Positions 1 through 64,000 of a stretch of DNA of 64,000 bases are shown piece after piece. A program made the translations under genes and the position numbers. The DNA is from Candidatus Melainabacteria bacterium (GTDB lineage: Bacteria > Cyanobacteriota > Vampirovibrionia > Obscuribacterales > Obscuribacteraceae), in contig QKMZ01000006.1 of assembly GCA_003242885.1 (NCBI GenBank), positions 868,001 through 932,000 of the forward strand, given 5' to 3'. Under the pieces are notes generated by a model. The model saw only the letters and a program-made list of their open reading frames with translations. It had not been told where the DNA came from and did no database searches. Position 1 is the stretch's first letter, and every line of letters starts with the position of its first letter.

Positions 1-1
1 C

Positions 2-1207
2 TGGACTCCAGATGGCGAAGAAGCAGAGCGCACTTGCAACGACGAACCGTTTGCCGGTCTTGCTTTCAAAGTGATGACCGATCCTTTCGTAGGCAAACTG
101 ACTTTCGTCCGCGTATACAGCGGCACTCTGGCTGCAGGCTCTTACGTGCAAAACACGACCAAGGGCAAGAAAGAGCGCATCTCGCGTCTTATCCAGTTGC
201 AAGCTGACCAACGTACTGACGTTCAATCGGCAAGCGCAGGCGACATCGTTGCTGTAGTCGGTCTCAAAGACACGACCACTGGCGATACTCTTGCAGTTGA
301 TACTCATCCGATCATTCTTGAATCGATGAAGTTCCCAGAGCCGGTAATTTCGGTTGCTATCGAGCCGAAGACCAAGCAAGACTCCGACAAGTTGGGCAAT
401 TCACTTGCTCGTCTTGCCGAAGAAGATCCGACTTTCAAGGTCAAAGTCGACCACGAAACCGGTCAAACAATCATCGCTGGTATGGGCGAATTGCACTTGG
501 AAATCATCGTCGACAGATTGTTGCGTGAATTCAAAGTGGAAGCCAATGTTGGTAAGCCGCAAGTTGCTTACCGTGAAACCATTCGCAATCATGTCAAGCA
601 AGAAGGCAAATTCGTTCGTCAATCTGGCGGTCGTGGTCAATACGGTCACGTCGTTATCGAGCTCGATCCGTTGCCGGCAGGTACTGGTTTCGAGTTCGTC
701 AACAAGATTGTCGGTGGTGTCATTCCGAAGGAATACATTCCTGCGGTGGAAAACGGCATCAGAGAAGCTCTCGCTGGTGGTGTGTTGGCTGGCTACCCGG
801 TCATTGACTTCAGAGCGACGCTCGTATTCGGTTCGTACCACGAAGTTGACTCGTCTGAAATGGCGTTCAAAATCGCTGGTTCGATGGCCTTCAAAGAGGG
901 CTTCATGAAGGGCAAACCGGTTCTGCTGGAGCCTGTAATGAAAGTCGAAGTGGAAGTGCCGGAAGAATACATGGGCGATGTCATCGGCGACATATCCGGT
1001 CGTCGTGGCAGAGTCGAAGGTATGGACACCCTCGATAAGCTCTCCAAAGTGAAAGCAGTCGTACCGCTGTCTGAAATGTTCGGTTATGCAACAGACATCC
1101 GTAACAAGACACGTGGTCAAGGCACCTTCACTATGGAATTTGCTCACTACGATGAAGTTCCACATAGCATCTCGGACGGCATCGTTACGGCAAAATCCGC
1201 TAAGTAA
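2..1207 (+). CDS. fusA: Elongation factor G, C-terminal part (5' end outside window)
   Basis: EF-G is the GTPase that drives ribosomal translocation in the cytoplasm. The frame is open from base 2, so the gene starts upstream; about 401 residues remain (the G domain is missing, domains II-V are present). Diagnostic EF-G motifs are visible: [16 protein letters not shown] at the start of domain [11 protein letters not shown] in domain III (about residue 160), GRGQYGHV in domain IV, and GRRGRVEGM followed by [14 protein letters not shown] in domain V. It ends in TAA and is followed by a palindromic repeat and a strong terminator. In bacteria fusA usually lies in a str operon with tufA and ribosomal protein genes, but no such gene follows here, so it is the last gene of its unit. 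Confidence 0.97.
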
Positions 1208-1220
1208 GTAGGATGACCCT

Positions 1221-1250
1221 AGAAGGTAAACCGATAACAGTTTAACTTCC
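1221..1250. repeat. Dispersed palindromic hairpin element, copy 1 (degenerate)
   Basis: A 30-bp inverted repeat with 13-nt arms around the loop ATAA; about 10 of 13 positions pair. It lies 13 bp after the fusA stop and before the real terminator. It belongs to the family also found at 7653-7686, 11454-11497 and 24178-24207, whose consensus is AGAAGGTTAACCG, a 4-nt loop, then the reverse complement. This copy carries GTAAAC on the left and GTTTAAC on the right, so pairing is largely kept although the sequence has drifted. Confidence 0.7.
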
Positions 1251-1261
1251 AAGCAATTATC

Positions 1262-1297
1262 AAGGCGGCCGGTAAAATCGGCTGCCTTTTGCTTTAT
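1262..1297 (+). terminator. Rho-independent terminator of fusA
   Basis: AAGGCGGCCG (1262-1271) pairs with CGGCTGCCTT (1279-1288) in a 10-bp stem with one G-T wobble and a 7-nt loop. It runs into a T-rich tract. It lies 55 bp after the fusA stop codon. Confidence 0.85.
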
Positions 1298-1430
1298 AGG
1301 AATTGATCTTGATTTCTTGATGCCTGCTTGAACTGGCAGCGCTTTTCAATGGTATAAAATTTCCTCCAGGACCGAGCGAGCTGGTCCACCTTGGCATCGC
1401 CAATTAGCCGTTGTTTCTCAGGAGTTTTCG

Positions 1431-1841
1431 ATGAAGTATCTGCACGGTGGTTACATCTTGTTCTGTGACCAGGCCGAACATGCAGACAATGGACGGGTGA
1501 ACGCCCAGGGGCTCTTTGACGTCTTTGTCGGTGAGTTGCCGCTAAAAATGGATTGCCAGATGGTAATCGGCTTTGGCACGCCGTTTGAAAGAAGGCAGTA
1601 CAAGGGTCTGGTTGTGATCGAGAATCCGGAAGGCCATGAAATTTTCCGCAAAGAGTTTCAAGCCAATGATCCCAATGACATTTATAAAGGGCACTACATC
1701 GTCACGCCCGAAGTGACCATCGACAAAGAAGGCATGTGGACTGCCAAGTGCGTTTTACGAAACTATAAAGACGAAACTATGTGGGATGTTTCCAGGCAGT
1801 TCTGGTCAATGGTTGAAGGCTCTGCGCCTCCCGATCCATAG
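1431..1841 (+). CDS. Small hypothetical protein, DUF6941-like
   Basis: 136 residues with no signal peptide or membrane segment. The start ATG has an AGGAG ribosome-binding site about 7 nt upstream (TCAGGAGTTTTCG). The N-terminus (YILFCDQAEH, then NGRVNAQGLFDVF) and the predicted all-beta character resemble the DUF6941 family (small proteins beginning with a 'leCDdv...GkLsliGvfd' type strand), but this is from memory and weak. The function is unknown. It stands alone between the fusA terminator and a convergent minus-strand operon. Confidence 0.75.
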   Translation: MKYLHGGYILFCDQAEHADNGRVNAQGLFDVFVGELPLKMDCQMVIGFGTPFERRQYKGLVVIENPEGHEIFRKEFQANDPNDIYKGHYIVTPEVTIDKEGMWTAKCVLRNYKDETMWDVSRQFWSMVEGSAPPDP

Positions 1842-1961
1842 ATTACGAGTTCTCGACTGCGTTGTAGCCTTGATCCGGACTTAGAGCTTGCTCAAGCTTT
1901 AGTCATTGCTCGATTCAGTCATAGCTGAAGTACAGTCAGGACCTCAAGATTCAGTAATAGC

Positions 1962-3188
1962 TCAGGCTAGAAGGACCGGCAAAGTTTCGAATCGCTTGCC
2001 TAATACATCAACGCTGTCTGCCCCCAACCAACTTTCCAAAACGGTGGCGTATACGGTGCGAAAGTCTACTGTGTGTTTTAGATCGCCTGCATCGAGACTG
2101 GTCAAACTGGGCGCTTCTCCGTAGATTCCGCCTTTGACTGACGAACCTACTAAGAAGAGTGGTTCCGCAGTGCCGTGATCAGTTCCTTTGCCATTATTTT
2201 CCTGAACTCTTCTACCGAATTCGGAAAATACGAGAGTCAAAACATTGTCTTCCAAACCATGGTCTTTCAGATCGCTCTGAAACGCAAGAAGAGTATCGGA
2301 CAGTTGTTTCAGCAGCCCGGCCTGTGCTCTTTGTTGATTGGCGTGCGTGTCGAAACCGTCCAAACTGACAGTAAAAATAGGAGCGCTGACTCCACCAGTA
2401 ATCATCTGAGAGATGAATTTCAGTCCATCGCCTAACTTTCCATTCGGATATTTGATGTTGCTCTTGTAGTTTTTCACGATTTTGAGCAGGCTGTCCGAGG
2501 CTTGATCCGCTTCCAATCCGGCTCTTCTTAGCATCTCGGCATGCGGTCGTTTGCTCTCGAAACTTTCATAGATGTTTTTGAACGCTTCAATTTGATGGTC
2601 TCGATCCTTTCTAAAGTGTGGATCGCTCTTGAAGCGAAACTCGTAAATGTTATTGACTGAAGGAACAACTATTTTTTTCGCGTAGAGTGTTTTGGGCAGC
2701 ATCGGGTCCACATTTATTGCCGGCAATGCAATGTTGTTTTGGCCTGAGTATGCAAGGTCAAGATAGCGTCCTAGCCATCCCGTATCGCCGATTTTTTCCG
2801 GCTGGGCCGTTTGCCAAATTTCAATGGAGCGAAAATGTGAACGATTGGGACTGCCGTAGCCTGCGCCTTCAATTATGGCCAGTTTCCCGTCACTGAAAAG
2901 CTCACGCATGCCTGTCATTGAAGGATGCAAACCAATTTGATCATTGAGTCTCAAAACATCTTTTTGTGAAATTGCTATCTGCGGACGGGCGTCGTAGTAG
3001 GCGCCTTGCCCGTACGGAACAACCGTGTTCAAGCCATCATTGCCACCACTCAGCTGTATCAGGACGAGCTGCTTTTGACCTTTCCGGACTGATGCTTGGG
3101 CCTGTAGTTGGAAAATCTCCTCGGCAGAGAGCATCAAACCAAGCATGCCGAGTCCACCCTGGATAAACTTTCTTCTTGATAGAGTCAT
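1962..3188 (-). CDS. DUF1501 family exported protein (Tat substrate)
   Basis: 408 residues. The N-terminus is a twin-arginine signal (SRRKFIQGG, then a hydrophobic segment LGMLGLMLSA), so the folded protein is probably exported by Tat. The body matches DUF1501: QLSGGNDGLNTVVPYG near residue 45, an NRSHF segment near 115, and GTDHGTAEPLFLVG near 340; the family is related to the alkaline phosphatase/sulfatase fold. It is last in a four-gene minus-strand unit, 9 bp after the DUF1800 gene. DUF1800 and DUF1501 genes are commonly paired in bacteria; the pair's biochemical role is not established. Confidence 0.9.
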   Translation of the reverse strand: MTLSRRKFIQGGLGMLGLMLSAEEIFQLQAQASVRKGQKQLVLIQLSGGNDGLNTVVPYGQGAYYDARPQIAISQKDVLRLNDQIGLHPSMTGMRELFSDGKLAIIEGAGYGSPNRSHFRSIEIWQTAQPEKIGDTGWLGRYLDLAYSGQNNIALPAINVDPMLPKTLYAKKIVVPSVNNIYEFRFKSDPHFRKDRDHQIEAFKNIYESFESKRPHAEMLRRAGLEADQASDSLLKIVKNYKSNIKYPNGKLGDGLKFISQMITGGVSAPIFTVSLDGFDTHANQQRAQAGLLKQLSDTLLAFQSDLKDHGLEDNVLTLVFSEFGRRVQENNGKGTDHGTAEPLFLVGSSVKGGIYGEAPSLTSLDAGDLKHTVDFRTVYATVLESWLGADSVDVLGKRFETLPVLLA

Positions 3189-3197
3189 GGAATTACC

Positions 3198-4559
3198 TCA
3201 AGTCAGTTGATAGGTGGGCAGGGTCATAATTAAGTGGACTAACCCTCTAAGTTTGGCATCGAGTGTACGGTCGTCTTCAATCATACTCACCTTTTTGCCG
3301 TCAAGATCGCTGGAGACATATTCAACAAGTCTCTGGCGAGTCTGTTTCGGAACATCTCCGTCGACCAGTAGCTCGACGAAGTAATTGACCATTTCAAGCG
3401 CATTAGTCAAACCGAATCTATGCACCAACTGCGTGGGAGTGTTTGTTTTCAGCAGTTCGTCAAAACGGGTCGTCGTTATGCGTGCAGTGAAGTTGAAGCG
3501 CTCCATCATGGTGTCACTGGAAATCCAGGACTCTCCGCCATCCCAGCCCTTAACCGAAGGAGGATGAAAGAGATCTTGCCCCATTGCACCCATTAGTTGT
3601 GGCAGATCGTTATCGAGGCTTTCAAGTTGCAGTGTTTTTATCGAACCAACAACCAATTCTGCAGGGCTTTTGATCTTGGCATGAAAGGCTCGCTCGCTCT
3701 GAAATGTTTTGTCTTCAAAAATAGATCGAAGCATTGCTGTCAGCGAATAATTGTTATCTCTAAATGATGATGAAACTCGATCTACATACGACTTGTCCGG
3801 GTTATCGTATGCAAAGAACGTGATTAACTTGCGTGCGAGAAATTTGCTCGTTTCTGGTCTTTTCACAAGTATTGATACGATGTCCTCTCCGTTCAAATTT
3901 CCGCTGACAGAAAGCACGGTTTTCTTGCTGAAATCGTGCTGACCTTTATTGAAATAGAATCCGTCCGGTTTTGTTTGCCAGCCTGTAAAAGCTCGTGCTG
4001 CTTCTTTTATGTCTTTCTCTGTATAGTTGCCTATGCCGACAGTAAACAACTCCATTACTTCGCGAGCAAAATTTTCGTTTGGTTTGCCTTTGCGATTCTG
4101 CTGATTGTCCAGCCAAATTATCATAGCCGGATCTTTCGCCATTCCTACCAGTAAGTCGTGGAAATTGCCGAGCGCATACTTTCGCATTAGCATGTTCTGA
4201 ACATACATTGCATGCGGGTTTCGCACTTTTCTATCGGATGTTGCGAAATGACCATGCAGGAAAAGAGTCATTTTTTCTTCGAGTGGTCGTCTCGAATAGA
4301 TCATGCGATAGAGCCACCAGCGGCGCAAATCATTTGGATTGGTAAAATCGAAAGACTGTTCTTTGATCGCCTTTTCCAGAAGTGAGTTGTCGACCTGTTT
4401 TGGATTGAGCAATTCGTTTAGTGCGCCATCATACCCAAGAGATTTGTAATACTTTAATTCCTTGGGCGTGTAGCCGAAGCCCGCTCTGCGCAAAAGTTGG
4501 GCAATCCAGATCGATTCTTTTTTCGATTGCGGCCTTATTGGCGCGCGAGTATTCGACAC
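3198..4559 (-). CDS. DUF1800 family protein
   Basis: 453 residues. Family landmarks are visible: LLRRAGFGYTPKEL at the N-terminus, the RRPLEEKMTLFLHGHFATS segment near residue 93, NENFAREVMELFTVGIGNYTE near 160, AARAFTGW near 187, and LGQDLFHPPSVKGWDGG near 330 (with M-G-Q). It lacks an obvious classical signal peptide. Its partner is the Tat-exported DUF1501 protein encoded 9 bp downstream. It sits 31 bp after the Spy-like gene and is probably co-transcribed with it and with the CHASE2 gene. Family function is unknown; a cell-envelope role is only an inference from the partner's export signal. Confidence 0.9.
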   Translation of the reverse strand: MSNTRAPIRPQSKKESIWIAQLLRRAGFGYTPKELKYYKSLGYDGALNELLNPKQVDNSLLEKAIKEQSFDFTNPNDLRRWWLYRMIYSRRPLEEKMTLFLHGHFATSDRKVRNPHAMYVQNMLMRKYALGNFHDLLVGMAKDPAMIIWLDNQQNRKGKPNENFAREVMELFTVGIGNYTEKDIKEAARAFTGWQTKPDGFYFNKGQHDFSKKTVLSVSGNLNGEDIVSILVKRPETSKFLARKLITFFAYDNPDKSYVDRVSSSFRDNNYSLTAMLRSIFEDKTFQSERAFHAKIKSPAELVVGSIKTLQLESLDNDLPQLMGAMGQDLFHPPSVKGWDGGESWISSDTMMERFNFTARITTTRFDELLKTNTPTQLVHRFGLTNALEMVNYFVELLVDGDVPKQTRQRLVEYVSSDLDGKKVSMIEDDRTLDAKLRGLVHLIMTLPTYQLT

Positions 4560-4590
4560 TATAAATCTCGTTGTTGAATTGGAGCTAAAT

Positions 4591-5205
4591 TTATCTCTTT
4601 CCGCATTCTGTTTGCTGCATAAGGTCCTCAGGTAGTTGGCCGCTTTTGAGTTTATCCAGTTCTTCCAATTGAGCGGGGCTGAGTTTTGCCTGAATTTCCT
4701 CCCAGATTGATAGCCTTTTGCTTCTTAGTTTTTGCAACATATTGCGCGCTTTAAGCAGCAATTCAAATTCTTCAGATTTAGTCATCATATCCATTTGAGA
4801 CTCTTCTTTGCTCAGCATTTTTTCTATCAGTTTGGCCGGCATTTTCTTGCGCAGCTCATTGAACTCTTGATTCATGGGCGTCAGTTCGGCACGCCCTTTC
4901 TCGTAAGCTTTGACGACTGCTTCACGCTGTTTTCCTTTTAGCGAACCGATCAGTCTTACCTGGTCTAAATCGGGCGTTCCCGCCTGTATAAATGTGCGTA
5001 TCTCGTCTGCCGGCCTGGAATTCATTTTGTATTTCGGCAACGCTTCAGAAGCATTTGCAGGACCTGAGAAAATGGTTTCTTCTGCGTCTAGTGGATTGAA
5101 TTTCTGGTTCGCATGCGCCGATTTCTCAAGCGCAAAGCAGGCGGTCTGTGTTGCGAAAAATAGACTGACAGTAATCAATGCGGCTTGACTGATTTGGTTT
5201 GTCAT
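4591..5205 (-). CDS. Exported Spy/CpxP-like periplasmic protein
   Basis: 204 residues. An N-terminal signal peptide is seen (hydrophobic ALITVSLFFATQTACFA, probable cleavage near residue 25). The rest is helical and charged. The C-terminal motif LSPAQLEELDKL resembles the LTxxQ motif of Spy/CpxP-type periplasmic chaperones and metal sensors, preceded by helices rich in Met, Lys and Glu. It begins 5 bp after the stop of the CHASE2 protein, so translation is likely coupled. Homology to Spy is suggestive, not secure. Confidence 0.8.
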   Translation of the reverse strand: MTNQISQAALITVSLFFATQTACFALEKSAHANQKFNPLDAEETIFSGPANASEALPKYKMNSRPADEIRTFIQAGTPDLDQVRLIGSLKGKQREAVVKAYEKGRAELTPMNQEFNELRKKMPAKLIEKMLSKEESQMDMMTKSEEFELLLKARNMLQKLRSKRLSIWEEIQAKLSPAQLEELDKLKSGQLPEDLMQQTECGKR

Positions 5206-5210
5206 CGCGT

Positions 5211-7505
5211 CTAGCCTTGCTGTCGATTGCCTGAAGGTACGGCTTCTCCGGAGTCGTTAAGTAGCTCACGACAGCGTTTTAGCATAATACTTGTCGGCAG
5301 ATCTGAAGGCACCATTTTCAATATGGTTGAGAATAACTGCTCCGCTTCTTTGATGTCGCCTTCGTCGAAACTTTGCCTGGCGTTTCTGTAGATTGCTATA
5401 GCTTCTTCCATAGCTGCAGGCAATGACCCTCGCGTGGTCAGCAGCTCATAGAGCGCTTGTTTATCGCTCGAGCCATTCAGGAAGATGCTGTCGATTTGTC
5501 TGACTTCCAGAGTATCTTCGACGAGGTGTGCTGTTCCGGAACCTAAGATAAAACTGGTTCCGTAAGTGTTGTTTAGTGCTTCTAAAGCCAGCGCCTGTTC
5601 CACCGGGTCGCCCATGACGCTGTATTGTGCGAACTGAGTATCTCGGGAACCAGCATCGATGGTTCCGCAAAAGGCATCGCCGGTTTCGATACCGCACGAT
5701 GACCGCAAAGCAAGGGAGGCTAGATCGTCTGTTTGCGTTTCGCAGTAATTGTTTATTTTGTCTTTGATTGATAGCGCACATTGCGCAGCTTGCCTAGCCT
5801 GCTCACTGCCAGCCAGGGGCAATGGTGCGCCCCAGAAAGCAATTACTCCGTAAGAGGCAATTCTGTCGACTATGCCTCGATGTTCAAAAACCTCGTTCAC
5901 CATAATTCCAAGGCAATCGTTGAAGATTTGAAATATCCTGTCCGGTGGAAGTGGATCGACCTGATCCATGAAGTCGCGCACGCGGCAGACCATAACGGTT
6001 ACTTGACAGCGCTTTCCATCCAGTCCAAGTTCGGCTAACTGGGCTCTGTCTATCTGGTGAGCAATGTGTTTTGCAGTCATAGAGCGAAATAGTCGCGTGT
6101 GCCTGCGCCGTTCCCTAAAGAAATAGAAGTTTTGATCGGCAAGAACCAGCAGCCAACACGGAATAACAACTGCTGCTACGGGCACTACAGTTGGTATCAC
6201 TTGCCCGAAGTTGAGAAAGAGGAAAAAAGAAATTGCAAACCAACCCAGAGAAATTCCGGCAATCGAAAGGAAGCTTCCCAGCGGTCGACCTACAAGTAAT
6301 CCAAGTATTTGTCCACAGGCGAGAGCAGCTATAACAACTGCGATGATTATTTTCCAACGTGAATTAGGAGGCAGGCATTTGCCGCTAATCAGGTTTGAAA
6401 CGATATTGGCCTGAATTTCAATAGCCGGCATGCGATTATCAAATTCGGATACGGGTGTAGCAAAACTTGATTCATAAATGGGTGCTTGTCGCGGCTGGCT
6501 ACTGCCTGTGTCCATAAAGCTGCTTTCACCAAAGCCGATCAAAACGACTTTGTGTAGAAAGGGGCTGTTGGTTGTACCGCTCGAAGTATCATTTGTTTTT
6601 GCGATAGTGGCTGATGATTGAAAATGTTTTTGCCAATCAAGAGCGCGCCATAATGGAATTGTAGTAAAACTGCCTTTGCCGCCTGCATAGTTGATACGGA
6701 ATTCTGCAGGAAAAATTTTGTCTTTGAGAAAAACACGGTCGTGCCCTTGATCGACCATCGATCTTGCACCCAGAAATTTTTCAGCCACTCTTAGCGCAAA
6801 TGATTTGTAGAAAGCTGTTGAATGACCGAATTTTTCAAAAACCAAAGAGGCTTTTCTAACTAGCCCATCTCTGTCTACAGGGATGTACGCGTTGCCTAAG
6901 CAGGCTCCATCAGCGCCCAACGCCACGATGAAAGGTTCGTAGGGCGCGTGCACTCGCGGCTTCGATTTATTCCCGGTGCCAACCTCCAACGTATCGACAT
7001 TTGTAGAGACGACAATGTTTTTCACTCTTTTGAAGACGTCGCGCAGAATCTCATCTTCTTTATCAATCTCTTGCCTTTCCGCATCGATTAGACGATTTGA
7101 TTCGCCAGCGGCTTCTTCCAAATCGACATCGAAACCAATTACCTCAGCGCCACCTTTGGCGAGTTGATCGATGACACGTGCAAATAAAGTTCGATTCCAT
7201 GGCTGTTTAGAATTCAGCCCCAAGCGTCTGGCGGATTCAGGGTCCAGCGTAACTAGAACGACCGAGTTTGTTTCTTGTGTGCGCTTCTCTTTATAGGACT
7301 CGAGACCGTCTCTGAAGCGAATAAAGTGATCGGTCACTGAATTTTCGAGTGCTATTAGCGAATCTGAAAGAAAAGGGACGTTGAAGAATTCGATTGATAG
7401 AACCGCAACTCCCACAAGAAAACAGACAGCCAGCGCGCGCCAAGAGAGGTCCTTCGACGAAACGCCGACAACTTTCGACATCTTTTTTGCCAAACCATCT
7501 TTCAT
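5211..7505 (-). CDS. CHASE2-domain membrane protein with a degenerate adenylate/guanylate cyclase domain
   Basis: 764 residues. Layout: TM segment about 24-44; extracytoplasmic CHASE2 sensor about 60-370 (VTLDPESARRLG near 85, GGAEVIGFDVDLEE near 118); three TM helices about 384-456; class III cyclase homology domain about 500-680; a TPR-like tail to 764. CHASE2 plus cyclase is a known bacterial sensor architecture that makes cAMP or cGMP. Here the catalytic residues look lost. The first metal Asp is Arg508, the second metal Asp is Tyr552, the purine-contact Lys is Arg548, and the transition-state Asn and Arg are Glu636 and Ala640. The fold motifs (AFWGAP, YSVMGDPV) remain. It is first in a four-gene unit, so it may sense or scaffold without catalysis. 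Confidence 0.9.
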   Translation of the reverse strand: MKDGLAKKMSKVVGVSSKDLSWRALAVCFLVGVAVLSIEFFNVPFLSDSLIALENSVTDHFIRFRDGLESYKEKRTQETNSVVLVTLDPESARRLGLNSKQPWNRTLFARVIDQLAKGGAEVIGFDVDLEEAAGESNRLIDAERQEIDKEDEILRDVFKRVKNIVVSTNVDTLEVGTGNKSKPRVHAPYEPFIVALGADGACLGNAYIPVDRDGLVRKASLVFEKFGHSTAFYKSFALRVAEKFLGARSMVDQGHDRVFLKDKIFPAEFRINYAGGKGSFTTIPLWRALDWQKHFQSSATIAKTNDTSSGTTNSPFLHKVVLIGFGESSFMDTGSSQPRQAPIYESSFATPVSEFDNRMPAIEIQANIVSNLISGKCLPPNSRWKIIIAVVIAALACGQILGLLVGRPLGSFLSIAGISLGWFAISFFLFLNFGQVIPTVVPVAAVVIPCWLLVLADQNFYFFRERRRHTRLFRSMTAKHIAHQIDRAQLAELGLDGKRCQVTVMVCRVRDFMDQVDPLPPDRIFQIFNDCLGIMVNEVFEHRGIVDRIASYGVIAFWGAPLPLAGSEQARQAAQCALSIKDKINNYCETQTDDLASLALRSSCGIETGDAFCGTIDAGSRDTQFAQYSVMGDPVEQALALEALNNTYGTSFILGSGTAHLVEDTLEVRQIDSIFLNGSSDKQALYELLTTRGSLPAAMEEAIAIYRNARQSFDEGDIKEAEQLFSTILKMVPSDLPTSIMLKRCRELLNDSGEAVPSGNRQQG

Positions 7506-7652
7506 CTGGAACCTGCCAGAAGATATCAGCGGGAGGCCTTTCCCGGGTAATTGGACATATTCCCTGTTTTGAAGCCAATTAAGTAACCAAGTAATTAACT
7601 GATAGCCATGGCTGTCAAGCGAAAATTGGCCATTGAACGCTCGGACAAGGCT

Positions 7653-7686
7653 GTAGAAGTTAAACCGTTAACGCTTTAACTTCTAC
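7653..7686. repeat. Dispersed palindromic hairpin element, copy 2
   Basis: A 34-bp inverted repeat: GTAGAAGTTAAACCG, loop TTAA, then CGCTTTAACTTCTAC. Fourteen of 15 arm positions pair. Relative to copies 3 and 4 the arm changed from GGTTAACC to GTTAAAC, and the opposite arm changed to match, which preserves the stem. It lies between the 3' end of tRNA-Val (minus strand) and the start of the CHASE2 gene. Confidence 0.8.
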
Positions 7687-7790
7687 AATCTCGTGTTCTT
7701 GACAATCATAAAAGCACCGAAAGGAAAAGCCGGCAGACCTTCAGGCGGTGTCCGATAAATGCGCAGTGGCTGTATTTAGGTAGTAAAAAA

Positions 7791-7863
7791 TGGACAGTAC
7801 TGGATTCGAACCAGTGACCCCCACTATGTCAAAGTGGTGCGCTACCAACTGCGCCAACTGTCC
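7791..7863 (-). tRNA. tRNA-Val (anticodon GAC)
   Basis: A full cloverleaf reads on the minus strand: acceptor GGACAGT/ACTGTCC with discriminator A, D-stem GCGC/GCGC with loop AGTTGGTA, anticodon stem CCACT/AGTGG with loop TTGACAT (anticodon GAC), and T-stem ACTGG/CCAGT with loop TTCGAAT. Length is 73 nt. CCA is not encoded: the discriminator is followed directly by a run of six T, which may serve in termination. Confidence 0.96.
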
Positions 7864-7885
7864 ACGGTAAAACCTTGGAAGAGAC

Positions 7886-7914
7886 ATTCTATCGTGCTCG
7901 GTGCCAGAGGTAAA
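7886..7914 (-). promoter_or_regulatory. Probable sigma-70 promoter of tRNA-Val
   Basis: On the minus strand TTTACC (7909-7914) is separated by 17 nt from TAGAAT (7886-7891), which lies 22 nt before the mature tRNA 5' end. Matches to TTGACA and TATAAT are 4/6 and 5/6. Confidence 0.55.
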
Positions 7915-7990
7915 CCGCTGCCGTTACGCTTAGACACTTGATACAGATTACAGACAGACCGCTGCAATCCAGGGTTTTCTTGATTTAAAT

Positions 7991-8064
7991 TGGAGGCGGC
8001 ACCCAGATTTGAACTGGGGGTGAAGGTTTTGCAGACCCTTGCCTTACCACTTGGCTATGCCGCC
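7991..8064 (-). tRNA. tRNA-Cys (anticodon GCA)
   Basis: A cloverleaf reads on the minus strand: acceptor GGCGGCA/TGCCGCC, D-arm GCC/GGC with AAGTGGTAA, anticodon loop CTGCAAA (anticodon GCA) on the stem AGGGT/ACCTT with one wobble, T-arm CCCAG/CTGGG with loop TTCAAAT, and discriminator T. The CCA end is encoded (7991-7993), unlike in the neighbouring tRNA-Val. Confidence 0.96.
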
Positions 8065-8081
8065 GCAACCAGTAAAAGCTT

Positions 8082-8111
8082 ATCGTAGACGGTCTGTTTC
8101 CAGCTTGTCAA
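8082..8111 (-). promoter_or_regulatory. Probable sigma-70 promoter of tRNA-Cys
   Basis: On the minus strand a perfect TTGACA (8106-8111) is followed after 18 nt by TACGAT (8082-8087, 4/6 to TATAAT), 17 nt before the mature 5' end of tRNA-Cys. Confidence 0.55.
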
Positions 8112-8224
8112 AAAAGGCCAAACTTTTCCAAAGTTTGTAAGCGGGAATGAAGCCTGTATCATACAACTTGGCTGAATGCTGTTTCGAACGGCAGCGGCTT
8201 CTTTTGCGCTGAAGGAGAATCGGC

Positions 8225-9247
8225 TTGCTTGAACTGTTGCTCAGACGATGTCTGCAAGCAGTTCCGCTGCTGGCCATCTTATCAATTGTCACATTCGCTG
8301 CAGTTCTGAGCCTTCCGGGAGACCCTGTCGAAGTGCTTGTAGGTAATGCTCAGAAAGATATGGCCCCCCAAGAAATTCAAGTACTGAGGCAGGAATTCGG
8401 TCTCGATAAATCACCGGTTGAGCAGTATTTACTCTGGCTTACTAATGGCGTGTTCAGGGGGAATTTAGGCAGGTCGTATAAAGACGGTCGGCCAGTTGTG
8501 ACGATTATTCAGGAGCGACTCCCTTCGACAATACGATTAGTCGCAACAGCTCTTATTCTCGCGTTTGGAGTGGGGCTGTTTTGGGGGCTGGCTATGGTCG
8601 CACTCAAGCAGTCGCAGCTTGGAAAGTGGTTGGAGGCAGGACTTTTCGTTACCGCGCTAATTTTGTACTCCGCTCCTGGATTTTGGGTTGGTTTTATTGC
8701 CCTGACTATGGCTGGACGATTGAGTGCGTTTGGTGATGTTCCTCTATTGGCCGTTCATGCCGCAGGCTCCCCACCTCTCAATCCGATGGCCGCGTTTTCA
8801 GCGATTGGTTATGTTTTATTGCCGGCGTTGGTTTTGTCGCTGCGGCGAATGGCGAAAATCGCACTTTTCGTCCGAACAGCTACGCTGAATGAATTAGCCG
8901 AAGGGTATGTGACAACTGCACTAGGCAAAGGTCTCTCTCGAGTGCGTGTGCTGACCAAACATGTTCTGCGAAACAGCCTGGCACCGATTATCAATCTGGC
9001 AGGACTTTCCCTTCCATCATTGTTGGGTGGGTCGGTATTGATAGAAACAGTGTTTGCCTGGCCTGGTATGGGAAGACTAGCTGTCGAAGCTACATTCGGA
9101 CGAGACTATCCGATGATTTTGGCTCTTGTGATGATGTACGGTGCTCTAGTTATTTTTTCCAATATGGCTGCAGATGTCCTTGAGCTAATGACTGATCCTC
9201 GCAGGCGCGATGCCTATCTTTCCGAGATCGAAGGAGCTAGAGTCTAA
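8225..9247 (+). CDS. Dipeptide/oligopeptide-type ABC transporter permease (DppB/OppB family)
   Basis: 340 residues, an inner-membrane permease of the peptide/nickel (Dpp/Opp) ABC family. The family N-terminus is clear (LLRRCLQAVPLLAILSIVTFA, then LPGDPVEVLVG and LRQEFGLDKSPVEQY). The BPD_transp_1 region follows, with about six TM helices and the ATPase-contact loop near residue 225 (EGYVTTALGKGLSRVRVL). TTG is the start, with GAAGGAG 7 nt upstream. It overlaps the next permease gene by 1 nt. No substrate-binding protein or ATPase gene is in the window, so the substrate cannot be told. Confidence 0.93.
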   Translation: MLELLLRRCLQAVPLLAILSIVTFAAVLSLPGDPVEVLVGNAQKDMAPQEIQVLRQEFGLDKSPVEQYLLWLTNGVFRGNLGRSYKDGRPVVTIIQERLPSTIRLVATALILAFGVGLFWGLAMVALKQSQLGKWLEAGLFVTALILYSAPGFWVGFIALTMAGRLSAFGDVPLLAVHAAGSPPLNPMAAFSAIGYVLLPALVLSLRRMAKIALFVRTATLNELAEGYVTTALGKGLSRVRVLTKHVLRNSLAPIINLAGLSLPSLLGGSVLIETVFAWPGMGRLAVEATFGRDYPMILALVMMYGALVIFSNMAADVLELMTDPRRRDAYLSEIEGARV

Positions 9248-10182
9248 TGTCTCAAGCCAGATTTACTATCTCGGATCCGCGCCACAGCTCAATTCGTATG
9301 TGGGTTGGCGCATTCTTAATCGCTTTGGTGTTCTCATCTGCTCTTTTGGCTCCAGTGATTGCGCCATCAAAGACCTTTCTCTGGCCTGTGCCTGTAAATT
9401 TGGACGCCATCAACTTGCCGCCGTTCAGCCAAGGTCATTTACTGGGCACGGACTTGCTGGGGCGCGATATTCTCGCCGAAGCGCTCTGGGGTGCTCGTAT
9501 GTCTTTAGTAATAGGAATAGTGGCAGCTGTGACTGCCGTTACATTTGGTGGCGTATGGGGCGCCCTATCGGCTTTCCTCGGCGGACCCATCGACACTCTA
9601 ATGATGCGCTGTGTTGACGGTCTATTAGCAATTCCAAATATAGTTTTGCTGCTGACAATAAACACTATTCTTTCGGCTGGTTCCTTTTACTCTTTTCCTG
9701 ATTGGACTTTGCGATTTCTGAAAGTAACTTCTTTCTCAAGTGGCTATCTTCCGCTATTCACTGTCATTGTTGTAATTAGCGCCACTACTTGGTTAGAAGC
9801 TGCGCGAATAAGCCGATCTAAGATACAGTCGATATTATTGGAAGAGTATATATACTCGGCAAAAGCACTCGGAATCGGAGTTATACGCATGCTCTTTCGG
9901 CATTTACTCCCTAATGCGGCGCCAGTTCTACTTGTCGAGGCAACTCTTCTTGTTTCGGATGCAATTTTGATGGAAGCTGGATTAAGCTTTCTGGGGCTGG
10001 GATTGGGGCCTTCGACACCAAGTTGGGGCAGCATGTTAACGTCTGCTCAGTCGAGTTTGATTGAGGGGAACTGGTGGGCAGTTATTGTTCCTGGCGTGTT
10101 AATCACCACAACGGTAGTAGGGGTAAATCTAGTTGGAGAGGGCATCCTGGAAGGACAGGGCGGTAAAAGGCAGACTGCGTGA
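9247..10182 (+). CDS. Dipeptide/oligopeptide-type ABC transporter permease (DppC/OppC family)
   Basis: 311 residues, the second permease of the same importer. It shows the DppC landmarks GHLLGTDLLGRDILAEALWGARMSL near residue 58, an ATPase-contact loop near 200 (EEYIYSAKALGIGVIRMLFRH), and EAGLSFLGLGLGPSTPSWGSML near 245. Its ATG overlaps the TAA of the upstream permease (TAATG), so translation is probably coupled. No ATPase or binding protein follows; a lipoprotein gene comes next but does not look like a solute-binding protein. Confidence 0.93.
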   Translation: MSQARFTISDPRHSSIRMWVGAFLIALVFSSALLAPVIAPSKTFLWPVPVNLDAINLPPFSQGHLLGTDLLGRDILAEALWGARMSLVIGIVAAVTAVTFGGVWGALSAFLGGPIDTLMMRCVDGLLAIPNIVLLLTINTILSAGSFYSFPDWTLRFLKVTSFSSGYLPLFTVIVVISATTWLEAARISRSKIQSILLEEYIYSAKALGIGVIRMLFRHLLPNAAPVLLVEATLLVSDAILMEAGLSFLGLGLGPSTPSWGSMLTSAQSSLIEGNWWAVIVPGVLITTTVVGVNLVGEGILEGQGGKRQTA

Positions 10183-10267
10183 GGGTTGTGAAAGGTTGAT
10201 TCCATTCGGATACAATTACACTCAGCCTAGATTTGAATGTCCAGTAGTAAGGAGCAAGTTTCTCGCG

Positions 10268-10792
10268 ATGAAAAAATGTCTTGCCGAAAAGGCGAAGGTT
10301 CGCAAGCTTGCCATTCTGGTTTTGCCACTGGCAGTCTTTTGTCTCACAGCTTGTGGAAACAGCAAAGATGTCACCTACAAATCGGGCGGAATGACGCACA
10401 CGATCGCTCAGGGCGAAGGGTCAATTCCAGACGAATTCAAAGCTCTAATCTATCCAGATGCGCAGGCAACAGGCTCTGTGTCTGCAGATGGAAACGATCA
10501 AGAGCAGTCGAAATTCGTTATGTTGCAGGCAAAAGCTACAGCTGAAGACGTCAGCAAGTGGTATCAAGAACAGCTGCAAAACAATGGATGGACAGTTGGA
10601 AACGTCCAAAACAGCGCCGATGTAATAAGCATCAGCGCTCAAAAGAAAGACATTGAAATGAACGTCATGATTGATGAAGACCAAGGGAAGACCACAATAA
10701 ATCTCTCGCTGGCAAAAACAGTCGATCAAGTGCCTGACGAATCAGAAAGCGAGAATTTTGTACCGAATAAAGCAGCGCCACCAACGGACTAG
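10268..10792 (+). CDS. Small lipoprotein of unknown function
   Basis: 174 residues. ATG 10268 is chosen because it gives a classical lipoprotein signal: basic N-terminus, a hydrophobic stretch (LAILVLPLAVFC) and the lipobox LTAC followed by G. GGAG lies 13 nt upstream. An in-frame extension to 10133 would run inside the permease gene. The mature part has a WYQEQLQNNGW element, then a beta-rich segment ending in an acidic tail (DESESEN). A similar Trp-Tyr element occurs in the secreted protein at 27141-27644. Function unknown. Confidence 0.8.
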   Translation: MKKCLAEKAKVRKLAILVLPLAVFCLTACGNSKDVTYKSGGMTHTIAQGEGSIPDEFKALIYPDAQATGSVSADGNDQEQSKFVMLQAKATAEDVSKWYQEQLQNNGWTVGNVQNSADVISISAQKKDIEMNVMIDEDQGKTTINLSLAKTVDQVPDESESENFVPNKAAPPTD

Positions 10793-10807
10793 ACACCGCG
10801 AGGAAAA

Positions 10808-11437
10808 ATGCCTCACGATAATGCACCACTTGCCGAAGTAATTTCTTCATCCATTACTGGTGTGGTGGCACAGTGTTTGATGTCTTCCGACAAGGACGGG
10901 ATGCCCGATACGCCTAAGCCACGCTTTGGCAGTTTCTTGAAAATCCGTACTGTCAGTAATCTAGATGTTTTAACTGTTGTACATAACGTCATAACCGGCT
11001 CTCCTGATGCTGTGCACCAACCCTGGGCACTAGGACTTTCACGCGAACAATTGAGAGAAGAACAACCGCATATTTTTTCTCTTTTGCGAACCGAGGTACA
11101 TGCAGTTGTTGTCGGTTACATCGAAAGCGGCGGTGTATTTCAGCATTTGCCACCTGTACCACCCGAGGTGCATGATTTTGTGTATTTAGCAAGCGATGAA
11201 GAAATTCGTCAGGTCACAGAAGGCTTTGATTTCCTGCGACTTATTGCGACAGTCACGACAGTTCCACAGGATGAGCTTGCTGCAGCGAGTATTCGCGAAG
11301 CACACAAGGCACATGGGAATGATTATTCATTTCTAGTTGAAGCTGGGCAAGCGCTATCGCATATTTTTAAAAACGATTTCGATCGGCTCGTAACGATCCT
11401 GCGCAAGATTCGCCCGGGAACGCCTGCTCGCTCGTAG
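10808..11437 (+). CDS. HAS-barrel-like protein, conserved cyanobacterial type
   Basis: 209 residues, no signal peptide. It opens with a beta-barrel-like segment (AEVISSSITGVVAQCL, later FGSFLKI) as in HAS-barrel proteins. Conserved-looking motifs follow: ALGLSREQLREEQPHIFSLL near residue 78, then QHLPPVPPEVHDFVYLAS near 117 and FDFLRLI near 143. From memory this matches a protein found across cyanobacteria in which a HAS-barrel N-terminus precedes this helical part. It is 15 bp after the lipoprotein gene. It supports a cyanobacterial-lineage origin for the window. The molecular function is not established. Confidence 0.78.
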   Translation: MPHDNAPLAEVISSSITGVVAQCLMSSDKDGMPDTPKPRFGSFLKIRTVSNLDVLTVVHNVITGSPDAVHQPWALGLSREQLREEQPHIFSLLRTEVHAVVVGYIESGGVFQHLPPVPPEVHDFVYLASDEEIRQVTEGFDFLRLIATVTTVPQDELAAASIREAHKAHGNDYSFLVEAGQALSHIFKNDFDRLVTILRKIRPGTPARS

Positions 11438-11453
11438 CGCGATATGGAGCATT

Positions 11454-11497
11454 GAGGTTTAGAAGGTTAACCGATAACGGTTAACCTTCTAAACCTC
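11454..11497. repeat. Dispersed palindromic hairpin element, copy 3 (longest, perfect)
   Basis: A perfect 20-bp inverted repeat (GAGGTTTAGAAGGTTAACCG and its reverse complement) around the loop ATAA, 44 bp in all. Each arm contains GGTTAACC, itself a palindrome, so the element also offers two spaced symmetric half-sites. It starts 16 bp after the stop of the HAS-barrel-like gene. A short pyrimidine run (TTCTTTT) follows, so it could end transcription here, but other copies lack such a run. Confidence 0.85.
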
Positions 11498-11596
11498 TTC
11501 TTTTGAGGCCAAAACTTTTGTTGTCAGTATTAGATTTCTTTTGAACTTTTTGTCCGCCGGACTCGTATTCAAATGTATGAGGTCGAGGGAACGGAT

Positions 11597-12619
11597 ATGA
11601 GTGTCAAGCGCCCAGCCGATATATCATATGAACTCGCCCAAGCGGCGTTACCCGCTCTGGTGGCTGAGTTTGGACCGGAAGCGAAAGCACGAGCCATAGT
11701 GCTCGGAAAGCTTGCGCAGAGAGAAGTAATTGTTTGTTTTCATTGCAAAGCCGAAAACAAAATACCGTCGGATGATATGCGAATGTTTTTGTGCTGCGAA
11801 TGCCGAAAGCAAATTTGGGTTACTGCAGACACGAATTTCCGCAGAGTGCGCTTGTTCTTTGTACGTCTCGGCATTATGCGATTGCAGGAAATGGGAATCT
11901 GTATCAACGCCAATCAGGCTTCCAAGTTGTTCTGTGTTTCATATGACACGGTCAGCCGATTTTACAAGCAATTGGGAATCTCTGTAATTTCTTTGTTGCC
12001 AGATCGCTCAGTGGAAGTCCCGACCAGCTTTAGCACCTCCGTTGTCTGCAGGCGTACAAGACAAACACAGGCAGAAAAAGCACCTTTCGAAGAAGAGTTT
12101 GAAATGCAAAAAAACGCTGCTGCATCCTCGGATTCGCCATTTCAAATGAGCGCTGCTGCTTCGAATTCCCCATTCTCTGAATTGGAATTGCAGATTCTGG
12201 AGATGTTAAAAGGTAAGACAGTTTCGTTAGAAGAGCTAATTACAGAAATAAGGGCCAGCAGTGCTTCTATATCGAGCGCGCTGACAATGCTCGAGTTGAG
12301 TGGAAATATTAAGGCGAGCTTTGGCAATAAGTTCTCACTTGCAAATTCTTTATGCTTGAAAGACTTGGATTGTGGGGAGAAGGAAAAGGTGATCGCCGAA
12401 AGCTTCAATCAGTTCATAAAGGACTACTTTCAGGGAATCGGCAGAAAAAATCTCCAAGTCTATTCTTCGTTCAATTGGTTCGCATTTGATCGAAATTTCT
12501 GGTCAATCGACCGTCTGAGAGACTTCTTCATTTCTTATCCCTACATTCCGTATGAAGAGATTCGCGATTTTGTGACGCCACTAAGCTTCAAGATTGTTCC
12601 GCGGTTTGATAGTTCGTAA
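11597..12619 (+). CDS. Transposase-derived zinc-ribbon/winged-helix DNA-binding protein
   Basis: 340 residues from ATG 11597, chosen for its GAGGGA site 7 nt upstream (another ATG at 11573 lacks one). Residues about 45-75 form a zinc ribbon, CFHC then CCEC, followed by RKQIWVTADTNF. This resembles the N-terminus of IS1595-type transposases (C..C, CKSCRKQFSVTTGTIF). A helix-turn-helix follows (NANQASKLFCVSYDTVSRFYKQLG). After a linker with Ala/Ser-rich near-repeats (AAASSDSPFQMS, AAASNSPFSE) comes a winged-helix-like segment (ELQILEMLKGKTVSLEELI, then SALTMLELSGNIKASFG). The DDE catalytic core of a transposase is absent and there are no flanking inverted repeats, so it looks domesticated rather than mobile. 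The target is unknown. Confidence 0.7.
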   Translation: MSVKRPADISYELAQAALPALVAEFGPEAKARAIVLGKLAQREVIVCFHCKAENKIPSDDMRMFLCCECRKQIWVTADTNFRRVRLFFVRLGIMRLQEMGICINANQASKLFCVSYDTVSRFYKQLGISVISLLPDRSVEVPTSFSTSVVCRRTRQTQAEKAPFEEEFEMQKNAAASSDSPFQMSAAASNSPFSELELQILEMLKGKTVSLEELITEIRASSASISSALTMLELSGNIKASFGNKFSLANSLCLKDLDCGEKEKVIAESFNQFIKDYFQGIGRKNLQVYSSFNWFAFDRNFWSIDRLRDFFISYPYIPYEEIRDFVTPLSFKIVPRFDSS

Positions 12620-12655
12620 AGACAATGATTAGAAGTGCAGCAGCAGAAGTAGCGC

Positions 12656-13492
12656 TTAAGCTTTCAGTGTGTCAGTCTCGCCGTACTTCAAATAGATCCA
12701 GATTGCTGCAGCGACAATTATGATGAGCAGCGTTGAAACTGCGCATCCAAACGCCCAATCTCTGACTGCAAGAAATTGGTTCTGAATTAAATTGCCTATA
12801 TACATCGTTTTGCCACCTCCGAGTAAATCAGGAGTGACATAGTCTCCTAGTGCCGGAACGAAAACCATGATGCTGCCTGCGATTAGCCCTCTTGAACTTA
12901 GTGGCACTGTTACTTTGAAAAAGGTTTGAAAAGGAGTTGCACCTAAATCAGATGCCGCTTCGATCAGCCTCAGATCAAGTTTTTCCAATGCTGCATACAC
13001 CGGAAGGACCATATATGGCAGATAGTTGTAAATCATTCCTAAAAGAACTGCGTAGGGTGAATAGAGAAGAAAGGGAGGATTTATCCAGCCGAATGCCGAC
13101 AAAATGTCAGACAAAATTCCTGTTGGGCGAAGAATGGTTATCCATGCATAAATGCGCAGTAAGAATGAAGTCCAAAGCGGCAACACGAATAAAGTCATAA
13201 GCAGACTTTTGTATTTTGCCGGCACCGAAAATGCCATCCATGTCGCCGTTAAGGTGCCTAAGACCAAACAAATGACAGTCGTCATTGTTGCCAATGTCAT
13301 CGACCTCATGAGCGTCAGCAAGTAAGGTCCGGAAAAAAAGCGCATGTAATTGTCAAAATTCAGACCGGATAGCGCAACTCTTCCTAGATCATCACGGTGG
13401 CCGACGCTAAAGACGAGAAGAATAACCAGTGGGACGACCATAAAAATAGTCAGCCACAATCCAGCGGGCAAAAGTATTAGGCGCGCTTTCAA
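12656..13492 (-). CDS. ABC transporter permease, PotB (spermidine/putrescine) family
   Basis: 278 residues, an inner-membrane permease of the polyamine-type (PotB) family. It has six predicted TM helices. Typical motifs are MTLFVLPLWTSFLLRIYAW near residue 100 and the ATPase-contact EAA loop LIEAASDLGATPFQTFFKVTVPLS near 178, followed by FVPALGDYVTPDLLGGGKT. PotA, PotC and PotD partners are not found in the window. The next base downstream on this strand is intergenic, so the gene appears isolated or at an operon end. The substrate assignment is by family only. Confidence 0.9.
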   Translation of the reverse strand: MKARLILLPAGLWLTIFMVVPLVILLVFSVGHRDDLGRVALSGLNFDNYMRFFSGPYLLTLMRSMTLATMTTVICLVLGTLTATWMAFSVPAKYKSLLMTLFVLPLWTSFLLRIYAWITILRPTGILSDILSAFGWINPPFLLYSPYAVLLGMIYNYLPYMVLPVYAALEKLDLRLIEAASDLGATPFQTFFKVTVPLSSRGLIAGSIMVFVPALGDYVTPDLLGGGKTMYIGNLIQNQFLAVRDWAFGCAVSTLLIIIVAAAIWIYLKYGETDTLKA

Positions 13493-13615
13493 AAGTCCCT
13501 GCCAGCTTTACGTTTTGCCATTATTACCCCTGTCTTCCCCAATGCCGGGGCAAGGCCTGATATCTTACCGTATATGGCTTTAGGCCTCTGAGTCGATCTG
13601 GCGGAGGGTGTGGAT

Positions 13616-13816
13616 ATGTCGCAGGGAAAAGAGCGCCTGTTTCTCAGGCAGTGGATTGGAGAGAATGTTTCTGTTGTCACGCGTGAACAATGGAAATACT
13701 CAGGTCAATTGACCAACATAGTTTTTGACGGCACCCGTCTCATGTACATTACGCTGGATGACAAGCAGTGCCTGAATTTCGACCATATTGTAGAGATTAG
13801 CCTTCAGGGCGAATAG
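13616..13816 (+). CDS. Small LSm/SH3-like barrel protein
   Basis: 66 residues. ATG 13616 is preferred over an in-frame GTG at 13610 because GGAGG lies 8 nt before it. The sequence looks like a small five-stranded barrel: IGENVSVVTREQWKYSGQL resembles an Sm1 motif (a G..V.V strand, then G.L), and the end LNFDHIVEISL resembles a closing Sm2 strand. It could be an Hfq-like RNA binder or a simple SH3-like protein. It ends 10 bp before fmt and may be co-transcribed with it. Confidence 0.75.
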   Translation: MSQGKERLFLRQWIGENVSVVTREQWKYSGQLTNIVFDGTRLMYITLDDKQCLNFDHIVEISLQGE

Positions 13817-13826
13817 GACGTGTCCC

Positions 13827-14774
13827 TTGAAAGTGCTTTTCTTAGGAACGCCCGAGTTTGCGGTTCCCACCCTAAACGAACTGATCGCCTTTCCAGAGAC
13901 TGAGGTGGTCGGGGTCGTCTGTCAGCCGGACAGACCGGCAGGGCGCGGCAATAAAGTTCATGTTCCTCCCGTCAAGGACGTGGCGCTCAAGCATGGCATA
14001 CCTGTTTTGCAGCCTATCAAATTGGCTAAGGAGCCTGAAGTCGTTCAGGCTATGCGCGATCTCGATCCAGACCTGATCGTCATGGTTGCCTTCGGTCAAA
14101 TTCTCAAGAAAGAGGTTCTCGAACTTCCCAAAAGAGGCGTTATGAATTTGCATGGCTCCTTGCTTCCCAAGCTGCGAGGTGCCGCGCCGATCAATTGGTC
14201 GATTATGAATGGTGATACTGTGGCCGGTATTACAACAATGTTCACCGATGTCGGGGTTGATACGGGTCCTATGCTCTTGAAAGCAGAAGTGCCGCTCACC
14301 GACGAAATGACCTCAATTGATTTAGCTCATGCGTTGTCTACTGTTGGAGCAAAGCTAGTCATCACAACCATTGAGAAAATGTTGGATGGCAGCCTGGTTG
14401 CAGAACCCCAAGACGACAGCCAACATACTTATGCACCTATTCTTACCAAAGATATGGGCGTTATAGATTGGAAGTGGGATGCCAGGAAAATTCACAATAG
14501 AGTGCGTGGTCTTCAACCGTGGCCAGGCACCGTTGCTACATTCAAAGGAAGCCAGCTGAAAGTCTGGAAAACTAAAGTCAAAGCTGGCTTACATGGCGCG
14601 GCGCAACCAGGAACGCTCCTAATCGAAAATGGGCAATTGTTGGCATGCTGCTCTGAAAATGGCTCTGAACGCCTGGAATTGATTGAAGTGCAACCGGCCA
14701 ATAAGAACAGAATGTCTGCGCAGTCCTGGGCAAACGGTATTCATCTTAAGAGTGGCGAGGAGCGTTTCGACTGA
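13827..14774 (+). CDS. fmt: Methionyl-tRNA formyltransferase
   Basis: 315 residues, the usual family length. The enzyme transfers a formyl group from 10-formyl-THF to Met-tRNAfMet for translation initiation. The start is TTG 13827, beginning KVLFLGTPEFAVPTL. Diagnostic motifs are present: GRGNKVHVPPVK near residue 41, HGSLLPKLRGAAPINWSI near 108 (containing the catalytic His and the SLLP loop), and DVGVDTGPML near 149. The C-terminal barrel has LQPWPGTVATF. Its stop overlaps the ATG of rsmB by 1 nt; fmt-rsmB is a common bacterial pair. Confidence 0.97.
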   Translation: MKVLFLGTPEFAVPTLNELIAFPETEVVGVVCQPDRPAGRGNKVHVPPVKDVALKHGIPVLQPIKLAKEPEVVQAMRDLDPDLIVMVAFGQILKKEVLELPKRGVMNLHGSLLPKLRGAAPINWSIMNGDTVAGITTMFTDVGVDTGPMLLKAEVPLTDEMTSIDLAHALSTVGAKLVITTIEKMLDGSLVAEPQDDSQHTYAPILTKDMGVIDWKWDARKIHNRVRGLQPWPGTVATFKGSQLKVWKTKVKAGLHGAAQPGTLLIENGQLLACCSENGSERLELIEVQPANKNRMSAQSWANGIHLKSGEERFD

Positions 14775-16435
14775 TGGCGGAAGATTCTGAAGATTCATCA
14801 AATTCGCAGGATTCGTCAAAGGCTTCCCGTTCGCGCTCACGCATTGGTCCCAAGAAAGCAGCTCGAATTGCCGCAGGCGAAGACCTGAGAAAGGGTGGCA
14901 AGAAAGAGGGAGCAAAAGACGGACAGTTAGGCGGAAAAAAAGCCAGCCAAAAGGAGTTTTCTTCTAAGGGCGGAAGTGCGCAAAAGCGCGGTCAAACAGG
15001 CAAGTCAGAAGCAAATGCTCAAGGCATGGCTTCGCGAAAACTGGCATTAGAAACTTTGATAAAAATCGAAAAAGACGGTGCCTATGCTAACTTGGCCCTG
15101 TCTGCAGGTTTTGAAAGGCAGCAATTGAGCGAGAAAGATCGCGCGTTTGTTACGGCCCTGGTTCAAGGTGTCCTTCGAAATCAGAATCTCCTTGATCAAA
15201 AGATTCAAACTGTCAGCAAAGAACCACTAGGCAAAATGCCACCTCTATTGCGCAATTTATTGCGAATGGCAATTTTTCAGTTGGAAAATTTCAGCGAAAC
15301 CCCTCAGCATGCAATTCTCGATACCTCGAACAAATTGGCTCGCGCACTCGGTCACGAAGGTCTTGTGCGCTATACAAACGGTGTTTTGCGTGGCTATCTG
15401 CGAAGGATTGAGAAAAACACAGAAGAGACGGTGGCAAATGATGCTCAATCACTGAGCATTAAGTATTCGCTGCCTGTGTGGCTGATCGAAAAATGGATAG
15501 ATTTCTATGGACCTAAGGAGGCTCAAGCTTTGCTCGATTGGTCCCAGAGGGAACCCGGGCTTACAGTTCGAGTTTCTGACGTCAACGTTGAACCTAAGAC
15601 CATGCTCGACATCATGAACAAGAATGGTTTCGCCGCGAGGGAAGGCGATCTGGTACCTTCTTGTCTGATTTTTGAGGGTAAAGAAGGCGGCAAATCTTTT
15701 AGTGGCTCACCGCAAAAATTGCCTGGATATGATGACGGATTATTTGTTGTCCAAGACGAAGCCGCAGCTTTTGTTTCTTTGGTTGTCGCCCCGCAAAAAG
15801 GCGAGACAATCGTTGATTTATGCGCGGCTCCCGGCGGAAAAACCGTGCATTTAGCTGAGATGTTGGAAAATACCGGACGCGTTGTGGCAGTCGACAAACA
15901 TGAGTCAAGGCTGAAACTAGTTAAAGAGGCAAGGCTAAAGCAAGGATTGAAAAATTTGGAAACTGTCGCAGCTGATGCAAGAGAATTCACGCTCAATAAG
16001 CTTGTCGACAGAGTTTTGCTCGATGCACCCTGTAGCGGTACCGGCGTTATTAATCGCCGTACTGATATCCGCACCAATCGAAAAAAAGCCGATATCGAGG
16101 AGCTAAATACACTACAGAAAGAATTGATTGCCAATGCAGCGAAGATCGTAAAACCTGGTGGAGTGCTTGTTTACTCAACTTGCTCTCTCGAGCCTGAGGA
16201 AAACATTCAGGTCATCGAGTGGTTTCTCAAAGAATACTCGAACTTTCAAGGTTCTTCATTGCTGCCTTTCTTAAGTGCGGAAATTCAAGAAAAGTGGTTT
16301 GCAAAGGAAAACGAAGAATGTCTCCCGCCCGTTTCAACAAAAGCGGCTGCTGAAAAAGGTTACATTCAGCTGATTCCAACACGTCATGGAGTAGCTGGAT
16401 TTTTCGTATGTCGGCTGGAAAGAAAACCTGATTGA
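14774..16435 (+). CDS. rsmB: 16S rRNA (cytosine-967-C5)-methyltransferase with long basic N-terminal tail
   Basis: 553 residues, about 100 longer than typical RsmB. Residues 1-85 are a disordered Ser/Lys/Gly-rich extension (SRSRSRIGPKKAARIAAGED and so on). A NusB-like RNA-binding domain follows, about 87-215 (RKLALETLIKIEKDGAYANLAL). Then comes an SAM-dependent m5C methyltransferase domain with DLCAAPGGKT near 353 and the two catalytic Cys motifs DAPCSGTG (near 417) and YSTCSLEPEEN (near 470). It is translationally coupled to fmt. The basic tail may aid rRNA binding; that is an inference. Confidence 0.96.
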   Translation: MAEDSEDSSNSQDSSKASRSRSRIGPKKAARIAAGEDLRKGGKKEGAKDGQLGGKKASQKEFSSKGGSAQKRGQTGKSEANAQGMASRKLALETLIKIEKDGAYANLALSAGFERQQLSEKDRAFVTALVQGVLRNQNLLDQKIQTVSKEPLGKMPPLLRNLLRMAIFQLENFSETPQHAILDTSNKLARALGHEGLVRYTNGVLRGYLRRIEKNTEETVANDAQSLSIKYSLPVWLIEKWIDFYGPKEAQALLDWSQREPGLTVRVSDVNVEPKTMLDIMNKNGFAAREGDLVPSCLIFEGKEGGKSFSGSPQKLPGYDDGLFVVQDEAAAFVSLVVAPQKGETIVDLCAAPGGKTVHLAEMLENTGRVVAVDKHESRLKLVKEARLKQGLKNLETVAADAREFTLNKLVDRVLLDAPCSGTGVINRRTDIRTNRKKADIEELNTLQKELIANAAKIVKPGGVLVYSTCSLEPEENIQVIEWFLKEYSNFQGSSLLPFLSAEIQEKWFAKENEECLPPVSTKAAAEKGYIQLIPTRHGVAGFFVCRLERKPD

Positions 16436-16609
16436 AGGCGCTCTCGTAACAGAATTGAGAAAGAGCAGGTTCTTAAAATTCTTCACTCATTGCCTTTAAG
16501 CGGTATTAAGAGTGAGCCAAAACGCCCATAGGGGCGAAAAATGTGATTCAAATCCGATACGTGGTACGAAATAAGGGGGCCTCGATTTCCTTATATAAGG
16601 AGCAAGACT

Positions 16610-17422
16610 TTGGACTTTCTGGTTGATGCGGGCATTTTTTGTGCCGTCGCTTACGTTCTGGCTTCTATAAAAATAGTCAAAGAGTACGACAGGCTTGTAA
16701 TCTTCCGGTTCGGTAAGGCTATCGGTATCAAAGGTCCGGGCGTAACTCTGGTTTGGCCAATTGCCGACAGTTACAAAAAGGCCGATCTGCGCATCATCAC
16801 CATGTCTATTCCGATGCAAGAAATCATCACCAAAGACAACGTTTCCGTTCGCACCGCTGCAGTCTGTTTTTTCCAGGTTGTCGATCCCTTTAAGGCGGTG
16901 ACAAAAATCGAAGATCCAATTGAAGCTACGCGGCAGATCGCGCAAACGACTTTGCGAAGTGTGTTGGGACAACATGAGCTTGACGAACTGCTCAGTGCAA
17001 GAGATTCAATCAACGCTCAGCTTTCAGCGATCATCGACCGGCAGACAGAAGGCTGGGGGATCAAAGTCAATTCAGTAGAAGTTAAGGACGTTGAAATCCC
17101 AGAAGGCATGCAGCGCGCAATGGCTCGGCAAGCAGAAGCAGAAAGAGAAAGACGAGCCAAGGTTGTCGCTGCTGAGGGCGAACACCAGGCTGCGGAAAAA
17201 CTTGCGCAAGCCGCCAAACTCATTGCTGCACAACCCGGTGCAATGCAATTGAGACAGCTTCAAACAATGGTGGAGGTTTCTGCAGAGAAAAATTCCACAC
17301 TTATATTTCCGATTCCCATCGAGTTTATGTCCGGTATTCAAAATACGCAAAGCCAGCCAACAGATGGTGAAAGCCTTGACGTGTCCGCTGCGAATAAACA
17401 GATCGAACACGATCCGCGGTGA
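16610..17422 (+). CDS. Slipin/stomatin-like SPFH (band 7) membrane protein
   Basis: 270 residues. TTG start with AAGGAG 7 nt upstream. An N-terminal hydrophobic hairpin (AGIFCAVAYVLASI) is followed by the band-7 domain, EYDRLVIFRFGKAIGIKGPGVTLVWP, the pattern of the slipin family. RSVLGQHELDELLSARD and the terminal coiled-coil rich in Glu/Ala/Arg (QAEAERERRAKVVAAEGE) are canonical. Such proteins form oligomeric scaffolds in membrane microdomains. No NfeD partner is adjacent, although slipins often have one. Confidence 0.93.
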   Translation: MDFLVDAGIFCAVAYVLASIKIVKEYDRLVIFRFGKAIGIKGPGVTLVWPIADSYKKADLRIITMSIPMQEIITKDNVSVRTAAVCFFQVVDPFKAVTKIEDPIEATRQIAQTTLRSVLGQHELDELLSARDSINAQLSAIIDRQTEGWGIKVNSVEVKDVEIPEGMQRAMARQAEAERERRAKVVAAEGEHQAAEKLAQAAKLIAAQPGAMQLRQLQTMVEVSAEKNSTLIFPIPIEFMSGIQNTQSQPTDGESLDVSAANKQIEHDPR

Positions 17423-17464
17423 TATATTCGCGAGTCTATTTTTAGTGGCTTGGTAAAAATTGGA

Positions 17465-18037
17465 CTACTTGTCTTTGAGAAACTCGACAAGAGTAGTTTC
17501 CTTTGGCCTCGTCATAATCCACACACAGGCTTCTGTGATTGCCTCTTTGATCGGCGCGTCATGCGCTTCGCTGACGTCTGCTTCAAATATCAGTTTGTAA
17601 GGCGCAATGTTTTCTCCGTACCAAATGAATACCTTTGGTTGTTTTCCACGGCTAAAGTTGATTAGTAAATGATCCAGGTCCTGAGGAGGTGTAACATCAA
17701 ATCCCCGCTTGAACTCTGTCACTGTGTCTACTGCATAAGGAACATCGAGTCCGGCGTTCCATTTAGCAAACAGTCCGCCTTGCGAACACGCCCGACCACG
17801 CAGAATTACAAGTCCGCAGTTCGACTTTCCACCTTGTGAGTCGGAAGCGTCTTTGCGTCTGTAGGAAAGCCAACCTTTCCAATCCTTTGGAATTTGGTCA
17901 GTCAGCTTTATGCCTACTTCTTGTTCAATTGCTTGCAGGCAAAGTTCGCATTCGTACGGCAAATCGTTCAGTCCTGCCGCGCACTCTTGCTTAGCCAAGA
18001 GTTCTGATTCTAATTCCAATAATTTGTGATTGAACAT
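17465..18037 (-). CDS. Hypothetical protein
   Basis: 190 residues, no signal peptide or membrane segment. I do not recognise a family. Five Cys are spread over the N-terminal two-thirds (two close together in ECELCLQ near residue 30), and the C-terminal half contains KVFIWYGENIAPYKLIFEAD and an acidic helix. It is separated by about 42 bp from the TauE/SafE gene upstream on the same strand, so it may be the last gene of that unit. Confidence 0.7.
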   Translation of the reverse strand: MFNHKLLELESELLAKQECAAGLNDLPYECELCLQAIEQEVGIKLTDQIPKDWKGWLSYRRKDASDSQGGKSNCGLVILRGRACSQGGLFAKWNAGLDVPYAVDTVTEFKRGFDVTPPQDLDHLLINFSRGKQPKVFIWYGENIAPYKLIFEADVSEAHDAPIKEAITEACVWIMTRPKETTLVEFLKDK

Positions 18038-18079
18038 TCTTTCTTCGACTGCCCGTGAGCCTGCGATCTATATGCCCAA

Positions 18080-18916
18080 CTAGAACGGTGTCGCAGGCAG
18101 CAACTCGCGCATCGCCAAAACTACGGACATTATTAGCATTATCACTCCAAAGCCACGCCGCAGAAATGAGTCCTTCAATTTAAGTGCCAGAGCGCTTCCT
18201 AAAAGAGAGCCCGGAATGGAGCCAGCGATCATCAGCAAAGCAAGTGTCAGGTTTACATGCATGAGCGCAAAGTGGGAAACTGTGCCTGGAATGGAAACTG
18301 CGGCAATAACAATAAGTGATGTACCGAACGCTGCTTTGACGCTGAAACGATAGAAATAGAGCAGGCAAGGGACCATTAGAAATCCACCGCCCACTCCGAA
18401 AAAACCTGCAAACAGCCCAGCCGCCAGTCCGACGACGAATGGACCGATGCCCTTGGCCGGCAACGGCTCAGAATCAGGGTTCGCGCAGGCTTCCCCGCCT
18501 TCCTTTTCGCGAGACTCTTTTTCCCGCTGTTTTTTGAGATTCTCACCAATTGAAAACGAAAGGTCTATGCCGGCAATGCACACAAGCAGCGCAAATAGCA
18601 GCATTAGAATTTGACCTTCCACCCATTGAGTGGCGGCGGCACCGGCAATGGTGCCTAGAACCGCACTTGGTGCTAACTTGGCCGCCATATCCTGGTCGAA
18701 CTGTTTTCTTTTGATGTAGTTAAGCGCACCCGCTACGGATGTGGGAATAATCAGCGCCATTGTCGTTCCGACTGCAACGTGCGGATCTATGTCGAGAAAC
18801 ATGCGGACCAGAGGAGTGCAAAGGATGCCACCTCCTACGCCGAAACAGCCCGACATTAGTCCGGTCAGAAAACCAATGACGACAGCTTTTGCAATGAATG
18901 CGAATTCTAAGATCAC
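18080..18916 (-). CDS. TauE/SafE family permease (probable sulfite/organic anion exporter)
   Basis: 278 residues with about eight TM helices in two homologous halves. Each half begins with the family signature: GLMSGCFGVGGGILCTPLV near residue 18 and GLFAGFFGVGGGFLMVPCL near 166. A charged cytoplasmic loop (QREKESREKEGGEA) joins the halves. The start is GTG 18916, overlapping the stop of the upstream gene by 4 nt (GTGA). Family members move sulfite, sulfoacetate or similar small anions; the substrate is not deducible here. Confidence 0.92.
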   Translation of the reverse strand: MILEFAFIAKAVVIGFLTGLMSGCFGVGGGILCTPLVRMFLDIDPHVAVGTTMALIIPTSVAGALNYIKRKQFDQDMAAKLAPSAVLGTIAGAAATQWVEGQILMLLFALLVCIAGIDLSFSIGENLKKQREKESREKEGGEACANPDSEPLPAKGIGPFVVGLAAGLFAGFFGVGGGFLMVPCLLYFYRFSVKAAFGTSLIVIAAVSIPGTVSHFALMHVNLTLALLMIAGSIPGSLLGSALALKLKDSFLRRGFGVIMLIMSVVLAMRELLPATPF

Positions 18917-19461
18917 ATGTAAGTCGAGAGCAATTTCCCTAAATCAGGATTCTCGCCTATCATGCGGTGAAACATCGGATTGCGAGCCAAAAGTTTTGAA
19001 ATTTTACGGTCTTTCTTAACCGCACGGTAAATCCCCTCAGGGTCACGTGCGATGACTCTGTCGCACTGCGGGTTGAGCGCAAGCCTGCGGGCAACGTCTT
19101 TCCACCGTGTCAGCCGTCTGCACAGATAATGATCCGCTTCGGCAATTTCTCCAAGGCGCGGATGCTTTGCCAAAAGCATTGCGGCCGCGTGAAAATCGGT
19201 AATTGATTCGATTAAATCAGGGTTTGACATTGCAGCACGATCGAGCCAGTGATATTTAGACATCGCAATCGCTGCGCTTCTATCTCTTCTGATTCGATTT
19301 GGTCTGATTGACTTTGCCGAGTTATTTGTTGTAAGACCCGGACGCAGTTGTGCATTTGGGTCGTTGGACGAAACGTCTGCAAAAGAAGCTGAAGTGCAGG
19401 CAAAAAGGACCGGTGTAACAAACAATATTGCCTTAAAGAACGACGATTTGCTGTGAATCAT
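18913..19461 (-). CDS. Secreted hypothetical protein with Asn-Pro repeats
   Basis: 182 residues from ATG 19461, chosen because GAGG precedes it and a signal peptide follows directly (KSSFFKAILFVTPVLFACTSASFA). A longer in-frame reading to 19533 would add 24 unlikely residues. The mature half carries periodic short motifs, N/H/D-P spaced roughly 8-20 residues apart (SNPDLIES, KHPRLGEI, LNPQCDRV, RDPEGIYR, RNPMFHRM, ENPDLGKL), suggesting a short helical repeat. It overlaps the permease gene by 4 nt and is probably co-translated. Function unknown. Confidence 0.75.
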   Translation of the reverse strand: MIHSKSSFFKAILFVTPVLFACTSASFADVSSNDPNAQLRPGLTTNNSAKSIRPNRIRRDRSAAIAMSKYHWLDRAAMSNPDLIESITDFHAAAMLLAKHPRLGEIAEADHYLCRRLTRWKDVARRLALNPQCDRVIARDPEGIYRAVKKDRKISKLLARNPMFHRMIGENPDLGKLLSTYM

Positions 19462-19749
19462 CTCAACCTCAAACGGTTTTAAAATTCGACTTACTGACCG
19501 TTGAAGCAAGTAAGTCATCAATATTTTAACCATTTGTCGGCCTATAAGGGATAGTAATTTAGCTCTAAATCACGTGCAGATCTGCGCTTCGACCCTTCAA
19601 AACCCCGCTGCGGGCACCTTTGGGTACAATACGTTTGGGAAGTATCTCGCAAAACTAGAATTTATGAGACTTTCCGTTGTGTGTAATTGCCAGCAAAGCA
19701 TATGCAACAGGCATACCCAGCTCATTTGTCCCTCAGGAGACTGACAGTT

Positions 19750-21573
19750 GTGAGTACGGTGAGCAACCAGGGGCCTACAGGCAGTCAGCCTGAGAAGGTC
19801 GAAAATAAGGGACAACCGGAGGTCGTACGAGATAAGCCGGACGATGGGCTTTCGCTTGGGGATATGGTTGCTCGTGGTGATCGTTTGCAGGCTGCCCAAC
19901 AAGGTCAAATAAGAGATAAAGGCATTACTGAAGAGCAAAAACTTGAACAGCTGAATAACCAGCTTACTCCTCATATTTCAGGCAAACCAGGCAGAGGGGC
20001 ACTTTCCAGAGGATTGGGGCTTTCTGAGGAATTAGGGCGAGAGCTTTCCCGGGAGGCTGGTTCGCAGCCTTACAGGGACAGAGTTTTGAAGGGCGAGACA
20101 AATTTGCCTGTGCGAGAGTTTACGTGGTCAAATCAGCGCCAGATGGACCAGTCTGCCAATGCAGGGCTCGGTATACCTTTGGGTTTAAAACAGTTTTTCC
20201 AGTTGCGAAAGTCGGAATATCAAACGCAGCCTGAAAAATCGGACTCGCAGACAAATGTCAAGGTTGAGAATTTTTTGAACCAAACTCCTGTTAAGGATAA
20301 CGAAAAGCGCTCTCCGGCTGAAGAGAAGGAGCTGGAGCAGTCTAGAGAAGCTTTGAAGTCCGCCGTCAGCCCCGAAGAAACACTATCAAAAGCACTTCAT
20401 CTAGCAAGGCTTTATCAGCATTTGCGCTATATTGATGAGGCTAAAAAAGCCACTGAATTAGCTCTGGGAATTGATCCTGACAATATGGTGGCACGACAAA
20501 TGTTCAAGGAACTAGAACGGATGCATCCAGTAGATATCGGCGTCGCCACACTTCCTATTACTGTGCCAAATGCTGTGACAAAGTCGGCATTGCGCAAACG
20601 AATTCTTGGACTTTCAGGCGGTAAAGTTGCTGTCGTCGGCGATTTACTTATCGACGAGTTGATGGAGGGTAAACCCGAAAGGATTTCCCGCGAAGCTCCA
20701 GTTTTGATTCTCGAGCATGTCGACACCGTTCATATTCCAGGTGGTGCTGCCAACACGGCAAGCAACGTTGTTGCGCTTGGTGGTGAGTGCATGGCGGTTG
20801 GAGTATGCGGCGCCGATGAGTATTCTGAAAAATTGTCCAGTATGCTCGACAGATATCGCATTCGACACAGTTTGGTAAAGGACATAACCAGACCCACGAC
20901 CGTCAAGACAAGAATTTTGTCCAAGTCGCATTCACTGATGCAGCAGCTTCTGCGTCTTGATCGTATCTCGCACAATCCGATTAGCTCGATTATCGAAAAG
21001 ATACTGATTCAGCAAATTGAAGAAGCGGTTGTTGGATATAAGGCTGTCATTCTTTCGGATTATAAAGCCGGCGTCATCACAGATGGTGTCATCAAGTCAT
21101 TGCGTGCTTATGCCGAAAGAGAAAAAGTTTTGCTCATAGTTGATGCTCAGGGTGATTTCACGCGCTTCCAGGGGTCCACGTTGTTGACTCCCAATCAGCC
21201 TGACACAGAGGGCTTCTTAGGCTATCGCATTGATTCCGATTCGGTTGAAAAGGCGGGCAAAGAGATGCTCGAAAAAACTGGAGCTGAAGCTGTTTTGATA
21301 ACTCGCGGCGCGGAAGGCATGGCGCTTTTCGAAAGAGGCAAGCAGTATGCCGAAATGCCGGTATTCAATCGCAGCGATGTATTTGATGTGACTGGTGCTG
21401 GTGATACCGTAGTCGCCACTATGGCTCTTGCTCTGGTATCAGGAGCTAGCTATGTTGAAGCCACAGCCTTGGGCAATCTTGCTGCAGGCATCGTAGTCAG
21501 AAAGTCGGGAACGGCAACGACCAACCAGAGAGAAATGCTCGAAACACTTGAGCAACTGAATATACCTGAGTAA
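19750..21573 (+). CDS. HldE-type carbohydrate kinase (heptose-7-phosphate kinase family) with TPR-bearing N-terminal extension
   Basis: 607 residues from GTG 19750, supported by AGGAG 10 nt upstream (the frame is open to 19687, but a TTG there has no site). Residues about 1-200 are low-complexity and hydrophilic. About 215-275 form a TPR-like helical pair (ALHLARLYQHLRYIDEAKKA). The C-terminal 320 residues are a PfkB-family kinase resembling the RfaE/HldE kinase domain: VVGDLLIDELMEGKPERISREAP, then HIPGGAANTASNVVALGG, and the catalytic DVTGAGDTVVATMALAL. HldE phosphorylates D-glycero-D-manno-heptose 7-phosphate for LPS core heptose. The nucleotidyltransferase half is missing. Confidence 0.88.
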   Translation: MSTVSNQGPTGSQPEKVENKGQPEVVRDKPDDGLSLGDMVARGDRLQAAQQGQIRDKGITEEQKLEQLNNQLTPHISGKPGRGALSRGLGLSEELGRELSREAGSQPYRDRVLKGETNLPVREFTWSNQRQMDQSANAGLGIPLGLKQFFQLRKSEYQTQPEKSDSQTNVKVENFLNQTPVKDNEKRSPAEEKELEQSREALKSAVSPEETLSKALHLARLYQHLRYIDEAKKATELALGIDPDNMVARQMFKELERMHPVDIGVATLPITVPNAVTKSALRKRILGLSGGKVAVVGDLLIDELMEGKPERISREAPVLILEHVDTVHIPGGAANTASNVVALGGECMAVGVCGADEYSEKLSSMLDRYRIRHSLVKDITRPTTVKTRILSKSHSLMQQLLRLDRISHNPISSIIEKILIQQIEEAVVGYKAVILSDYKAGVITDGVIKSLRAYAEREKVLLIVDAQGDFTRFQGSTLLTPNQPDTEGFLGYRIDSDSVEKAGKEMLEKTGAEAVLITRGAEGMALFERGKQYAEMPVFNRSDVFDVTGAGDTVVATMALALVSGASYVEATALGNLAAGIVVRKSGTATTNQREMLETLEQLNIPE

Positions 21574-21602
21574 GGTTGAGAAAAACGTCGAGAGCCTGAC
21601 AC

Positions 21603-21642
21603 CTAGAGACGTCGAAACGTAGAAACGTAGAAACGTGGAGCC
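21603..21642. repeat. Tandem 8-bp repeat (GTAGAAAC-like, five units)
   Basis: Five consecutive 8-mers: CTAGAGAC, GTCGAAAC, GTAGAAAC, GTAGAAAC, GTGGAGCC. It lies 30 bp after the stop of the kinase gene and before a convergent gene. No hairpin explains the regular 8-bp period. Confidence 0.7.
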
Positions 21643-21679
21643 TACAAGCGAGCGAAGCGTTCGTGGGGACGAAAACAGG

Positions 21680-22072
21680 CTACGCCAGCGAGCTCTTCAC
21701 GATTTGAGCAAATAATGGGAATTGTCCGTGTTTTGGTTGAAGGTTCAGAGATTCAAGAACGCTTGCGCGCATCTCTTCCGGCAAACCGTTGAGTTTCAGC
21801 TGGAAGTGGCTGACGAGTTCTTCTTGCGCTTTTAAGAAAGATTCGTCGATTGCGTATGCCGACAATTCGTTGTGGCTGACGTTCATGATTTCTGTTGCTT
21901 GCATTACTGAGTGAAGCTCCGGATTTTTGTGACTGATGGAAAATGAGTCGTTTTGCTCGATAGGTTTTGATTCAGCTAATGAATAGCTTTGCAAACCTTC
22001 GGCTTGGTCTTGCGCGAAATCCTCAACGGTCTCGAAATCATTTGAATTAGTAACTTTCTCGAAAGGGGGCAT
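21680..22072 (-). CDS. Hypothetical protein
   Basis: 130 residues, acidic and rich in Glu, Ser, Asn and Gln, with no signal peptide. A GGAG site lies 7 nt before the ATG, so the gene is probably real. The C-terminal half looks helical (FLKAQEELVSHFQLKLNGLPEEMRASVLESLNLQP). I do not recognise a family. It is divergent from the DUF4330-like gene (138 bp apart) and convergent with the kinase gene. Confidence 0.65.
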   Translation of the reverse strand: MPPFEKVTNSNDFETVEDFAQDQAEGLQSYSLAESKPIEQNDSFSISHKNPELHSVMQATEIMNVSHNELSAYAIDESFLKAQEELVSHFQLKLNGLPEEMRASVLESLNLQPKHGQFPLFAQIVKSSLA

Positions 22073-22210
22073 GTTCGACTCCGAGGTTTGTGGTTCGCGT
22101 GTTTGTGTCTATCTGTTTGCCGACACTTTTGGACAAGGGTCTTCGTATTTCCCGCAGTATGATTTAATTGCTCAAACGACCGTGTCCGAATCCGCCAAGA
22201 GGTATATACA

Positions 22211-22726
22211 GTGGCTCTCCTGCCGCGCGCTCGCGCCAATTTCATCGACTTTACCGCTATAGCCTTGCTTTGCGCCGCCGGACTTGGTTTCGGTCTTGCG
22301 AAAGCCGGTCACGCTGGGGTCAATCAGGTGATCACAGGTACACCTGATGTAGAGATAGACGTATATATCACTGGATTAAAAACGAAGGATCTCAACCTGT
22401 TTAAGGTCGGAGAACCGTCGGCGATCACTATCCGCAACCAGCCGGTCAAGCCGCCGATGATAATCACAAAAGTAGAGCACACACCAAAGCAAGTTGCTTT
22501 CCTTGCTCAGGACGGAAAGAAAGCCGTTTCATTTGATGATCCAGCCAACCCAATCGCACACGATTTCACCGTCACCGTAAAAGACAAGGCCGAAGAAACC
22601 GATGATGGTTATGTGATTCGCGGAAACAAGATTAAGGTTGGTAATCAAATTGAGCTTGAATGGAAGAAATATAGAGTGCAAGGCGTTGTTGTAGACGTTC
22701 GTCCGATCGCTCCTGCTGCGAAGTAA
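22211..22726 (+). CDS. DUF4330-like membrane-anchored protein
   Basis: 171 residues, GTG start with AGAGG upstream. One N-terminal hydrophobic segment (FIDFTAIALLCAAGLGFGLA) anchors it. The rest is beta-rich with the DUF4330 pattern: VEIDVYITGLKTKDLNLFKVGEPSAITIRNQP, a KITKVE-type strand, then RGNKIKVGNQIELE and a closing VVDVRP. DUF4330 proteins are typical of cyanobacteria. It ends 8 bp before the IctB-like gene, so the two are likely one unit. Confidence 0.82.
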   Translation: MALLPRARANFIDFTAIALLCAAGLGFGLAKAGHAGVNQVITGTPDVEIDVYITGLKTKDLNLFKVGEPSAITIRNQPVKPPMIITKVEHTPKQVAFLAQDGKKAVSFDDPANPIAHDFTVTVKDKAEETDDGYVIRGNKIKVGNQIELEWKKYRVQGVVVDVRPIAPAAK

Positions 22727-22734
22727 TTTCATCG

Positions 22735-24171
22735 ATGCAACACGTTCTTGATTCCATTTCTTGCGCGCTTTCTCTTGAGCAGCAAGACAACAGGTTGAGA
22801 AAGGCTCTTCAGGAGTCGTTTCTCGCCAACTTAATTGCGATGCCGTTTCGGCTTGTTGCTCAGGCGTTTTCTAAAGCGGCAAACATGGCGAATGTCGGAA
22901 GCTTGCTTCAATTGTTGGCTTTTGTTATCACAGCCGGGATGATTTTTAGCCTCTGGCTACCGATGTTTGCTTCTGACAAAGAGACTTTGGCATACATCTC
23001 ACTGGGTTCTCTGATTCTATATATAAGTGGATGTCTGCTGGGCGGAAAAGACAAACGGCAAGCCTCCGCTGTAGATGCACTTGTAGTGCTGTTTCTCGGG
23101 ATCAATCTGGTAGCTGCCTGTGCTTCAAGGTATTTCAGCGAGAGTTTGCCTGGTCTGGCGAAACTAGTTATCTATGTCTCCAGCTACTTCTTATTCTCCG
23201 CTGTAGCGAATACTCCTAGGCGCCGATTAATCTTGATGTGCGCTGCTGTGGCTGGCGGTCTTGTTGCCGCTACCTACGGGCTTTACCAATACAAAATTGG
23301 CGTTGCTCCTTTGGCCACTTGGGAAGATCCTTCCGTCGAATCGCAAGCTACACGAATCTACTCGACTCTGGGAAATCCTAATTTGTTGGCTGGTTATTTG
23401 ATTCCGCTGGTTGCGGTTTCATCCGCCATGTTCATCGGAGCGATTGAGAGCAAAAAGTGGTTGTTCGCTCTTTTGGCTGGACCTGCAGCGCTGATTCTTA
23501 TTGCAGCCACCGTGCTGACCGGCAGTAGAGGCGGATTTATGGGAATAGCTGCCGCACTTGCAGCCTTATTCTTGCTCTCGTCCGTATGGTGTTGGGCCAA
23601 ATATCCAAAGATTCGCCCGGCAATTGTTGGTTTGGCAATCGCATTGCCTGCAATTGCTGGCGTCTGCGTCTTTCTTGTGCCCAGCATGCAGCAACGGGTC
23701 GTTTCGATATTTGCCGGCTGGCAGCATTCATCAAATGCTTTCCGTTTACACGTTTATCAATCTTCGCTTGAGATGTTCAAGGATAATTGGTGGATTGGAG
23801 TCGGTCCAGGCAATAAAGCCTTTCGCCTTGCCTACGGGCTATATATGAATAGTCGATTCGACGCTTTGGGCACTTATTGCGTTCCGCTCGAAATCGCTGT
23901 CGAAGCTGGAATCTTTGCTCTCATTGTGTTTGCTGCGTTCTTTGTCTCACTTCTGGGGCGCGCTCATCTGGCCTTTTATAGCCGTACCATTGGCTGGGAA
24001 CGCTGGCTTTGCGCCGGAATGGCTGCCGCGCTTTTCGGCATAGCCATGATGGGTATGGTCGACACTGTCTTTTATAGACCCCAGGTCCACTTTATCTTCT
24101 GGCTTCTTGCTGGATGTCTTGTCTCCGCAGCTCTTCAGGCTCGTTCCAACGATAATCAGGCAATTTCATAA
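22735..24171 (+). CDS. O-antigen ligase (Wzy/WaaL) family membrane protein, IctB-like
   Basis: 478 residues with about 10-12 TM helices. Motifs match the O-antigen ligase/polymerase family and, more closely, cyanobacterial IctB: TRIYSTLGNPNLLAGYLIPLVA near residue 205, LTGSRGGFMGIAAALA near 260, and GVGPGNKAFRLAYGLYMNSRF near 352, followed by CVPLEIAVEAGI. IctB was first named for inorganic carbon accumulation but belongs to a ligase fold; in a non-phototroph a surface-polysaccharide role is more likely. A long cytoplasmic N-terminus (about 50 residues) precedes the first helix. The palindromic element at 24178 begins 6 bp after the stop. Confidence 0.88.
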   Translation: MQHVLDSISCALSLEQQDNRLRKALQESFLANLIAMPFRLVAQAFSKAANMANVGSLLQLLAFVITAGMIFSLWLPMFASDKETLAYISLGSLILYISGCLLGGKDKRQASAVDALVVLFLGINLVAACASRYFSESLPGLAKLVIYVSSYFLFSAVANTPRRRLILMCAAVAGGLVAATYGLYQYKIGVAPLATWEDPSVESQATRIYSTLGNPNLLAGYLIPLVAVSSAMFIGAIESKKWLFALLAGPAALILIAATVLTGSRGGFMGIAAALAALFLLSSVWCWAKYPKIRPAIVGLAIALPAIAGVCVFLVPSMQQRVVSIFAGWQHSSNAFRLHVYQSSLEMFKDNWWIGVGPGNKAFRLAYGLYMNSRFDALGTYCVPLEIAVEAGIFALIVFAAFFVSLLGRAHLAFYSRTIGWERWLCAGMAAALFGIAMMGMVDTVFYRPQVHFIFWLLAGCLVSAALQARSNDNQAIS

Positions 24172-24177
24172 TGGTTT

Positions 24178-24207
24178 AGAAGGTTAACCGTTATCGGTTA
24201 ACCTTCT
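24178..24207. repeat. Dispersed palindromic hairpin element, copy 4 (perfect, inverted orientation)
   Basis: AGAAGGTTAACCG, loop TTAT, then the exact reverse complement. It equals the core of copy 3 read from the other strand. It starts 6 bp after the stop of the IctB-like gene. No T-run follows on either side, so it is not a standard terminator. Confidence 0.85.
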
Positions 24208-24653
24208 GAGATTGATTGGTCCGATTGCTGGATTAGCTGGGGTTAATCTGATTTTGGGGTATACCTATATATAGTCGAGCGGTTTCGGCTGAACGGCGTC
24301 GGATAAATCAGCTGTGCTAAGCCAAAAGATTAAAACCTAAGAAAAATTCATTAACTGGCGCTTATTTTATATTGTTTCCCGGGTTCCGGGGTAAGAAATA
24401 TGAGGTAGCGCTAATGTAGCCATGTCCAGTTCTCGGTCTTCGCTAGTTGCCGTAAAGCACCAGCTGATGATTCGACGAGCCCCGTGAAGTGACTAAACCT
24501 TGACAGCTTAGCAACATTAACGGACAATAATGAATAGGATTTTACTATTTCGCTAGGGTCAGTCGAAAACCCCAACAATCCAAATATCGGCTGGTCCATT
24601 TAAAACCACTTACCGGCTATGCTGCCGGTCCTTCTTCGGAGGAAAACAAAGCA
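24208..24653 (+). other. Intergenic stretch and long leader of the TadG-like gene
   Basis: About 446 bp without a convincing gene. It holds an A/T-rich section (about 24260-24400), a putative promoter at 24500-24528 and, from there, a leader of about 120 nt ending in a GGAGG ribosome-binding site 11 nt before the ATG. I looked for the cyclic-di-GMP, cobalamin and other common riboswitch cores and did not see one. Confidence 0.5.
24500..24528 (+). promoter_or_regulatory. Probable sigma-70 promoter of the TadG-like gene
   Basis: A perfect TTGACA (24500-24505), a 17-nt spacer, then GACAAT (24523-24528), 4/6 to TATAAT. Spacing is ideal. Confidence 0.45.
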
Positions 24654-26963
24654 ATGAAATTACGTAGACGACGAGGAGCTACGTTAGGGTTGGTAGCAGT
24701 CATCGTACTGTTTATCGCCATTCTAGGAATCGGCTTCTTCTTCCTGTCCAAAATCATGGGCGGTGGAAGAGAAGTTGCTAACGCTACCGACGCCGGCGCC
24801 ATGAACGTTGCTAAGCGAGCTTTGATGGAACCAACCGTCAATGCTCCCGCTAACGACGAATTCGATGGTCTTGGTGTCGACACCGCAACCGGTATTCCTA
24901 ACAACTCCGGACAAATCAACTTGCTCGCGTACAACCGCGCAGTAGGCAGAGCTCTCTTGGTTGCTCTTAACGCAAGAGCGATCGGACCTGCTTCCAGCAA
25001 GCTCGCCGGTGATGTTATCGATAAATTGGAAACACTCGGTAAGAATCTGCAAACCCAATTGAACGGCGGCGGCATGTTGCCCGGTTATTTTGACACCATG
25101 GCTAAAGCCCAGAACGTCAAAATGATGGGACCGACCTCGGACGTCAAATTGAGCATGAACATTCAACCTGCTTGGATGATCACCCAAGACGGCGATGGGA
25201 TGCAGAAAACCAACGTTTATATCAACAAACAAGTTATCGATATGATGGGCAACCCAACGGTGAGCAACCTCTATACTGCCACCACCGTTAACTCTGCTCA
25301 GATCAAGTCGAAAGGTTCTTGGCCGCAAGGCGCTTTCTCGAGTTCTAGTGGACACAACTTCATTAGAGCTTATGACAAGAACATGACCCTCAGCAATTAC
25401 CTTGATAAAGCGATTCTTGGTGCTGCTGTAGGTCCTCAAGACAGAGCCCACTTGGTGCACCTCGGACAGTTCGATAACTGCTCGAATGCAATCGGATACG
25501 CTCCCCCCAATTCCTGGAAGACTCAATCGCAGTCTCAAAATACTAATAAAGGTCAAGGCAACTTCGGTGGTGCAGTAGCATGCGCAGTCGTAGGCTCCTT
25601 GAACGCAGAATACGAAGCCGCCATTCCGCGTGGCTACGTAAGAATCTTGAACTATGTTTCGGCAGCTAACTTGCCTGGTGCAGTTCCTGTATCTGGACAA
25701 GACGTAAACGGCGGCACAAGCATTTTCAATAACGAATTCTGGAATGGTACCGGCGGCTCTGGACCAACATCCTATGCAGCTAACGGTGCTCTTTTCACTG
25801 ACAGAAACGGTGCAGGTACTCTTGCTGACTGGCAAGCTTATGTAGCAACTATCAACTCATCCTTGGCCGTGTCACCTCCGCAAAACACCGGATCTAACAC
25901 CGATAGAGATGAATTGGGTGGTTTGCGCTCAGCTTGGCCGTCAGGTTTCAACGGCACCACCGCTGAATTGGGTCAAATGACTCAAATCAGATACAACAAA
26001 CCATCGCCTGCTCTCAACCAGTTCGCGACCAAAGGTCAAGTTATCAGCGAACTCAAGAACGGCGGCAGATCTGGAACTTGCGATCAGAACAACTTCGCTT
26101 CCGATTCAGACGGCGCTACTGCTGCAGATCTCTTCTGCCGCTCAAGTAGTGACGGTGGCAGCGGATTTGTAACTGACGCATCGGTCAACTACGGACGTGG
26201 TATCGCAGGTGGCGGCGGCGGTGGAAACATGGCCCAAGGCATGAACGGTATCGAGTACCTCAAAGCCAGAGTTGTTGAAGCTTTCGGTTCCGGTGCACGT
26301 TGCGCACGTAACGTCACTGTAGCTGGCGACAAGAAAGCTGGTATGAAAGTGTACGACCGTCCAAGAGAAACCCCGAACAAGGCATACAACACACCTGCGG
26401 TTGATGTTCAGTTCGCTAACGTAGGCAGCCCGTACGAACTCTTGATGCACACCACCAAGAGCGGAACGAACGGATACTGCAATGGTACAAACGACGTGAT
26501 TGGTTACATCCATCAACGTGCTAAGGAAATTCTCCCTACCGTTGAACGTGCTGAAGTAGAAGCTCTGATGAAGAGCCAAGATCTCCCACCAGGTGCGACG
26601 ATGTTTATCTTCTTGCCGCAAGGCAGTAACAAACTCGCTATGCAGCCTACAGTGCCGAAGACACATGCAGGCTCGGAAGATCCGTTCAATATCAAAGCTG
26701 AAGGAACAATGCCGAACTACTGCGCATCCACTCCTGACACCCAAATCCGTAACTACGATTTGGATTCCAAGGACGGCGTAGCAGGCAACGGAAAAGGTGA
26801 CACTGGTATTCACGACCAACCGTACACCCAATTCAAAGGCACCGATTTCAGCTCGACTGACATCGTTGAATGGAAACCAAGTTGTGGTGCTCATAACTTC
26901 CTCGGCGAACTCTCGTTCCGCAACGAGACAACCGGTGGTGGTGAGTTCTGCAAACCTAACTAG
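24654..26963 (+). CDS. TadG-like (Flp pilus-assembly type) surface protein
   Basis: 769 residues. The N-terminus (KLRRRRGATLGLVAVIVLF, a single TM, then REVANATDAGAMNVAKRAL) follows the TadE/TadG pattern: a basic start, R-G-A before the helix, then an A-D-A-A-A-like segment. The remaining 700 residues are extracytoplasmic, rich in Gly, Asn, Ser and Thr, with about a dozen Cys, most in the C-terminal half, that could form disulfides, plus a Gly run (GIAGGGGGGN) near residue 520. Codon choice is more uniform than in neighbours, which may mean high expression and allows long antisense open frames. No tad secretion genes are adjacent. It is monocistronic, between its own promoter and a strong terminator. 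Confidence 0.8.
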   Translation: MKLRRRRGATLGLVAVIVLFIAILGIGFFFLSKIMGGGREVANATDAGAMNVAKRALMEPTVNAPANDEFDGLGVDTATGIPNNSGQINLLAYNRAVGRALLVALNARAIGPASSKLAGDVIDKLETLGKNLQTQLNGGGMLPGYFDTMAKAQNVKMMGPTSDVKLSMNIQPAWMITQDGDGMQKTNVYINKQVIDMMGNPTVSNLYTATTVNSAQIKSKGSWPQGAFSSSSGHNFIRAYDKNMTLSNYLDKAILGAAVGPQDRAHLVHLGQFDNCSNAIGYAPPNSWKTQSQSQNTNKGQGNFGGAVACAVVGSLNAEYEAAIPRGYVRILNYVSAANLPGAVPVSGQDVNGGTSIFNNEFWNGTGGSGPTSYAANGALFTDRNGAGTLADWQAYVATINSSLAVSPPQNTGSNTDRDELGGLRSAWPSGFNGTTAELGQMTQIRYNKPSPALNQFATKGQVISELKNGGRSGTCDQNNFASDSDGATAADLFCRSSSDGGSGFVTDASVNYGRGIAGGGGGGNMAQGMNGIEYLKARVVEAFGSGARCARNVTVAGDKKAGMKVYDRPRETPNKAYNTPAVDVQFANVGSPYELLMHTTKSGTNGYCNGTNDVIGYIHQRAKEILPTVERAEVEALMKSQDLPPGATMFIFLPQGSNKLAMQPTVPKTHAGSEDPFNIKAEGTMPNYCASTPDTQIRNYDLDSKDGVAGNGKGDTGIHDQPYTQFKGTDFSSTDIVEWKPSCGAHNFLGELSFRNETTGGGEFCKPN

Positions 26964-27017
26964 AACGCAAACAGACTGGACTGATTGAGCTGGACTCAAT
27001 CACCCGATAGATAAAGC

Positions 27018-27066
27018 GCCCACCCTTCTGAATCGTGTAAGATTCTAATTGGGTGGGCACTTCTTT
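27018..27066 (+). terminator. Rho-independent terminator of the TadG-like gene
   Basis: GCCCACCC (27018-27025) pairs with GGGTGGGC (27051-27058), enclosing a second small stem GAATC/GATTC. A T-rich ACTTCTTTAT follows. It is 55 bp after the stop codon. Confidence 0.85.
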
Positions 27067-27140
27067 ATATGTAGTGCGTCATTTCGCCTATTCAGTAAAT
27101 TGCGGTTTTCTATTATTTAGTTCGAGGGGAGGATAGTGTC

Positions 27141-27644
27141 GTGTCTGTAGAAACAAGCAAGCCCAGACGAGCTTGGAGTCTTCTTATTGCCTCTGCCCTT
27201 TTGCTTTCTTTTGTTGCCGGACAGCAGATTTCAAGTGCACAAAACACGCCGCCGGCTTATCGCACCAAACCATACCAACTCAATCCCGAAGACAATCACA
27301 AACTCGATCAACTGAAAGATAAGGTTGATCTGCCGGACCTTCCGTCCTTCACCGGCAAAGCAAAATTCGTAACCGGAACTGTCGAGCAGGGCTCCAAAGG
27401 CGGACCCCGCTACTCAATGGTTTTCGAAGCAGAAGAGCCCCAGAATCAAGTAATTGACTGGTACGACAACGTTTTTCGCATGTATAAATGGAACAACGTT
27501 CAGAAAGCCACGAGCTCTGTATCAGCTTCTCATAAAGACGGTCACTTCGCTTCAATAAGTACAGATGCTGTTGTTAAGCCTGGCGCCAGTAATGCCAGAA
27601 TACACAGCAGTTTCACCGTGCATTATCAGATGGCGGTTCGCTAA
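27141..27644 (+). CDS. Secreted hypothetical protein
   Basis: 167 residues. GTG start with GGGGAGGAT upstream. A signal peptide is visible (RRAWSLLIASALLLSFVAG, cleavage near residue 33 after SSA). The mature part contains VIDWYDNVFRMYKWNNVQKA, an element like the one in the lipoprotein at 10268-10792 (Trp-Tyr, about ten residues, then a Trp), followed by beta strands. The two may be distant paralogues. It is 9 bp upstream of the next secreted protein gene, so both are probably co-expressed. Confidence 0.75.
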   Translation: MSVETSKPRRAWSLLIASALLLSFVAGQQISSAQNTPPAYRTKPYQLNPEDNHKLDQLKDKVDLPDLPSFTGKAKFVTGTVEQGSKGGPRYSMVFEAEEPQNQVIDWYDNVFRMYKWNNVQKATSSVSASHKDGHFASISTDAVVKPGASNARIHSSFTVHYQMAVR

Positions 27645-27653
27645 AGCGCTCGT

Positions 27654-28601
27654 TTGCGACGCTTAGGACCCCCAGCGCGTGATTTGAACTCTAGACCTGT
27701 GAATTGGTCTATTGCACTTGCATTGGCCTCGATGTTTTTCTTCTATAGCTCCATCGATCAGTGCGCTCGAGCTAGTACAAATTCTCTCAAGCTTGGTCCG
27801 CAGGCGGTAATGCCCGATGGCTCTCCGCTTTATCTCAATCGTACCCAAGCTTTCAACTACTTGTCTAAAGAAGATGTACTAAGGCAACGCATCAACGCGG
27901 TTATGTCGGTGTCGTCGCTCGTCAACACCCCCTATACGCCTACATCTGCTGTATTTGATGAAATAGTCGACGGCAAACCGTGGTGGGGAATGGCTGGACA
28001 ATACATCTGGGGCGAAGGCCAACGAAGTATTGAGGGTCCGTCAGAAGAGTCGCGTTTCATTCTCAATCCGTATCTCCTGGTTGCTGCAAACCCTTGGACG
28101 GCAAAGATTTGGAATCAAGAGCAAATCACTGAAGAAGATTTGAACAATCAAGACTTTCCGTATACTTGGACGCCGCAAGAACTCCGCTATTGGCCTCGCA
28201 AGAAAATGGCGCAGGCGATTTATGATGTCACCGCATTTAATGGCAAGCTAAAGTCGATGAGCAGTAAATTGGATAGCACCGAGCCAACCTTGCGCTTTGG
28301 TTTGGTGGCTTATAATGCGCGAGACTTTGGATACGGTTTTCTTTTCCTGTCGCCTCAACATTCGCTGAATGTTGAAAATTCCTATAGGGGAAATTATCCC
28401 ATTGAGATCAAGCAATACATTCATTGCGGAGACAGTTCCAAATTTCCGGGTGGCTGCAACAATATGAGCCCTGCCATGGACGAGATAGACAAGCTGACCA
28501 TAAAGCAGTTGCCCGCCCGGGCTGTTGTCTATCTCTGGAAGACTAAACCTCCGCTCGCAACTGATCCAGCCGACTTCACTTTTGTTCTCGATTTCAAATA
28601 A
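27654..28601 (+). CDS. Secreted hypothetical protein
   Basis: 315 residues, TTG start 9 bp after the previous stop. The N-terminal hydrophobic stretch (SIALALASMFFFYSS) is a likely signal peptide or anchor. The body is rich in aromatic residues (WWGMAGQYIWGEGQR; WTPQELRYWPRKKMA) and has a Cys pair near HCGDSSKFPGGC. I do not recognise a family. Being coupled to the preceding secreted protein suggests a shared envelope role. Confidence 0.75.
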   Translation: MRRLGPPARDLNSRPVNWSIALALASMFFFYSSIDQCARASTNSLKLGPQAVMPDGSPLYLNRTQAFNYLSKEDVLRQRINAVMSVSSLVNTPYTPTSAVFDEIVDGKPWWGMAGQYIWGEGQRSIEGPSEESRFILNPYLLVAANPWTAKIWNQEQITEEDLNNQDFPYTWTPQELRYWPRKKMAQAIYDVTAFNGKLKSMSSKLDSTEPTLRFGLVAYNARDFGYGFLFLSPQHSLNVENSYRGNYPIEIKQYIHCGDSSKFPGGCNNMSPAMDEIDKLTIKQLPARAVVYLWKTKPPLATDPADFTFVLDFK

Positions 28602-28828
28602 CCTGGTATCAAATACAGTGCGTATGCATTATCGGATACTGGACGTGAAAATTTGCCTTTTGTAGTTCATTTTCCAAGTTATTGAGGTTTTCAGTAAGAA
28701 GACTTCAGGGTTAACCCTAGGGCGGACGATTATCTCTTGACGCTATTCTGATTTTACTGACCGTTGGACTCGTAGCGTCCCGAGAAAGATTAACCAATCA
28801 CCGACGGTTAGTTGCCGAAACAAATCAA
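28602..28828. other. Gene-free stretch with a half palindromic element
   Basis: Convergent intergenic space; together with the adjacent terminator (28829-28869) it runs just over 300 bp to the next gene. At 28707-28718 AGGGTTAACCCT is a 12-bp palindrome containing the GGTTAACC core found in each arm of the dispersed hairpin element, but here without a partner arm. No open frame or RNA was recognised. Confidence 0.45.
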
Positions 28829-28869
28829 AAGAGGGGATGAGCCGCAAGCGAGTCCCTTCTTTAGTTTTT
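28829..28869. terminator. Probable bidirectional terminator
   Basis: AAGAGGGGATGAGC pairs imperfectly with GCGAGTCCCTTCTT around the loop CGCAA and is followed by TTAGTTTTT on the plus strand. The minus strand also has a T-rich exit. It lies between the secreted-protein gene (plus) and the cyclase-family gene (minus). Confidence 0.65.
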
Positions 28870-28911
28870 AAGGGCTTGCCAGATTGGCGATCAGCCAACT
28901 AATTCGCGCGC

Positions 28912-29700
28912 TTAAACAAAGGCGACAACCCTTGCTGGCGCGGCACTTGCGCCCACCAGCGGAATCGGGAAAAATGCTACCTTAAAGCCATGCGGCGGAA
29001 GCTTATCCAAATTGACCAGCTGCTGGATGACATATACCTCGACATCCCTATACGCAAAATGCGCGTCCCAGATTTGCGATTTGTCTTTGGTCGCTTGGTA
29101 GGCCTCAACCATTTTAGGAAAAGGTCTGTCCCATCCCAAAGCATCCGTGCCACCAATTTTGGCACCACACTCGGCTAAAAACAGCGCTGACTCGCGAATC
29201 ATTCCAGGATAGTTATAGCGAACAGGATCAGTGAGCGGAAACTTGTCGTGATCTGTGCGAATAAGCACAGCATCACCGCCTTTTATTTGATATTGAACTT
29301 TATCGAGCGCTCGTTTTATATCATCGACAGTGATGGCTTCCCCGGTGCCTTTCTTACGAGTCATATCCAGCACGACAGCATCGCAATAGAGCTCTTCCAA
29401 CGGAATCTGATCGACCGTTTTTGCCGGGGCACCACCGCATGTGCTGCCGTAATGCAACGGCGCATCCACATGAGTTCCCAGGTGACTGGATAAAGTGACC
29501 ATCTCCTCAGCCCAGCCTTCTTCGTTTGGCAGATCACTTTTGGGACAAGCAAAAAGCTCGCACATGATATCGGCGCCACGATCGTTTCCTACGAAATCAA
29601 CCTCTGGCGAAATAATTCTGAAAAGTGGTTGCAGTGGCGGGGGAAAAGCGTTTTTGTCTATAGTGACAAGAGGTCTGGTCAGGTCAATGAGTTTTGCCAT
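28912..29700 (-). CDS. Cyclase-family metal-dependent hydrolase (kynurenine formamidase-like)
   Basis: 262 residues. The family signature is clear: SSHLGTHVDAPLHYG near residue 70, the H-x-G-T-H-x-D-x-P-x-H metal site of PF04199 enzymes. The N-terminus (LIDLTRPLVTIDKNAFPP) and an interior IRTDHDKFPLTDP are also family-like. Members hydrolyse N-formylkynurenine, isatin or similar amides. No other kynurenine-pathway gene is near, so the substrate is left open. AGGA lies upstream of the ATG. Confidence 0.88.
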   Translation of the reverse strand: MAKLIDLTRPLVTIDKNAFPPPLQPLFRIISPEVDFVGNDRGADIMCELFACPKSDLPNEEGWAEEMVTLSSHLGTHVDAPLHYGSTCGGAPAKTVDQIPLEELYCDAVVLDMTRKKGTGEAITVDDIKRALDKVQYQIKGGDAVLIRTDHDKFPLTDPVRYNYPGMIRESALFLAECGAKIGGTDALGWDRPFPKMVEAYQATKDKSQIWDAHFAYRDVEVYVIQQLVNLDKLPPHGFKVAFFPIPLVGASAAPARVVAFV

Positions 29701-29908
29701 CAGAAAATGTTTTCCTGGTTAAGGAGTTCGACACCTTGGAAAACCGAATCAATCGGAATTTCAAACAAGAATCAGATTTTCGCACTCCTACACATAGGCA
29801 GTCAGGGCTGTTTAATTAAGTTAGACTAGCTGTTGGAATCTATTCCATCGCAATTCCTGTTCCACCGGCATTTGTCCGGTGCTTGACGACTTTAATCGGT
29901 TCAGTCTT

Positions 29909-30388
29909 ATGTCAAATACCTCCACGTTCTCACTCTCACAGGCTCAGGCATTGCTTCCTCGCTTGCGAGAGCAACTTTCCAAAGCCAATGACGAGCTCGA
30001 CTCCATTAGCATTAAGATTGCGGCTGCCTCTCAAGAGTGCGAAGAAGCCGAATTAGCTCTCATGGCGGTTAAAACGGATAACGGAGCGGTTGCCGACCTG
30101 TCTGCCTTGCGAGAGGCCAGACAGCGTTATGAATCTTCAATCGATAGCCTCACGTCGGCTAAACGAGAGTACCTTGAGTGTTTCGAGCGATGGATGGTCG
30201 AAATTACGGAATGTGGCGTTATTCTTCGCGATATCCGCTCAGGTTTACTCGATTTTCCAGCCAAGAAGGGCGCCGTCGACTACTTCCTTTGCTGGCGTTT
30301 AGGCGAGCGAGATATTGACTATTGGCATCTAGAAAATGACGGATTTCAGGGGCGTCGCCCGCTTGCCGTTTTAGATGAATACTTCTAA
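29909..30388 (+). CDS. DUF2203 family protein
   Basis: 159 residues from ATG 29909. A GTG at 29879 is in frame, but the family usually starts close to the TFSLSQAQALLPRLREQL helix. A helical coiled-coil region leads to the family's hallmark end: VILRDIRSGLLDFPAKKGAVDYFLCWRLGERDIDYWH, then DGFQGRRPL. Function unknown; conserved across many bacteria. Neither start has a strong ribosome-binding site. Confidence 0.88.
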   Translation: MSNTSTFSLSQAQALLPRLREQLSKANDELDSISIKIAAASQECEEAELALMAVKTDNGAVADLSALREARQRYESSIDSLTSAKREYLECFERWMVEITECGVILRDIRSGLLDFPAKKGAVDYFLCWRLGERDIDYWHLENDGFQGRRPLAVLDEYF

Positions 30389-30485
30389 TTCGCAATAGCA
30401 TATGATTTGTATGTCTGATGCGTGACCCGGGTCCATTGGTTGTGGTATCTCCGGGCATAAATAAATACGCTTTGAGATATTCACG

Positions 30486-33400
30486 ATGCCTCCTGACGAA
30501 GAGCCGGAAACACGCGAACCAAAAGACAGAGACCCTAAGGCAAATGACGGCAGTCAAAAGAAATCTGCGCGTCAAATGACTTTTCATCTGTTTGGTGCCG
30601 ATAAGTCGGGTTCAGAAGTTGTTGTTGAGCGCGATAGCGACACAACAGAAAAGAATTTGGGAACCAGCAAGGCATCAGCGTCGTCGCCTTCTTCTTCTTC
30701 TTCTTCTTCTTCTTCTTCGCACAAACGAAAGTTGATTTCAATCGACGAACTCAAACAGCTTGCAGAAAGTGGTGGTACCGACGCTCGCTTTGCTCAAGAC
30801 CTTCTAGCAAATGTCATCCAGTGGCAGAAAATGCCTGAAGGTGAAGACAAGAATGTATACGCAAAAAAACAGCAAATCACAGCAATGGGAATGCTCGGTC
30901 GCGCGATTTTAGAGTTAGAACCGCAAGAAGACCCACTCGAGCAACGGCAAGAACATTCGCAAGAACAATTGCAAGAAAGCTTGCAGCAGCAACCTACTAG
31001 CAAAGCGCAGCAGCAAACTGAGAGGAAACATCAGCAAGAATCGGCGGAAAAACCTTCATCAGCTGTGAATCCGAACATAGTTGAGACAAAAGCCGTATTT
31101 CTTGAGACCGCAGACTTGCGCGCTCTTCGTGAAGAAGATCTTGCTCTCGGACGAAAAGGCGGTCCGGCAGAACACTTCCTTGCATTGCTGGATAATTTCA
31201 GAAAGATTTTGAAACCCGGACAAGAGCAAGATGCCGCAGTTAGGCGCGTCAAGCGAATGGCAATTTCACTTCTATCCGGGCGATTGAAAGAGCTGCAGAA
31301 CAAGAAAGTCACCGCAGGTGATACTGAAACTATTCATCCGTATGCGGCTGGATCCGACGAAGATAAACAGTTCATACTTGCTCTCAAGGAAAAGGTGCGT
31401 GGTGAAACACATCAGCACAAAATCCCAGCTCAATTTTATGAACGGCGCCAAACTGTTCAAGAATGGGCTAAAGAATTAGAGTCACATATTGAAAAATTGA
31501 ATGAGCTCAATCGATCTGCTGATGTTACTGAGCACCAAGAGCAGCCCGTCGGTCTCAATGCTGCTATGAGTCGTGCCAATTCAAAGAAGAAGGCGGTTTT
31601 ACATAGCGAAACCGAGATTCGAAAAGCATTGGCAATGATGCCGGAAAGAGAAATCAAAGATCTGCAAAGCAAAGACGAGTATAAGCAAATCGTCAGTGAC
31701 CTACTGTACAGCGCCAATATTTCTTCTGCAACAAGGCAAGCTGCGCAGATTTTCTTGACTCCAGGCTGGCAAAAGTCTCCGGAGTCGGTTCGACAATTAG
31801 CTTCAATTGCACTTAAAGACAATAGTTTTGAACTGCTCAAATCTACTTGCAGATATTGCACTGCTGACGTACGCCAAGCATTTCGCCAAACCGCTGAGGC
31901 AGCAGAAGCTCATAAAGTCTTTTCGATGTATGGCAAGCACCTCAACGAAGTTCTCCAGTACGGTCAAGAATCACTGACTACCCAGCTTGGCACAGCTGAA
32001 GGATTTGCTTACGGCTGGTTTGGTCTGGCTAATAAAGAAGAGATCAAGAAATTCGTTGATAAGGCTTCTTCGGAAGATCGGCATCGCTATCTGCTGGGCG
32101 AAAAACTCGCTGAGCGCGCCAACCTTGACGCGGAAGAGAAGCAAGCCGTCAGCTTCTACAAGGAAGTAGATGCGGCTCTGCGTGCGGCGACCAATCCAGT
32201 TATCAATTCGAAGCAATACGATTTGCTGCGCAATAAGTTGGTTGGTGGCGAGGAGATTTATGCTGCCCTCAGAGAGCTGCATAAAGACGAATACTTTGGC
32301 CTGGTTCGCTCGAATGATATGAAGGGCATGAGACGTGCCGTAGAACTGCTGTCACTTAAGGACTGGACAAGTTTGCGCGATAATCCAGGGAGATTTGCCG
32401 ATCTCGATATGCGACTCAGAAAGTTCCTCAATAAACAGGAACACCATGAAATCATGGGTATGCTCAGGGCGAAGGTTGGTGAAAAGGGCAAGGATAATCT
32501 TACCTTTGAAGAATCGCAAAAGCGAGGCAGAGTGCCGATCGAGATTTCTCTGCTCGGTTCTGATCCGGAAAAGTGGAATTTCGTTTGGACCACACAAAAC
32601 ACGAATCAATTCGAGAAGCTTCAGACAATCTTGCAGATGTCGCAATTAGAACTGAATTCATATTTAAAAGACAAAGGCAATCCGAAGTATTTGGATACCC
32701 TCGTAGACGCCCAGCTGGATGGTGACTGCAAGTTGGTTGCTGAACGCACCTTAAAACTTGCATTGCAAACAGGAAAGTTGGAGTTAGACGAAATCAGCAG
32801 TGCGCTCATTTCAAAACTCTCCGGCGAGCCAATGTCAGAGCAAATGAAGAACTTTCAGTTGATTTTGACGCGACCGGGCGTAATGGCTCGACTCCGGTCT
32901 CCTCAAGACGCTGAGACTAAAACCTTGCGCACCGCCCTAGATCTGATGGTTAAGGATTTCGTGGAAGCAATGAAACGCCTTGATCTGTACGTCGGCAAAG
33001 TTAATAATCTCACCCCTGCCGATTATTCGAAGAGGATTTTCGAGAGTGGAGTGATACCGATTGATTTGCGCCTTCTCCTGTCCGGTGATTGCAGTCTATC
33101 GTTAAGTGAATTGATGAGACTCACTCCTGAAGAAAGAAATATTCTCACCGCAGATTCCCAAGCCGGCGGCAATGCGTTTTTGCAAAAGAAGGTGTTTACC
33201 ACCGACGAGCAACAGAAGTTCGCTGTCCATCTATTCTCTTCTTCGAGGAAGGAGCCTTCCGAGATCGATCGTATGCGCGCTGCCATAATCGGTTTTTCCG
33301 AGGACAAAGGCAAGCTCATTTTGCGTCTTTCATCAATGAGTCCTTCTGAGCTCACCAAGACAACCAAAGCCTACTATGAAGAGTACAGGTCTTCGCTAGC

Positions 33401-34796
33401 GCATGATTTATTTGTTGCAGCGGTCGGTCGGCATCGCGCACAAGTGGAAGAAGTCTTTGCTCAAGAGCTACCCGGTACGATGGTCCCTTCCGGTGCGCTG
33501 AAAGCAGCTGCGGCACTTCGTGAGTTTTGCAAATCACAGCGAACAGTTTTGGCTGAGCTGCCTGATGAAGAGCAGGAATTTTTTGAAGAATTGGCTTTCA
33601 ATTATGCAATGTGCCGAGAGAGCAATCTGCTTTCTGTAAAGTCTGGATTCTCCAGCTTAACTGCGGTCGCTCCATTGCGTGAAGCGATCACACTCTTGTC
33701 AGCTAGTCTGGCTGGGCAGAACAATCTTACGGGTTCCGCTGGTCGTTCTCCTCGGCCTTCGGCACCAGTGAAAAACACAAGACTGTCACTCGTAAAATCG
33801 ATAATGGGCGAAGATTTTGACCACTCACTCTTCGTCGATATAGCGGCACAAAGTCCTAGTCCACTCGATCTTTTAGCGCTCAATGACATAATCTCATGCA
33901 ATTTACTTTGTTTGAAAATTCAAGAACACGCATGTAATCAATTTGATGAGGGTAGGCTAAAACGTTTTTTGCAGATGATGGACGTATTACAAAAGCGGAT
34001 AGCCCACATTCCCGCGAGACTATCATTATGGAATGAGTTTAAGTTGTTGTTTTTAGGGGACGGAACTACACCGGCTTTAAGTTCGGCTGTCAGTGCATCA
34101 GATCGACTCTGGCTTGCTGAGCAGGTTTTATGCGATTGCGCATTTCCGAATAACGTGAAGCCGGGAATTGGCAACGATACAAATACAATGGCCATTGCCT
34201 GCAATCTTCTTTGCGACAACAAACCTGCTACGTATGTTTCTCTAATCGCGAAGTCAGCGATTGACGACCACTTTGAGACAACCGACGGCACAGTGGTAAA
34301 ACCAAGCGATTATGGTGTTTTCTGTGACGATCTTGACGTAATTGAATTGAGAGCAAGAGCTTGCGCCAGTGATTATAGCGATCTGGTTGGAACCACCGAT
34401 AGACCGCTGCGAAATTTAGCCGGGAAAATTGCCCAGACTGTATTGGCAAACATATATTGGAAGCGGCACGCAGTCTCGATATCTGTAATTGAGGAAAACG
34501 GTGTTTGGAGATTATCGCGTGACGATGAACAATATCCTTCCACCCAGTTCAATGCCGGCGAAGTTTTATTTATGTCCACTGAAAGTGGGCACGAGCTGCA
34601 TATTTTGCGGGGCAGCGAGAAGAAGATTCTGCATGAGTACATGAATGACAGAACACCGCTTTTAGTACCCAGTCGCAGCCCGAGAGTCGAGCCGGATTTT
34701 CTTCCGGAAATCTACAATCAAGTTGCTTTAAACCAGAGAGCCGAACATCAATTGCTGAATGCCATAGACAATTCGGAGGCGACTCGTGCTTTTTAG
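30486..34796 (+). CDS. Giant cytoplasmic helical-repeat protein with an annexin-like repeat
   Basis: 1436 residues, no signal peptide or TM segment. Residues 1-90 are disordered, including a ten-Ser run (68-77) made of nine TCT codons plus TCG. About 140-195 is Gln/Glu-rich. From about 370 on it is all-helical. A segment at about 926-991 reads like an annexin repeat (PF00191): DRMRAAIIGFSEDKGKL, then LSSMSPSEL, AYYEEYRSSLAHDL and AAVGRH, matching the annexin pattern A..G.G.D...L...L......Y...Y...L..DL...GF. The calcium loop G-x-G-T is replaced by G-F-S-E. Two related segments share VPIEISLL and IPIDLRLLL. The next gene overlaps its end by 11 nt. Confidence 0.85.
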   Translation: MPPDEEPETREPKDRDPKANDGSQKKSARQMTFHLFGADKSGSEVVVERDSDTTEKNLGTSKASASSPSSSSSSSSSSHKRKLISIDELKQLAESGGTDARFAQDLLANVIQWQKMPEGEDKNVYAKKQQITAMGMLGRAILELEPQEDPLEQRQEHSQEQLQESLQQQPTSKAQQQTERKHQQESAEKPSSAVNPNIVETKAVFLETADLRALREEDLALGRKGGPAEHFLALLDNFRKILKPGQEQDAAVRRVKRMAISLLSGRLKELQNKKVTAGDTETIHPYAAGSDEDKQFILALKEKVRGETHQHKIPAQFYERRQTVQEWAKELESHIEKLNELNRSADVTEHQEQPVGLNAAMSRANSKKKAVLHSETEIRKALAMMPEREIKDLQSKDEYKQIVSDLLYSANISSATRQAAQIFLTPGWQKSPESVRQLASIALKDNSFELLKSTCRYCTADVRQAFRQTAEAAEAHKVFSMYGKHLNEVLQYGQESLTTQLGTAEGFAYGWFGLANKEEIKKFVDKASSEDRHRYLLGEKLAERANLDAEEKQAVSFYKEVDAALRAATNPVINSKQYDLLRNKLVGGEEIYAALRELHKDEYFGLVRSNDMKGMRRAVELLSLKDWTSLRDNPGRFADLDMRLRKFLNKQEHHEIMGMLRAKVGEKGKDNLTFEESQKRGRVPIEISLLGSDPEKWNFVWTTQNTNQFEKLQTILQMSQLELNSYLKDKGNPKYLDTLVDAQLDGDCKLVAERTLKLALQTGKLELDEISSALISKLSGEPMSEQMKNFQLILTRPGVMARLRSPQDAETKTLRTALDLMVKDFVEAMKRLDLYVGKVNNLTPADYSKRIFESGVIPIDLRLLLSGDCSLSLSELMRLTPEERNILTADSQAGGNAFLQKKVFTTDEQQKFAVHLFSSSRKEPSEIDRMRAAIIGFSEDKGKLILRLSSMSPSELTKTTKAYYEEYRSSLAHDLFVAAVGRHRAQVEEVFAQELPGTMVPSGALKAAAALREFCKSQRTVLAELPDEEQEFFEELAFNYAMCRESNLLSVKSGFSSLTAVAPLREAITLLSASLAGQNNLTGSAGRSPRPSAPVKNTRLSLVKSIMGEDFDHSLFVDIAAQSPSPLDLLALNDIISCNLLCLKIQEHACNQFDEGRLKRFLQMMDVLQKRIAHIPARLSLWNEFKLLFLGDGTTPALSSAVSASDRLWLAEQVLCDCAFPNNVKPGIGNDTNTMAIACNLLCDNKPATYVSLIAKSAIDDHFETTDGTVVKPSDYGVFCDDLDVIELRARACASDYSDLVGTTDRPLRNLAGKIAQTVLANIYWKRHAVSISVIEENGVWRLSRDDEQYPSTQFNAGEVLFMSTESGHELHILRGSEKKILHEYMNDRTPLLVPSRSPRVEPDFLPEIYNQVALNQRAEHQLLNAIDNSEATRAF
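30690..30716 (+). repeat. (TCT)9 trinucleotide microsatellite inside a coding region
   Basis: Nine perfect TCT codons in a row, then TCG, encode a run of ten Ser near the N-terminus of the giant protein. A change in repeat number would stay in frame and only alter the run length. Confidence 0.85.
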
Positions 34797-35373
34797 AACA
34801 AACGGCGCCCTGGAAAGAATGCATGTTTTTGGCGGCTGGCGTCCGGTTTTTATCATCAATGACTCCAGGCGGATGAACAGCGTCTGGGGCACTGAGACAT
34901 CATTTTTGCTTCCGCATGAAGAGCATGATGATGTTTTTATGGGAGTTTACTTTTCGGGCGATTGCAGCGACGAAAGTTTGGGCTCGTTGCGTCGAACAGA
35001 AATTTATGACCGTGCCATGTATTTGCGCGGTGACGGCAAAGAGCTGAAGCGGACTCTTGTATTAGCCGGACGCCAGCTGATCGCGCACTCTCAGATTCAG
35101 TGTAATTCACTTTCAACTGCTGATTTCAACGGACGAAGAGCGGTCTTCGTTGAACAAGAATGGCTGTCGACTGGACAGACTTCATATCAGATTTTTGTCG
35201 ACACCTTAGGCGATGGACGTGTCATCTACAACCTCATGTATGTGGCGCCTAAGAACGTTTACTCTAAGTTTTTCGAACAAGCCAAAGCTTCTTTCGAGAC
35301 ATCTTTGTGGCGTACTGATTTCAATTCACGCGACGCATTGCGCTTGCTTCAGGATGGTTCGACAGAAGATTGA
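34786..35373 (+). CDS. Hypothetical protein coupled to the giant protein
   Basis: 195 residues, GTG start inside the last codons of the 1436-residue protein (11-nt overlap), so translation is probably coupled. No signal peptide. The body looks alpha/beta with repeated strand motifs (FMGVYFSGDCSDES, RAVFVEQEWLS, VIYNLMYVAPKNVY). It resembles no family I can name. Its 3' end overlaps the convergent GT87 gene by 25 nt. Its coupling suggests it works with, or protects, the giant protein. Confidence 0.72.
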   Translation: MLFRTNGALERMHVFGGWRPVFIINDSRRMNSVWGTETSFLLPHEEHDDVFMGVYFSGDCSDESLGSLRRTEIYDRAMYLRGDGKELKRTLVLAGRQLIAHSQIQCNSLSTADFNGRRAVFVEQEWLSTGQTSYQIFVDTLGDGRVIYNLMYVAPKNVYSKFFEQAKASFETSLWRTDFNSRDALRLLQDGSTED

Positions 35374-36689
35374 ACTTGAACTTCCATAGACGGCATCAAA
35401 TGCGCACTCCGGTAATACCAGACAAGGATGCCCATGAGGCAGCAGTTCAGAATGAAAAATCCTACTCCAAGAATTTCATGACCAAATGGAATGAATGCAG
35501 GAATTTCAGTCAATAAATAAATGCAAAAGCTAATCAGAGGATAGAGCACCACGATGCGGCTCCAAACAATTGCAGCCGTCGGCAACCCTGTGGTCTCGAA
35601 AAAGCTTCTCATTGGAACCACCGCGACTGCGGCGGCGAATATCACGAGGTCATAAATATGCGTATGCGGGCTGCTTAGAATGCACATCATGAGCGTCATG
35701 GCTATGGCGATGCGAATCTTTGTTTGCGATTCTTTTGATTCTTTTGATTCGTTAGCGACAAATTTGAGCCAGAAGACGAGCATTGCCAAAAACGTAATCG
35801 CAAAAACGATTGTGGAAATGTTCAGCGCCAAGTCGAGATCCATCAATATACTGAGCGGACCTCTGATTGAAACCATCCAGGTTGGGAAAACAGCCGGGTC
35901 TGTTTTCTCTGTTTGATGCAAAAGGGCCGGATAATCCATTAGCGTTTTTACGCCGAAAATGAGCGCTGAAAGTGCAACGAGCAACGCACCACTTACAGCC
36001 GCAGACGTGAGTACTTTCCAGCGTCGCATTGCAATAACTGGTATTGTCAGAAAAACTGCATATTGTGGCTTGATTGACATGAGCGCAAGGCCGACACCGC
36101 AAGCTACGTCGCTACCACGAAACCAACTGTAAAGCATGAATGCTGCCGCCGCAAGAATGAAGGCGCTGTTTTGCCCGTCATCCATAAGGTGTTCATATGG
36201 ATAACTGCCAGCCACTCCTAGTAAAAAGAGCACGCTAAACAGAGTTGTGTATCCATTTTGCTTGAGTATCTTCCACAACCAAAAACCACTTAGAGACAGT
36301 CCGGCAACACACCAGACGATGTAAGAGACAAGAATCGGCATGGTGGAAAACGGCGCCAGCATGGCAAAAAACCATGGTACGGATTGTCCAAGAGGAATAT
36401 GGTCGACGCTGATTTTGGCACCAAGACTTTCAGTAAGTGTCTTGTTGTAAGCAGCTAGTTGAGTCGCAAATTGATAAATCTGAGAGCGCGCATCAGATAG
36501 AACAATCTTTCCGGCCGAGTAGAAAGCCACATAGTCAATGAATGAAAACGAATTCTGCCCATCTTTGCGAAAGAAGTGAATATTCAGCAAGACCTTGAAA
36601 ACAATGCGGTAGACAAAACCGATCGCAATGCAGGCAACAAGCGACAAATAACCGAAGCAGAGTCGGTTTCGCATCGGTTTACTTAACAT
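35349..36689 (-). CDS. GT87 family (DUF2029) membrane glycosyltransferase
   Basis: 446 residues with about ten TM helices. GT87 enzymes are polyprenyl-phosphate-mannose-dependent alpha-mannosyltransferases of the GT-C fold. Family-like features are the first loop FIDYVAFYSAGKIVLS, the segment PWFFAMLAPFSTMP near 105, and DGQNSAFILAAAAFML and SIKPQYAVFLTIPV near 170-215. The pattern D-G-Q-N and K-P-Q is typical. The sugar and acceptor are unknown. It is convergent with the previous gene and is read from an isolated position. Confidence 0.8.
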   Translation of the reverse strand: MLSKPMRNRLCFGYLSLVACIAIGFVYRIVFKVLLNIHFFRKDGQNSFSFIDYVAFYSAGKIVLSDARSQIYQFATQLAAYNKTLTESLGAKISVDHIPLGQSVPWFFAMLAPFSTMPILVSYIVWCVAGLSLSGFWLWKILKQNGYTTLFSVLFLLGVAGSYPYEHLMDDGQNSAFILAAAAFMLYSWFRGSDVACGVGLALMSIKPQYAVFLTIPVIAMRRWKVLTSAAVSGALLVALSALIFGVKTLMDYPALLHQTEKTDPAVFPTWMVSIRGPLSILMDLDLALNISTIVFAITFLAMLVFWLKFVANESKESKESQTKIRIAIAMTLMMCILSSPHTHIYDLVIFAAAVAVVPMRSFFETTGLPTAAIVWSRIVVLYPLISFCIYLLTEIPAFIPFGHEILGVGFFILNCCLMGILVWYYRSAHLMPSMEVQVQSSVEPS

Positions 36690-36854
36690 CGCACCGCCCT
36701 TTTAGCCATTTATCAGTCTGCCGGTCGCTGGTTCGACACTTGGCTTGCCCCGTCACTGCTATTATTTAGAGGATTAGACAGCAGTTGTCTATCAGGCTTG
36801 GCAACCCGGTCGCTATTTAAAATACTGGCCGCCGAATCCCCTATTGCGGTTTTT

Positions 36855-39284
36855 ATGAAAGCAAACAAGTACGTCTATAGCGGCATCTTTTTGGCATCCC
36901 TTGCCACACTGATGTACGAGTTGTTGCTCACTCGAATCTTCAGCGTCACCACGTGGTATCACTTCGCCTTCCTCGCAATTTCAATGGCGATGTTCGGCAC
37001 CACAATGGGCGCCATTATCGTTTATCTTGCTCCCAACAAATTCACACCTGAGAACACGAGCAAGTATCAAGCGCAATCGATTCTCGCATTCGCCATAAGC
37101 TGTATCCTCGCGATCGTCATCCATATTTCCGTTCCAGCTTTCCTGCCGCTCGATCCTTCTATAGTCATCGTAGCTTCGCTGTTCATCGCTGTTCCATTTC
37201 TTCTTGTGGCTTTCACCCTCAGCAGCATTTGTATTTCGCTCACCCTGACGAGATACCCAGAGCAAACTCACAAGCTTTACGCAGCAGACTTTATTGGTGC
37301 GGCTGTGGGATGCGTGCTCCTAGTTGTTAGTTTGAATGTAATTGACGGTATCACCGCTGTTTATCTAATTGGCTTTGTGGCCGCTTTGTCTGCAATCTGT
37401 TTTTCGCTCAATGCCGAGAATCAGAAACTCAAATTGATTGCAGCAGCCGTTGCTCTTGCAACTGCCGGATATGTTGGTGTCAATGCATATCTTGCCAATC
37501 AAGAGAAGCCGGTTATCAGTTTGACCTGGTCAAAAGGCGAAAAGGAAAAACTCGTACATTTTGAAAAGTGGAATACGTTTTCACGTATTCGAGTTTTCGG
37601 AGAGCCTGATGCTTATCGACGCCCTCTAGAGTTTGGTTACAGCAAACTTCTGCCCGATGTGAAAATCCGTCAACTCTGGCTAGATATGGACGGTTGCGCT
37701 GCTGCGATTCTTTATAAATTCAACGGTAATCTCAAAGAATTCGAATTCTTCAAATATGATATTTCCAACTTCGCTTATGAATTGATTCATGATGGTAATG
37801 CACTGGTCATCGGTGTAGGCGGCGGAAAAGATATTCTTGCTGCTCTGGCGCTGGGACAGAAGACAGTTACCGGCGTCGAAATCAATAACAACACCGTTGC
37901 CACTATTACAGGCAGATACGGCGATTATATCGGGCACTTGGACAAAATGCCTGGTGTGAAACTCGTATGCGATGAAGCGCGCAGTTACATTACACGCTCG
38001 AAAGAAAAATACGATTCAATACAAGCGACTCTAGTTGATACTTGGGCGGCAAGTTCAAGTGGTGCCTATGCACTCACCGAAAGCTCGCTATACACGGTTG
38101 ATGCTTGGGAAACATTCATAAATCACCTCAGCGATCGTGGGATTCTGACAATGACTCGCTGGTACAGCCATTATGTACCGTCTGAGATTTACCGCCTTGT
38201 CGGTGTCGGCAATGCAGCTCTGAAAGTGGTCGGTATAGAGAATCCGAGAGCTCACATTGTGCTCGTTCGCTTGATGAACTCAGAACTTGGTGACTCTCTT
38301 CATGCCGAAGATGGTTTGGGCACCATCTTGGTCAGTCGTAGTCCGTTTACTGACGAGCAGCTCGCTTTGGTTGAAGCGCGCTGTAAGGAGCTTGGATTTG
38401 AGGTTGCTCTAACACCCAAGTTTGCTATCGATCCCAATCTTGCACTTGCTGCGGAAGGTAAAACTGGTGAGATTGAAAAGACCGTTCCGTATAACTTGAA
38501 GCCATCGACCGATGATTGTCCGTTCTTCTTCCAAACGCTCAATCCTTCGCAAGTCTTCAACAAAACTATCTATGCAGGCGGCAGAACAGCTAACAATATC
38601 AATTCTGCTGTTGCGCTTTTGCTCGTTTTGGTAACTGTCACATTCTTTACTTTCTACTGCTTCCGCCTCCCGATTTTGAGAACCAAAGACAAATCGCAGC
38701 TCAAAGGTTCGCTGCCGATATTCGCTTATTTCTTCTCGATTGGTATCGGCTTTATGCTAATCGAATTGTCGCAAGTTCAGCGCTTTTCGATTACTCTGGG
38801 ACATCCGATTTATGCACTGGCGGTTGTTCTTTTCACCCTTTTTCTTGCCACTGGTTTGGGAAGTGTATCTTTCGGCAAACTGTGTGAACTGACAAAGAAC
38901 CGTTTGCATTTACTTCTTGCTTCTGTTCTCGTTGTTACGGCAATTTTTGGTTTGGCGACTCCCGCACTTGTTCATGCGCTTGCACCAGAGTCAACTCCCG
39001 TGCGAATTGCAGCCAGTATCGCCAGCCTCTTTCCAGTTGGTTTCGTGCTCGGATTGGGTTTTCCGGCCGGGATGCGTTTAGGTTTCAAGCACAGCCAAGT
39101 TTTGACACCATGGCTGTGGGGCATCAACGGAGCCGCGTCTGTTCTTGGCTCGGTACTATCGGTGGTGATTTCGATGTTCCTTGGAATATCTGTAAGTTAC
39201 TGGTGCGGATTCATTTTCTATGCAATCGCGCTTTACTGCTGCATGCAATTGGAAAAGAGAGAGTCTGCTGAGTCTGCCGCCTAA
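36855..39284 (+). CDS. Membrane-fused spermidine synthase-like protein
   Basis: 809 residues from ATG 36855, chosen because the first TM helix begins straight after it (a TTG at 36798 is the alternative). Layout: about seven TM helices (to about 225), a soluble spermine/spermidine synthase-fold domain about 230-570 (VIGVGGGKDILAALALG, TVTGVEINNNTV, then DTWAASSSGAYALTESSLYT), and about six to seven TM helices to the end. Polyamine synthases transfer aminopropyl groups from decarboxylated SAM. Membrane-fused versions are widespread but uncharacterised, and the canonical active-site Asp set is only partly evident. It could instead be an exporter or other SAM-type enzyme. Confidence 0.82.
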   Translation: MKANKYVYSGIFLASLATLMYELLLTRIFSVTTWYHFAFLAISMAMFGTTMGAIIVYLAPNKFTPENTSKYQAQSILAFAISCILAIVIHISVPAFLPLDPSIVIVASLFIAVPFLLVAFTLSSICISLTLTRYPEQTHKLYAADFIGAAVGCVLLVVSLNVIDGITAVYLIGFVAALSAICFSLNAENQKLKLIAAAVALATAGYVGVNAYLANQEKPVISLTWSKGEKEKLVHFEKWNTFSRIRVFGEPDAYRRPLEFGYSKLLPDVKIRQLWLDMDGCAAAILYKFNGNLKEFEFFKYDISNFAYELIHDGNALVIGVGGGKDILAALALGQKTVTGVEINNNTVATITGRYGDYIGHLDKMPGVKLVCDEARSYITRSKEKYDSIQATLVDTWAASSSGAYALTESSLYTVDAWETFINHLSDRGILTMTRWYSHYVPSEIYRLVGVGNAALKVVGIENPRAHIVLVRLMNSELGDSLHAEDGLGTILVSRSPFTDEQLALVEARCKELGFEVALTPKFAIDPNLALAAEGKTGEIEKTVPYNLKPSTDDCPFFFQTLNPSQVFNKTIYAGGRTANNINSAVALLLVLVTVTFFTFYCFRLPILRTKDKSQLKGSLPIFAYFFSIGIGFMLIELSQVQRFSITLGHPIYALAVVLFTLFLATGLGSVSFGKLCELTKNRLHLLLASVLVVTAIFGLATPALVHALAPESTPVRIAASIASLFPVGFVLGLGFPAGMRLGFKHSQVLTPWLWGINGAASVLGSVLSVVISMFLGISVSYWCGFIFYAIALYCCMQLEKRESAESAA

Positions 39285-39286
39285 TT

Positions 39287-41452
39287 CTATTTCTCGCTTC
39301 CGCCACCCAGCTTCGCGTCAAATTCATTGGCAATGCCCTTTTCGTTGTGGACTGCATCTGAGTTAGTCCATGGACCTTTCCAGGGAAATTCTGGAATTGC
39401 AACAGACAAATCTTCTCTCACATGTTCATCCCAAAATATTTTCACATTGGGCTTGCGCTTTTTTAGTTTGGCTTCAAACGCTCGCTGCTGAGCGTCTGTC
39501 CATTGAACTTTCACTATTTCCAATTCTTTCAAGTCCGTAATTTCGCAGAGCGCATCGACGCACTTTGGCGTAATGCTGGTTCCTCTAAGAACAATGACTT
39601 GCAACTGCTTCATCTGCTTCAAATGCTCAATGCCCGCATCTGTAACTTTGGTATTACAGGCTACATTTAGGATCTTCAGTGATTTGTTTCTGCTCAAAAC
39701 GGCGAGGTCATCATCGGTAACATCACAACTGTCTGCCACCAGCATTCTAAGGTTGTTTAAATTGGCTGCTTCACGAACGACAAGTCGACCGTTCTTTATA
39801 TCGATGATGTCGAGAAAATTGAGATTCGGAAGACACTTCAAAGTAAGTATGTCCTGACCCTTTACTCTTTCACAGAAGCCAAATGTAATTCCCCGCAAAC
39901 CCGGTAGTGAATCGATGTATTTAAGCTCATCGGAGCTGAATGTCGATTTCCCAACGTTCAAAAACTTTAGTCCGGTAAAACGAGGAATTACAGAAAAAAC
40001 TTCCGCCCCACCTTTATTGCGTACGCCGCCAAAATCAAGTAATCCAAAGTCATTGGGACCGAAGCCATTCCAATATTGCGGATTTGCAATCAAGTCTTCA
40101 CCGGCTTGAAAGCCGATTAAACGTCCCGGCGGAATTGCAACCTTAAGCCAAGTCTTTCGCTCATACCTCTCGTCAAAAGCGAGTAGTCCGAGTTTTTTCA
40201 TGCCGGCAGGAAAATGGAAATAGCGCGTGGTTCCGTTGGATTTAAGAAACGGCTCAATGTGTTCTACTGCCGGAGCGACTTTTTCCTTAATAGAAGGCTT
40301 GGTTACTGGTTCGGTTTCTGACTTCCTCGTCAAAGAATTTGCTGCAAAACCAAGTGAGAAACAGACGATTGCGGTGCCAGCCAAAATCGCTAAATTTCGA
40401 CCGGTTTGCTTTTTCGGCGGAGCCGCGCTCTCGCGTGGCAAAAACTGGGTCGTTTGGCCTTGTTTACTTAAAGCCGCCCGCTGAATTTCAAGTTGCTGGG
40501 TTTTGGGATCGTCGAGGCTTTGTGACAATGGAATTAAATCCAAGGCTAGTGCATTGCCGGATTGATATCTGCGATTAGGATCTTTCTCTAAAAGCTTCGC
40601 TACGATTTGCTCTACTTCCGGCGGAAAGTTTGCTCCCAGAGATGCTTCTTTCAATGAAAGCGGTATTTCAGTTTGATGTTTCATCATTGTGCTCAGAGCA
40701 TTTTCGCCTATGAAAGGTGGAGCGCCCGTGAGCAAGTCGTAAAACACACATCCGATTGAGTACAGGTCTGAGCGATGATCGACCATGGTGCCTGTACACT
40801 GTTCAGGACTCATGTACAAGGGGCTGCCAAAAATTTCTCCGGTCTTAGTCAATGTCTGCTGATTGAATTCATCAATACCAGTCAGTTTTGCAATACCGAA
40901 ATCAACAAGTTTGATGCCTTCCTTTCCACCTTCCGTTTCCGGTGCAGTCACCATAATGTTAGTCGGCTTCAAATCTCTGTGAATAATGCCTTGATCATGT
41001 GCGTACTGAATTGCAAATGCAACCTGGATCATAATTTCGATGACCCTTTTAACAGGCAAGGAGCCTGTGCTTTTGGTCAGATCTGAGAGAGTCGTACCTT
41101 TTACAAGGTCCATGAGAATGAATGGACGTCCGTCGGGCATCAGATCAAATTCATGCACTTTGATCAAATTAGGATGGTCCAGCTTGCTGGCAGCCTTTGC
41201 TTCATTTTGAAACCGGCGCCAACTGACGTCGTTTGCCTGCTGCTTGTTAAGGCACTTCAAGGCAAATTGCCTGTCTAGAAATAAATGGTCAACTCGGTAG
41301 ACACTGCCCATTCCGCCCGACCCGAGCAAATCGACGATTTTGAACTTTCCCATGATTGTGTCGCCGGGCTGCATCGCCAGTGGTGCATCTGTCGATGCAG
41401 CCTGTGCCGATACATCCTCTTTTGTGTGGTCGAAGTCGGTCATATGAAACAT
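39287..41452 (-). CDS. Membrane serine/threonine protein kinase with C-terminal leucine-rich repeats
   Basis: 721 residues. Residues about 35-305 are a eukaryotic-like kinase with all key motifs: LLGSGGMGSVYRV (Gly loop), FALKCL (Lys), IIHRDLKPTNIMV (catalytic loop), LVDFGIAKL (DFG) and GSPLYMSPEQ. After a linker one TM helix (LAILAGTAIVCFSLGFAA, about 352-370) places the rest outside. The outer part (about 470-690) holds leucine-rich repeats (LKFLNVG, LNFLDIID, LKILNVACNTKVTDAGIEHL). No PASTA domains. It may sense a protein or glycan ligand outside and phosphorylate targets inside. Confidence 0.93.
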   Translation of the reverse strand: MFHMTDFDHTKEDVSAQAASTDAPLAMQPGDTIMGKFKIVDLLGSGGMGSVYRVDHLFLDRQFALKCLNKQQANDVSWRRFQNEAKAASKLDHPNLIKVHEFDLMPDGRPFILMDLVKGTTLSDLTKSTGSLPVKRVIEIMIQVAFAIQYAHDQGIIHRDLKPTNIMVTAPETEGGKEGIKLVDFGIAKLTGIDEFNQQTLTKTGEIFGSPLYMSPEQCTGTMVDHRSDLYSIGCVFYDLLTGAPPFIGENALSTMMKHQTEIPLSLKEASLGANFPPEVEQIVAKLLEKDPNRRYQSGNALALDLIPLSQSLDDPKTQQLEIQRAALSKQGQTTQFLPRESAAPPKKQTGRNLAILAGTAIVCFSLGFAANSLTRKSETEPVTKPSIKEKVAPAVEHIEPFLKSNGTTRYFHFPAGMKKLGLLAFDERYERKTWLKVAIPPGRLIGFQAGEDLIANPQYWNGFGPNDFGLLDFGGVRNKGGAEVFSVIPRFTGLKFLNVGKSTFSSDELKYIDSLPGLRGITFGFCERVKGQDILTLKCLPNLNFLDIIDIKNGRLVVREAANLNNLRMLVADSCDVTDDDLAVLSRNKSLKILNVACNTKVTDAGIEHLKQMKQLQVIVLRGTSITPKCVDALCEITDLKELEIVKVQWTDAQQRAFEAKLKKRKPNVKIFWDEHVREDLSVAIPEFPWKGPWTNSDAVHNEKGIANEFDAKLGGGSEK

Positions 41453-41598
41453 TAACGGGGATAGTATCCATTTTAGGCCAAAAGCGTGCCATCAAACTGA
41501 AAGCAGTTTATCTGCCCCGTTTTGCCCGGCGAAATGGCCAGAGTCGCCAATTTTGCGTTTCCGCATCCTTGGCGACCCAGCATCCCCAGTCTACACTT

Positions 41599-42252
41599 TT
41601 ATGCGTTTCGTCCACCCCATCTGAGCGCTTGTTGGTCGCTCTGACTCAGTTTATTGTTGTTTGCGGCGACTCTCACTTCTGTCATCGAGATTCGTCCGTC
41701 GTGGTTGCGGTCTATGAGCTTGCGGTTTCTGTCCACGGCCTGTTCGAACTGTGACAAATGTTCTTGCTGTTCCCCTGCTCTGCGTTCACCTCTGACTCTG
41801 CCTTCAATGTCGCCACGGCTTACGCGACCATTGCGGTCCCAGTCCATTGTAGAGAAGTTTTGGTAAATGTCTTTCAGTGCTCTGGCTTCATTGCTGCTCA
41901 ATTTCGTGCCTAATCTGTTTGCGATTTCGTCTCTAGAAAGTCGATTGTCATTGTTGGCGTCTGCTCTGTCGACCAGTCCACGAACTCCGCCCTCAAGCTC
42001 CAGTTCGCTCTGTGACTGTCTTTCTTCTTTCATTGCGACGATTTTCTTCGCCTTGATTACTTTGTCGTCTTTATTAGAACTAGAGATTTCAATAGTTGGC
42101 AGATAGGATGCTGATGTATCTGAAACGCACGTTGCATAAGCAGGCTTGCTTCCTTCGTTTTGAAGAATGTTTTGAATTGACGTGCGCAGTTCAGCTGCGT
42201 CCATACGGGCGCTCGGGTTCTCTCTAATTATGTATGCATCACGTTCGCTCAT
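41599..42252 (-). CDS. Protein with three EF-hand calcium-binding loops
   Basis: 217 residues, no signal peptide. Three canonical 12-residue EF loops are visible: DANNDNRLSRDE (98-109), DWDRNGRVSRGD (137-148) and DRNHDGRISMTE (181-192). Oxygen ligands are at positions 1, 3, 5, 9 and 12 in most. The first 90 residues are unlike known domains. AGAGG lies 8 nt before the ATG. It would bind calcium; its partner is unknown. Confidence 0.88.
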   Translation of the reverse strand: MSERDAYIIRENPSARMDAAELRTSIQNILQNEGSKPAYATCVSDTSASYLPTIEISSSNKDDKVIKAKKIVAMKEERQSQSELELEGGVRGLVDRADANNDNRLSRDEIANRLGTKLSSNEARALKDIYQNFSTMDWDRNGRVSRGDIEGRVRGERRAGEQQEHLSQFEQAVDRNRKLIDRNHDGRISMTEVRVAANNNKLSQSDQQALRWGGRNA

Positions 42253-42432
42253 GGGTGTCGGGCCTCTCTAGTAAGTCTGGGGATGTAAGAGGCGAATTGC
42301 GCTGCCTCGTGACTCCTACTTTAGGGGGCACGTGTGATAGAGAGGCGACGGAACGGTGACAGAACTGTGACAGCTGCCAACAGCCCTCTGACGGTGTTTT
42401 ATCTTTAAACAGGGGGACTACAGAGCAGCTGT

Positions 42433-44697
42433 CTATTGTGGACTGACAGTTAATCCTGAGTCCATGTGGAAATTGACGCCACCCTCGCTGCGGAAACCGG
42501 TGATTGAGAAGCCATTGTTTGTTTTCTTCAATCCGAAGTCAGCCTTGCCACGTCCAGTTGGAAGCGATTTTATATTGACTTGATGGATAAAACTCGGCAT
42601 AAACGGTCGCTTTATATTGAGCTGCCCTTGTGCACCTTCGACGTCAATTCCGATGCATGCTTCTAGCATTTGAAACAAACAGCCTGACGCCCACGCCTGG
42701 GGCACACAAGAAACAGGATAGGAAACAGGAGGCGCTCCTTTCGCCCGCGTGAAGCCGCAGAAGAGTTCCGGTAAGCGATTGTCACCGAACGCCGTACCTG
42801 CATCAAAGAGTCCGGAGAAAATGAGTCCAGCGTCTTCTTTGTGGTCATTTGCTGCAAGCCCTGAGGCGATGATCGCATTGTCGTGTGGCCAAATTGAGCC
42901 GTTGTGATAGCTAACCGGATTGTAGGCAACTTCATTGCTTGAAAGAGTGCGGATACCCCAGCCGTTGAAGAGCTGGCTTTCCATCAAGGTTTTGCACACA
43001 GCCTCTTTCTTGTCGTCAGCTACTATTCCGCTTATTAAAAGCTGACCAGGGTTTGATGCGACGACATCACATTGTTTTCCGCCTGCTGATAAAGCCATCG
43101 CATAATAGTTCTTACTTGGCATCCAGAATGCGGTATTAAAGTCCTCCTTCAGCTTTTCAGCACGTGCTTCCAATTGTTTGTGTTTGTCTACCTTGCCAAA
43201 TAATCCGTAAATAAACCCCGCGTCTATAAGAGCTTTGTATAAATAGCCCTGGACTTCGCAGGCTGCAATTGGTGCGGTCGCCAGCTTGCCGTCAGAGTAC
43301 ATCATTGAATTACCGGAGTCTTTCCAGCACTGGTTAGCTAGTGCTCCCTCGCCACCATAAGTCAGAAAGCCTTTGCTGGAAGCATCGAGCAAATAAGCGA
43401 CAGCGCGATCTAAATTTGGCAATAATTTGTTGACTGTATCCATGTCTCCAGTGCACTGCAAATACTTGCGCATCAGCATTACCCAAAGTGGAGTGGCGTC
43501 GATAGTTCCGTAGTAAGGATGGAATGGAACGATGCCCTTGGTAGCCAACTCGCCCGTTCTCAATTCGTGCATGATCTTGCCGGGTTCTTCATCTGTTTCT
43601 GCATTCTTTTTTGAACCTTGATATGCAGCTAACATCAACAAGATTTCCTTGGATGTCTTTGGCATGAATAAAACTGTCTGCAATCCCGTTATCGCTTGGT
43701 CTCGCCCGAACGGCACCGCGTACCATGGAAGTCCGGCAGTAAGAGCGGTTCCTCCCTTGACTGGCTGGCGCAAGAGATAAAGATCAAGATATGCCTGATC
43801 CAACATTTTGTTGAATTCAACATTGTCTGTTGAAATTTGTCCGCAATCAGAAAGCCACTTTTTAAAAGAGTCGTTTGCCTGCTCGAGCCTTGCATCATAT
43901 GCCCATGTTTGGCTCTCTTTCTCAATTACAGTAGATGCACTTGTAAGAGAGGAGATTGTCAGCTCTGCCGAACTAGATTGTCCGGGCTTCAATTTAACGG
44001 TCCAATTAAATCCACCGGTTGACATGACTGCGGCGGGCTCGGATGCAATTTTTAGTTCCGTATAAACATTATCCACCGGATATCCATAACGTAGATACGC
44101 ACCGGTAGTGGTATCAATGGTTCTAGGTTTTTCCTTTGACTGAAATCCTCTCACTTCAAACATATCTTTGAAGTCTGCATTTGTGCAAATCGAAATTGCA
44201 GTATTGATATCTTCTGTTGAATAATTTGTAATTGTTATGCGTTCACTAATTCCTTGATACATAGCCACTTCGCGCCGCAGCACAATTGATCGGTCGGCAT
44301 CTTTTTTATTTTGCCTCATTCCATAGATGAAGGTTCCACAAAAACCTTTCACATCTTTAGACAACAGTTCCGGAGCTTGGCCATTCAATACATATCTGAG
44401 TTTGCTCAGCGTTCTTGTGTCATCTCGGTAGAGCCCATAGGCCGAGTTATTACCTCCGGGAATCATTCCTGATTCGTCTAAAACATACATAAGCGCATCG
44501 TGCTTCATCACAATACGGGGTTCGCTCAGCGGATCAAGAGTTTTCTCCGGATCCTTTCCACAAGCGCTTTCATGTACCTTAACTGTGCTGCTTTGTACTA
44601 AATCATCTGCGACCGCAGGTTGACGCAACGTAATCAACGTTGTGAAGATCAGAATGAAGACAAACACTTGTCGGAAGAAGAAAGGCTCTCTACGCAA
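42433..44697 (-). CDS. Exported amylo-alpha-1,6-glucosidase/debranching-enzyme-like protein
   Basis: 754 residues from TTG 44697; upstream extension would run further into the histidine kinase gene, whose stop it overlaps. A signal peptide follows (FVFILIFTTLITLRQPAVADD). Residues about 60-290 match the GDE_N_bis pattern (GLYRDDTRTLSKLRYVLNG; ISERITITNY; DFKDMFEVRGF). The rest is an (alpha/alpha)6 glucosidase-like domain (GLPWYAVPFGRDQAITGLQT near 400; DATPLWVMLMRKYL near 468; NGSIWPHDNAIIASGL near 660). It probably hydrolyses an alpha-glucan or trehalose-like glycan in the periplasm. The start codon is uncertain. Confidence 0.85.
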   Translation of the reverse strand: MRREPFFFRQVFVFILIFTTLITLRQPAVADDLVQSSTVKVHESACGKDPEKTLDPLSEPRIVMKHDALMYVLDESGMIPGGNNSAYGLYRDDTRTLSKLRYVLNGQAPELLSKDVKGFCGTFIYGMRQNKKDADRSIVLRREVAMYQGISERITITNYSTEDINTAISICTNADFKDMFEVRGFQSKEKPRTIDTTTGAYLRYGYPVDNVYTELKIASEPAAVMSTGGFNWTVKLKPGQSSSAELTISSLTSASTVIEKESQTWAYDARLEQANDSFKKWLSDCGQISTDNVEFNKMLDQAYLDLYLLRQPVKGGTALTAGLPWYAVPFGRDQAITGLQTVLFMPKTSKEILLMLAAYQGSKKNAETDEEPGKIMHELRTGELATKGIVPFHPYYGTIDATPLWVMLMRKYLQCTGDMDTVNKLLPNLDRAVAYLLDASSKGFLTYGGEGALANQCWKDSGNSMMYSDGKLATAPIAACEVQGYLYKALIDAGFIYGLFGKVDKHKQLEARAEKLKEDFNTAFWMPSKNYYAMALSAGGKQCDVVASNPGQLLISGIVADDKKEAVCKTLMESQLFNGWGIRTLSSNEVAYNPVSYHNGSIWPHDNAIIASGLAANDHKEDAGLIFSGLFDAGTAFGDNRLPELFCGFTRAKGAPPVSYPVSCVPQAWASGCLFQMLEACIGIDVEGAQGQLNIKRPFMPSFIHQVNIKSLPTGRGKADFGLKKTNNGFSITGFRSEGGVNFHMDSGLTVSPQ

Positions 44698-46513
44698 GTG
44701 GAAGTGTGAATTTGAATATGCTTCCTTCACCAATTTTGCTCTCCGCCCAAATCTTTCCGCCGTGCAGTTGAACAAAGGCTCTGCAAATTGCCAATCCCAA
44801 ACCTGAGCCTTTCTCCTGGTTGTTTTCCGAGCGCCGCTCAACCTGTTGGAACTTTTCAAAAATATTCTCCAGCTTGTCTTCCGGAATGCCTTCACCCTCG
44901 TCTCTGACGGCAATCACGGCTAATTCTCTGCCACCTTTTGCAATCTCTCTTTCTGCAGAAAGCGTCACTTTTCCGCCCTTAGGCGAGAATTTTACGGCAT
45001 TTCCGATCAGGTTATTGAGTATACGATCAATTCGCTCCTCATCACCCATCACGATCAGATCTGTTTCAACAAAATCCAGTTTTACGTCCTTAGATTCTGC
45101 AAAGACCGTTAGGCTGGAGACAGAGGCGTCGAAACACTCGTTAAGTGAAACTTTTGTCCGCTCAATATGCATCTGACCACTGTCAGCTTTTTCAACGTCC
45201 AGCAAATCATTTACGAGAGTAAGGAGGCGATCTACATTTCGACCGCCCGCATTTATGAAGTCATTTCCCTTTTCATCAAGCTTTCCGTGTTTTCCAGTTT
45301 CTAAGAATGTAAAAATGTGACGGAGGGTCGATAACGGTGTGCGCAGATCATGAGTAACCATAGCCATAACTTCCTGCTTGAGAGTCTCTGCTTTTCGGCG
45401 CTCGGTAATGTCGTGAATCACACAGAAAGTTGCATCTTCTTCTTTTGAGAAGTGCGCGGAGAGCAGCACGTGGACGATGGTTCCGTCACTCCGTTTCATT
45501 CTTAGCTCAACCGGACTCGAGTCGCCTTGCGTTTTCAAATTTGCAAATATCTGGAGCACATTTTCGCGACTATCCGCAACGTAATCGGCAAAATGGGTGC
45601 CGAGTAGGTTCTCTGGAGCGTGATGTAGAACTGTTTGGCTGGCTGGATTTGCCGCTGAGAATTTGCCGTTTGAGTCAATTGAGCAAATGAAGTCTCTGGC
45701 ATTGTCTATGATTGCTCTCTCTTTCTTGGCTGCTTCTTTTAGTGTCATTGCCATGCTGTGAAAAGTCTTGTCCACAGTTGCAATTTCGTCATTGCCGCCA
45801 ATAGGTGTGTGCAATGGTACATTAGCAGCTAATCTCAGGCTGTTCTCGTTGAGTATGCTCAAACGATTGGCAATTGTTCGCGTTAAATAAAATGCGACAG
45901 CGATTGCAATTATCGTGTCGGCGATCGCGATCAGAATCATCAACTGTTTCGATAATTCTCTCAATCTCGCTTGCTCTACAGCATCGACTTCGGCAAGTTT
46001 TTCTTGTTGCGCTGCGTGCTCCAACAGCCCACCACCAAGAATTGATTTGACGTCTTTGCGCACGTCTTTCCAGAGTTTTTTTCGCAGTTTTTGAACCTGC
46101 TCTGGACCATCTTCGGGAATTTCTTCGAGACGTCTGATGAGCCCAAATGTTTTGTAAGCTGCTTGCTCCGATGCAACAACACACTCATAGAGCTTCGCAT
46201 CATGTTGAACACTGTCTTTCAGTTGTTTGTAGTGAAGTTCGTGACGGCGATGAAGCATCTGCAGTTTTTCATCGCCAGTTGTTACATGACGCAGCGGATT
46301 GTCGCGCCCAAATTCACCGATGTATTCGTAAACATCCTGTGAAAGAACATTAATTGCGTCCGATATCTTTTTCGCATTAATCGACTCAAGCAGGAGCACT
46401 TCGGCATCGTTCTCCAGTTTCGCAACCCAGAATAAAGTGGCCAATTGCAGCACCAACGGCACAAGAACCAGGGCCAGTACCTTTGTCGATAGTGATAATC
46501 GTGGACGTCGCAT
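44690..46513 (-). CDS. Membrane sensor histidine kinase (CHASE3-like sensor, HAMP, PAS, HisKA, HATPase)
   Basis: 607 residues from ATG 46513 (the frame is open to 46738 but would cross the divergent gene's start). Layout: TM1 about 12-34, a helical extracytoplasmic sensor about 35-180, TM2 about 185-205, HAMP-like, PAS about 265-390 with ENLLGTHFADYV, HisKA about 400-465 with the phospho-His in VTHDLRTPLSTLRH, and HATPase to the end (NLIGNAVKFSP, DEGEGIPEDKL, GSGLGLAICRA). It partners with the response regulator transcribed divergently 63 bp away. Confidence 0.93.
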   Translation of the reverse strand: MRRPRLSLSTKVLALVLVPLVLQLATLFWVAKLENDAEVLLLESINAKKISDAINVLSQDVYEYIGEFGRDNPLRHVTTGDEKLQMLHRRHELHYKQLKDSVQHDAKLYECVVASEQAAYKTFGLIRRLEEIPEDGPEQVQKLRKKLWKDVRKDVKSILGGGLLEHAAQQEKLAEVDAVEQARLRELSKQLMILIAIADTIIAIAVAFYLTRTIANRLSILNENSLRLAANVPLHTPIGGNDEIATVDKTFHSMAMTLKEAAKKERAIIDNARDFICSIDSNGKFSAANPASQTVLHHAPENLLGTHFADYVADSRENVLQIFANLKTQGDSSPVELRMKRSDGTIVHVLLSAHFSKEEDATFCVIHDITERRKAETLKQEVMAMVTHDLRTPLSTLRHIFTFLETGKHGKLDEKGNDFINAGGRNVDRLLTLVNDLLDVEKADSGQMHIERTKVSLNECFDASVSSLTVFAESKDVKLDFVETDLIVMGDEERIDRILNNLIGNAVKFSPKGGKVTLSAEREIAKGGRELAVIAVRDEGEGIPEDKLENIFEKFQQVERRSENNQEKGSGLGLAICRAFVQLHGGKIWAESKIGEGSIFKFTLPLA

Positions 46514-46576
46514 GCGAAGTAGCGGATCACTATGGGTATACTCAGTATTATTACCATTGTCCTTACATGCGAAACG
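46514..46576. promoter_or_regulatory. Divergent intergenic region between histidine kinase and response regulator
   Basis: Only 63 bp separate the two start codons, so overlapping promoters must lie here or inside the coding ends. A TATACT element (plus strand) is present, but no clear -35 partner; auto-regulation is plausible, not shown. Confidence 0.35.
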
Positions 46577-47269
46577 ATGGCAAAGATACTGCTTGTCGAA
46601 GACGATCAAGATTTCTCTATGATGGTGAAAGCCGGACTGGAAGGGGAAAGGCACGTAGTTGACTGCGCTTTTGACGGCGATGAAGCCATGCATCTGCTGA
46701 AGAGCGAAGAATACGATCTTGTGGTCCTTGATTGGCAATTGCCAAAGCTTTCCGGGATCGATGTCCTGAAAAAACTTCGTCAGATGGGAAAATCTGTTTC
46801 AGTGATAATGCTCACAGGAAAGTCGGCAATCGACCACAAAGAAGAAGGCATTGATACCGGTGCCGATGATTATCTGACCAAGCCTTTTGATATGAGGGAA
46901 CTTCATGCACGGCTCAGAGCACTTTTGAGACGCCCGGGAGGCGCTGCCGGCGTGACTGGAAACTGTCTAGTCGCCGGAGATTTGGAACTTGACCCCGTTA
47001 AGTATCGGGTGACAAGAGGCGGAAAGGATGTTCACCTCACGCCAAAGGATTTTGCTCTTCTCGAGTTTTTTCTTCGCAACCCCGATCATGTCTTCAGCGT
47101 CCAAACAATACTTTCTCGCGTTTGGAGCTATGAATCTGATGCTTCACCTGAAGGTCTACGCGCAGCAATTCGTCGAATTCGCAAAGCCGTAGATATCACT
47201 GACGATCCGACAGAATCGATAATTGAAAACGTTGCGAGAGTCGGCTACAGATTGCGAAAACAGAATTAG
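46577..47269 (+). CDS. OmpR/PhoB family response regulator
   Basis: 230 residues from ATG 46577 (an in-frame start at 46532 would add residues not typical of receivers). Receiver domain: KILLVEDDQDF with the acidic pair, VVLDWQLPKLSG with the phospho-Asp, MLTGK, and DDYLTKPFDMREL with the conserved Lys. The winged-helix DNA-binding domain follows (HLTPKDFALLEFFLRNPDHV; RAAIRRIRKAVD; VARVGYRL). It is the cognate partner of the divergent histidine kinase. Confidence 0.96.
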   Translation: MAKILLVEDDQDFSMMVKAGLEGERHVVDCAFDGDEAMHLLKSEEYDLVVLDWQLPKLSGIDVLKKLRQMGKSVSVIMLTGKSAIDHKEEGIDTGADDYLTKPFDMRELHARLRALLRRPGGAAGVTGNCLVAGDLELDPVKYRVTRGGKDVHLTPKDFALLEFFLRNPDHVFSVQTILSRVWSYESDASPEGLRAAIRRIRKAVDITDDPTESIIENVARVGYRLRKQN

Positions 47270-47273
47270 TTTC

Positions 47274-48803
47274 TTACTTTGGCTTGTAGTCGTATGCAAT
47301 TGACTGCTGCAAGCGGAGTTTTGATTCTTCCGTATGACCGAGCGCAGCAAGGGCCTTTCCGAGCCAATAATAGGCAGAACCTGTTGTCTCTTCCAGGGCG
47401 ATTGATTTGCGAGCAGCCTTTACGGCATCGGCATGCCGCCCCAATCTTTCGTATATCTCGGCAAGACGGCTGTAATAAATCGTGCTTTCGTGGGGAGTGG
47501 TTTTGCACTGGTCTAAGGCTGTTTGAAAATCACCTTTTGCTACTGCCGCATCGATAATGCCATTCGCAATAGATGATTTGTTTTCTTTGTTCTTGATTGA
47601 TCTAAAGCATTTTATGGCTGTCGCGTAATCTTTCATTGCCAGATAGCTATACGCGCGCTCTATCTGCAAAGTCATGTCACCAGGCTTCTTCTTCAGCTTT
47701 TGTTCTACTGATGCAATATCCTTCGCATAAAGTTCTTTTGCTTTCTCTGCTTGGTCTGCATCTTCATAAACACTTGCGAGCCAATTATTGCTCCAGGGTG
47801 ATTTGCTCTTTTTGAGTTTTTCAATGACATATTCAAAGTCGCTCATCGCTTTTGCTTTATCACCCAGATCTAGATAAATGTGTGCGCGCGATAATCGCCA
47901 GTCGTCTTCTTCCGGTTCTTGTGCAATCAGTTCAGTCAGATAAGCGATGTGTTTCTTTTGCGCATCTGCCAAGCCAGCACTATCACCTAAGGCCCTCGCA
48001 GTTGAAGCTGCATACTCGTATGCGCTTTCTTCTTTTGATGTGTCGCGCAACCATGCATTTGCCGCATCTTGTGCTTCTCTAATTCTGCCTTTTGCAATCA
48101 AAAGATCAATTAGATCTGAGAATGGTGATTCTTCTGCTGAGTAGTTCGCATTTGAAGAAAACGAACTACTCTCCTCTGGATATTTTGTGGATTCTTGAAA
48201 CTCTAAGATTGCCTTGTCCAGCTCTTTTCTTTTTTTCAAAACTCGGCCAAGTGCATTGTGTACTCGACGCTTGTCGTGATCAAAGGTCAGCGATTTTTCA
48301 TAGTCTCTTTGAGCTTCTGAAAGTTTGTCTTTCCAGTGGTATGCAATTCCCCGTTGGTAATACAAACTTCCATCATTTTTCTCATGTTCGATAGCTTTAT
48401 CTAAATCGCGGATTGCATCATCATATTCTTTCTTGTAGGTGTGTAGTTGCCCTCGATAGCTGAGGCACAGATAGTCTTTGGGGTCCAACTCAATTGCTTT
48501 GTTGAAATCAGACATCGCCTCATCTTTTCTGTCTAGCCACCAGCGAATGAGACCTCTCTCTCTGTATAAGTTTGCACGGTGAGGGTACTTCTTTATCTGA
48601 GCGGTAAAGAGTTTTTCTGACGCCTTCCAGGCGTCTTCACTAGAAAATTTTGGATGTGCCCAACTAGGTATGAGCTTATCCATGTCTTTTGGCGGGCTTT
48701 TAGAAAGTTGAAAACAAATTGCCGTGATACCACCGATCACGATAACCATGGCGCACCCAAGCCAGAGTCCGAGCTTCTGGCCGAAGGATAGCTTTGAATA
48801 CAT
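47274..48803 (-). CDS. Membrane-anchored TPR protein
   Basis: 509 residues. One N-terminal TM helix (LWLGCAMVIVIGGITAICF) anchors it and the rest faces outside or the periplasm. At least five TPR units are visible in residues 60-220 (ANLYRERGLIRWWLDRKDEAMSDFNKAIELDP and further copies), with more divergent helical pairs to the C-terminus (LAEIYERLGRHADAVKAARKSI). It is 12 bp after the 41-residue peptide gene and so is probably the last gene of the respiratory operon, where it might serve in assembly of cytochrome proteins. That role is an inference from position. Confidence 0.88.
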   Translation of the reverse strand: MYSKLSFGQKLGLWLGCAMVIVIGGITAICFQLSKSPPKDMDKLIPSWAHPKFSSEDAWKASEKLFTAQIKKYPHRANLYRERGLIRWWLDRKDEAMSDFNKAIELDPKDYLCLSYRGQLHTYKKEYDDAIRDLDKAIEHEKNDGSLYYQRGIAYHWKDKLSEAQRDYEKSLTFDHDKRRVHNALGRVLKKRKELDKAILEFQESTKYPEESSSFSSNANYSAEESPFSDLIDLLIAKGRIREAQDAANAWLRDTSKEESAYEYAASTARALGDSAGLADAQKKHIAYLTELIAQEPEEDDWRLSRAHIYLDLGDKAKAMSDFEYVIEKLKKSKSPWSNNWLASVYEDADQAEKAKELYAKDIASVEQKLKKKPGDMTLQIERAYSYLAMKDYATAIKCFRSIKNKENKSSIANGIIDAAVAKGDFQTALDQCKTTPHESTIYYSRLAEIYERLGRHADAVKAARKSIALEETTGSAYYWLGKALAALGHTEESKLRLQQSIAYDYKPK

Positions 48804-48815
48804 CTGCTTACCGAA

Positions 48816-48941
48816 TTAGAATTCGGCAACAAGTCCGAAACAGGCAATCATGATGATGAAGCCGAAGTAGAGTAGAAGGAACCACATCCAGCGAATGTTC
48901 AGCTCGATGTCGGACATTTTCTCTTTCTTTTCTACTGCCAT
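48816..48941 (-). CDS. 41-residue single-pass membrane peptide in the respiratory operon
   Basis: ATG 48941 with AGGA 10 nt upstream opens a 41-codon frame ending in TAA. The N-terminus is charged (AVEKKEKMSDIEL) and is followed by one TM helix (WMWFLLLYFGFIIMIACFGL). It lies between the MvhD-type gene (47 bp) and the TPR gene (12 bp), in the same direction. Small single-pass subunits are common in bc and oxidase complexes; this may be one. Confidence 0.65.
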   Translation of the reverse strand: MAVEKKEKMSDIELNIRWMWFLLLYFGFIIMIACFGLVAEF

Positions 48942-48988
48942 GACTTCAATCCTTTGATTCTTTTCTGATTCTGAAACCTTCGGAACTA

Positions 48989-49393
48989 TTACTTAGCTTC
49001 CGGCGTGGCGAGATTGTTCAACGTTGCGATGAATTCTTTCGACTCTGAGATAAAGCGTTGACGCTGCGGTTTTGCCAGCCAGAGCGCCAGAATGCGGCGT
49101 CTGTCGGTACCTTTTTTGAGGGTCGGAGGACGATCGCCAAGAAGGCGTTCGCGAATCATGCGGTTGCCTTCGCGATAGTAGCAGTCGCCGATTTGGCAGC
49201 CTGTGACTACGACACCGTCAGCACCAGCTTTGATGGCATTTTCAATCATCAGAGGTTGAATCATGCCTGAGCAAGGGAATTTGACTACCTTCATGCCGGG
49301 CACTTCAGTGCAACTGCCTGAGTCGTCAACGATGCCGCTTAAATCGCAAGCGCGTTCGCAGATAAGTGTGATTACTTTCTTTGCATCAGACAT
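48989..49393 (-). CDS. MvhD-type iron-sulfur electron carrier (hydrogenase/heterodisulfide reductase delta family)
   Basis: 134 residues, cytoplasmic. It matches the MvhD/FrhD (PF02662) family, which passes electrons through an iron-sulfur cluster between an oxidoreductase and an Hdr-type partner. Cys are at 12, 16, 28, 41, 66 and 71, in motifs CERAC, FPCSGMI and TGCQIGDCYY; the last is the most diagnostic. No hydrogenase or HdrABC gene is in the window. It begins 5 bp after the cytochrome b-ferredoxin gene, so the two are almost surely co-translated and may exchange electrons. Confidence 0.88.
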   Translation of the reverse strand: MSDAKKVITLICERACDLSGIVDDSGSCTEVPGMKVVKFPCSGMIQPLMIENAIKAGADGVVVTGCQIGDCYYREGNRMIRERLLGDRPPTLKKGTDRRRILALWLAKPQRQRFISESKEFIATLNNLATPEAK

Positions 49394-49398
49394 TGGTG

Positions 49399-50577
49399 TT
49401 ACCCTTTCGCCTCCAGAAGAGCCTTAATCTTCGCGTTTACTTCCGCATCCGGAAGGTCAGGCAAATCGATTGCATCGAATGCGCAAGCGCCGACGCATAC
49501 GCCGCAGCCTGAGCAGCGGAAATCTTTTACTGTCGCCAACAATTTGAATCGTGAACCAGCTGGTGCAGGCACCATTTCAATTGCCTGGTACGGGCAGTCT
49601 TTGTAGCAGAGCGAGCAGCCTGTGCACTTGTTGAGCACAACCTCAGCTGTTTCGATTGCTGGTTGTTTCGGAATCATCAACCACGGTGCAGCCGTAATTG
49701 CGACGGTACCGAGAATCATCACTGCCCAGTAGCCCATGACCGGCATTTGGCTGAGCATGGCATAGGGCCATAGGAAGAACCAGTCGATGTCGAAGGATAC
49801 AGGCTGCTTGTTGAGGTCAGCCATGTTTCCACTGCTCAATGGCCATATGAATACGCAGACGAGAACCAGAGCGGTCAAAATGTAGTTCACTGCCGGTGGT
49901 GGCGTGAGTACCGGTCTGGTCATACGCAGGTAGTGAATCCAAAGACCGAAGAGCAGGAAGAATGAAAGACCAATGTGAATGAAAAGGAAGTTGGAAAGAG
50001 TCAGGTTAGTTATCTGATCTCCGTTCAAGAACCAGGTCTTAAGGCCAGGTCCAACTACCGGCAATGATTCGAATGCGCTGGCAGTCATTCTAGTGAGCAA
50101 TAGCGAGCGGTCATCCCAAACCAGGTAGAAACCGGTTTGACCAATGAAGAGTACGAAGATCGCCAGAACAATACCGGAAACCCATTGGAGCCAGCGGTAC
50201 TGACGGTAGCGATCTGTAAACCATACGCGCAGAGCGTGCAGCAAGATGGTGATTACCATCGCGTCGCCTGCATAACGGTGGATACCGCGGATGACACCAC
50301 CGAAAGGAAGAGACTTGGTGATGTAATCAACTGAGGTCCAAGCGTTGGTCAGAAGCTTAGAGTTATAAGCATTGTCGATGGTCGGGATGTAGTATGCGAA
50401 AAGCAGCAGCCCGGAGAGGTACAGCACCCACAGATAGTACTGGGGAAGAGCACCGTGATAGTAGAACGGATTGTATTTACTGGTCATGAACGCGTTAATC
50501 GCGTTTTCAATGGCCAGCGTCAAACCGTTGAAGGCTTTTAGCGGGTGATTATCGACAATCTTTTGCACTGGGGTCAT
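49399..50577 (-). CDS. Cytochrome b fused to a two-[4Fe-4S] ferredoxin domain
   Basis: 392 residues. Six predicted TM helices: the four-helix heme-binding half (His100 and His114 in helix B, His201 and His215 in helix D, all four b-heme ligands with 14-residue spacing) and two more helices. The canonical PEWY of the Qo site is IDWF. The C-terminal domain (about 310-380) carries two C-x2-C-x2-C-x3-C motifs (318, 321, 324, 328 and 355, 358, 361, 365). With six helices both ends face the cytoplasm, which puts the Fe-S domain beside the inner heme. It is followed at 5 bp by an MvhD-type protein and lies in the bc/oxidase operon. Confidence 0.92.
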   Translation of the reverse strand: MTPVQKIVDNHPLKAFNGLTLAIENAINAFMTSKYNPFYYHGALPQYYLWVLYLSGLLLFAYYIPTIDNAYNSKLLTNAWTSVDYITKSLPFGGVIRGIHRYAGDAMVITILLHALRVWFTDRYRQYRWLQWVSGIVLAIFVLFIGQTGFYLVWDDRSLLLTRMTASAFESLPVVGPGLKTWFLNGDQITNLTLSNFLFIHIGLSFFLLFGLWIHYLRMTRPVLTPPPAVNYILTALVLVCVFIWPLSSGNMADLNKQPVSFDIDWFFLWPYAMLSQMPVMGYWAVMILGTVAITAAPWLMIPKQPAIETAEVVLNKCTGCSLCYKDCPYQAIEMVPAPAGSRFKLLATVKDFRCSGCGVCVGACAFDAIDLPDLPDAEVNAKIKALLEAKG

Positions 50578-50613
50578 CCTCTTCTATGCGTCTTCGCTAA
50601 AACTTCTTGCGAC

Positions 50614-50997
50614 CTATTTCTTTACCGGTAAAACTGTCTTCTCTTCCGCATCTTCTCTGCCGATAATCATGATGGCGATACCGCCAATTGTCAGAGCTAC
50701 TCCCATAAAGAGAATGTAGCCATAGTCTCCGAGGCTGGCTGTCGACTTCGGATTTACTGAGACGCCTTTGCCTTGCAAATACTTCGTCAAATCTTCGCCC
50801 AGACTGGGTGTGAGTGAATTGAAGAAACCAGCGATTGCGCCGTGCAGACCGATTCGTGAGGTCAGGTCGGTCAACCAGTCAGGTGTGGCTCCGGTGAAAC
50901 CTAATTCAGACCATGCCATAAGAACACTGACGGCGACAACGGCGCCGGCGAATGCCAGGAGTATGATGCCCTTCGGTGAAAGTATGTACTTAATCAC
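50614..50997 (-). CDS. Small two-helix membrane protein of the bc locus
   Basis: 127 residues with TM helices at about 10-28 and 92-112. Between them a loop of about 60 residues (GFTGATPDWLTDL, SLGEDLTKYLQGKG) probably lies on the outer face. I do not recognise a family. It sits between two cytochrome b genes (36 bp and 12 bp from its neighbours), so an accessory subunit of the complex is likely. Confidence 0.75.
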   Translation of the reverse strand: MIKYILSPKGIILLAFAGAVVAVSVLMAWSELGFTGATPDWLTDLTSRIGLHGAIAGFFNSLTPSLGEDLTKYLQGKGVSVNPKSTASLGDYGYILFMGVALTIGGIAIMIIGREDAEEKTVLPVKK

Positions 50998-51009
50998 TAT
51001 GAATTCCTT

Positions 51010-51381
51010 TTACCTGGTTCCGTTTCGTTCTGCGAGTTTTGCTTCGATTTTGTCGAACAATTTGACCTTGCGTACCAACTTCCCTGTCGACTTTTCTTCG
51101 ATGTAGATCCAGTAGCCCTGGACTGCTAGGAGCAGCATGGTTAGCGTGGTGCCGAAGAAAAGATATGCACATGGAATGAGACCGGGCTCTTTTTGAACTT
51201 CACGCCAACCCTCGAAAAACCAGGAGAGCGTGATTACCGTCAGAGTAAAAGCGAAAAGCCTTAAGGGCAGTTTCACTTTCGTTGGTTTGACCAGGGCTTT
51301 CGTTTCCACAGCGACGCTAGCATCACCTGTGGTGACGTTAGTGTTGATTGAGCGTGGGTCCTTTTTCCCGGTCAAGTTCAT
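51010..51381 (-). CDS. Small two-helix membrane protein of the bc locus
   Basis: 123 residues from ATG 51381, which lies 7 bp after the stop of the 596-residue cytochrome b (an in-frame extension to 51444 would overlap it). Two TM helices (LFAFTLTVITLSWFFEGW and IPCAYLFFGTTLTMLLLAVQGYW), with a basic C-terminus (GKLVRKVKLFDKIEAKL). No family recognised. Presumed accessory subunit. Confidence 0.72.
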   Translation of the reverse strand: MNLTGKKDPRSINTNVTTGDASVAVETKALVKPTKVKLPLRLFAFTLTVITLSWFFEGWREVQKEPGLIPCAYLFFGTTLTMLLLAVQGYWIYIEEKSTGKLVRKVKLFDKIEAKLAERNGTR

Positions 51382-51388
51382 TCCCCGA

Positions 51389-53179
51389 TTATGTTGATAC
51401 TGATGCTGGTTGAGCCGGTGCCGGTTTAGGGGCGGGCTGAGCACCAGATTTGAAGTTCCAGACCATGTAGGCGCCTACGACTGCAAAAACTGCACCTGCA
51501 ATCATCCATGTCCAATCCCAAAATGGAATCGGCAACGGATAGAAAACGCCTTTGGTGGTCGTTTCGATATTTGTGGCACGATTCATTCTGTCGCAGAATA
51601 CGACATAGTCGTAAGCCCAGCGGTTGGTGACCAGGTAGTCAACCATGCCCAAATATTTGGGGTGCTCCGGTGTAAATGTCGGAATCCAATTGACTATCCA
51701 ATCGACCGGTGACGTCATCTTGCAGTGTTCAAGAATCTGGTTGAAGGCTGCCTGAACATCTGGACCGCCTTTGGCCACATAGTTGTCCTTGAGCCAGTCT
51801 TGCCAGTCATTTTTGTAGGTAGATGCGAAGTACGTGGAGGTTGGTTGAACCTTACGCATAGCTGCTTCCAGCTTGTCAGCTTCCGGAAGAAATGGACGCA
51901 TCACACCGTAGAACCACTGTTGGAACATGGGTCCCCGGAACATTTCCACTTTCGCCATGTAGTAATAGACGAATCCCCAGAATGCTTGCGAAGCACCGAT
52001 GATTGCTATTACGAGCGCACCTTTCCATTGTTTTGCACGTTGGACGGCGTCTTTGTTTTGCCACATGAGCCAGAGCTGCAGACCCATACCTACGTTGACA
52101 GTGAGGTATGTGAAGGCTCTCCAATACGGAGGATCTGTGTGGATGTTGGCGATGTTAGCGATGATGAGCAGTGAGAACACGATCCAGCTCACGAGAGCCA
52201 TAATCACTACCCAGAATATGAATGGTCTCTTGGTGATGTCTTTCTCCGCACCGGTTAGCCAAACGTCCATGAATGGCAAGCCGACAACGATAAGAGGCAA
52301 CACGATGGTGATTTCTGTTGCAACGACCGGCTCCAAGTATTTGTACATTTGGTACAAACCAAGGAAGTACCAGTCAGACAAAATCGGAAGCGGTGTGACG
52401 TCCGGATCTGACCGTTTGCCCTGCGCAGCAGGAAGAACGATTGCAACCACAACCAACATCAATGTGATGATGGTGCGCTTCGCCCAGCTGAGTGGAACGC
52501 GCTTGTAGGCGTTTTTGTAGAAGTAGAGTTCTACAAAGATCAAAGGAATAAGAGAGAACGCGAGGTGGATAGAGAAGAATCGCGTGATTGTCTCCTGCGT
52601 GATAGCAGCTCCGCCGCCCAGGAGAACTTCTGCTGTATTCCATCCCATGTGAATAGACTTAACGAGCGGCTGATAGAAGTCGCCCATGACCGGGAATTGG
52701 TCCATGTAAGTCGGGAATGTCGCGAATACCTTCGTCGCCCAAAATGCGCGCTGGTTCCAGATCAAGAGATATCCAGTCAGACCGGAATACATTGAAAGGA
52801 GAAGCGCTACAAGAGCGATTGCGATGTTGAACTCTTTACCAGGTTTGTAATCGGCGCAGATGAACATGCGATACATGCGCATCGTCGCCGCGATGATCAT
52901 GGCGTCGGCACCGTACTTGTGCATGCCCCGCATAAGACCGCCGAACGGAATACCGTTTTGAATGTGGAGAATAGAATCAAATGCCTGCGCTTTCGTAGGC
53001 ACGTACCACATGATGAGCACGCAGCCTGTGAACATAACGAGGAACCAGACCATGTAGAAGATTGGCCCCAGTGAATACCAGGGATTTGTCTTCGCTTCCT
53101 CGCGGTGATGCTCATCGAAAATATCGATGTTGTTGATCCGCGTCTTAACCCAGTCTATGGTTGCATTTACCGCTGACAT
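51389..53179 (-). CDS. Large cytochrome b subunit lacking both heme bH ligands
   Basis: 596 residues, longer than usual cytochrome b (about 400). The N-terminal cytochrome b core (about 30-225) keeps the first ligand of helix B (His87) and of helix D (His205), which bind the p-side heme bL. The second ligands, 14 residues on, are Arg101 and Tyr219 (codons CGC and TAC, verified on the DNA), so heme bH cannot be bound in the usual way. The Qo motif is SDWY (268-271) in place of PEWY. Several further TM helices and an extra soluble region (about 395-545) with a final TM anchor and a Pro/Ala-rich tail follow. It is 16 bp after the Rieske gene. Confidence 0.93.
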   Translation of the reverse strand: MSAVNATIDWVKTRINNIDIFDEHHREEAKTNPWYSLGPIFYMVWFLVMFTGCVLIMWYVPTKAQAFDSILHIQNGIPFGGLMRGMHKYGADAMIIAATMRMYRMFICADYKPGKEFNIAIALVALLLSMYSGLTGYLLIWNQRAFWATKVFATFPTYMDQFPVMGDFYQPLVKSIHMGWNTAEVLLGGGAAITQETITRFFSIHLAFSLIPLIFVELYFYKNAYKRVPLSWAKRTIITLMLVVVAIVLPAAQGKRSDPDVTPLPILSDWYFLGLYQMYKYLEPVVATEITIVLPLIVVGLPFMDVWLTGAEKDITKRPFIFWVVIMALVSWIVFSLLIIANIANIHTDPPYWRAFTYLTVNVGMGLQLWLMWQNKDAVQRAKQWKGALVIAIIGASQAFWGFVYYYMAKVEMFRGPMFQQWFYGVMRPFLPEADKLEAAMRKVQPTSTYFASTYKNDWQDWLKDNYVAKGGPDVQAAFNQILEHCKMTSPVDWIVNWIPTFTPEHPKYLGMVDYLVTNRWAYDYVVFCDRMNRATNIETTTKGVFYPLPIPFWDWTWMIAGAVFAVVGAYMVWNFKSGAQPAPKPAPAQPASVST

Positions 53180-53195
53180 CTATTGATTGACTCCC

Positions 53196-53759
53196 TCAGG
53201 CGATTGAACCGGCTTCTAAACCAATAATCTTGTATGAATCTCCCTCTTTCTTGAGGTCGAATTTACGCGGTGGGCGTGGGGCTGGACCGGAAACGACCTT
53301 GCCGTTTTGGGCGATGTCATAAACGCTCAAGTGGCAAGGGCAGGCGAATACAGGACCTTGCGGCTTGAAGTTATAACCCTTGGCGCAATCTTCCGGCTTT
53401 GGTACCCAGTTGAACACGCAACCGAGGTGCGGGCAAATACGGCTGTAAGCAACAACATCACCTGATGGCAATTTGACGATGAAACCAGGGATTTCACGGA
53501 CTTCTTTGCCTTCCGGGTTGTACTCAACATATTTTTGTTTGAACATGAACTCTAAACATGTCCATTCAGTTGGAAAATCCGTATCTTTGAAAGCCACATC
53601 TTCTTCGGGCCCCGGTTGATCGGAAGGTCCGAAAACATCCAGAGGCTTCAGCGTTGGACGCATGTACCTCAGAAGCGGCGATATGACCAGACCAAACGTG
53701 GCGGCGAGCGGAATAGCTGCCAGAGTCTTCAGAATAATTCTTCTATTTGTGCCTTCCAT
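53196..53759 (-). CDS. Rieske [2Fe-2S] protein
   Basis: 187 residues from ATG 53759 (GGAG 9 nt upstream; a longer reading to 53846 overlaps the cytochrome c gene). A twin-arginine N-terminus (NRRIILKTLAAIPLAA) serves as Tat signal and membrane anchor. Cluster ligands Cys109, His111, Cys140 and His143 and the disulfide Cys114-Cys142 are all present (CPHLGC and CPCH). It would take electrons from quinol at the Qo site and pass them to the cytochrome c encoded upstream in the operon. Confidence 0.96.
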   Translation of the reverse strand: MEGTNRRIILKTLAAIPLAATFGLVISPLLRYMRPTLKPLDVFGPSDQPGPEEDVAFKDTDFPTEWTCLEFMFKQKYVEYNPEGKEVREIPGFIVKLPSGDVVAYSRICPHLGCVFNWVPKPEDCAKGYNFKPQGPVFACPCHLSVYDIAQNGKVVSGPAPRPPRKFDLKKEGDSYKIIGLEAGSIA

Positions 53760-53772
53760 TTTTCGAACTCCG

Positions 53773-54711
53773 TTACTTTGTCTCGCCCTGAGGCTTAGCT
53801 TCTTCGGGTTTAGCATCAGCGGGTTTGTCTTCCGCTGGCTTAGCATCTTCGGCGTTGGCGTTCTTTTTCGTGTTATCGATTGGAGCGCCTACCGTCGGCG
53901 AGCCGATATTTGCCTCGGCGATTTGTTTGTTGGTTGAGTGGAATGCACGCACGTAGGCTACGAGCTTCCAAATATAAGCCTCATCGAATTTAACTTCTTT
54001 GGCTTTGTCCTCCTTGCCGAGGAAATTGGGCATCCCTTCCCACTTTATGCCATTTGCGATGTGATCCCATAGGATATCGTCGGTTCTGTCGTAAAAACGC
54101 TTATAGTTTTGGAAGTTGGCAGGGTTGGGCTCGAGTACGTTGTACTTGTTGAGCGGACCGTCGCCATAACCCTTAGGACCGTGGCAGACTGCGCAATTGG
54201 CGCCGTATACAGCGGTAACTTTGGCGTATTCTTTCGCATCCAACAGCGGTGCTGAGAGAGAGCGAACGTAATAAACAAGGTTCCAAGTCTTCTGGCTGGA
54301 GATGTCAGCCAAGGTTGTTGGGTGCTTGACGCCGTCTTTGCCGAAGGCGAGGAACATATATTGATCGATCGGCTTTTGTTTGTGACCGTACTCAGGAGAG
54401 GTGAGGTCGATAGCCGACTTGCCGCTGACGCCTTTTCCGTTCGTGCCGTGGCACTCAGCGCAAGAAAGCTTTTCATAAACAACTTTGCCGTCCGGCTCGG
54501 ATGGTTTGTCATCCGGGTAAATGGCTTCTCTTCCACCCTTGGTTACGTCTTTGGAAACCAGCTGTGAATCGTCACCTTTGACGGTAACTTGATTGCCGCA
54601 ACCGGTTACTAGTGTCACCGCCGGTAACACCACTAACAAAAGCGCCAGCAAAGATGTCGTTAGCCCGGCGAATGTTTCAAACGTAAAAACTGGTTTTTTG
54701 GAACGTGTCAT
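53773..54711 (-). CDS. Diheme cytochrome c lipoprotein
   Basis: 312 residues. A lipobox (VTGC, Cys38) ends the signal peptide, so the protein is probably lipid-anchored outside the inner membrane. Two heme c sites: C84-AE-C87-H88 and C173-AV-C176-H177, each in a cytochrome c domain. The last 45 residues are a disordered Ala/Lys/Pro/Glu tail (KPADAKPEEAKPQ). It lies between the oxidase and Rieske genes and probably shuttles electrons from the Rieske protein to the cbb3 oxidase. Confidence 0.93.
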   Translation of the reverse strand: MTRSKKPVFTFETFAGLTTSLLALLLVVLPAVTLVTGCGNQVTVKGDDSQLVSKDVTKGGREAIYPDDKPSEPDGKVVYEKLSCAECHGTNGKGVSGKSAIDLTSPEYGHKQKPIDQYMFLAFGKDGVKHPTTLADISSQKTWNLVYYVRSLSAPLLDAKEYAKVTAVYGANCAVCHGPKGYGDGPLNKYNVLEPNPANFQNYKRFYDRTDDILWDHIANGIKWEGMPNFLGKEDKAKEVKFDEAYIWKLVAYVRAFHSTNKQIAEANIGSPTVGAPIDNTKKNANAEDAKPAEDKPADAKPEEAKPQGETK

Positions 54712-54718
54712 AACTCAC

Positions 54719-54964
54719 TCAGTAACCGAAGAAAGGAATCCAGGAGAACATTGCCCAAAGAACAATGAAAAAGAAGCAAACAATAAGAAAGAGCGGCGGC
54801 GGTCCTTCGCCGATACGATATTCGGAGACTACTTCATAGTGCTCATCAACGGAGGGAGCGGCTGCTGCAGTTTTTACGGCTGCGGCTGGTTTGCTTGCGG
54901 GTTTTTCTTCGGCAGATTTTTCTGCCTTCACCTCGTCTCCACTGTTTTTTACTTCTTCAGCCAT
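54719..54964 (-). CDS. Small tail-anchored membrane protein
   Basis: 81 residues. An acidic/Ala-Lys-rich N-terminal half is followed by one C-terminal TM helix (PPPLFLIVCFFFIVLWAMFSWIPF). Located 7 bp before the cytochrome c gene and 27 bp after the CcoS-like gene. No family recognised; it has the size of a CcoQ or CcoH-like accessory subunit, but sequence similarity is not evident. Confidence 0.72.
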   Translation of the reverse strand: MAEEVKNSGDEVKAEKSAEEKPASKPAAAVKTAAAAPSVDEHYEVVSEYRIGEGPPPLFLIVCFFFIVLWAMFSWIPFFGY

Positions 54965-54991
54965 TTCCTACCTCTTTGTGCGCACAATTTC

Positions 54992-55240
54992 TTACTTGTT
55001 GGCAGTCGATGCGCTGAGCCTGATTTTTTCAACGGCTGCCAGCGCCTTTTGACCAGTAGTGTTGTCGTCGCCGTCGTCGAGCATGTCGAACTTGACGTCT
55101 TCCATGTTTTCAAACTCACCGTTCTTGAAGGCCCACAAGATCGCTCCAATGGCCATTACGAAAAACAATCCGCAAATGAAGAAGGCCACATATATTCCAG
55201 AGCTCAATCCTTGTTGGTTGAGAATGCAATTAGGACACAT
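54992..55240 (-). CDS. CcoS-like small membrane protein with N-terminal CxxC
   Basis: 82 residues. One TM helix (VAFFICGLFFVMAIGAILWAF) is followed by KNGEFENMEDVKFDML, which resembles the W-A-x-x-x-G-Q-F-D-D-L-E pattern after the helix in CcoS, the cbb3 maturation factor for heme and copper insertion. The N-terminus has an added CPNC motif that could bind metal or form a disulfide. It starts directly after the stop of the CcoO-like gene, so the two are tightly coupled. Confidence 0.75.
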   Translation of the reverse strand: MCPNCILNQQGLSSGIYVAFFICGLFFVMAIGAILWAFKNGEFENMEDVKFDMLDDGDDNTTGQKALAAVEKIRLSASTANK

Positions 55241-56320
55241 CTAGTGACCTCCTTCTTTGGTTCCGGCAGGGTCAGTATTGCTACTGGATTCGGTGCCTTT
55301 TGGGGATGAAGGTGTGGACTGCTGAGGCATCTGATGCTCGGATGGGCTCATGTTGTCGGACTCGGAGTGATGCCCGTGTCCGCCATGGTGAGGTTCGTAT
55401 TGCTGGTTCGACAATTTCGGAAGATGGATATCTTCTACCTTGTCGATTTGGTTGATGCTGTTGATAGTTACTTCCCGATCTTGAGGAAGCGTTTTCAGGT
55501 ATGCAACCAGATACCAACGTTGCTCTTCAGTGAGGGTCTCTGCCCAGCGCGGCATTCGGGTACCAACAATTCCTTCCGAGACTCTGTAGAACCAGAACTC
55601 ATCAGAGTATTGCTTGTAGTACGGACGGCTGAAATTCGGTGGTTTCTTCTCCAGAGACAGCGCATTCGGACCTTCGCCATAGCCATTCAAACCGTGGCAA
55701 ACAGCGCAGTTCTGAGTATAGATGCCTCTACCGGCATTGGCGCTGGCACTGGCATTGGTGTCAACCGTTTTGCGGTTGTGCAGTGCGACACCGGCTGGTG
55801 TAGTTGTTCTGTACTCGTCCGGTGCTTCGACGAAATCTTTCACATGGCGGCCGTTGCCTAAGCATTGCAAGTAAGCAACCAGGTCATTCATGTCCCTTTC
55901 TGAAAGATAGCTGAAACTCGGCATGATCGAGCCCGGCTTGACTGCGCGAGGCTGAATCAAGTGAGCCTTTTGCCACTCCGAAGCCATGCGTCCGCCTTCA
56001 TTAGTCAGGTCCGGTCCAGTGCGGGCAGTGCCCAACTGGTGCGGTGTTTCCCAGATGTAGTCCCCGGCTTTGACGAGAGGTCCATAACCTCTGTCTTGTA
56101 GACGGGTGAATTGTGTATGGCAGTAGAAGCACCCTTCCCTGACATAGATTTTTCTTCCTCGAGCCGCATCCGCGACGTTCGAAGCGACTTTGGTGTAGTC
56201 GTTGCTTCTGTGCTCTTTGTCGGTGGGATTGAAAAGCACCATCGGCAGAAGAACTGTCGAGAAGATGATGATGAAGAAGGTTGTGACGATCCCGATCGCT
56301 CCTAAACGATAACTGTGCAT
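55241..56320 (-). CDS. CcoO-type cytochrome c subunit fused to a second cytochrome c domain
   Basis: 359 residues. An N-terminal TM anchor (FFIIIFSTVLLPMVLF) leads to a CcoO domain with heme motif C63-FY-C66-H67 and the CcoO signature (YGPLVKAGDYIWETPHQLGTARTGPDLTN, then GSIMPSF). A second cytochrome c domain has C205-AV-C208-H209. In normal cbb3 oxidases CcoO has one heme and a separate CcoP has two, so this is a compact CcoO/CcoP-like fusion. The C-terminal tail is rich in His and Ser (HHGGHGHHSES). Its ATG overlaps the ccoN stop (TAATG). Confidence 0.93.
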   Translation of the reverse strand: MHSYRLGAIGIVTTFFIIIFSTVLLPMVLFNPTDKEHRSNDYTKVASNVADAARGRKIYVREGCFYCHTQFTRLQDRGYGPLVKAGDYIWETPHQLGTARTGPDLTNEGGRMASEWQKAHLIQPRAVKPGSIMPSFSYLSERDMNDLVAYLQCLGNGRHVKDFVEAPDEYRTTTPAGVALHNRKTVDTNASASANAGRGIYTQNCAVCHGLNGYGEGPNALSLEKKPPNFSRPYYKQYSDEFWFYRVSEGIVGTRMPRWAETLTEEQRWYLVAYLKTLPQDREVTINSINQIDKVEDIHLPKLSNQQYEPHHGGHGHHSESDNMSPSEHQMPQQSTPSSPKGTESSSNTDPAGTKEGGH

Positions 56321-57726
56321 TACGCTTTCACCTCCGCTGCCTTAGCTGCTTTAGCAACCGATTCGACAGGTTTTGTGTAGAGCGTCTTCCAGACGTTATA
56401 TGCGAACAGAAGTTGTCCAAGGACAATCATGATTCCACTTATGCCTCTAAAGAACCAGTAAGGTCTGATCTGCAGTCCCCATTGATCGACCGGAATGCCC
56501 ATAGCCCAACCGGCCGACTGAATCAAACCGGCGATGGTGAGAGATGTCATCATCAGGAGGAAGCCAAGGAATTTCAGCCAGTAGTGAGCGCGGATCAGAC
56601 CCTGGCTGTAGAACTCCTTACCGGTCAATTTCGGCAACGAATAATAGATTGCCGAGGTGAGGATAAAGGAGAAAGTTCCCAGCAAAGCCAGGTGGGCGTG
56701 TCCGACAACCCACTGAGTGAAGTGCAAGTACCAGTTCACCCAGCGGGTAGCCTGGAAGGGCCCTTGTACGCAGGTGACCAAGTAGAACATACAAGATGTC
56801 ACTGCAAAGCGCAGTGGCAGATCGGTGACGGCCTGACCCCAGCGACCCTTCATTGTCATGAAGAAGTTGGTCAATACTGTGAGTACGGGCACTAAAAGGA
56901 ATATTGAAGAGATGATCGCAATTGCCTTGAGCCATTCGGGCACAGGCGATTGAGTAATGTGGTGCGTACCGGTGGGTGCGTAGAAGAGGGCAATACCCCA
57001 GAACCCCAACATCGACAAGCCGTGGCTGTAAAGCGGTGCCTGCGTCAGTCTGGGTAGCAGGTAATACATCATTCCTACGCCGACAGTGGTAAACCACATG
57101 CCCAGAATGTTGTGTCCATAGAACCAACCGACGATCGCATCATTAAGACCGGGCAAGGCGACGAAAGTACGCTGACCGATGATCCAGACAAGAGGGAACC
57201 AGAAAAGCGACCCGAGGAAGTACCAAAGGGTTACATAGAGCTTCTTGACCCTCCTGTTCAGGATTGTCATGTAGATGTTGAGTGCAACGAGCACCAGGGC
57301 AACAGCGACAAGCACGTCCAGAATTGCACCCAGCTCTGCGTATTCTCGTCCTTCGGTGTTGCCATTGATGAGAGTGCAAAAGGCCCCGATGAGCACCAGG
57401 TTCCATGCCCACATGGTCATATTTCCTAGTCGCTCCGACCATAGCTTGGTCTTGCAGAGATTTGGAACCATGTAGAAGATGGAGCCGACATATCCCATCG
57501 ATAGCCAACCTACGGCGACCGCGTTGACGTGGAACATCCGCATGTGCGGGAATGCCAACTGCGGCACGTTTTTAACCAGGTCGGGCATGGAAAACTCCAA
57601 GCCGCCGATCATTCCTGCACCCATGCCCCACAGTGACCACCACAGAGCGGATAGGAAGAAATTACGACTGGCGCTGCCCTCTTTATTGCTGAAAAGCTTG
57701 TCTGCAACAGAACTCAACTTGGACAC
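56320..57726 (-). CDS. ccoN: cbb3-type cytochrome c oxidase catalytic subunit I
   Basis: 468 residues with about 12 TM helices. It reduces oxygen to water and pumps protons. Metal ligands are recognisable: RMFHVNAVAVGW (heme b), FYGHNILGMWFT (CuB His), GTHHITQSPVPEW (CuB His pair) and HFTQWVVGHAHLALLG (heme b3 and b His). These match cbb3 rather than aa3 oxidases. The start is GTG 57726. It opens a run of 11-12 genes that continue through the bc complex, and 470 bp of non-coding sequence precedes it. Confidence 0.95.
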   Translation of the reverse strand: MSKLSSVADKLFSNKEGSASRNFFLSALWWSLWGMGAGMIGGLEFSMPDLVKNVPQLAFPHMRMFHVNAVAVGWLSMGYVGSIFYMVPNLCKTKLWSERLGNMTMWAWNLVLIGAFCTLINGNTEGREYAELGAILDVLVAVALVLVALNIYMTILNRRVKKLYVTLWYFLGSLFWFPLVWIIGQRTFVALPGLNDAIVGWFYGHNILGMWFTTVGVGMMYYLLPRLTQAPLYSHGLSMLGFWGIALFYAPTGTHHITQSPVPEWLKAIAIISSIFLLVPVLTVLTNFFMTMKGRWGQAVTDLPLRFAVTSCMFYLVTCVQGPFQATRWVNWYLHFTQWVVGHAHLALLGTFSFILTSAIYYSLPKLTGKEFYSQGLIRAHYWLKFLGFLLMMTSLTIAGLIQSAGWAMGIPVDQWGLQIRPYWFFRGISGIMIVLGQLLFAYNVWKTLYTKPVESVAKAAKAAEVKA

Positions 57727-58050
57727 CCCATATAGGCGCTAGGCCGATAGCGAAAATCCCATCAGAGCGCCCCAAGGGCTGCCGATTTGGCAAAAGCAGG
57801 TTTTTGGGAAACCACTCTTAAAAGAGATCTTCATGACGCAGCGCCAATTTTAGATTAATGACATCCGCCTAAAACGTCCGTTGTTTGATGATTTTTCACA
57901 CACTTTTTCTTTAACCTACGAAATAACGTCGTTAAAAACGAACCGAAAAAAATCTTTCTTTCGATACAAACCGTAATGTGTTTGCCAAGTTGCCGTGAAG
58001 CTTTCAGTCACTTACAACCGCCATGTTGCTTAGGACATCTTTGATGCCTG

Positions 58051-58066
58051 CATTCGATATCGAATG
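58051..58066. promoter_or_regulatory. Perfect 16-bp palindrome, possible operator
   Basis: CATTCGATATCGAATG is its own reverse complement with no loop, as expected for a dimeric regulator's site. It lies about 325 bp upstream of ccoN and next to the pth terminator. No known regulator consensus is recognised. Confidence 0.4.
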
Positions 58067-58073
58067 AGAAAGA

Positions 58074-58103
58074 CCCCACTACCTTATGTAGGGGCTTGTT
58101 TTT
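58074..58103. terminator. Terminator downstream of pth (also T-rich on the other strand)
   Basis: CCCC-AC-TAC pairs with GTA-GGGG around CTTAT; the plus strand exits into TTGTTTTTC and the minus strand into TCTTTCTC. It is about 100 bp past the pth stop on the minus strand and separates pth from the oxidase operon. Confidence 0.65.
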
Positions 58104-58196
58104 CAACTTGTTTTTCTAGCTCTTGGAAAGTTTCGATCTTTGCGATGTCAGTGTCCAAATTCCTGCATAAAGATGTCTTGCAGCGCCATCTTCTTA

Positions 58197-58949
58197 TTAG
58201 GCTTCGCCTGACTGTTTTTCTTTTTCGAAGTTTTCTTCCTTGATTCTTTCCTTTTCCAGGCGCTCAGTTTCGAGCTTTTCTTTGCGCTCCTGAGCAGCTT
58301 GCTCTTTTTTTCGTTTCTTCTCTTCTGCTTCGGCAATCGCTTCCGGACGTAGATCAATAGAGTTGTACTGGTTCATCGCTTTTAACGTGCCATCGTTTAT
58401 CCAGGTAAACAAGCACTTCTTCGTAAGGTCTTGAGTTTGAGCAAGCAACTCTTGCTGCGCTTCGGGAATCCGGGAAAGTACAAAGGAAGCACGTTTGTCG
58501 CCGCCCGGATCTGGTCCTACGCCGAATTTCAAACGAACTATCGAAGTGTCTCCTCCCAGGCATTGAATTATGGATTCGACGCCATGCTGTCCACCGGCAC
58601 CCCCTCCGTTCTGCACCCTCAGTTTGCCAAGCGGCAAGGCGACGTCGTCGTGGACGACTATGAAAGAGGAAACCGGCAGCTTGAACCATTGCTTAACCGC
58701 TACCAGACATTCACCAGATAGGTTCATATATGTCATGGGTTTGACCAGCATGATCGTCTTGCCGCGATAGGAAAACTTCGAAAAGTCGCATTTTAGGCGG
58801 CTGTTGCTGGTGGGCTCCGCACCATTTGCAGTACCAATGGCATCAACAATCATGAATCCCATGTTGTGACGGGTGCGCGCGTATTCGGGACCTGGGTTGC
58901 CGAGCCCCACAATCACTCTGGTTTCGTTACCGTTATTTTGATCAGCCAT
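58197..58949 (-). CDS. pth: Peptidyl-tRNA hydrolase with charged C-terminal tail
   Basis: 250 residues from ATG 58949 (the frame extends to 59024 but the family starts near VIVGLGNPGPEYARTRHNMGF). The enzyme recycles peptidyl-tRNA released from ribosomes. Catalytic and conserved segments are present: RHNMGF (catalytic His), KPMTYMNLSGECL, VVHDDVALPLGKLR and GGAGGQHGVESI. The last 45 residues are an Arg/Lys/Glu-rich coiled-coil extension not found in typical Pth (about 190 residues). It is isolated here. Confidence 0.96.
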   Translation of the reverse strand: MADQNNGNETRVIVGLGNPGPEYARTRHNMGFMIVDAIGTANGAEPTSNSRLKCDFSKFSYRGKTIMLVKPMTYMNLSGECLVAVKQWFKLPVSSFIVVHDDVALPLGKLRVQNGGGAGGQHGVESIIQCLGGDTSIVRLKFGVGPDPGGDKRASFVLSRIPEAQQELLAQTQDLTKKCLFTWINDGTLKAMNQYNSIDLRPEAIAEAEEKKRKKEQAAQERKEKLETERLEKERIKEENFEKEKQSGEA

Positions 58950-59215
58950 CTTTAATCTGTGTAATACATTGCGTATGAAATTCACTGTCGCCGCCTCTAT
59001 CTGCACGGCCGGACGGCCGGGCACCCGGGCTTATGAGAAACAATATTAATAGATAGAACGCACTTCGAGTTTGGGCAGCGTTTAAACTATAAAATTGTTC
59101 GGTGCACACACGTTATTGCGCTATTTAGACAGCGTTCTTCAATGCGCGCAGTTCCAGCAATAACCAATGACGTGCTTGAAAACAATCACTCCCACTCAGA
59201 CACAGAGTTACAGGC

Positions 59216-60634
59216 ATGACTGAAAGCGAAGCCAATTTCCCCTATTTGCCGCATACCGAAGAAGAGCGCAAAGAGATGCTCAAGACAATCGGTGTTGCGT
59301 CCTTCGAAGAGCTCGTCAAGCACATTCCCGAAAAGCTGAGAGCCAAGGCACTCAACTTGCGCAGTGGGATGAGCGAGCAAGAATTGGCGAAAGAAGTTCA
59401 GGCGATATCCAATCGCAATATGCCTGCCTCACGCCAAGCCAGTTTCCTTGGTGGCGGCTCTTATAGAAGATATGTTCCGGCAATTGTCGGCAATATTCTT
59501 TCGCGTGGTGAGTTCTCTACAGCCTATACACCCTATCAACCTGAAGTCAGCCAGGGCACCCTACAAGCCATTTACGAGTTTCAAACTGCCATTTGTCTTT
59601 TGACCGGAATGGAAGTTGCGAATGCTTCCATGTACGACGGACCGACAGCACTTGCTGAAGCATGCCTGATGTCTAGCCGTTTGAGCACGAAAGAGAAAAT
59701 CGTCGTTGCCTCGTCGGTCAATCCGGAATACAGAGAAGTTGTCCGCACCTACTGCGATTCCTGTGGACTGGAGTATCAAGAAGCGGCGCTTTCGGGCGGT
59801 GAAGCTGATTTGTCTAAATTGCCTATTGATGACAAGACCAGCTGCTTTGTCGTTCAATATCCAAATTACTTCGGTGTTCTTGAGGATCTCGAAGCTCTTT
59901 CACAAAAAGTGCATGCTGTGGGAGCTCACTTGATCGTTGTGTCCGAGCCTATCTCGCTTGGTTTGCTTACTGCTCCTGGTGACTTCGGCGCCGACATCGT
60001 TGTTGGTGATGCTCAGCCTTGCGGTAACTCGCTCTCCTTCGGCGGACCTTCGGCAGGATATATGGCTACCAAAAAGGAATTCATCCGCCAATTGCCGGGA
60101 CGTCTTTGCGGCGTCACTGTCGACAATCGTGGACAGAGAGCCTTTACCCTCACGTTGCAGACACGCGAACAACACATTCGCCGCGCCAAAGCAACGTCGA
60201 ATATTTGCACCAACCAGGCTTTGAACGCCCTGGCGATGCTGGTTTATATCGTCAGCGTCGGACCGGTCGGATTGAAGGAACTCGCAAATATCAGCTTGCA
60301 GCGCGCTCATAGTCTCAAAGAGAGACTAACTGCAATCAGCGGTATAGAAGCTCCTTTCTCGCAACCGTTCTTCAATGAATTTGTGATCAAGACCAGCCAG
60401 CCTGCAGCTCAGGTTCTTGATGAATTGAAAGCGGAAGGAATTTTGGGCGGTATTGATCTTTCGTTCTTTTATCCGGAACTGAAGAATCACTTGCTCGTCT
60501 CAGTCACTGAAATGAACTCCCCCGAAGATCTCGATCAATATGTTTCGGTCATGGAGCGCATCGTAAAAGGTGGCTTGAAAACCCGCGATAAGGAAGCTGT
60601 GGGCAGCGCTGCGGCAAAATCCGGTGGTAGATAA
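59216..60634 (+). CDS. gcvPA: Glycine dehydrogenase (decarboxylating) subunit 1, P-protein alpha
   Basis: 472 residues, typical for the split P-protein. It is the alpha half of the PLP-dependent glycine decarboxylase of the glycine cleavage system. Family motifs: FPYLPHTEEERKEML at the start, SFLGGGSYRRYVPAIVGNILSRGEFSTAYTPYQPEVSQGTLQAI near residue 80-120, YDGPTALAEA, and the C-terminal ICTNQALNALAMLVYI. The PLP Lys lies in the beta subunit (gcvPB), which is not in this window; gcvT and gcvH are also not visible, so those parts lie elsewhere. Confidence 0.96.
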   Translation: MTESEANFPYLPHTEEERKEMLKTIGVASFEELVKHIPEKLRAKALNLRSGMSEQELAKEVQAISNRNMPASRQASFLGGGSYRRYVPAIVGNILSRGEFSTAYTPYQPEVSQGTLQAIYEFQTAICLLTGMEVANASMYDGPTALAEACLMSSRLSTKEKIVVASSVNPEYREVVRTYCDSCGLEYQEAALSGGEADLSKLPIDDKTSCFVVQYPNYFGVLEDLEALSQKVHAVGAHLIVVSEPISLGLLTAPGDFGADIVVGDAQPCGNSLSFGGPSAGYMATKKEFIRQLPGRLCGVTVDNRGQRAFTLTLQTREQHIRRAKATSNICTNQALNALAMLVYIVSVGPVGLKELANISLQRAHSLKERLTAISGIEAPFSQPFFNEFVIKTSQPAAQVLDELKAEGILGGIDLSFFYPELKNHLLVSVTEMNSPEDLDQYVSVMERIVKGGLKTRDKEAVGSAAAKSGGR

Positions 60635-60657
60635 AAGCCAGTCTTTACTGAAGCCTG

Positions 60658-60663
60658 TATAAT
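60658..60663 (+). promoter_or_regulatory. Perfect -10 element before lepB
   Basis: TATAAT, 45 bp before the lepB ATG, with no clear -35 at the usual distance. Confidence 0.4.
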
Positions 60664-60707
60664 CGACACTGTCTAATTATTTCGAGATCGAGGCAAGAAC
60701 CGACTCC

Positions 60708-61598
60708 ATGGAGCCACCTGAAACAGTCACTTCAAAGCGCGCTGAAACGCTTTATGATTCGAGCGAAGGTCAGCAAGAAGGGCTTAATGCCGTGGAGCCG
60801 GCGGTAACCTCGTCAAACGGAAATTCTCCTTCAGCACCTCCATCACCTTCACCAACCTCGGGCTCGCAAGACGTGTCGAATTCAGCCAGCAATAGTGAAT
60901 CGTCAGGATCGCCGGTCATCTCGGTTGTGAAAGAGATTGTCGAGCTTGTTGTTGTTACGCTGATTCTTCTCATCGTCATTAGATTCGCGCTTGCAGAAGC
61001 TCGTTATATTCCGTCGAGTTCGATGGAGCCGACACTGCAGATTAACGACAGACTGCTTGTAGAGAAGGTTTCGCATCATATTGGCAAACCTATCGAGCGC
61101 GGCGATATTCTCGTTTTCTATCCACCGCCGATTGAAATGGGTGGACAGGACCTGAAAAACGATCCGTTGACCGTTCTTGGCCGTTTGACCGGATTGCCGT
61201 TCTTGCCGTACGAACCAGCTTTCATCAAGCGTGTAGTTGGCCTTCCTGGCGATCATATTCGTATTCAGAAAGGCGAAGGCGTCTACATCAATGGGCAATT
61301 GCTCGATGAAAACAGCTATGCCAAGGAAGCTCCTAACTATGACAGAAACGTCCTTGGCGATATCGGTGGACCGTCTTCGACAGGCAAAATGATTAGACCT
61401 TTCGGTGATGAAGCCAGAGCCAATGACCCGATCATTGTGCCGGCCGGTCATCTCTTTATGATGGGCGATAATCGCAATAATTCCGAAGACAGCCATGTCT
61501 GGGGTTTCTTGCCCCAGGACAGAGTTATCGGCAGAGCCTGTTTGCTTTTCTGGCGTTGGATTTCCCCACCCAGATTTCCTCATATCCCCGAAGAATAA
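60708..61598 (+). CDS. lepB: Signal peptidase I with Ser-rich N-terminal extension
   Basis: 296 residues. A disordered Ser/Pro-rich head (1-70) precedes a single TM helix (IVELVVVTLILLIVIRFAL). The S26 peptidase domain follows: nucleophile Ser105 in PSSSMEPT, general base Lys174 in FIKRVVGLPGD, and GDNRNNSEDSHVWGFL near the end. It removes Sec signal peptides at the outer face of the inner membrane. The head region is longer than in typical SPase I and is predicted to stay in the cytoplasm. Confidence 0.95.
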   Translation: MEPPETVTSKRAETLYDSSEGQQEGLNAVEPAVTSSNGNSPSAPPSPSPTSGSQDVSNSASNSESSGSPVISVVKEIVELVVVTLILLIVIRFALAEARYIPSSSMEPTLQINDRLLVEKVSHHIGKPIERGDILVFYPPPIEMGGQDLKNDPLTVLGRLTGLPFLPYEPAFIKRVVGLPGDHIRIQKGEGVYINGQLLDENSYAKEAPNYDRNVLGDIGGPSSTGKMIRPFGDEARANDPIIVPAGHLFMMGDNRNNSEDSHVWGFLPQDRVIGRACLLFWRWISPPRFPHIPEE

Positions 61599-61832
61599 GC
61601 AAAGCCTCTGCTGAGCTTTCTGAGCGCGCTTTTTGTCACCTATTTTGACGAAGGCTGATCGCCCTATAAATGCTCAATATTTAGCCAATATCTGTCTTTT
61701 AAATATGCAAGTGGGTATATTGGTCTAGGCTCTAGCCCCCAAATCTTCCCAAAAGCGCCACGGCGAACAAATTCCGGCGGTTCTGCGGAGCATTCAAAAG
61801 TAACGGCAACTAAGGCTGAGGTAGCGTGACAA

Positions 61833-63353
61833 ATGGCGAAGGACCCAAAAGGGAAAGCATCAAAACCGGCAAAAACGCAGTCTGCCGATAAATCGAAGAA
61901 AAGCGCTAAAGCCCCTCTGGTGCATGAGCATGTCGCCGGTGATTGTGCGTTGGCTACAGGTGTGCCAGGCCATGATGACGCAGAGTCGCGCGCTGATGCC
62001 CTCAATAAATTTGAAGCCGAACTCAATAAGCGCGAAGTCGACTTGATCGAGCGTGAAATCAAGTCGCTCAGGCAGCAGGAAGAATTAGATCGTTTGCGTC
62101 CGCTTTCGGGTCTTTATCGAGTCGTTCGAGCCATGGCCAGTGAACGCCGCCTGGACTCCCTGCTTGATGTAATTACTCGCGAAACGCAAGTGATGCTCAA
62201 ATGTGATCGCTGTTCTGTTTTTGTTTTAGATGCTCAAGCTGCAGAGCTGTGGACACAGGTCGCACAGGGCTTGGTTGGACACCGCATGATTCGTATTCCG
62301 GTAGGCGGCAACAGTATCGTTGCTGAATGCGCTCGCACCGGTCGAATGATCAACATTCCCGATGCATACCAAGATCCTCGCTTCGATCCTGCGGTCGATC
62401 GCAACACTGGATATCAGACATCCAGCGTACTTTGCGTTCCGATGCTGGCTCGCGGCGGCGAAGTAATCGGCGTCTTCCAGGTGCTCAACAAATTCGATGG
62501 GCCTTTCACTAATGAAGATGAAGACTGGCTTGAAGGCTTGACCGCCGTGGCGGCCGGGTTGATTGAACAAGCACAGGCATACGGCGAAATTGAAAGGTTT
62601 GTCGACAAGACACTGGAAACGCTTGCGCAGACAATCGACCAGCGCGACCCACTGACTGCAGGTCACTCTATTCGAGTTACCAATTACAGCTTGCTTGTCG
62701 GCCAGGCAATGAATGTGCCCGATGACGATATCGATGTGCTTCGCTACTCGGCGATGATGCACGACTACGGCAAAATCGGCGTGCCTGAAAAGATCCTCTG
62801 GAAAGACGGCAGACTTACTCCTGATGAGTACGCTACCGTACAAAAGCACGCCAGCATCACATATGACTTGCTTTCCAATTTGCCTTTTACACGTCGCTTG
62901 CAAGATGTACCTTTTGTCGCCTCATGCCACCACGAAAAGGTAGATGGTTCGGGCTACTACAGAGGTCTAAAAGGCGACGACATTCCTTTCCTTTCGAGAA
63001 TCATTGCTGTGGCCGATGTGTTCGATGCTTTGACTTCAAAGCGTCACTATCGCAATCGCATGCCGATTGAGAAAGTTTCGGAAATCATGTACAACGGCAG
63101 AGACAACCACTTTGACTCGACTTGTGTTGATGCATTTTTCCAATTGCCTTCCGCTCGCGTAATTGCTGTTCTCGAATCGGAAAGAGAGCGGGCCGCAAAC
63201 TTCGATGCTGAGCTGTTTAAAAATCTGAGTTGGCAGCGGCTCGTTGAGCTCGTTTCTGGTGGTCATCCAAAACGCGGCGAAGAGGGTATCGCAGAAGTTT
63301 TCGATCGTATCTACAATGCCGGATTACCTGCGGACTATCAATCGCTGGACTAG
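61833..63353 (+). CDS. GAF-domain HD-GYP phosphodiesterase-like protein (GYY variant)
   Basis: 506 residues, GAGG upstream of ATG. Layout: basic N-terminal tail, a short coiled coil (about 50-85, EAELNKREVDLIEREIKSLR), GAF about 100-255 (CDRCSVFVLD, SIVAECARTGRMINIPDAY, VLCVPM) and an HD-GYP domain about 265-460. HD-GYP enzymes degrade cyclic-di-GMP. Metal motifs are present: HSIRVT, MHDYGKIGVP, the downstream HHEKVDGSGY. The last motif reads GYY rather than GYP, a change in the family's namesake triplet. It is monocistronic. Confidence 0.92.
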   Translation: MAKDPKGKASKPAKTQSADKSKKSAKAPLVHEHVAGDCALATGVPGHDDAESRADALNKFEAELNKREVDLIEREIKSLRQQEELDRLRPLSGLYRVVRAMASERRLDSLLDVITRETQVMLKCDRCSVFVLDAQAAELWTQVAQGLVGHRMIRIPVGGNSIVAECARTGRMINIPDAYQDPRFDPAVDRNTGYQTSSVLCVPMLARGGEVIGVFQVLNKFDGPFTNEDEDWLEGLTAVAAGLIEQAQAYGEIERFVDKTLETLAQTIDQRDPLTAGHSIRVTNYSLLVGQAMNVPDDDIDVLRYSAMMHDYGKIGVPEKILWKDGRLTPDEYATVQKHASITYDLLSNLPFTRRLQDVPFVASCHHEKVDGSGYYRGLKGDDIPFLSRIIAVADVFDALTSKRHYRNRMPIEKVSEIMYNGRDNHFDSTCVDAFFQLPSARVIAVLESERERAANFDAELFKNLSWQRLVELVSGGHPKRGEEGIAEVFDRIYNAGLPADYQSLD

Positions 63354-63397
63354 GCTGGGTCCGTAGAACCCGAGACTATTTGTCTGTCGTTTTTCTA

Positions 63398-64000
63398 TCA
63401 GTAAACAACAACCTTGCCACGTCCTAAGTCCGGCCAGGAAAGTTGCCGCACTGATAACTCTGCATTTTCCAACTTCATTGCTTTGCCTTGCGGCATGGGA
63501 ATCAGCTCGATTGTCAGATGATCTCCGCGCCCGCTGACCACATCGACTGGATAGTTCGACTTTATGTTGATGGATGTGGGCTCCTTGCCGTTGAGCATAA
63601 CCATTTGTGTAGCTGTTGGGAAGCACACAGATTGTGGCTTTGGCTGACCTTTACTATCAAAATATAGGTCGTGCTCACCCGGATTCGGTTTGCCGTTGGT
63701 ACCGTTTAGGCTGATGCGAACCACTGCCTGAGAGCGTTCTGCTTCCAGCTCGCTAAGCTTGCCTGTGAGTTCAACCACAGCATGTGTTGTTTGAGGCTGA
63801 AGTTGCAATGGAACGTCTGCAAGGCAAGCGCTATTGAATTTCAAATATTCATCTGTATTCACACTGCTTTTCTCGCTTGCATGACTCTCTTTACCCTGTT
63901 CGCTCATAGCTTTGAAATTAAGCGTATTCAGAGGTATTGAAGTTTCTTGCGATTTGAACTCAGTGCGATTTCCATCCGCTGAAAATCCCACTGCCAAAAG
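63398..64000 (-). CDS. Hypothetical protein, 5' end outside window
   Basis: About 200 residues are visible. The frame remains open at the window edge (a TTG at 63997 is the first in-window start), so the gene is probably truncated by the window. The visible part is hydrophilic and beta-rich, with DEYLKFNSACLADVPLQLQP and LELEAERSQAVVRISLNG-like strands. No family recognised. It is convergent with the HD-GYP gene, 44 bp away. Confidence 0.6.
   Translation of the reverse strand, partial: LLAVGFSADGNRTEFKSQETSIPLNTLNFKAMSEQGKESHASEKSSVNTDEYLKFNSACLADVPLQLQPQTTHAVVELTGKLSELEAERSQAVVRISLNGTNGKPNPGEHDLYFDSKGQPKPQSVCFPTATQMVMLNGKEPTSINIKSNYPVDVVSGRGDHLTIELIPMPQGKAMKLENAELSVRQLSWPDLGRGKVVVY

Follow-up and report, generated by a model that had tools for sequence, protein, structure and literature searches.

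Four similar palindromes lie between genes in the 64,000-nt stretch of DNA analyzed here (the window; C1:868001-932000 of G000, a genome of 6.73 Mb in 17 contigs), and they raise the question of what such a dispersed element is for. None of them was assigned a strand. Copy 3 (11454-11497), AGAAGGTTAACCG-ATAA-CGGTTAACCTTCT, has the perfect 20-bp arms ascribed to it in a preliminary description of this DNA, and it is operator-like, with 75 bp from its end to an ATG at 11573. Copy 4 (24178-24207) has the core of copy 3, as had also been described, with TTAT instead of ATAA in the centre, and lies 6 bp past the stop codon of an O-antigen-ligase-like gene. Copy 1 (1221-1250), AGAAGGTAAACCG-ATAA-CAGTTTAACTTCC, contains mismatched pairs and is located between the elongation factor G stop codon and a terminator-like stem; copy 2 (7652-7687) is located between a CHASE2-domain gene and tRNA-Val. 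The arms of copy 2, TGTAGAAGTTAAACCG and CGCTTTAACTTCTACA (type GTTAAACC/GCTTTAAC), were said to differ and still to pair, which is correct apart from one mismatch and the coordinates, which are those given here. The claim that all four copies share the same arms holds exactly for copies 3 and 4; copies 1 and 2 are variants, although all four belong to one family. The sequence of copies 3 and 4 has two matches in the window, versus a mean of 0.00 in 100 shuffles. The genes flanking the window sites (elongation factor G, a CHASE2 sensor, a peptide transporter and an O-antigen ligase) are functionally unrelated. Direct reading of the sequence revealed no T run after the stem at any of the four copies, and the terminator-like stem behind copy 1 is a separate one, in line with the earlier view that termination is not the shared role. 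Furthermore, when the whole window was compared with the Rfam 15 covariance models at gathering score, only two tRNAs and no palindrome matched.

A genome-wide search with a covariance model seeded with the first ten copies went far beyond the four copies. It yielded 18 distinct sites in G000 at E<=0.01 among the best 150 of 2802 candidates scored, a count that rests on a model trained on these sites, and thereby bore out the description of a dispersed intergenic palindrome family. Eleven of the 18, again among the best 150 of 2802 candidates, fall in C1:835-1030 kb, a 195-kb stretch that contains the window gene described below. A pattern search gave matches in 10 of 50 family genomes and none with the reversed pattern. 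With the arm letters left free, 46 stretches matched in 84,980 named species genomes, and 41 of them are from Melainabacteria, Obscuribacterales, Obscuribacter or two 'Cyanobacteria bacterium' assemblies; the remaining five are close to the chance expectation (about 7 by our own arithmetic). All named relatives are draft metagenome assemblies, and the sites of congeners are not independent counts. With a simple gene caller, 4 of the 118 copies in the DNA examined were placed within genes, each of the 4 in another genus. A match in a viral contig lies inside a coding frame and is probably due to chance. Two adjacent long hairpins with common ACTCCGAAAAA arms at C1:372.5 kb of G000 are unrelated to the palindrome family.

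The gene directly behind copy 3 (11573-12619, plus strand), which the preliminary description had missed, explains the palindrome family. It encodes a putative cognate DNA-binding protein of 348 aa, and an in-frame ATG at 11597 could be its true start. The protein consists of a zinc ribbon (C55/C58/C74/C77), an HTH (about 107-140, assigned by eye), a winged helix (194-248; PF17782, E 1.9e-7) and a conserved helical C-terminus. When the neighbours of all sites were clustered, this one protein family was found to adjoin sites in five genomes, within and outside the genus; other recurrent neighbour families (TPR, two-component and others) were not specific. The four zinc-ribbon cysteines are invariant in the family, and 7 of 7 members match PF17782. 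The AlphaFold model, built from 7 sequences, reached a mean pLDDT of 63, and a Foldseek search with this model gave no match at E<=0.001, the best ones being winged helices. The family is present in 19 of 40 relatives searched, all of the same taxonomic family, and in 0 of 16 genomes outside it. Among the 40 genomes, 17 have protein and sites, 21 have neither, none has sites only, and two have the protein only (G001 and G022, where the covariance model used gave no site).

For 60 family ORFs, we determined the strongest palindrome in the 700 bp upstream of the first CxxC codon, making no use of the site sequence. A score of at least 9 was found for 43 of the 60, a CGnTAnCG-like centre for 44, and both for 38, while the corresponding numbers among 600 control genes were 15, 17 and 1. 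Many of the 22 members that fail one of the two tests are in G019, G020 and G021, and for some a contig end truncates the upstream DNA. The upstream arms are private to each paralogue (for example, GAAAAAAG, GAAAGCGAAT and GGAATTTCAATT). Under the hypothesis that every paralogue recognizes a palindrome type of its own, the two remaining members of G000 are expected to be surrounded by separate arrays, which were predicted from the palindromes upstream of these members and then searched for. Both arrays were found. Type 2, of the member at C1:1428350, has 13 sites, 12 of them in C1:1303.8-1511.7 kb around the member and one on C13 (one site with the reversed control). Type 3, of the member at C15:803524, has 7 sites, 6 in C15:707.6-917.5 kb around the member and one on C9 (control, 0). 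By rough binomials, the chance of such clustering is ~4e-15 and ~1e-6, respectively. The G000 chromosome carries at least three orthogonal site arrays, each surrounding a gene for a zinc-ribbon, HTH and winged-helix protein. In G012, which belongs to another genus, four TATCCG-type palindromes are located within 11 kb around the genome's own member. In G013, by contrast, the upstream palindrome scores at least 9 for 10 of 10 members and a model-found site lies at most 1.3 kb from 8 of 10; most of these members have their own palindrome alone within about 9 kb, mostly with no second copy.

Some G000 sites have no assigned gene (C1:377 kb, C1:1548 kb, C5:783 kb, C7, and C15:28 and 66 kb). Four of the sites (C1:377035, C5:783357, C15:28714 and C15:66218) have GTTAAACC arms and an ATAA/TTAT centre and match no member gene found in G000. 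Those at C5:783 kb and C15:28/66 kb lie close to the ends of contigs and may belong to one array whose gene falls in a gap. A second site class with AAAGCG arms, at C7:121788-121927 and C7:78717 of G000, is common to G002, G003 and G005. Two of its three G000 sites look decayed, and no counterpart was found in G000 to the likely reader of this class (G006 C199, G002 C134).

Orthologous site groups in congeners were linked by flank alignment. At 29 of the 31 first-array positions covered in a congener a site is present, and the sites are thus conserved in relatives. Because the presence of sites had been the reason for choosing the contigs, the count was repeated with one occupied site removed from each contig; 9 of 11 positions were then occupied. 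A site is missing in G002 at C1:845 kb and in G003 at C1:875.7 kb. At C1:845340-845452, the position without a site in G002, G000 has three side-by-side palindromes between convergent genes. In the window, the position of copy 1 is also occupied in G002, G003, G005, G006 and G007, that of copy 4 in G003, G004, G005 and G006, and that of copy 2 in G005, G006 and G007, with no site found there in G003.

At these fixed positions, the arms change in concert by species, most species having exceptions: GTTAAACC in G003, TTTGACC in G002, TTAAGCC in G004, TTAGACC in G006, TTAAACT in G007, TTAAAGC with an ATAT centre in G005, and GGTTAACC with an ATAA centre in G000. In the sharpest single case, the sites at C1:1383287 of G000 (GAAAAAAGACCG) and C41:5829 of G003 (GAAGTTAAACCG) occupy the same place with changed arms, and each matches the upstream palindrome of the orthologous member in its own species. 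Of the 49 genes in C1:830-900 kb, the window gene has the lowest conservation, with a mean identity of 49.9% to five congeners (52.7%, and then the second lowest, without G004); its neighbours mostly have 72-98%. A MatP-like candidate in the first array, a tandem ribbon-helix-helix gene, was rejected, because species with different sites have it at 99.4-99.5% identity. This gene (C1:858770-859360; 196 aa, assigned by eye) is the most conserved of the 49 genes in the region and 99.5% identical to its counterparts in G002 and G006.

Which part of the protein changes with which part of the palindrome was analyzed by partial Mantel tests on 46 of 59 members, with weak-palindrome or odd-centre ones excluded. 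In these 30 tests, uncorrected and with phylogeny only partly removed, the outer arm was correlated with the zinc ribbon (p 0.001), the inner arm with the HTH and with the linker before it (both p 0.008), and the centre with the HTH (p 0.001). For the winged helix and the C-terminus, nothing at p<0.05 was detected with the palindrome distance in the same 46 members. In the two nearest clades (n=12, by eye), the members whose recognition-helix motif has Asn as its second residue have A at arm position 4 (5 of 5); the other seven members have G there in 6 of 7 cases, the exception being the window protein.

The placement of the sites was analyzed relative to genes and to the chromosome. For the first type, 35 of 75 array sites are at most 60 bp from a gene 3' end (expected fraction, 0.18) and 4 of 75 at most 60 bp from a gene start (expected, 0.24); this count excludes eight own-operator sites and includes orthologues, which are not independent. 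In G000 alone, 9 of 18 sites are near a 3' end and 1 of 18 near a start by the same 60-bp limit. The positional bias toward gene ends, together with the few start-proximal sites of the first type, argues against a promoter regulon. This 3' preference does not extend to every type: it is not visible in the nine sites of types 2 and 3 (own operators excluded), of which four lie at most 60 bp from a 3' end and three at most 60 bp from a start. The GC skew changes sign on C4 at dnaA (C4:187249), with the opposite change near 1.30 Mb on C1, compared to 0.835-1.03 Mb for the first array and 1.30-1.51 Mb for the second, both on C1, and C15 for the third. The GC skew and the position of dnaA lend no support to an origin or terminus cluster: the first array is neither at the origin nor exactly at the terminus, and no known macrodomain was matched. 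In the stretches examined for a dif-like site, nothing scored above 19 of 28. ParB/parS was rejected as well, because the ParB_N domain had 0 matches anywhere in the G000 assembly; the control search was positive in 10 of 14 genomes. This leaves room for a segregation or domain role.

The preliminary description had offered three options for the palindromes: a REP-like mobile element, a stabilizer of mRNA 3' ends, and a protein site. The last is supported by the linked gene family, by the arrays that were predicted and then found, and by the co-change. An RNA-level 3' hairpin (a stabilizer, processing or termination element) would suit the perfect arms, the many copies just past stop codons and the weak strand signal of the G000 loops, where 8 of the 11 oriented copies have an ATAA centre when read in the direction of the upstream gene. 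The matched arm changes that had been noted are real, since pairing is found at 119 of the 136 arm positions that the search pattern did not fix, versus a fraction of 0.59 with the right arms shuffled. However, they do not indicate selection for a stem: the mismatches within the genus of G000 (13 G.U, 21 A.C and 17 other) show no G.U excess on the transcribed strand, and the centre is self-complementary in most copies. Moreover, the same element occurs upstream of family genes, the window gave no Rfam match to it, and a stem alone does not need concerted sequence change. An RNA function is therefore very improbable, and the apparent covariation more plausibly reflects the dyad symmetry of a double-stranded site evolving in step with its protein. 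Spread by a REP/RAYT system, suggested by dispersed intergenic palindromes near gene ends, is largely refuted: a search for a RAYT-like transposase with Y1_Tnp gave 0 matches in the site-rich G002, G004, G012 and G013, and the sites are at orthologous positions, shared at 29 of 31 covered ones. Other genomes do have Y1_Tnp matches; in G000, two Y1-transposase-like genes (C9:430549 and C1:254911) were not linked to any palindrome here.

A different mobile origin is conceivable, with an IS1595-like transposase as the ancestor of the family and the palindromes being solo end-repeats or MITE-like elements that multiplied in the vicinity of the gene. The order of zinc ribbon and HTH is that of IS1595 transposases (by eye), 1 of 7 members matches the NCBIfam IS1595 transposase model at E 3e-5, one matches Zn_ribbon_IS1595 at 0.056, and the palindromes are locally clustered. 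We nevertheless consider such relics improbable, because orthologous site positions are kept while the arms change in concert, no target-site duplication is visible at two species-specific sites, and a DDE catalytic domain gave no Pfam match, with no RNase H-like sheet in the low-confidence AlphaFold model. The main rival is roadblock silencing, in which a repressor binds its own operator and halts elongation at many sites behind the genes of its neighbourhood. Stoperators show the same evolutionary pattern (references PMC6550527 and PMC9283540): the protein is self-coded, one site is close to its gene, many sites lie in narrow gaps between genes, and the motif changes with the protein. The 3' bias of the first-type sites and the location of copy 1 between the elongation factor G stop codon and the terminator-like stem also fit this reading. 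It is still unlikely, since the sites are dyad-symmetric, in contrast to the asymmetric, transcription-oriented stoperators; the arrays cover about 200 kb of core chromosome; and joint silencing is not expected for the unrelated housekeeping and transport genes that flank the sites. The MatP/matS-like layout, the stoperator-like evolution and the lack of ParB_N therefore lead us to rank domain marking first, roadblock silencing second and transposon relics third.

Recognition of the palindrome by the window protein is very probable on strong indirect evidence, and the binding is putative. We infer that the protein acts as a dimer, with contacts to the long palindrome made by its N-terminal zinc ribbon and HTH. 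One copy bound upstream of its own gene would probably mediate autoregulation, and about ten further copies would be bound, scattered over roughly 200 kb around the window gene. Paralogues elsewhere on the chromosome would follow the same scheme with their own palindrome types, resulting in several locally centred orthogonal arrays. Much as MatP does on matS, the bound proteins may bridge the array or mark it as one domain of the chromosome, from transcription-neutral sites mainly behind genes; this is the best explanation as a whole, and we give it about an even chance. Weighing against it are the mismatch with known macrodomains, the G013 members that lack a second copy nearby, the 3' bias that is not visible for types 2 and 3, the G000 sites with no assigned gene, the weak strand signal of the G000 centres and the 22 members that fail a palindrome test. 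Since protein and sites would change together, the paralogues could stay orthogonal while the system drifts quickly between species. More tentatively, and with slightly less than even probability, several domains per chromosome, each with its own orthogonal array and paralogous reader and with fast co-evolution at fixed positions, would constitute a multidomain address system. If true, several orthogonal arrays around their own reader genes are a natural experiment on chromosome-domain specification, and a protein that repeatedly changes specificity together with about ten fixed sites is a rare case. The co-evolution would still be unusual if the real role were silencing or if the sites were transposon relics. 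The putative protein-palindrome pairs are, in addition, ready-made orthogonal DNA-binding pairs.

A search of titles and abstracts of open-licence papers gave no description of this protein family or of its sites. To our knowledge, the known site-array systems (parS, matS and stoperators) occur once per replicon and are tied to the origin, the terminus or phage immunity. MatP is a ribbon-helix-helix protein, and parS is nearly invariant across bacteria. With ParB/parS, exemplified by the 22 parS near the origin in M. xanthus (reference PMC3899335), our system shares clustered palindromic sites, but here the genome has no ParB_N domain and the array is not at the origin. IS1595-family transposases share the zinc ribbon followed by an HTH (1 of 7 members matches the family model); in contrast, the proteins described here have a winged helix and a helical C-terminus and no recognizable DDE domain, and movement was not seen. 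Cluster A mycobacteriophages have 20-30 dispersed stoperators (references PMC6550527 and PMC9283540). Like the arrays described here, they encode their own protein with one site close to its gene, many of the dispersed sites are in short intergenic stretches, and the motif diverges with the protein from one relative to another; theirs is a system of phage genomes, with an unrelated protein, oriented, asymmetric 13-bp sites and one system per genome. According to reference PMC3330122, matS is a 13-bp site present 23 times over 800 kb at the terminus. Like MatP/matS, the arrays combine one DNA-binding protein with a symmetric site repeated about ten to twenty times over hundreds of kilobases; unlike it, they have sites of 28-44 bp, several orthogonal systems that each surround their own gene, and an unrelated protein (winged helix PF17782, with zinc ribbon and HTH by eye) of fast-changing specificity. 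With a self-coded reader and many fixed sites, the array system is similar to MatP/matS by its layout and to the phage stoperators by its evolution.

Follow-up and report, generated by a model that had tools for sequence, protein, structure and literature searches.

A gene run in the window (the whole 64,000-nucleotide stretch of DNA analysed here) probably encodes an asymmetric Rieske/cytochrome b complex that is tied to a cbb3 oxidase and carries an iron-sulfur branch on its inner side, whichever way electrons travel along that branch. The run lies on a single strand, extends from position 57726 down to 48816, and comprises in order ccoN, ccoO, ccoS, the gene for a protein designated p8, genes for a dihaem cytochrome c, a Rieske protein and a cytochrome b without bH ligands (cytbL), the small genes p4 and p3, a cytochrome b-ferredoxin fusion (cytbFd), FlpD, and a closing 41-aa ORF. 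The asymmetric complex is supported by ligand patterns that held without exception in 69 + 12 cytbFd and 64 cytbL rows, by the completeness of the operon across Vampirovibrionia loci, and by the presence of cytbFd and cytbL in the same five genomes. The inner-side Fe-S branch is supported by the predicted placement of the ferredoxin domain inside, by one-polypeptide fusions of the same parts in other phyla, and by consecutive matches to the HdrA2 profile. Counting against the asymmetric complex, no Rieske gene was found near the fusion relatives (0/11 loci). The initial annotation had spoken of a "rewired quinol oxidase", a description that stands if it is taken to mean a rewired complex III feeding cbb3.

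At the oxidase end of the run, in which all features lie on the minus strand, we found a CcoN-like haem-copper oxidase subunit I of the cbb3 type that scored under the NCBIfam equivalog cut-off (56320..57726), a FixO/CcoO-type subunit with an extra cytochrome c domain (55241..56320, minus strand) and a FixS/CcoS-type cbb3 maturation protein (54992..55240, minus strand). These were followed by p8 (54719..54964, minus strand; 81 aa), which had no family match and was conserved within the operon, and by the cytochrome c (53773..54711, minus strand) with two CxxCH motifs. The Rieske [2Fe-2S] protein (53196..53846, minus strand), whose true start codon may lie further inside this ORF, carried the motifs CPHLGC and CPCHLSVYD and matched the Pfam Rieske family at 9.1e-10. 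In the alignment of its relatives all 62 rows had CPHLGC or CPHMGC and all 62 had CPCH, and the hydrogen-bonding residues that raise the potential were Ser in 62/62 rows and Tyr in 52/62; such residues are treated as a sign of high potential in an account of anammox Rieske proteins (PMC12954380). The small hydrophobic protein p4 (51010..51444, minus strand) was kept in nearly all operons, while p3 (50614..50997, minus strand), likewise small and hydrophobic, was recognised in most of them; searches of Pfam and NCBIfam returned no match to either. The 41-aa ORF at the end of the run (48816..48941, minus strand) had a single hydrophobic stretch and a C-terminal FGLVAEF, and its equivalent followed FlpD in 63/63 loci. 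The operon contained no gene for an N-side NAD(P)/FAD oxidoreductase, and no such gene was a widespread feature of the 5 kb that follow FlpD in the relatives' loci.

The protein cytbFd (49399..50577, minus strand; 392 aa) joins a cytochrome b with bL and bH ligands and bc1-type helices A-F to a C-terminal ferredoxin domain with two [4Fe-4S] motifs. Pfam placed Cytochrome_B at residues 29-219 (3.2e-22) and Fer4_7 at residues 317-369 (4.6e-9). It had been proposed earlier that this one protein holds a full set of b-haem ligands together with two [4Fe-4S] motifs, and all of these were conserved in the alignment of relatives. The histidines H100/H114 and H201/H215, which form the standard bL and bH pairs, were present in all 69 Vampirovibrionia rows, the window included, and in 12/12 proteins from other phyla (ORFs of less than 300 aa were left out of this count, as was the case for L108 at a contig end). 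Each of the eight cluster cysteines was found in 67-69 of the 69 Vampirovibrionia rows and in 12/12 rows from other phyla, the exceptions being one Tyr and otherwise gaps. The Qo-site region of cytbFd had an LDWF-like motif in which only the Asp was invariant (69/69), and the sequence from the window had no Cys ahead of helix E.

An AlphaFold2 model of cytbFd (mean pLDDT 89.6, pTM 0.86) aligned with bc1 cytochrome b over residues 32-306, the best match being 9ftz_H (Z 26.6, rmsd 3.1, 272 residues); the structure alignment, A3, took 58 of the 68 selected rows. The bc1-like part of the model stops at helix F, and the two [4Fe-4S] motifs come after it; beyond that helix, a bc1 chain lies at the negative side. 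In addition, K/R per residue was 0.155 in the inner loops vs 0.047 in the outer loops, as delimited from the model, and was higher on the inner side in 67/67 rows. Because the bc1 match ends at helix F and the inner loops are richer in K/R, the ferredoxin domain (residues ~313-375) is predicted by the model to face the cytoplasm, in agreement with the initial annotation, which had put it at the cytoplasmic end. A ferredoxin domain outside the membrane was ruled out by the same bc1-type fold up to helix F and the same loop bias.

The ORF of the FlpD/MvhD-type [2Fe-2S] protein (48989..49393, minus strand; 134 aa) begins 5 bp after that of cytbFd (50577-49399, then 49393-48989, minus strand), so that the MvhD-type gene described earlier at this distance past the fusion is indeed there. 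It matched the Pfam FlpD family at 8.5e-20 (71.4 bits vs a cut-off of 22.3), and its cysteines Cys12, 41, 66 and 71 were kept in 66, 66, 66 and 65 of 66 rows, respectively. Its sequence relatives in the PDB were 5odc_D and 8rvu_F. Known MvhD proteins bring in electrons from hydrogenase or formate dehydrogenase. The HdrA2 profile (NCBIfam NF040770) matched the two operon proteins consecutively and in the same order, positions 571-644 covering the ferredoxin domain and 650-774 covering FlpD; these were also the two best matches in the organism's own genome, the rest being short and weak. The flavin body of HdrA was not found in this genome (93% complete), in which only HdrA2 profile positions 571-774 were matched. 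Since the genome holds a single FlpD gene and the HdrA2 profile matches only the C-terminal module of the operon and weak fragments, an Hdr enzyme is apparently not the partner of FlpD here. The MvhD-type identity assigned before was borne out by profile and cysteines, and the Hdr partner attached to it was not, as no HdrA flavin body was found. Service by FlpD to an Hdr system elsewhere in the genome was rejected on the same grounds (FlpD single-copy, HdrA flavin body not found).

The second cytochrome b, cytbL (51389..53179, minus strand), has the bL ligands H87 and H205, and R101 and Y219 stand at its bH positions, where they align with the bH histidines of spinach cytochrome b6 from the PDB. 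Both bL histidines were present in 64/64 rows (ORFs of less than 380 aa were left out of this count); the first bH position was Arg in 55 and Lys in 9 (64/64), and the second was Tyr in 64/64. The bH-less paralogue claimed in the initial annotation is therefore real, with R/K and Y at the bH positions in all 64 rows. As a control, 37/37 other cytochromes b in the tree alignment, among them 13 b6-like or ordinary cytochromes b from the same group, had His at all four positions, and 14/14 cytbL sequences in that alignment were without the bH pair. The PEWY site of cytbL reads LSDWYFL in the window, and SDWY was present in 64/64 rows. The cysteine of haem ci is absent, as YCLGG of b6 aligns with YSLGP. 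Both cytochromes b of the operon carry the helices past D and a PEWY-like segment in a single chain and are not split into b6 and subunit IV. The four haem-ligating histidines are all found in cytbFd and not in cytbL, and only the two proteins together hold the set next to a Rieske protein.

Relatives of the operon were located by scanning genome contigs with a five-member cytbFd alignment, and 80 loci were kept of 92 relatives; 69 of these were of the Vampirovibrionia type (L039-L105, L108, L118), including a few that were labelled otherwise (for example L057 Chloroflexi and L071 Proteobacteria) yet were 65-70% identical, and 11 were from other phyla. The nearest public contig, labelled Candidatus Melainabacteria, was 97% identical over cytbFd. 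FlpD lay directly downstream of cytbFd in 64/64 Vampirovibrionia loci with at least 450 bases of flank, which argues that the adjacency is not chance and refutes an absence of the pairing in related genomes. Upstream of cytbFd, in the Vampirovibrionia loci with enough flank, we found cytbL in 58/58, Rieske in 55/55 and ccoN in 46/46. The phylum was represented by 292 genomes, and the same five of them gave matches to both proteins (E < 1e-100 for cytbFd, E < 1e-40 for cytbL). A scan of viral contigs gave 13 pattern matches, none of which was a relative. In a tree of helices A-D, for which 14 loci were named and 13 gave rows, cytbFd grouped with cytochrome b-ferredoxin-FlpD fusions (support 98) and cytbL with the b6 group (100), and the main organism groups were alike within both parts of the tree. 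Since the tree joins each protein to another group, cytbFd and cytbL are of different lineages. A recent duplication of cytbL as the source of cytbFd was ruled out by the position of cytbFd within the cytochrome b-ferredoxin-FlpD family.

In the 11 loci from other phyla (L106, L107, L109-L117), which were labelled Spirochaetes, Chloroflexi and Proteobacteria/Pseudomonadota, cytochrome b, ferredoxin and FlpD form a single polypeptide of 489-716 aa; this fusion of the same parts argues that the pairing of cytbFd with FlpD is functional. The FlpD profile scored 11 of the 12 fusion proteins, the exception being L115, where the protein at L115:9935-12019 has an FlpD domain without its cysteines and retains ferredoxin and haem ligands. 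Alignment A4 of the fusion proteins took 10 of the 12, and a model of the L109 fusion had a mean pLDDT of 71.5, too low to place FlpD relative to the ferredoxin domain. A Rieske-like ORF was found near the fusion gene in none of the 11 loci, nor was a bH-less cytochrome b found nearby, and the cytochrome b-ferredoxin-FlpD module is thus not intrinsically a Rieske partner. In the 8 of the 11 loci for which neighbours were listed, genes for subunit I of a haem-copper type, for a small subunit II, for SCO or for haem A/O synthesis recurred, and ten neighbour proteins were checked by Pfam. The Tyr motif of subunit I was GHSxQQ or GHPAQQ in several of these loci, and NirS and NnrS lay near the L106 fusion; the Gln-Gln type occurred near the fusions of L106, L107, L110, L112, L113 and L116, in part with NirS and NnrS. 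Such a subunit I together with NirS/NnrS suggests what we take to be nitric oxide reductases of the eNOR kind, and the fusion proteins in those loci are possibly an electron module of nitric oxide reductases. A similar set on the Defluviimonas plasmid NZ_CP156080.1 bore no annotation other than "cytochrome b N-terminal domain-containing protein", and an appendix (PMC8756737), in the part considered here, records PRK03735, DMSOR_beta-like and FlpD domains in a single protein. A tandem pair of cytochrome b-ferredoxin-FlpD genes, perhaps duplicated or a heterodimeric pair, was seen at L107:8271-11518. A protein of ~165-190 aa that looks membrane-anchored and has no convincing family follows the fusion gene directly at L107:11515-12018, L109:11473-12036, L110:6802-7368 and L112:11545-12045, and in L106, L113, L115 and L116 the fusion itself seems to end in a comparable C-terminal segment.

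In the mechanism that we propose, cytbL and cytbFd would be the two halves of a heterodimer. Menaquinol would be oxidised at the Qo site of cytbL, with the first electron travelling to O2 by way of Rieske, the dihaem cytochrome c and CcoO/CcoN. The second electron would have to cross from bL of cytbL to bL of cytbFd, because cytbL lacks a bH to receive it, and could then move from bL to bH of cytbFd, where we place its meeting with the Fe-S branch, and on through the two [4Fe-4S] clusters to FlpD. In bc1 dimers engineered to be asymmetric, electron transfer between the bL haems of the two halves matters for catalysis (PMC4330944). The likeliest direction would be out of the complex, towards a cytoplasmic acceptor of low potential, for example ferredoxin; reduced ferredoxin could feed the genome's complex I without NADH module, and the overall process would be a quinol-driven bifurcation paid for by O2. 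We hold the asymmetric complex with electron exit through the Fe-S branch as a tentative reading. Doubtful as yet is the fullest statement of it, a natural, obligately asymmetric complex III in which one menaquinol electron would go to O2 by Rieske and cbb3 and the other, after crossing between the bL haems, would run along a ferredoxin-FlpD wire derived from HdrA2 to low-potential carriers driving a complex I without NADH module.

Exit is favoured by the loss of bH on the Rieske side, which removes a return route of low-potential electrons to quinone there, and by the coexistence of the signs of a high-potential Rieske protein (Ser, Tyr) with menaquinone, a potential argument that has also been used for NAD(P) reduction by anammox complexes (PMC12954380). 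The futalosine-pathway family PF02621 was present in the organism's own genome, in which no MenD was found above the cut-off. Exit is also favoured because NuoH was present and the NuoF family gave no match in this genome (93% complete). Against it, known MvhD proteins have an input role; reduced ferredoxin is probably already a catabolic product, since the genome encodes 2-oxoacid:ferredoxin oxidoreductases (two loci); no enzyme accepting the branch electrons is encoded in the operon; and a weak or absent Qi site in cytbFd would be required.

Electron entry, a reading that we credit only guardedly, would start in the cytoplasm, from reduced ferredoxin or from an enzyme that docks on FlpD. Electrons from this donor would pass by way of FlpD and the ferredoxin clusters to bH of cytbFd and reduce quinone there, together with Rieske-side electrons arriving by the bL-bL bridge. 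A ferredoxin-fed Q cycle has been proposed for cytochrome b6f in cyclic electron flow, and entry would resemble it. It gains from the input adaptor role that we take FlpD/MvhD to have in solved Hdr complexes (those of its relatives 5odc_D and 8rvu_F), from the correspondence of the ferredoxin-FlpD module to the C-terminal part of HdrA2, from the two 2-oxoacid:ferredoxin oxidoreductase loci, and from the fact that flow from ferredoxin to menaquinone is downhill. Entry leaves the loss of bH from cytbL in every member unexplained, however; a complex I-like enzyme without NADH module would spend reduced ferredoxin with more pumping, and the operon has no producer of low-potential electrons. On balance we lean slightly to exit, with entry almost as likely. 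The exit, reverse electron flow or bifurcation put forward in the initial annotation accordingly keep the standing of tentative readings.

Separate enzymes or non-catalytic roles, with cytbFd-FlpD as an oxidoreductase of its own between quinone and a cytoplasmic carrier and cytbL as a homodimer with a truncated mechanism other than a Q cycle, or with the Fe-S part as a redox sensor or assembly factor, are improbable: the tree does place cytbFd with the fusions of other phyla (98) and cytbL with b6 (100), and the fused relatives do stand without Rieske or cytbL, but co-occurrence and gene order are strict, the electron on bL of a homodimer without bH would have no route through the membrane, and haem and cluster ligands that are so nearly invariant point to catalysis and not to a sensor role.

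Electron bifurcation is classically illustrated by quinol oxidation at complex III, and to our knowledge the low-potential electron of that reaction has always been thought to go back to quinone, a proposal for anammox bacteria excepted. In cytochrome b6f acting as a ferredoxin:plastoquinone reductase, ferredoxin electrons meet Q-cycle electrons at the stromal side, and the proposed inner-side meeting here would be comparable; b6f uses soluble ferredoxin and has haem ci at its Qi side, whereas in the present operon ferredoxin is fused to the cytochrome b of cytbFd, and cytbL has Ser in place of the ci Cys. The likeness to HdrA2/MvhD-HdrABC (NF040770; 5odc, 7bkb) lies in a domain with two [4Fe-4S] clusters followed by MvhD in the same order, with a cytochrome b in place of the flavin-bifurcating HdrA part. 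The cytochrome b-ferredoxin-FlpD fusions, as the sister family of cytbFd, have the same domains and a nitric-oxide-reductase-like or oxidase subunit I nearby; unlike the cytbFd operon, they form one chain and lack a nearby Rieske protein or bH-less cytochrome b. For the anammox Rieske/cytochrome b complexes of Kuenenia (Kuste4569-4573 and Kustd1480-1485; PMC12954380), a negative-side Fe-S/flavin branch has similarly been proposed to take one quinol electron to a low-potential cytoplasmic acceptor, and there too menaquinone occurs with high-potential Rieske proteins (PMC12954380). In that account, however, the branch is an FAD-containing NAD(P) oxidoreductase and a homodimer is modelled, whereas the partner here is a cbb3 O2 reductase; the bH-less cytochrome b, the ferredoxin fusion and FlpD found here have no counterpart in the parts of the account considered (PMC12954380). 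The engineered asymmetric bc1 dimers (PMC4330944) share the bL-bL crossing between unlike halves and are laboratory constructs, whereas the asymmetry here would be natural and evolutionarily fixed if the two proteins dimerise as we infer. Clustering of complex III/IV genes in Melainabacteria has been published (PMC6349859), and PMC4040986, in the parts considered, mentions only a complete respiratory chain. Our literature search returned no account of a bH-less subunit or of a ferredoxin-FlpD branch in Vampirovibrionia complex III, and a prior mention in Soo et al. 2017 or Murali et al. 2024 is possible.

An invariant pairing of this sort, in which one haem is lacking and an Fe-S branch lets electrons out or in, would make testable both a natural use of inter-monomer bL-bL transfer and an electron exchange between complex III and ferredoxin. 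With ferredoxin and FlpD at the inner face, electrons could be traded between the quinone pool and low-potential carriers. Vampirovibrionia are non-photosynthetic close relatives of Cyanobacteria, and the operon is therefore relevant to the possible origin of ferredoxin-linked cyclic flow through b6f.

Elsewhere, at L037:6720-8317, the organism's own genome (C15) encodes another Rieske/cytochrome b pair, an ordinary one in which PEWY and all four haem ligands are present; this pair adjoins a cytochrome bd-like subunit with a cytochrome c motif. A second NuoH cluster at L127:2654-9941 resembled, by eye, a group 4 hydrogenase/formate hydrogenlyase-like complex.
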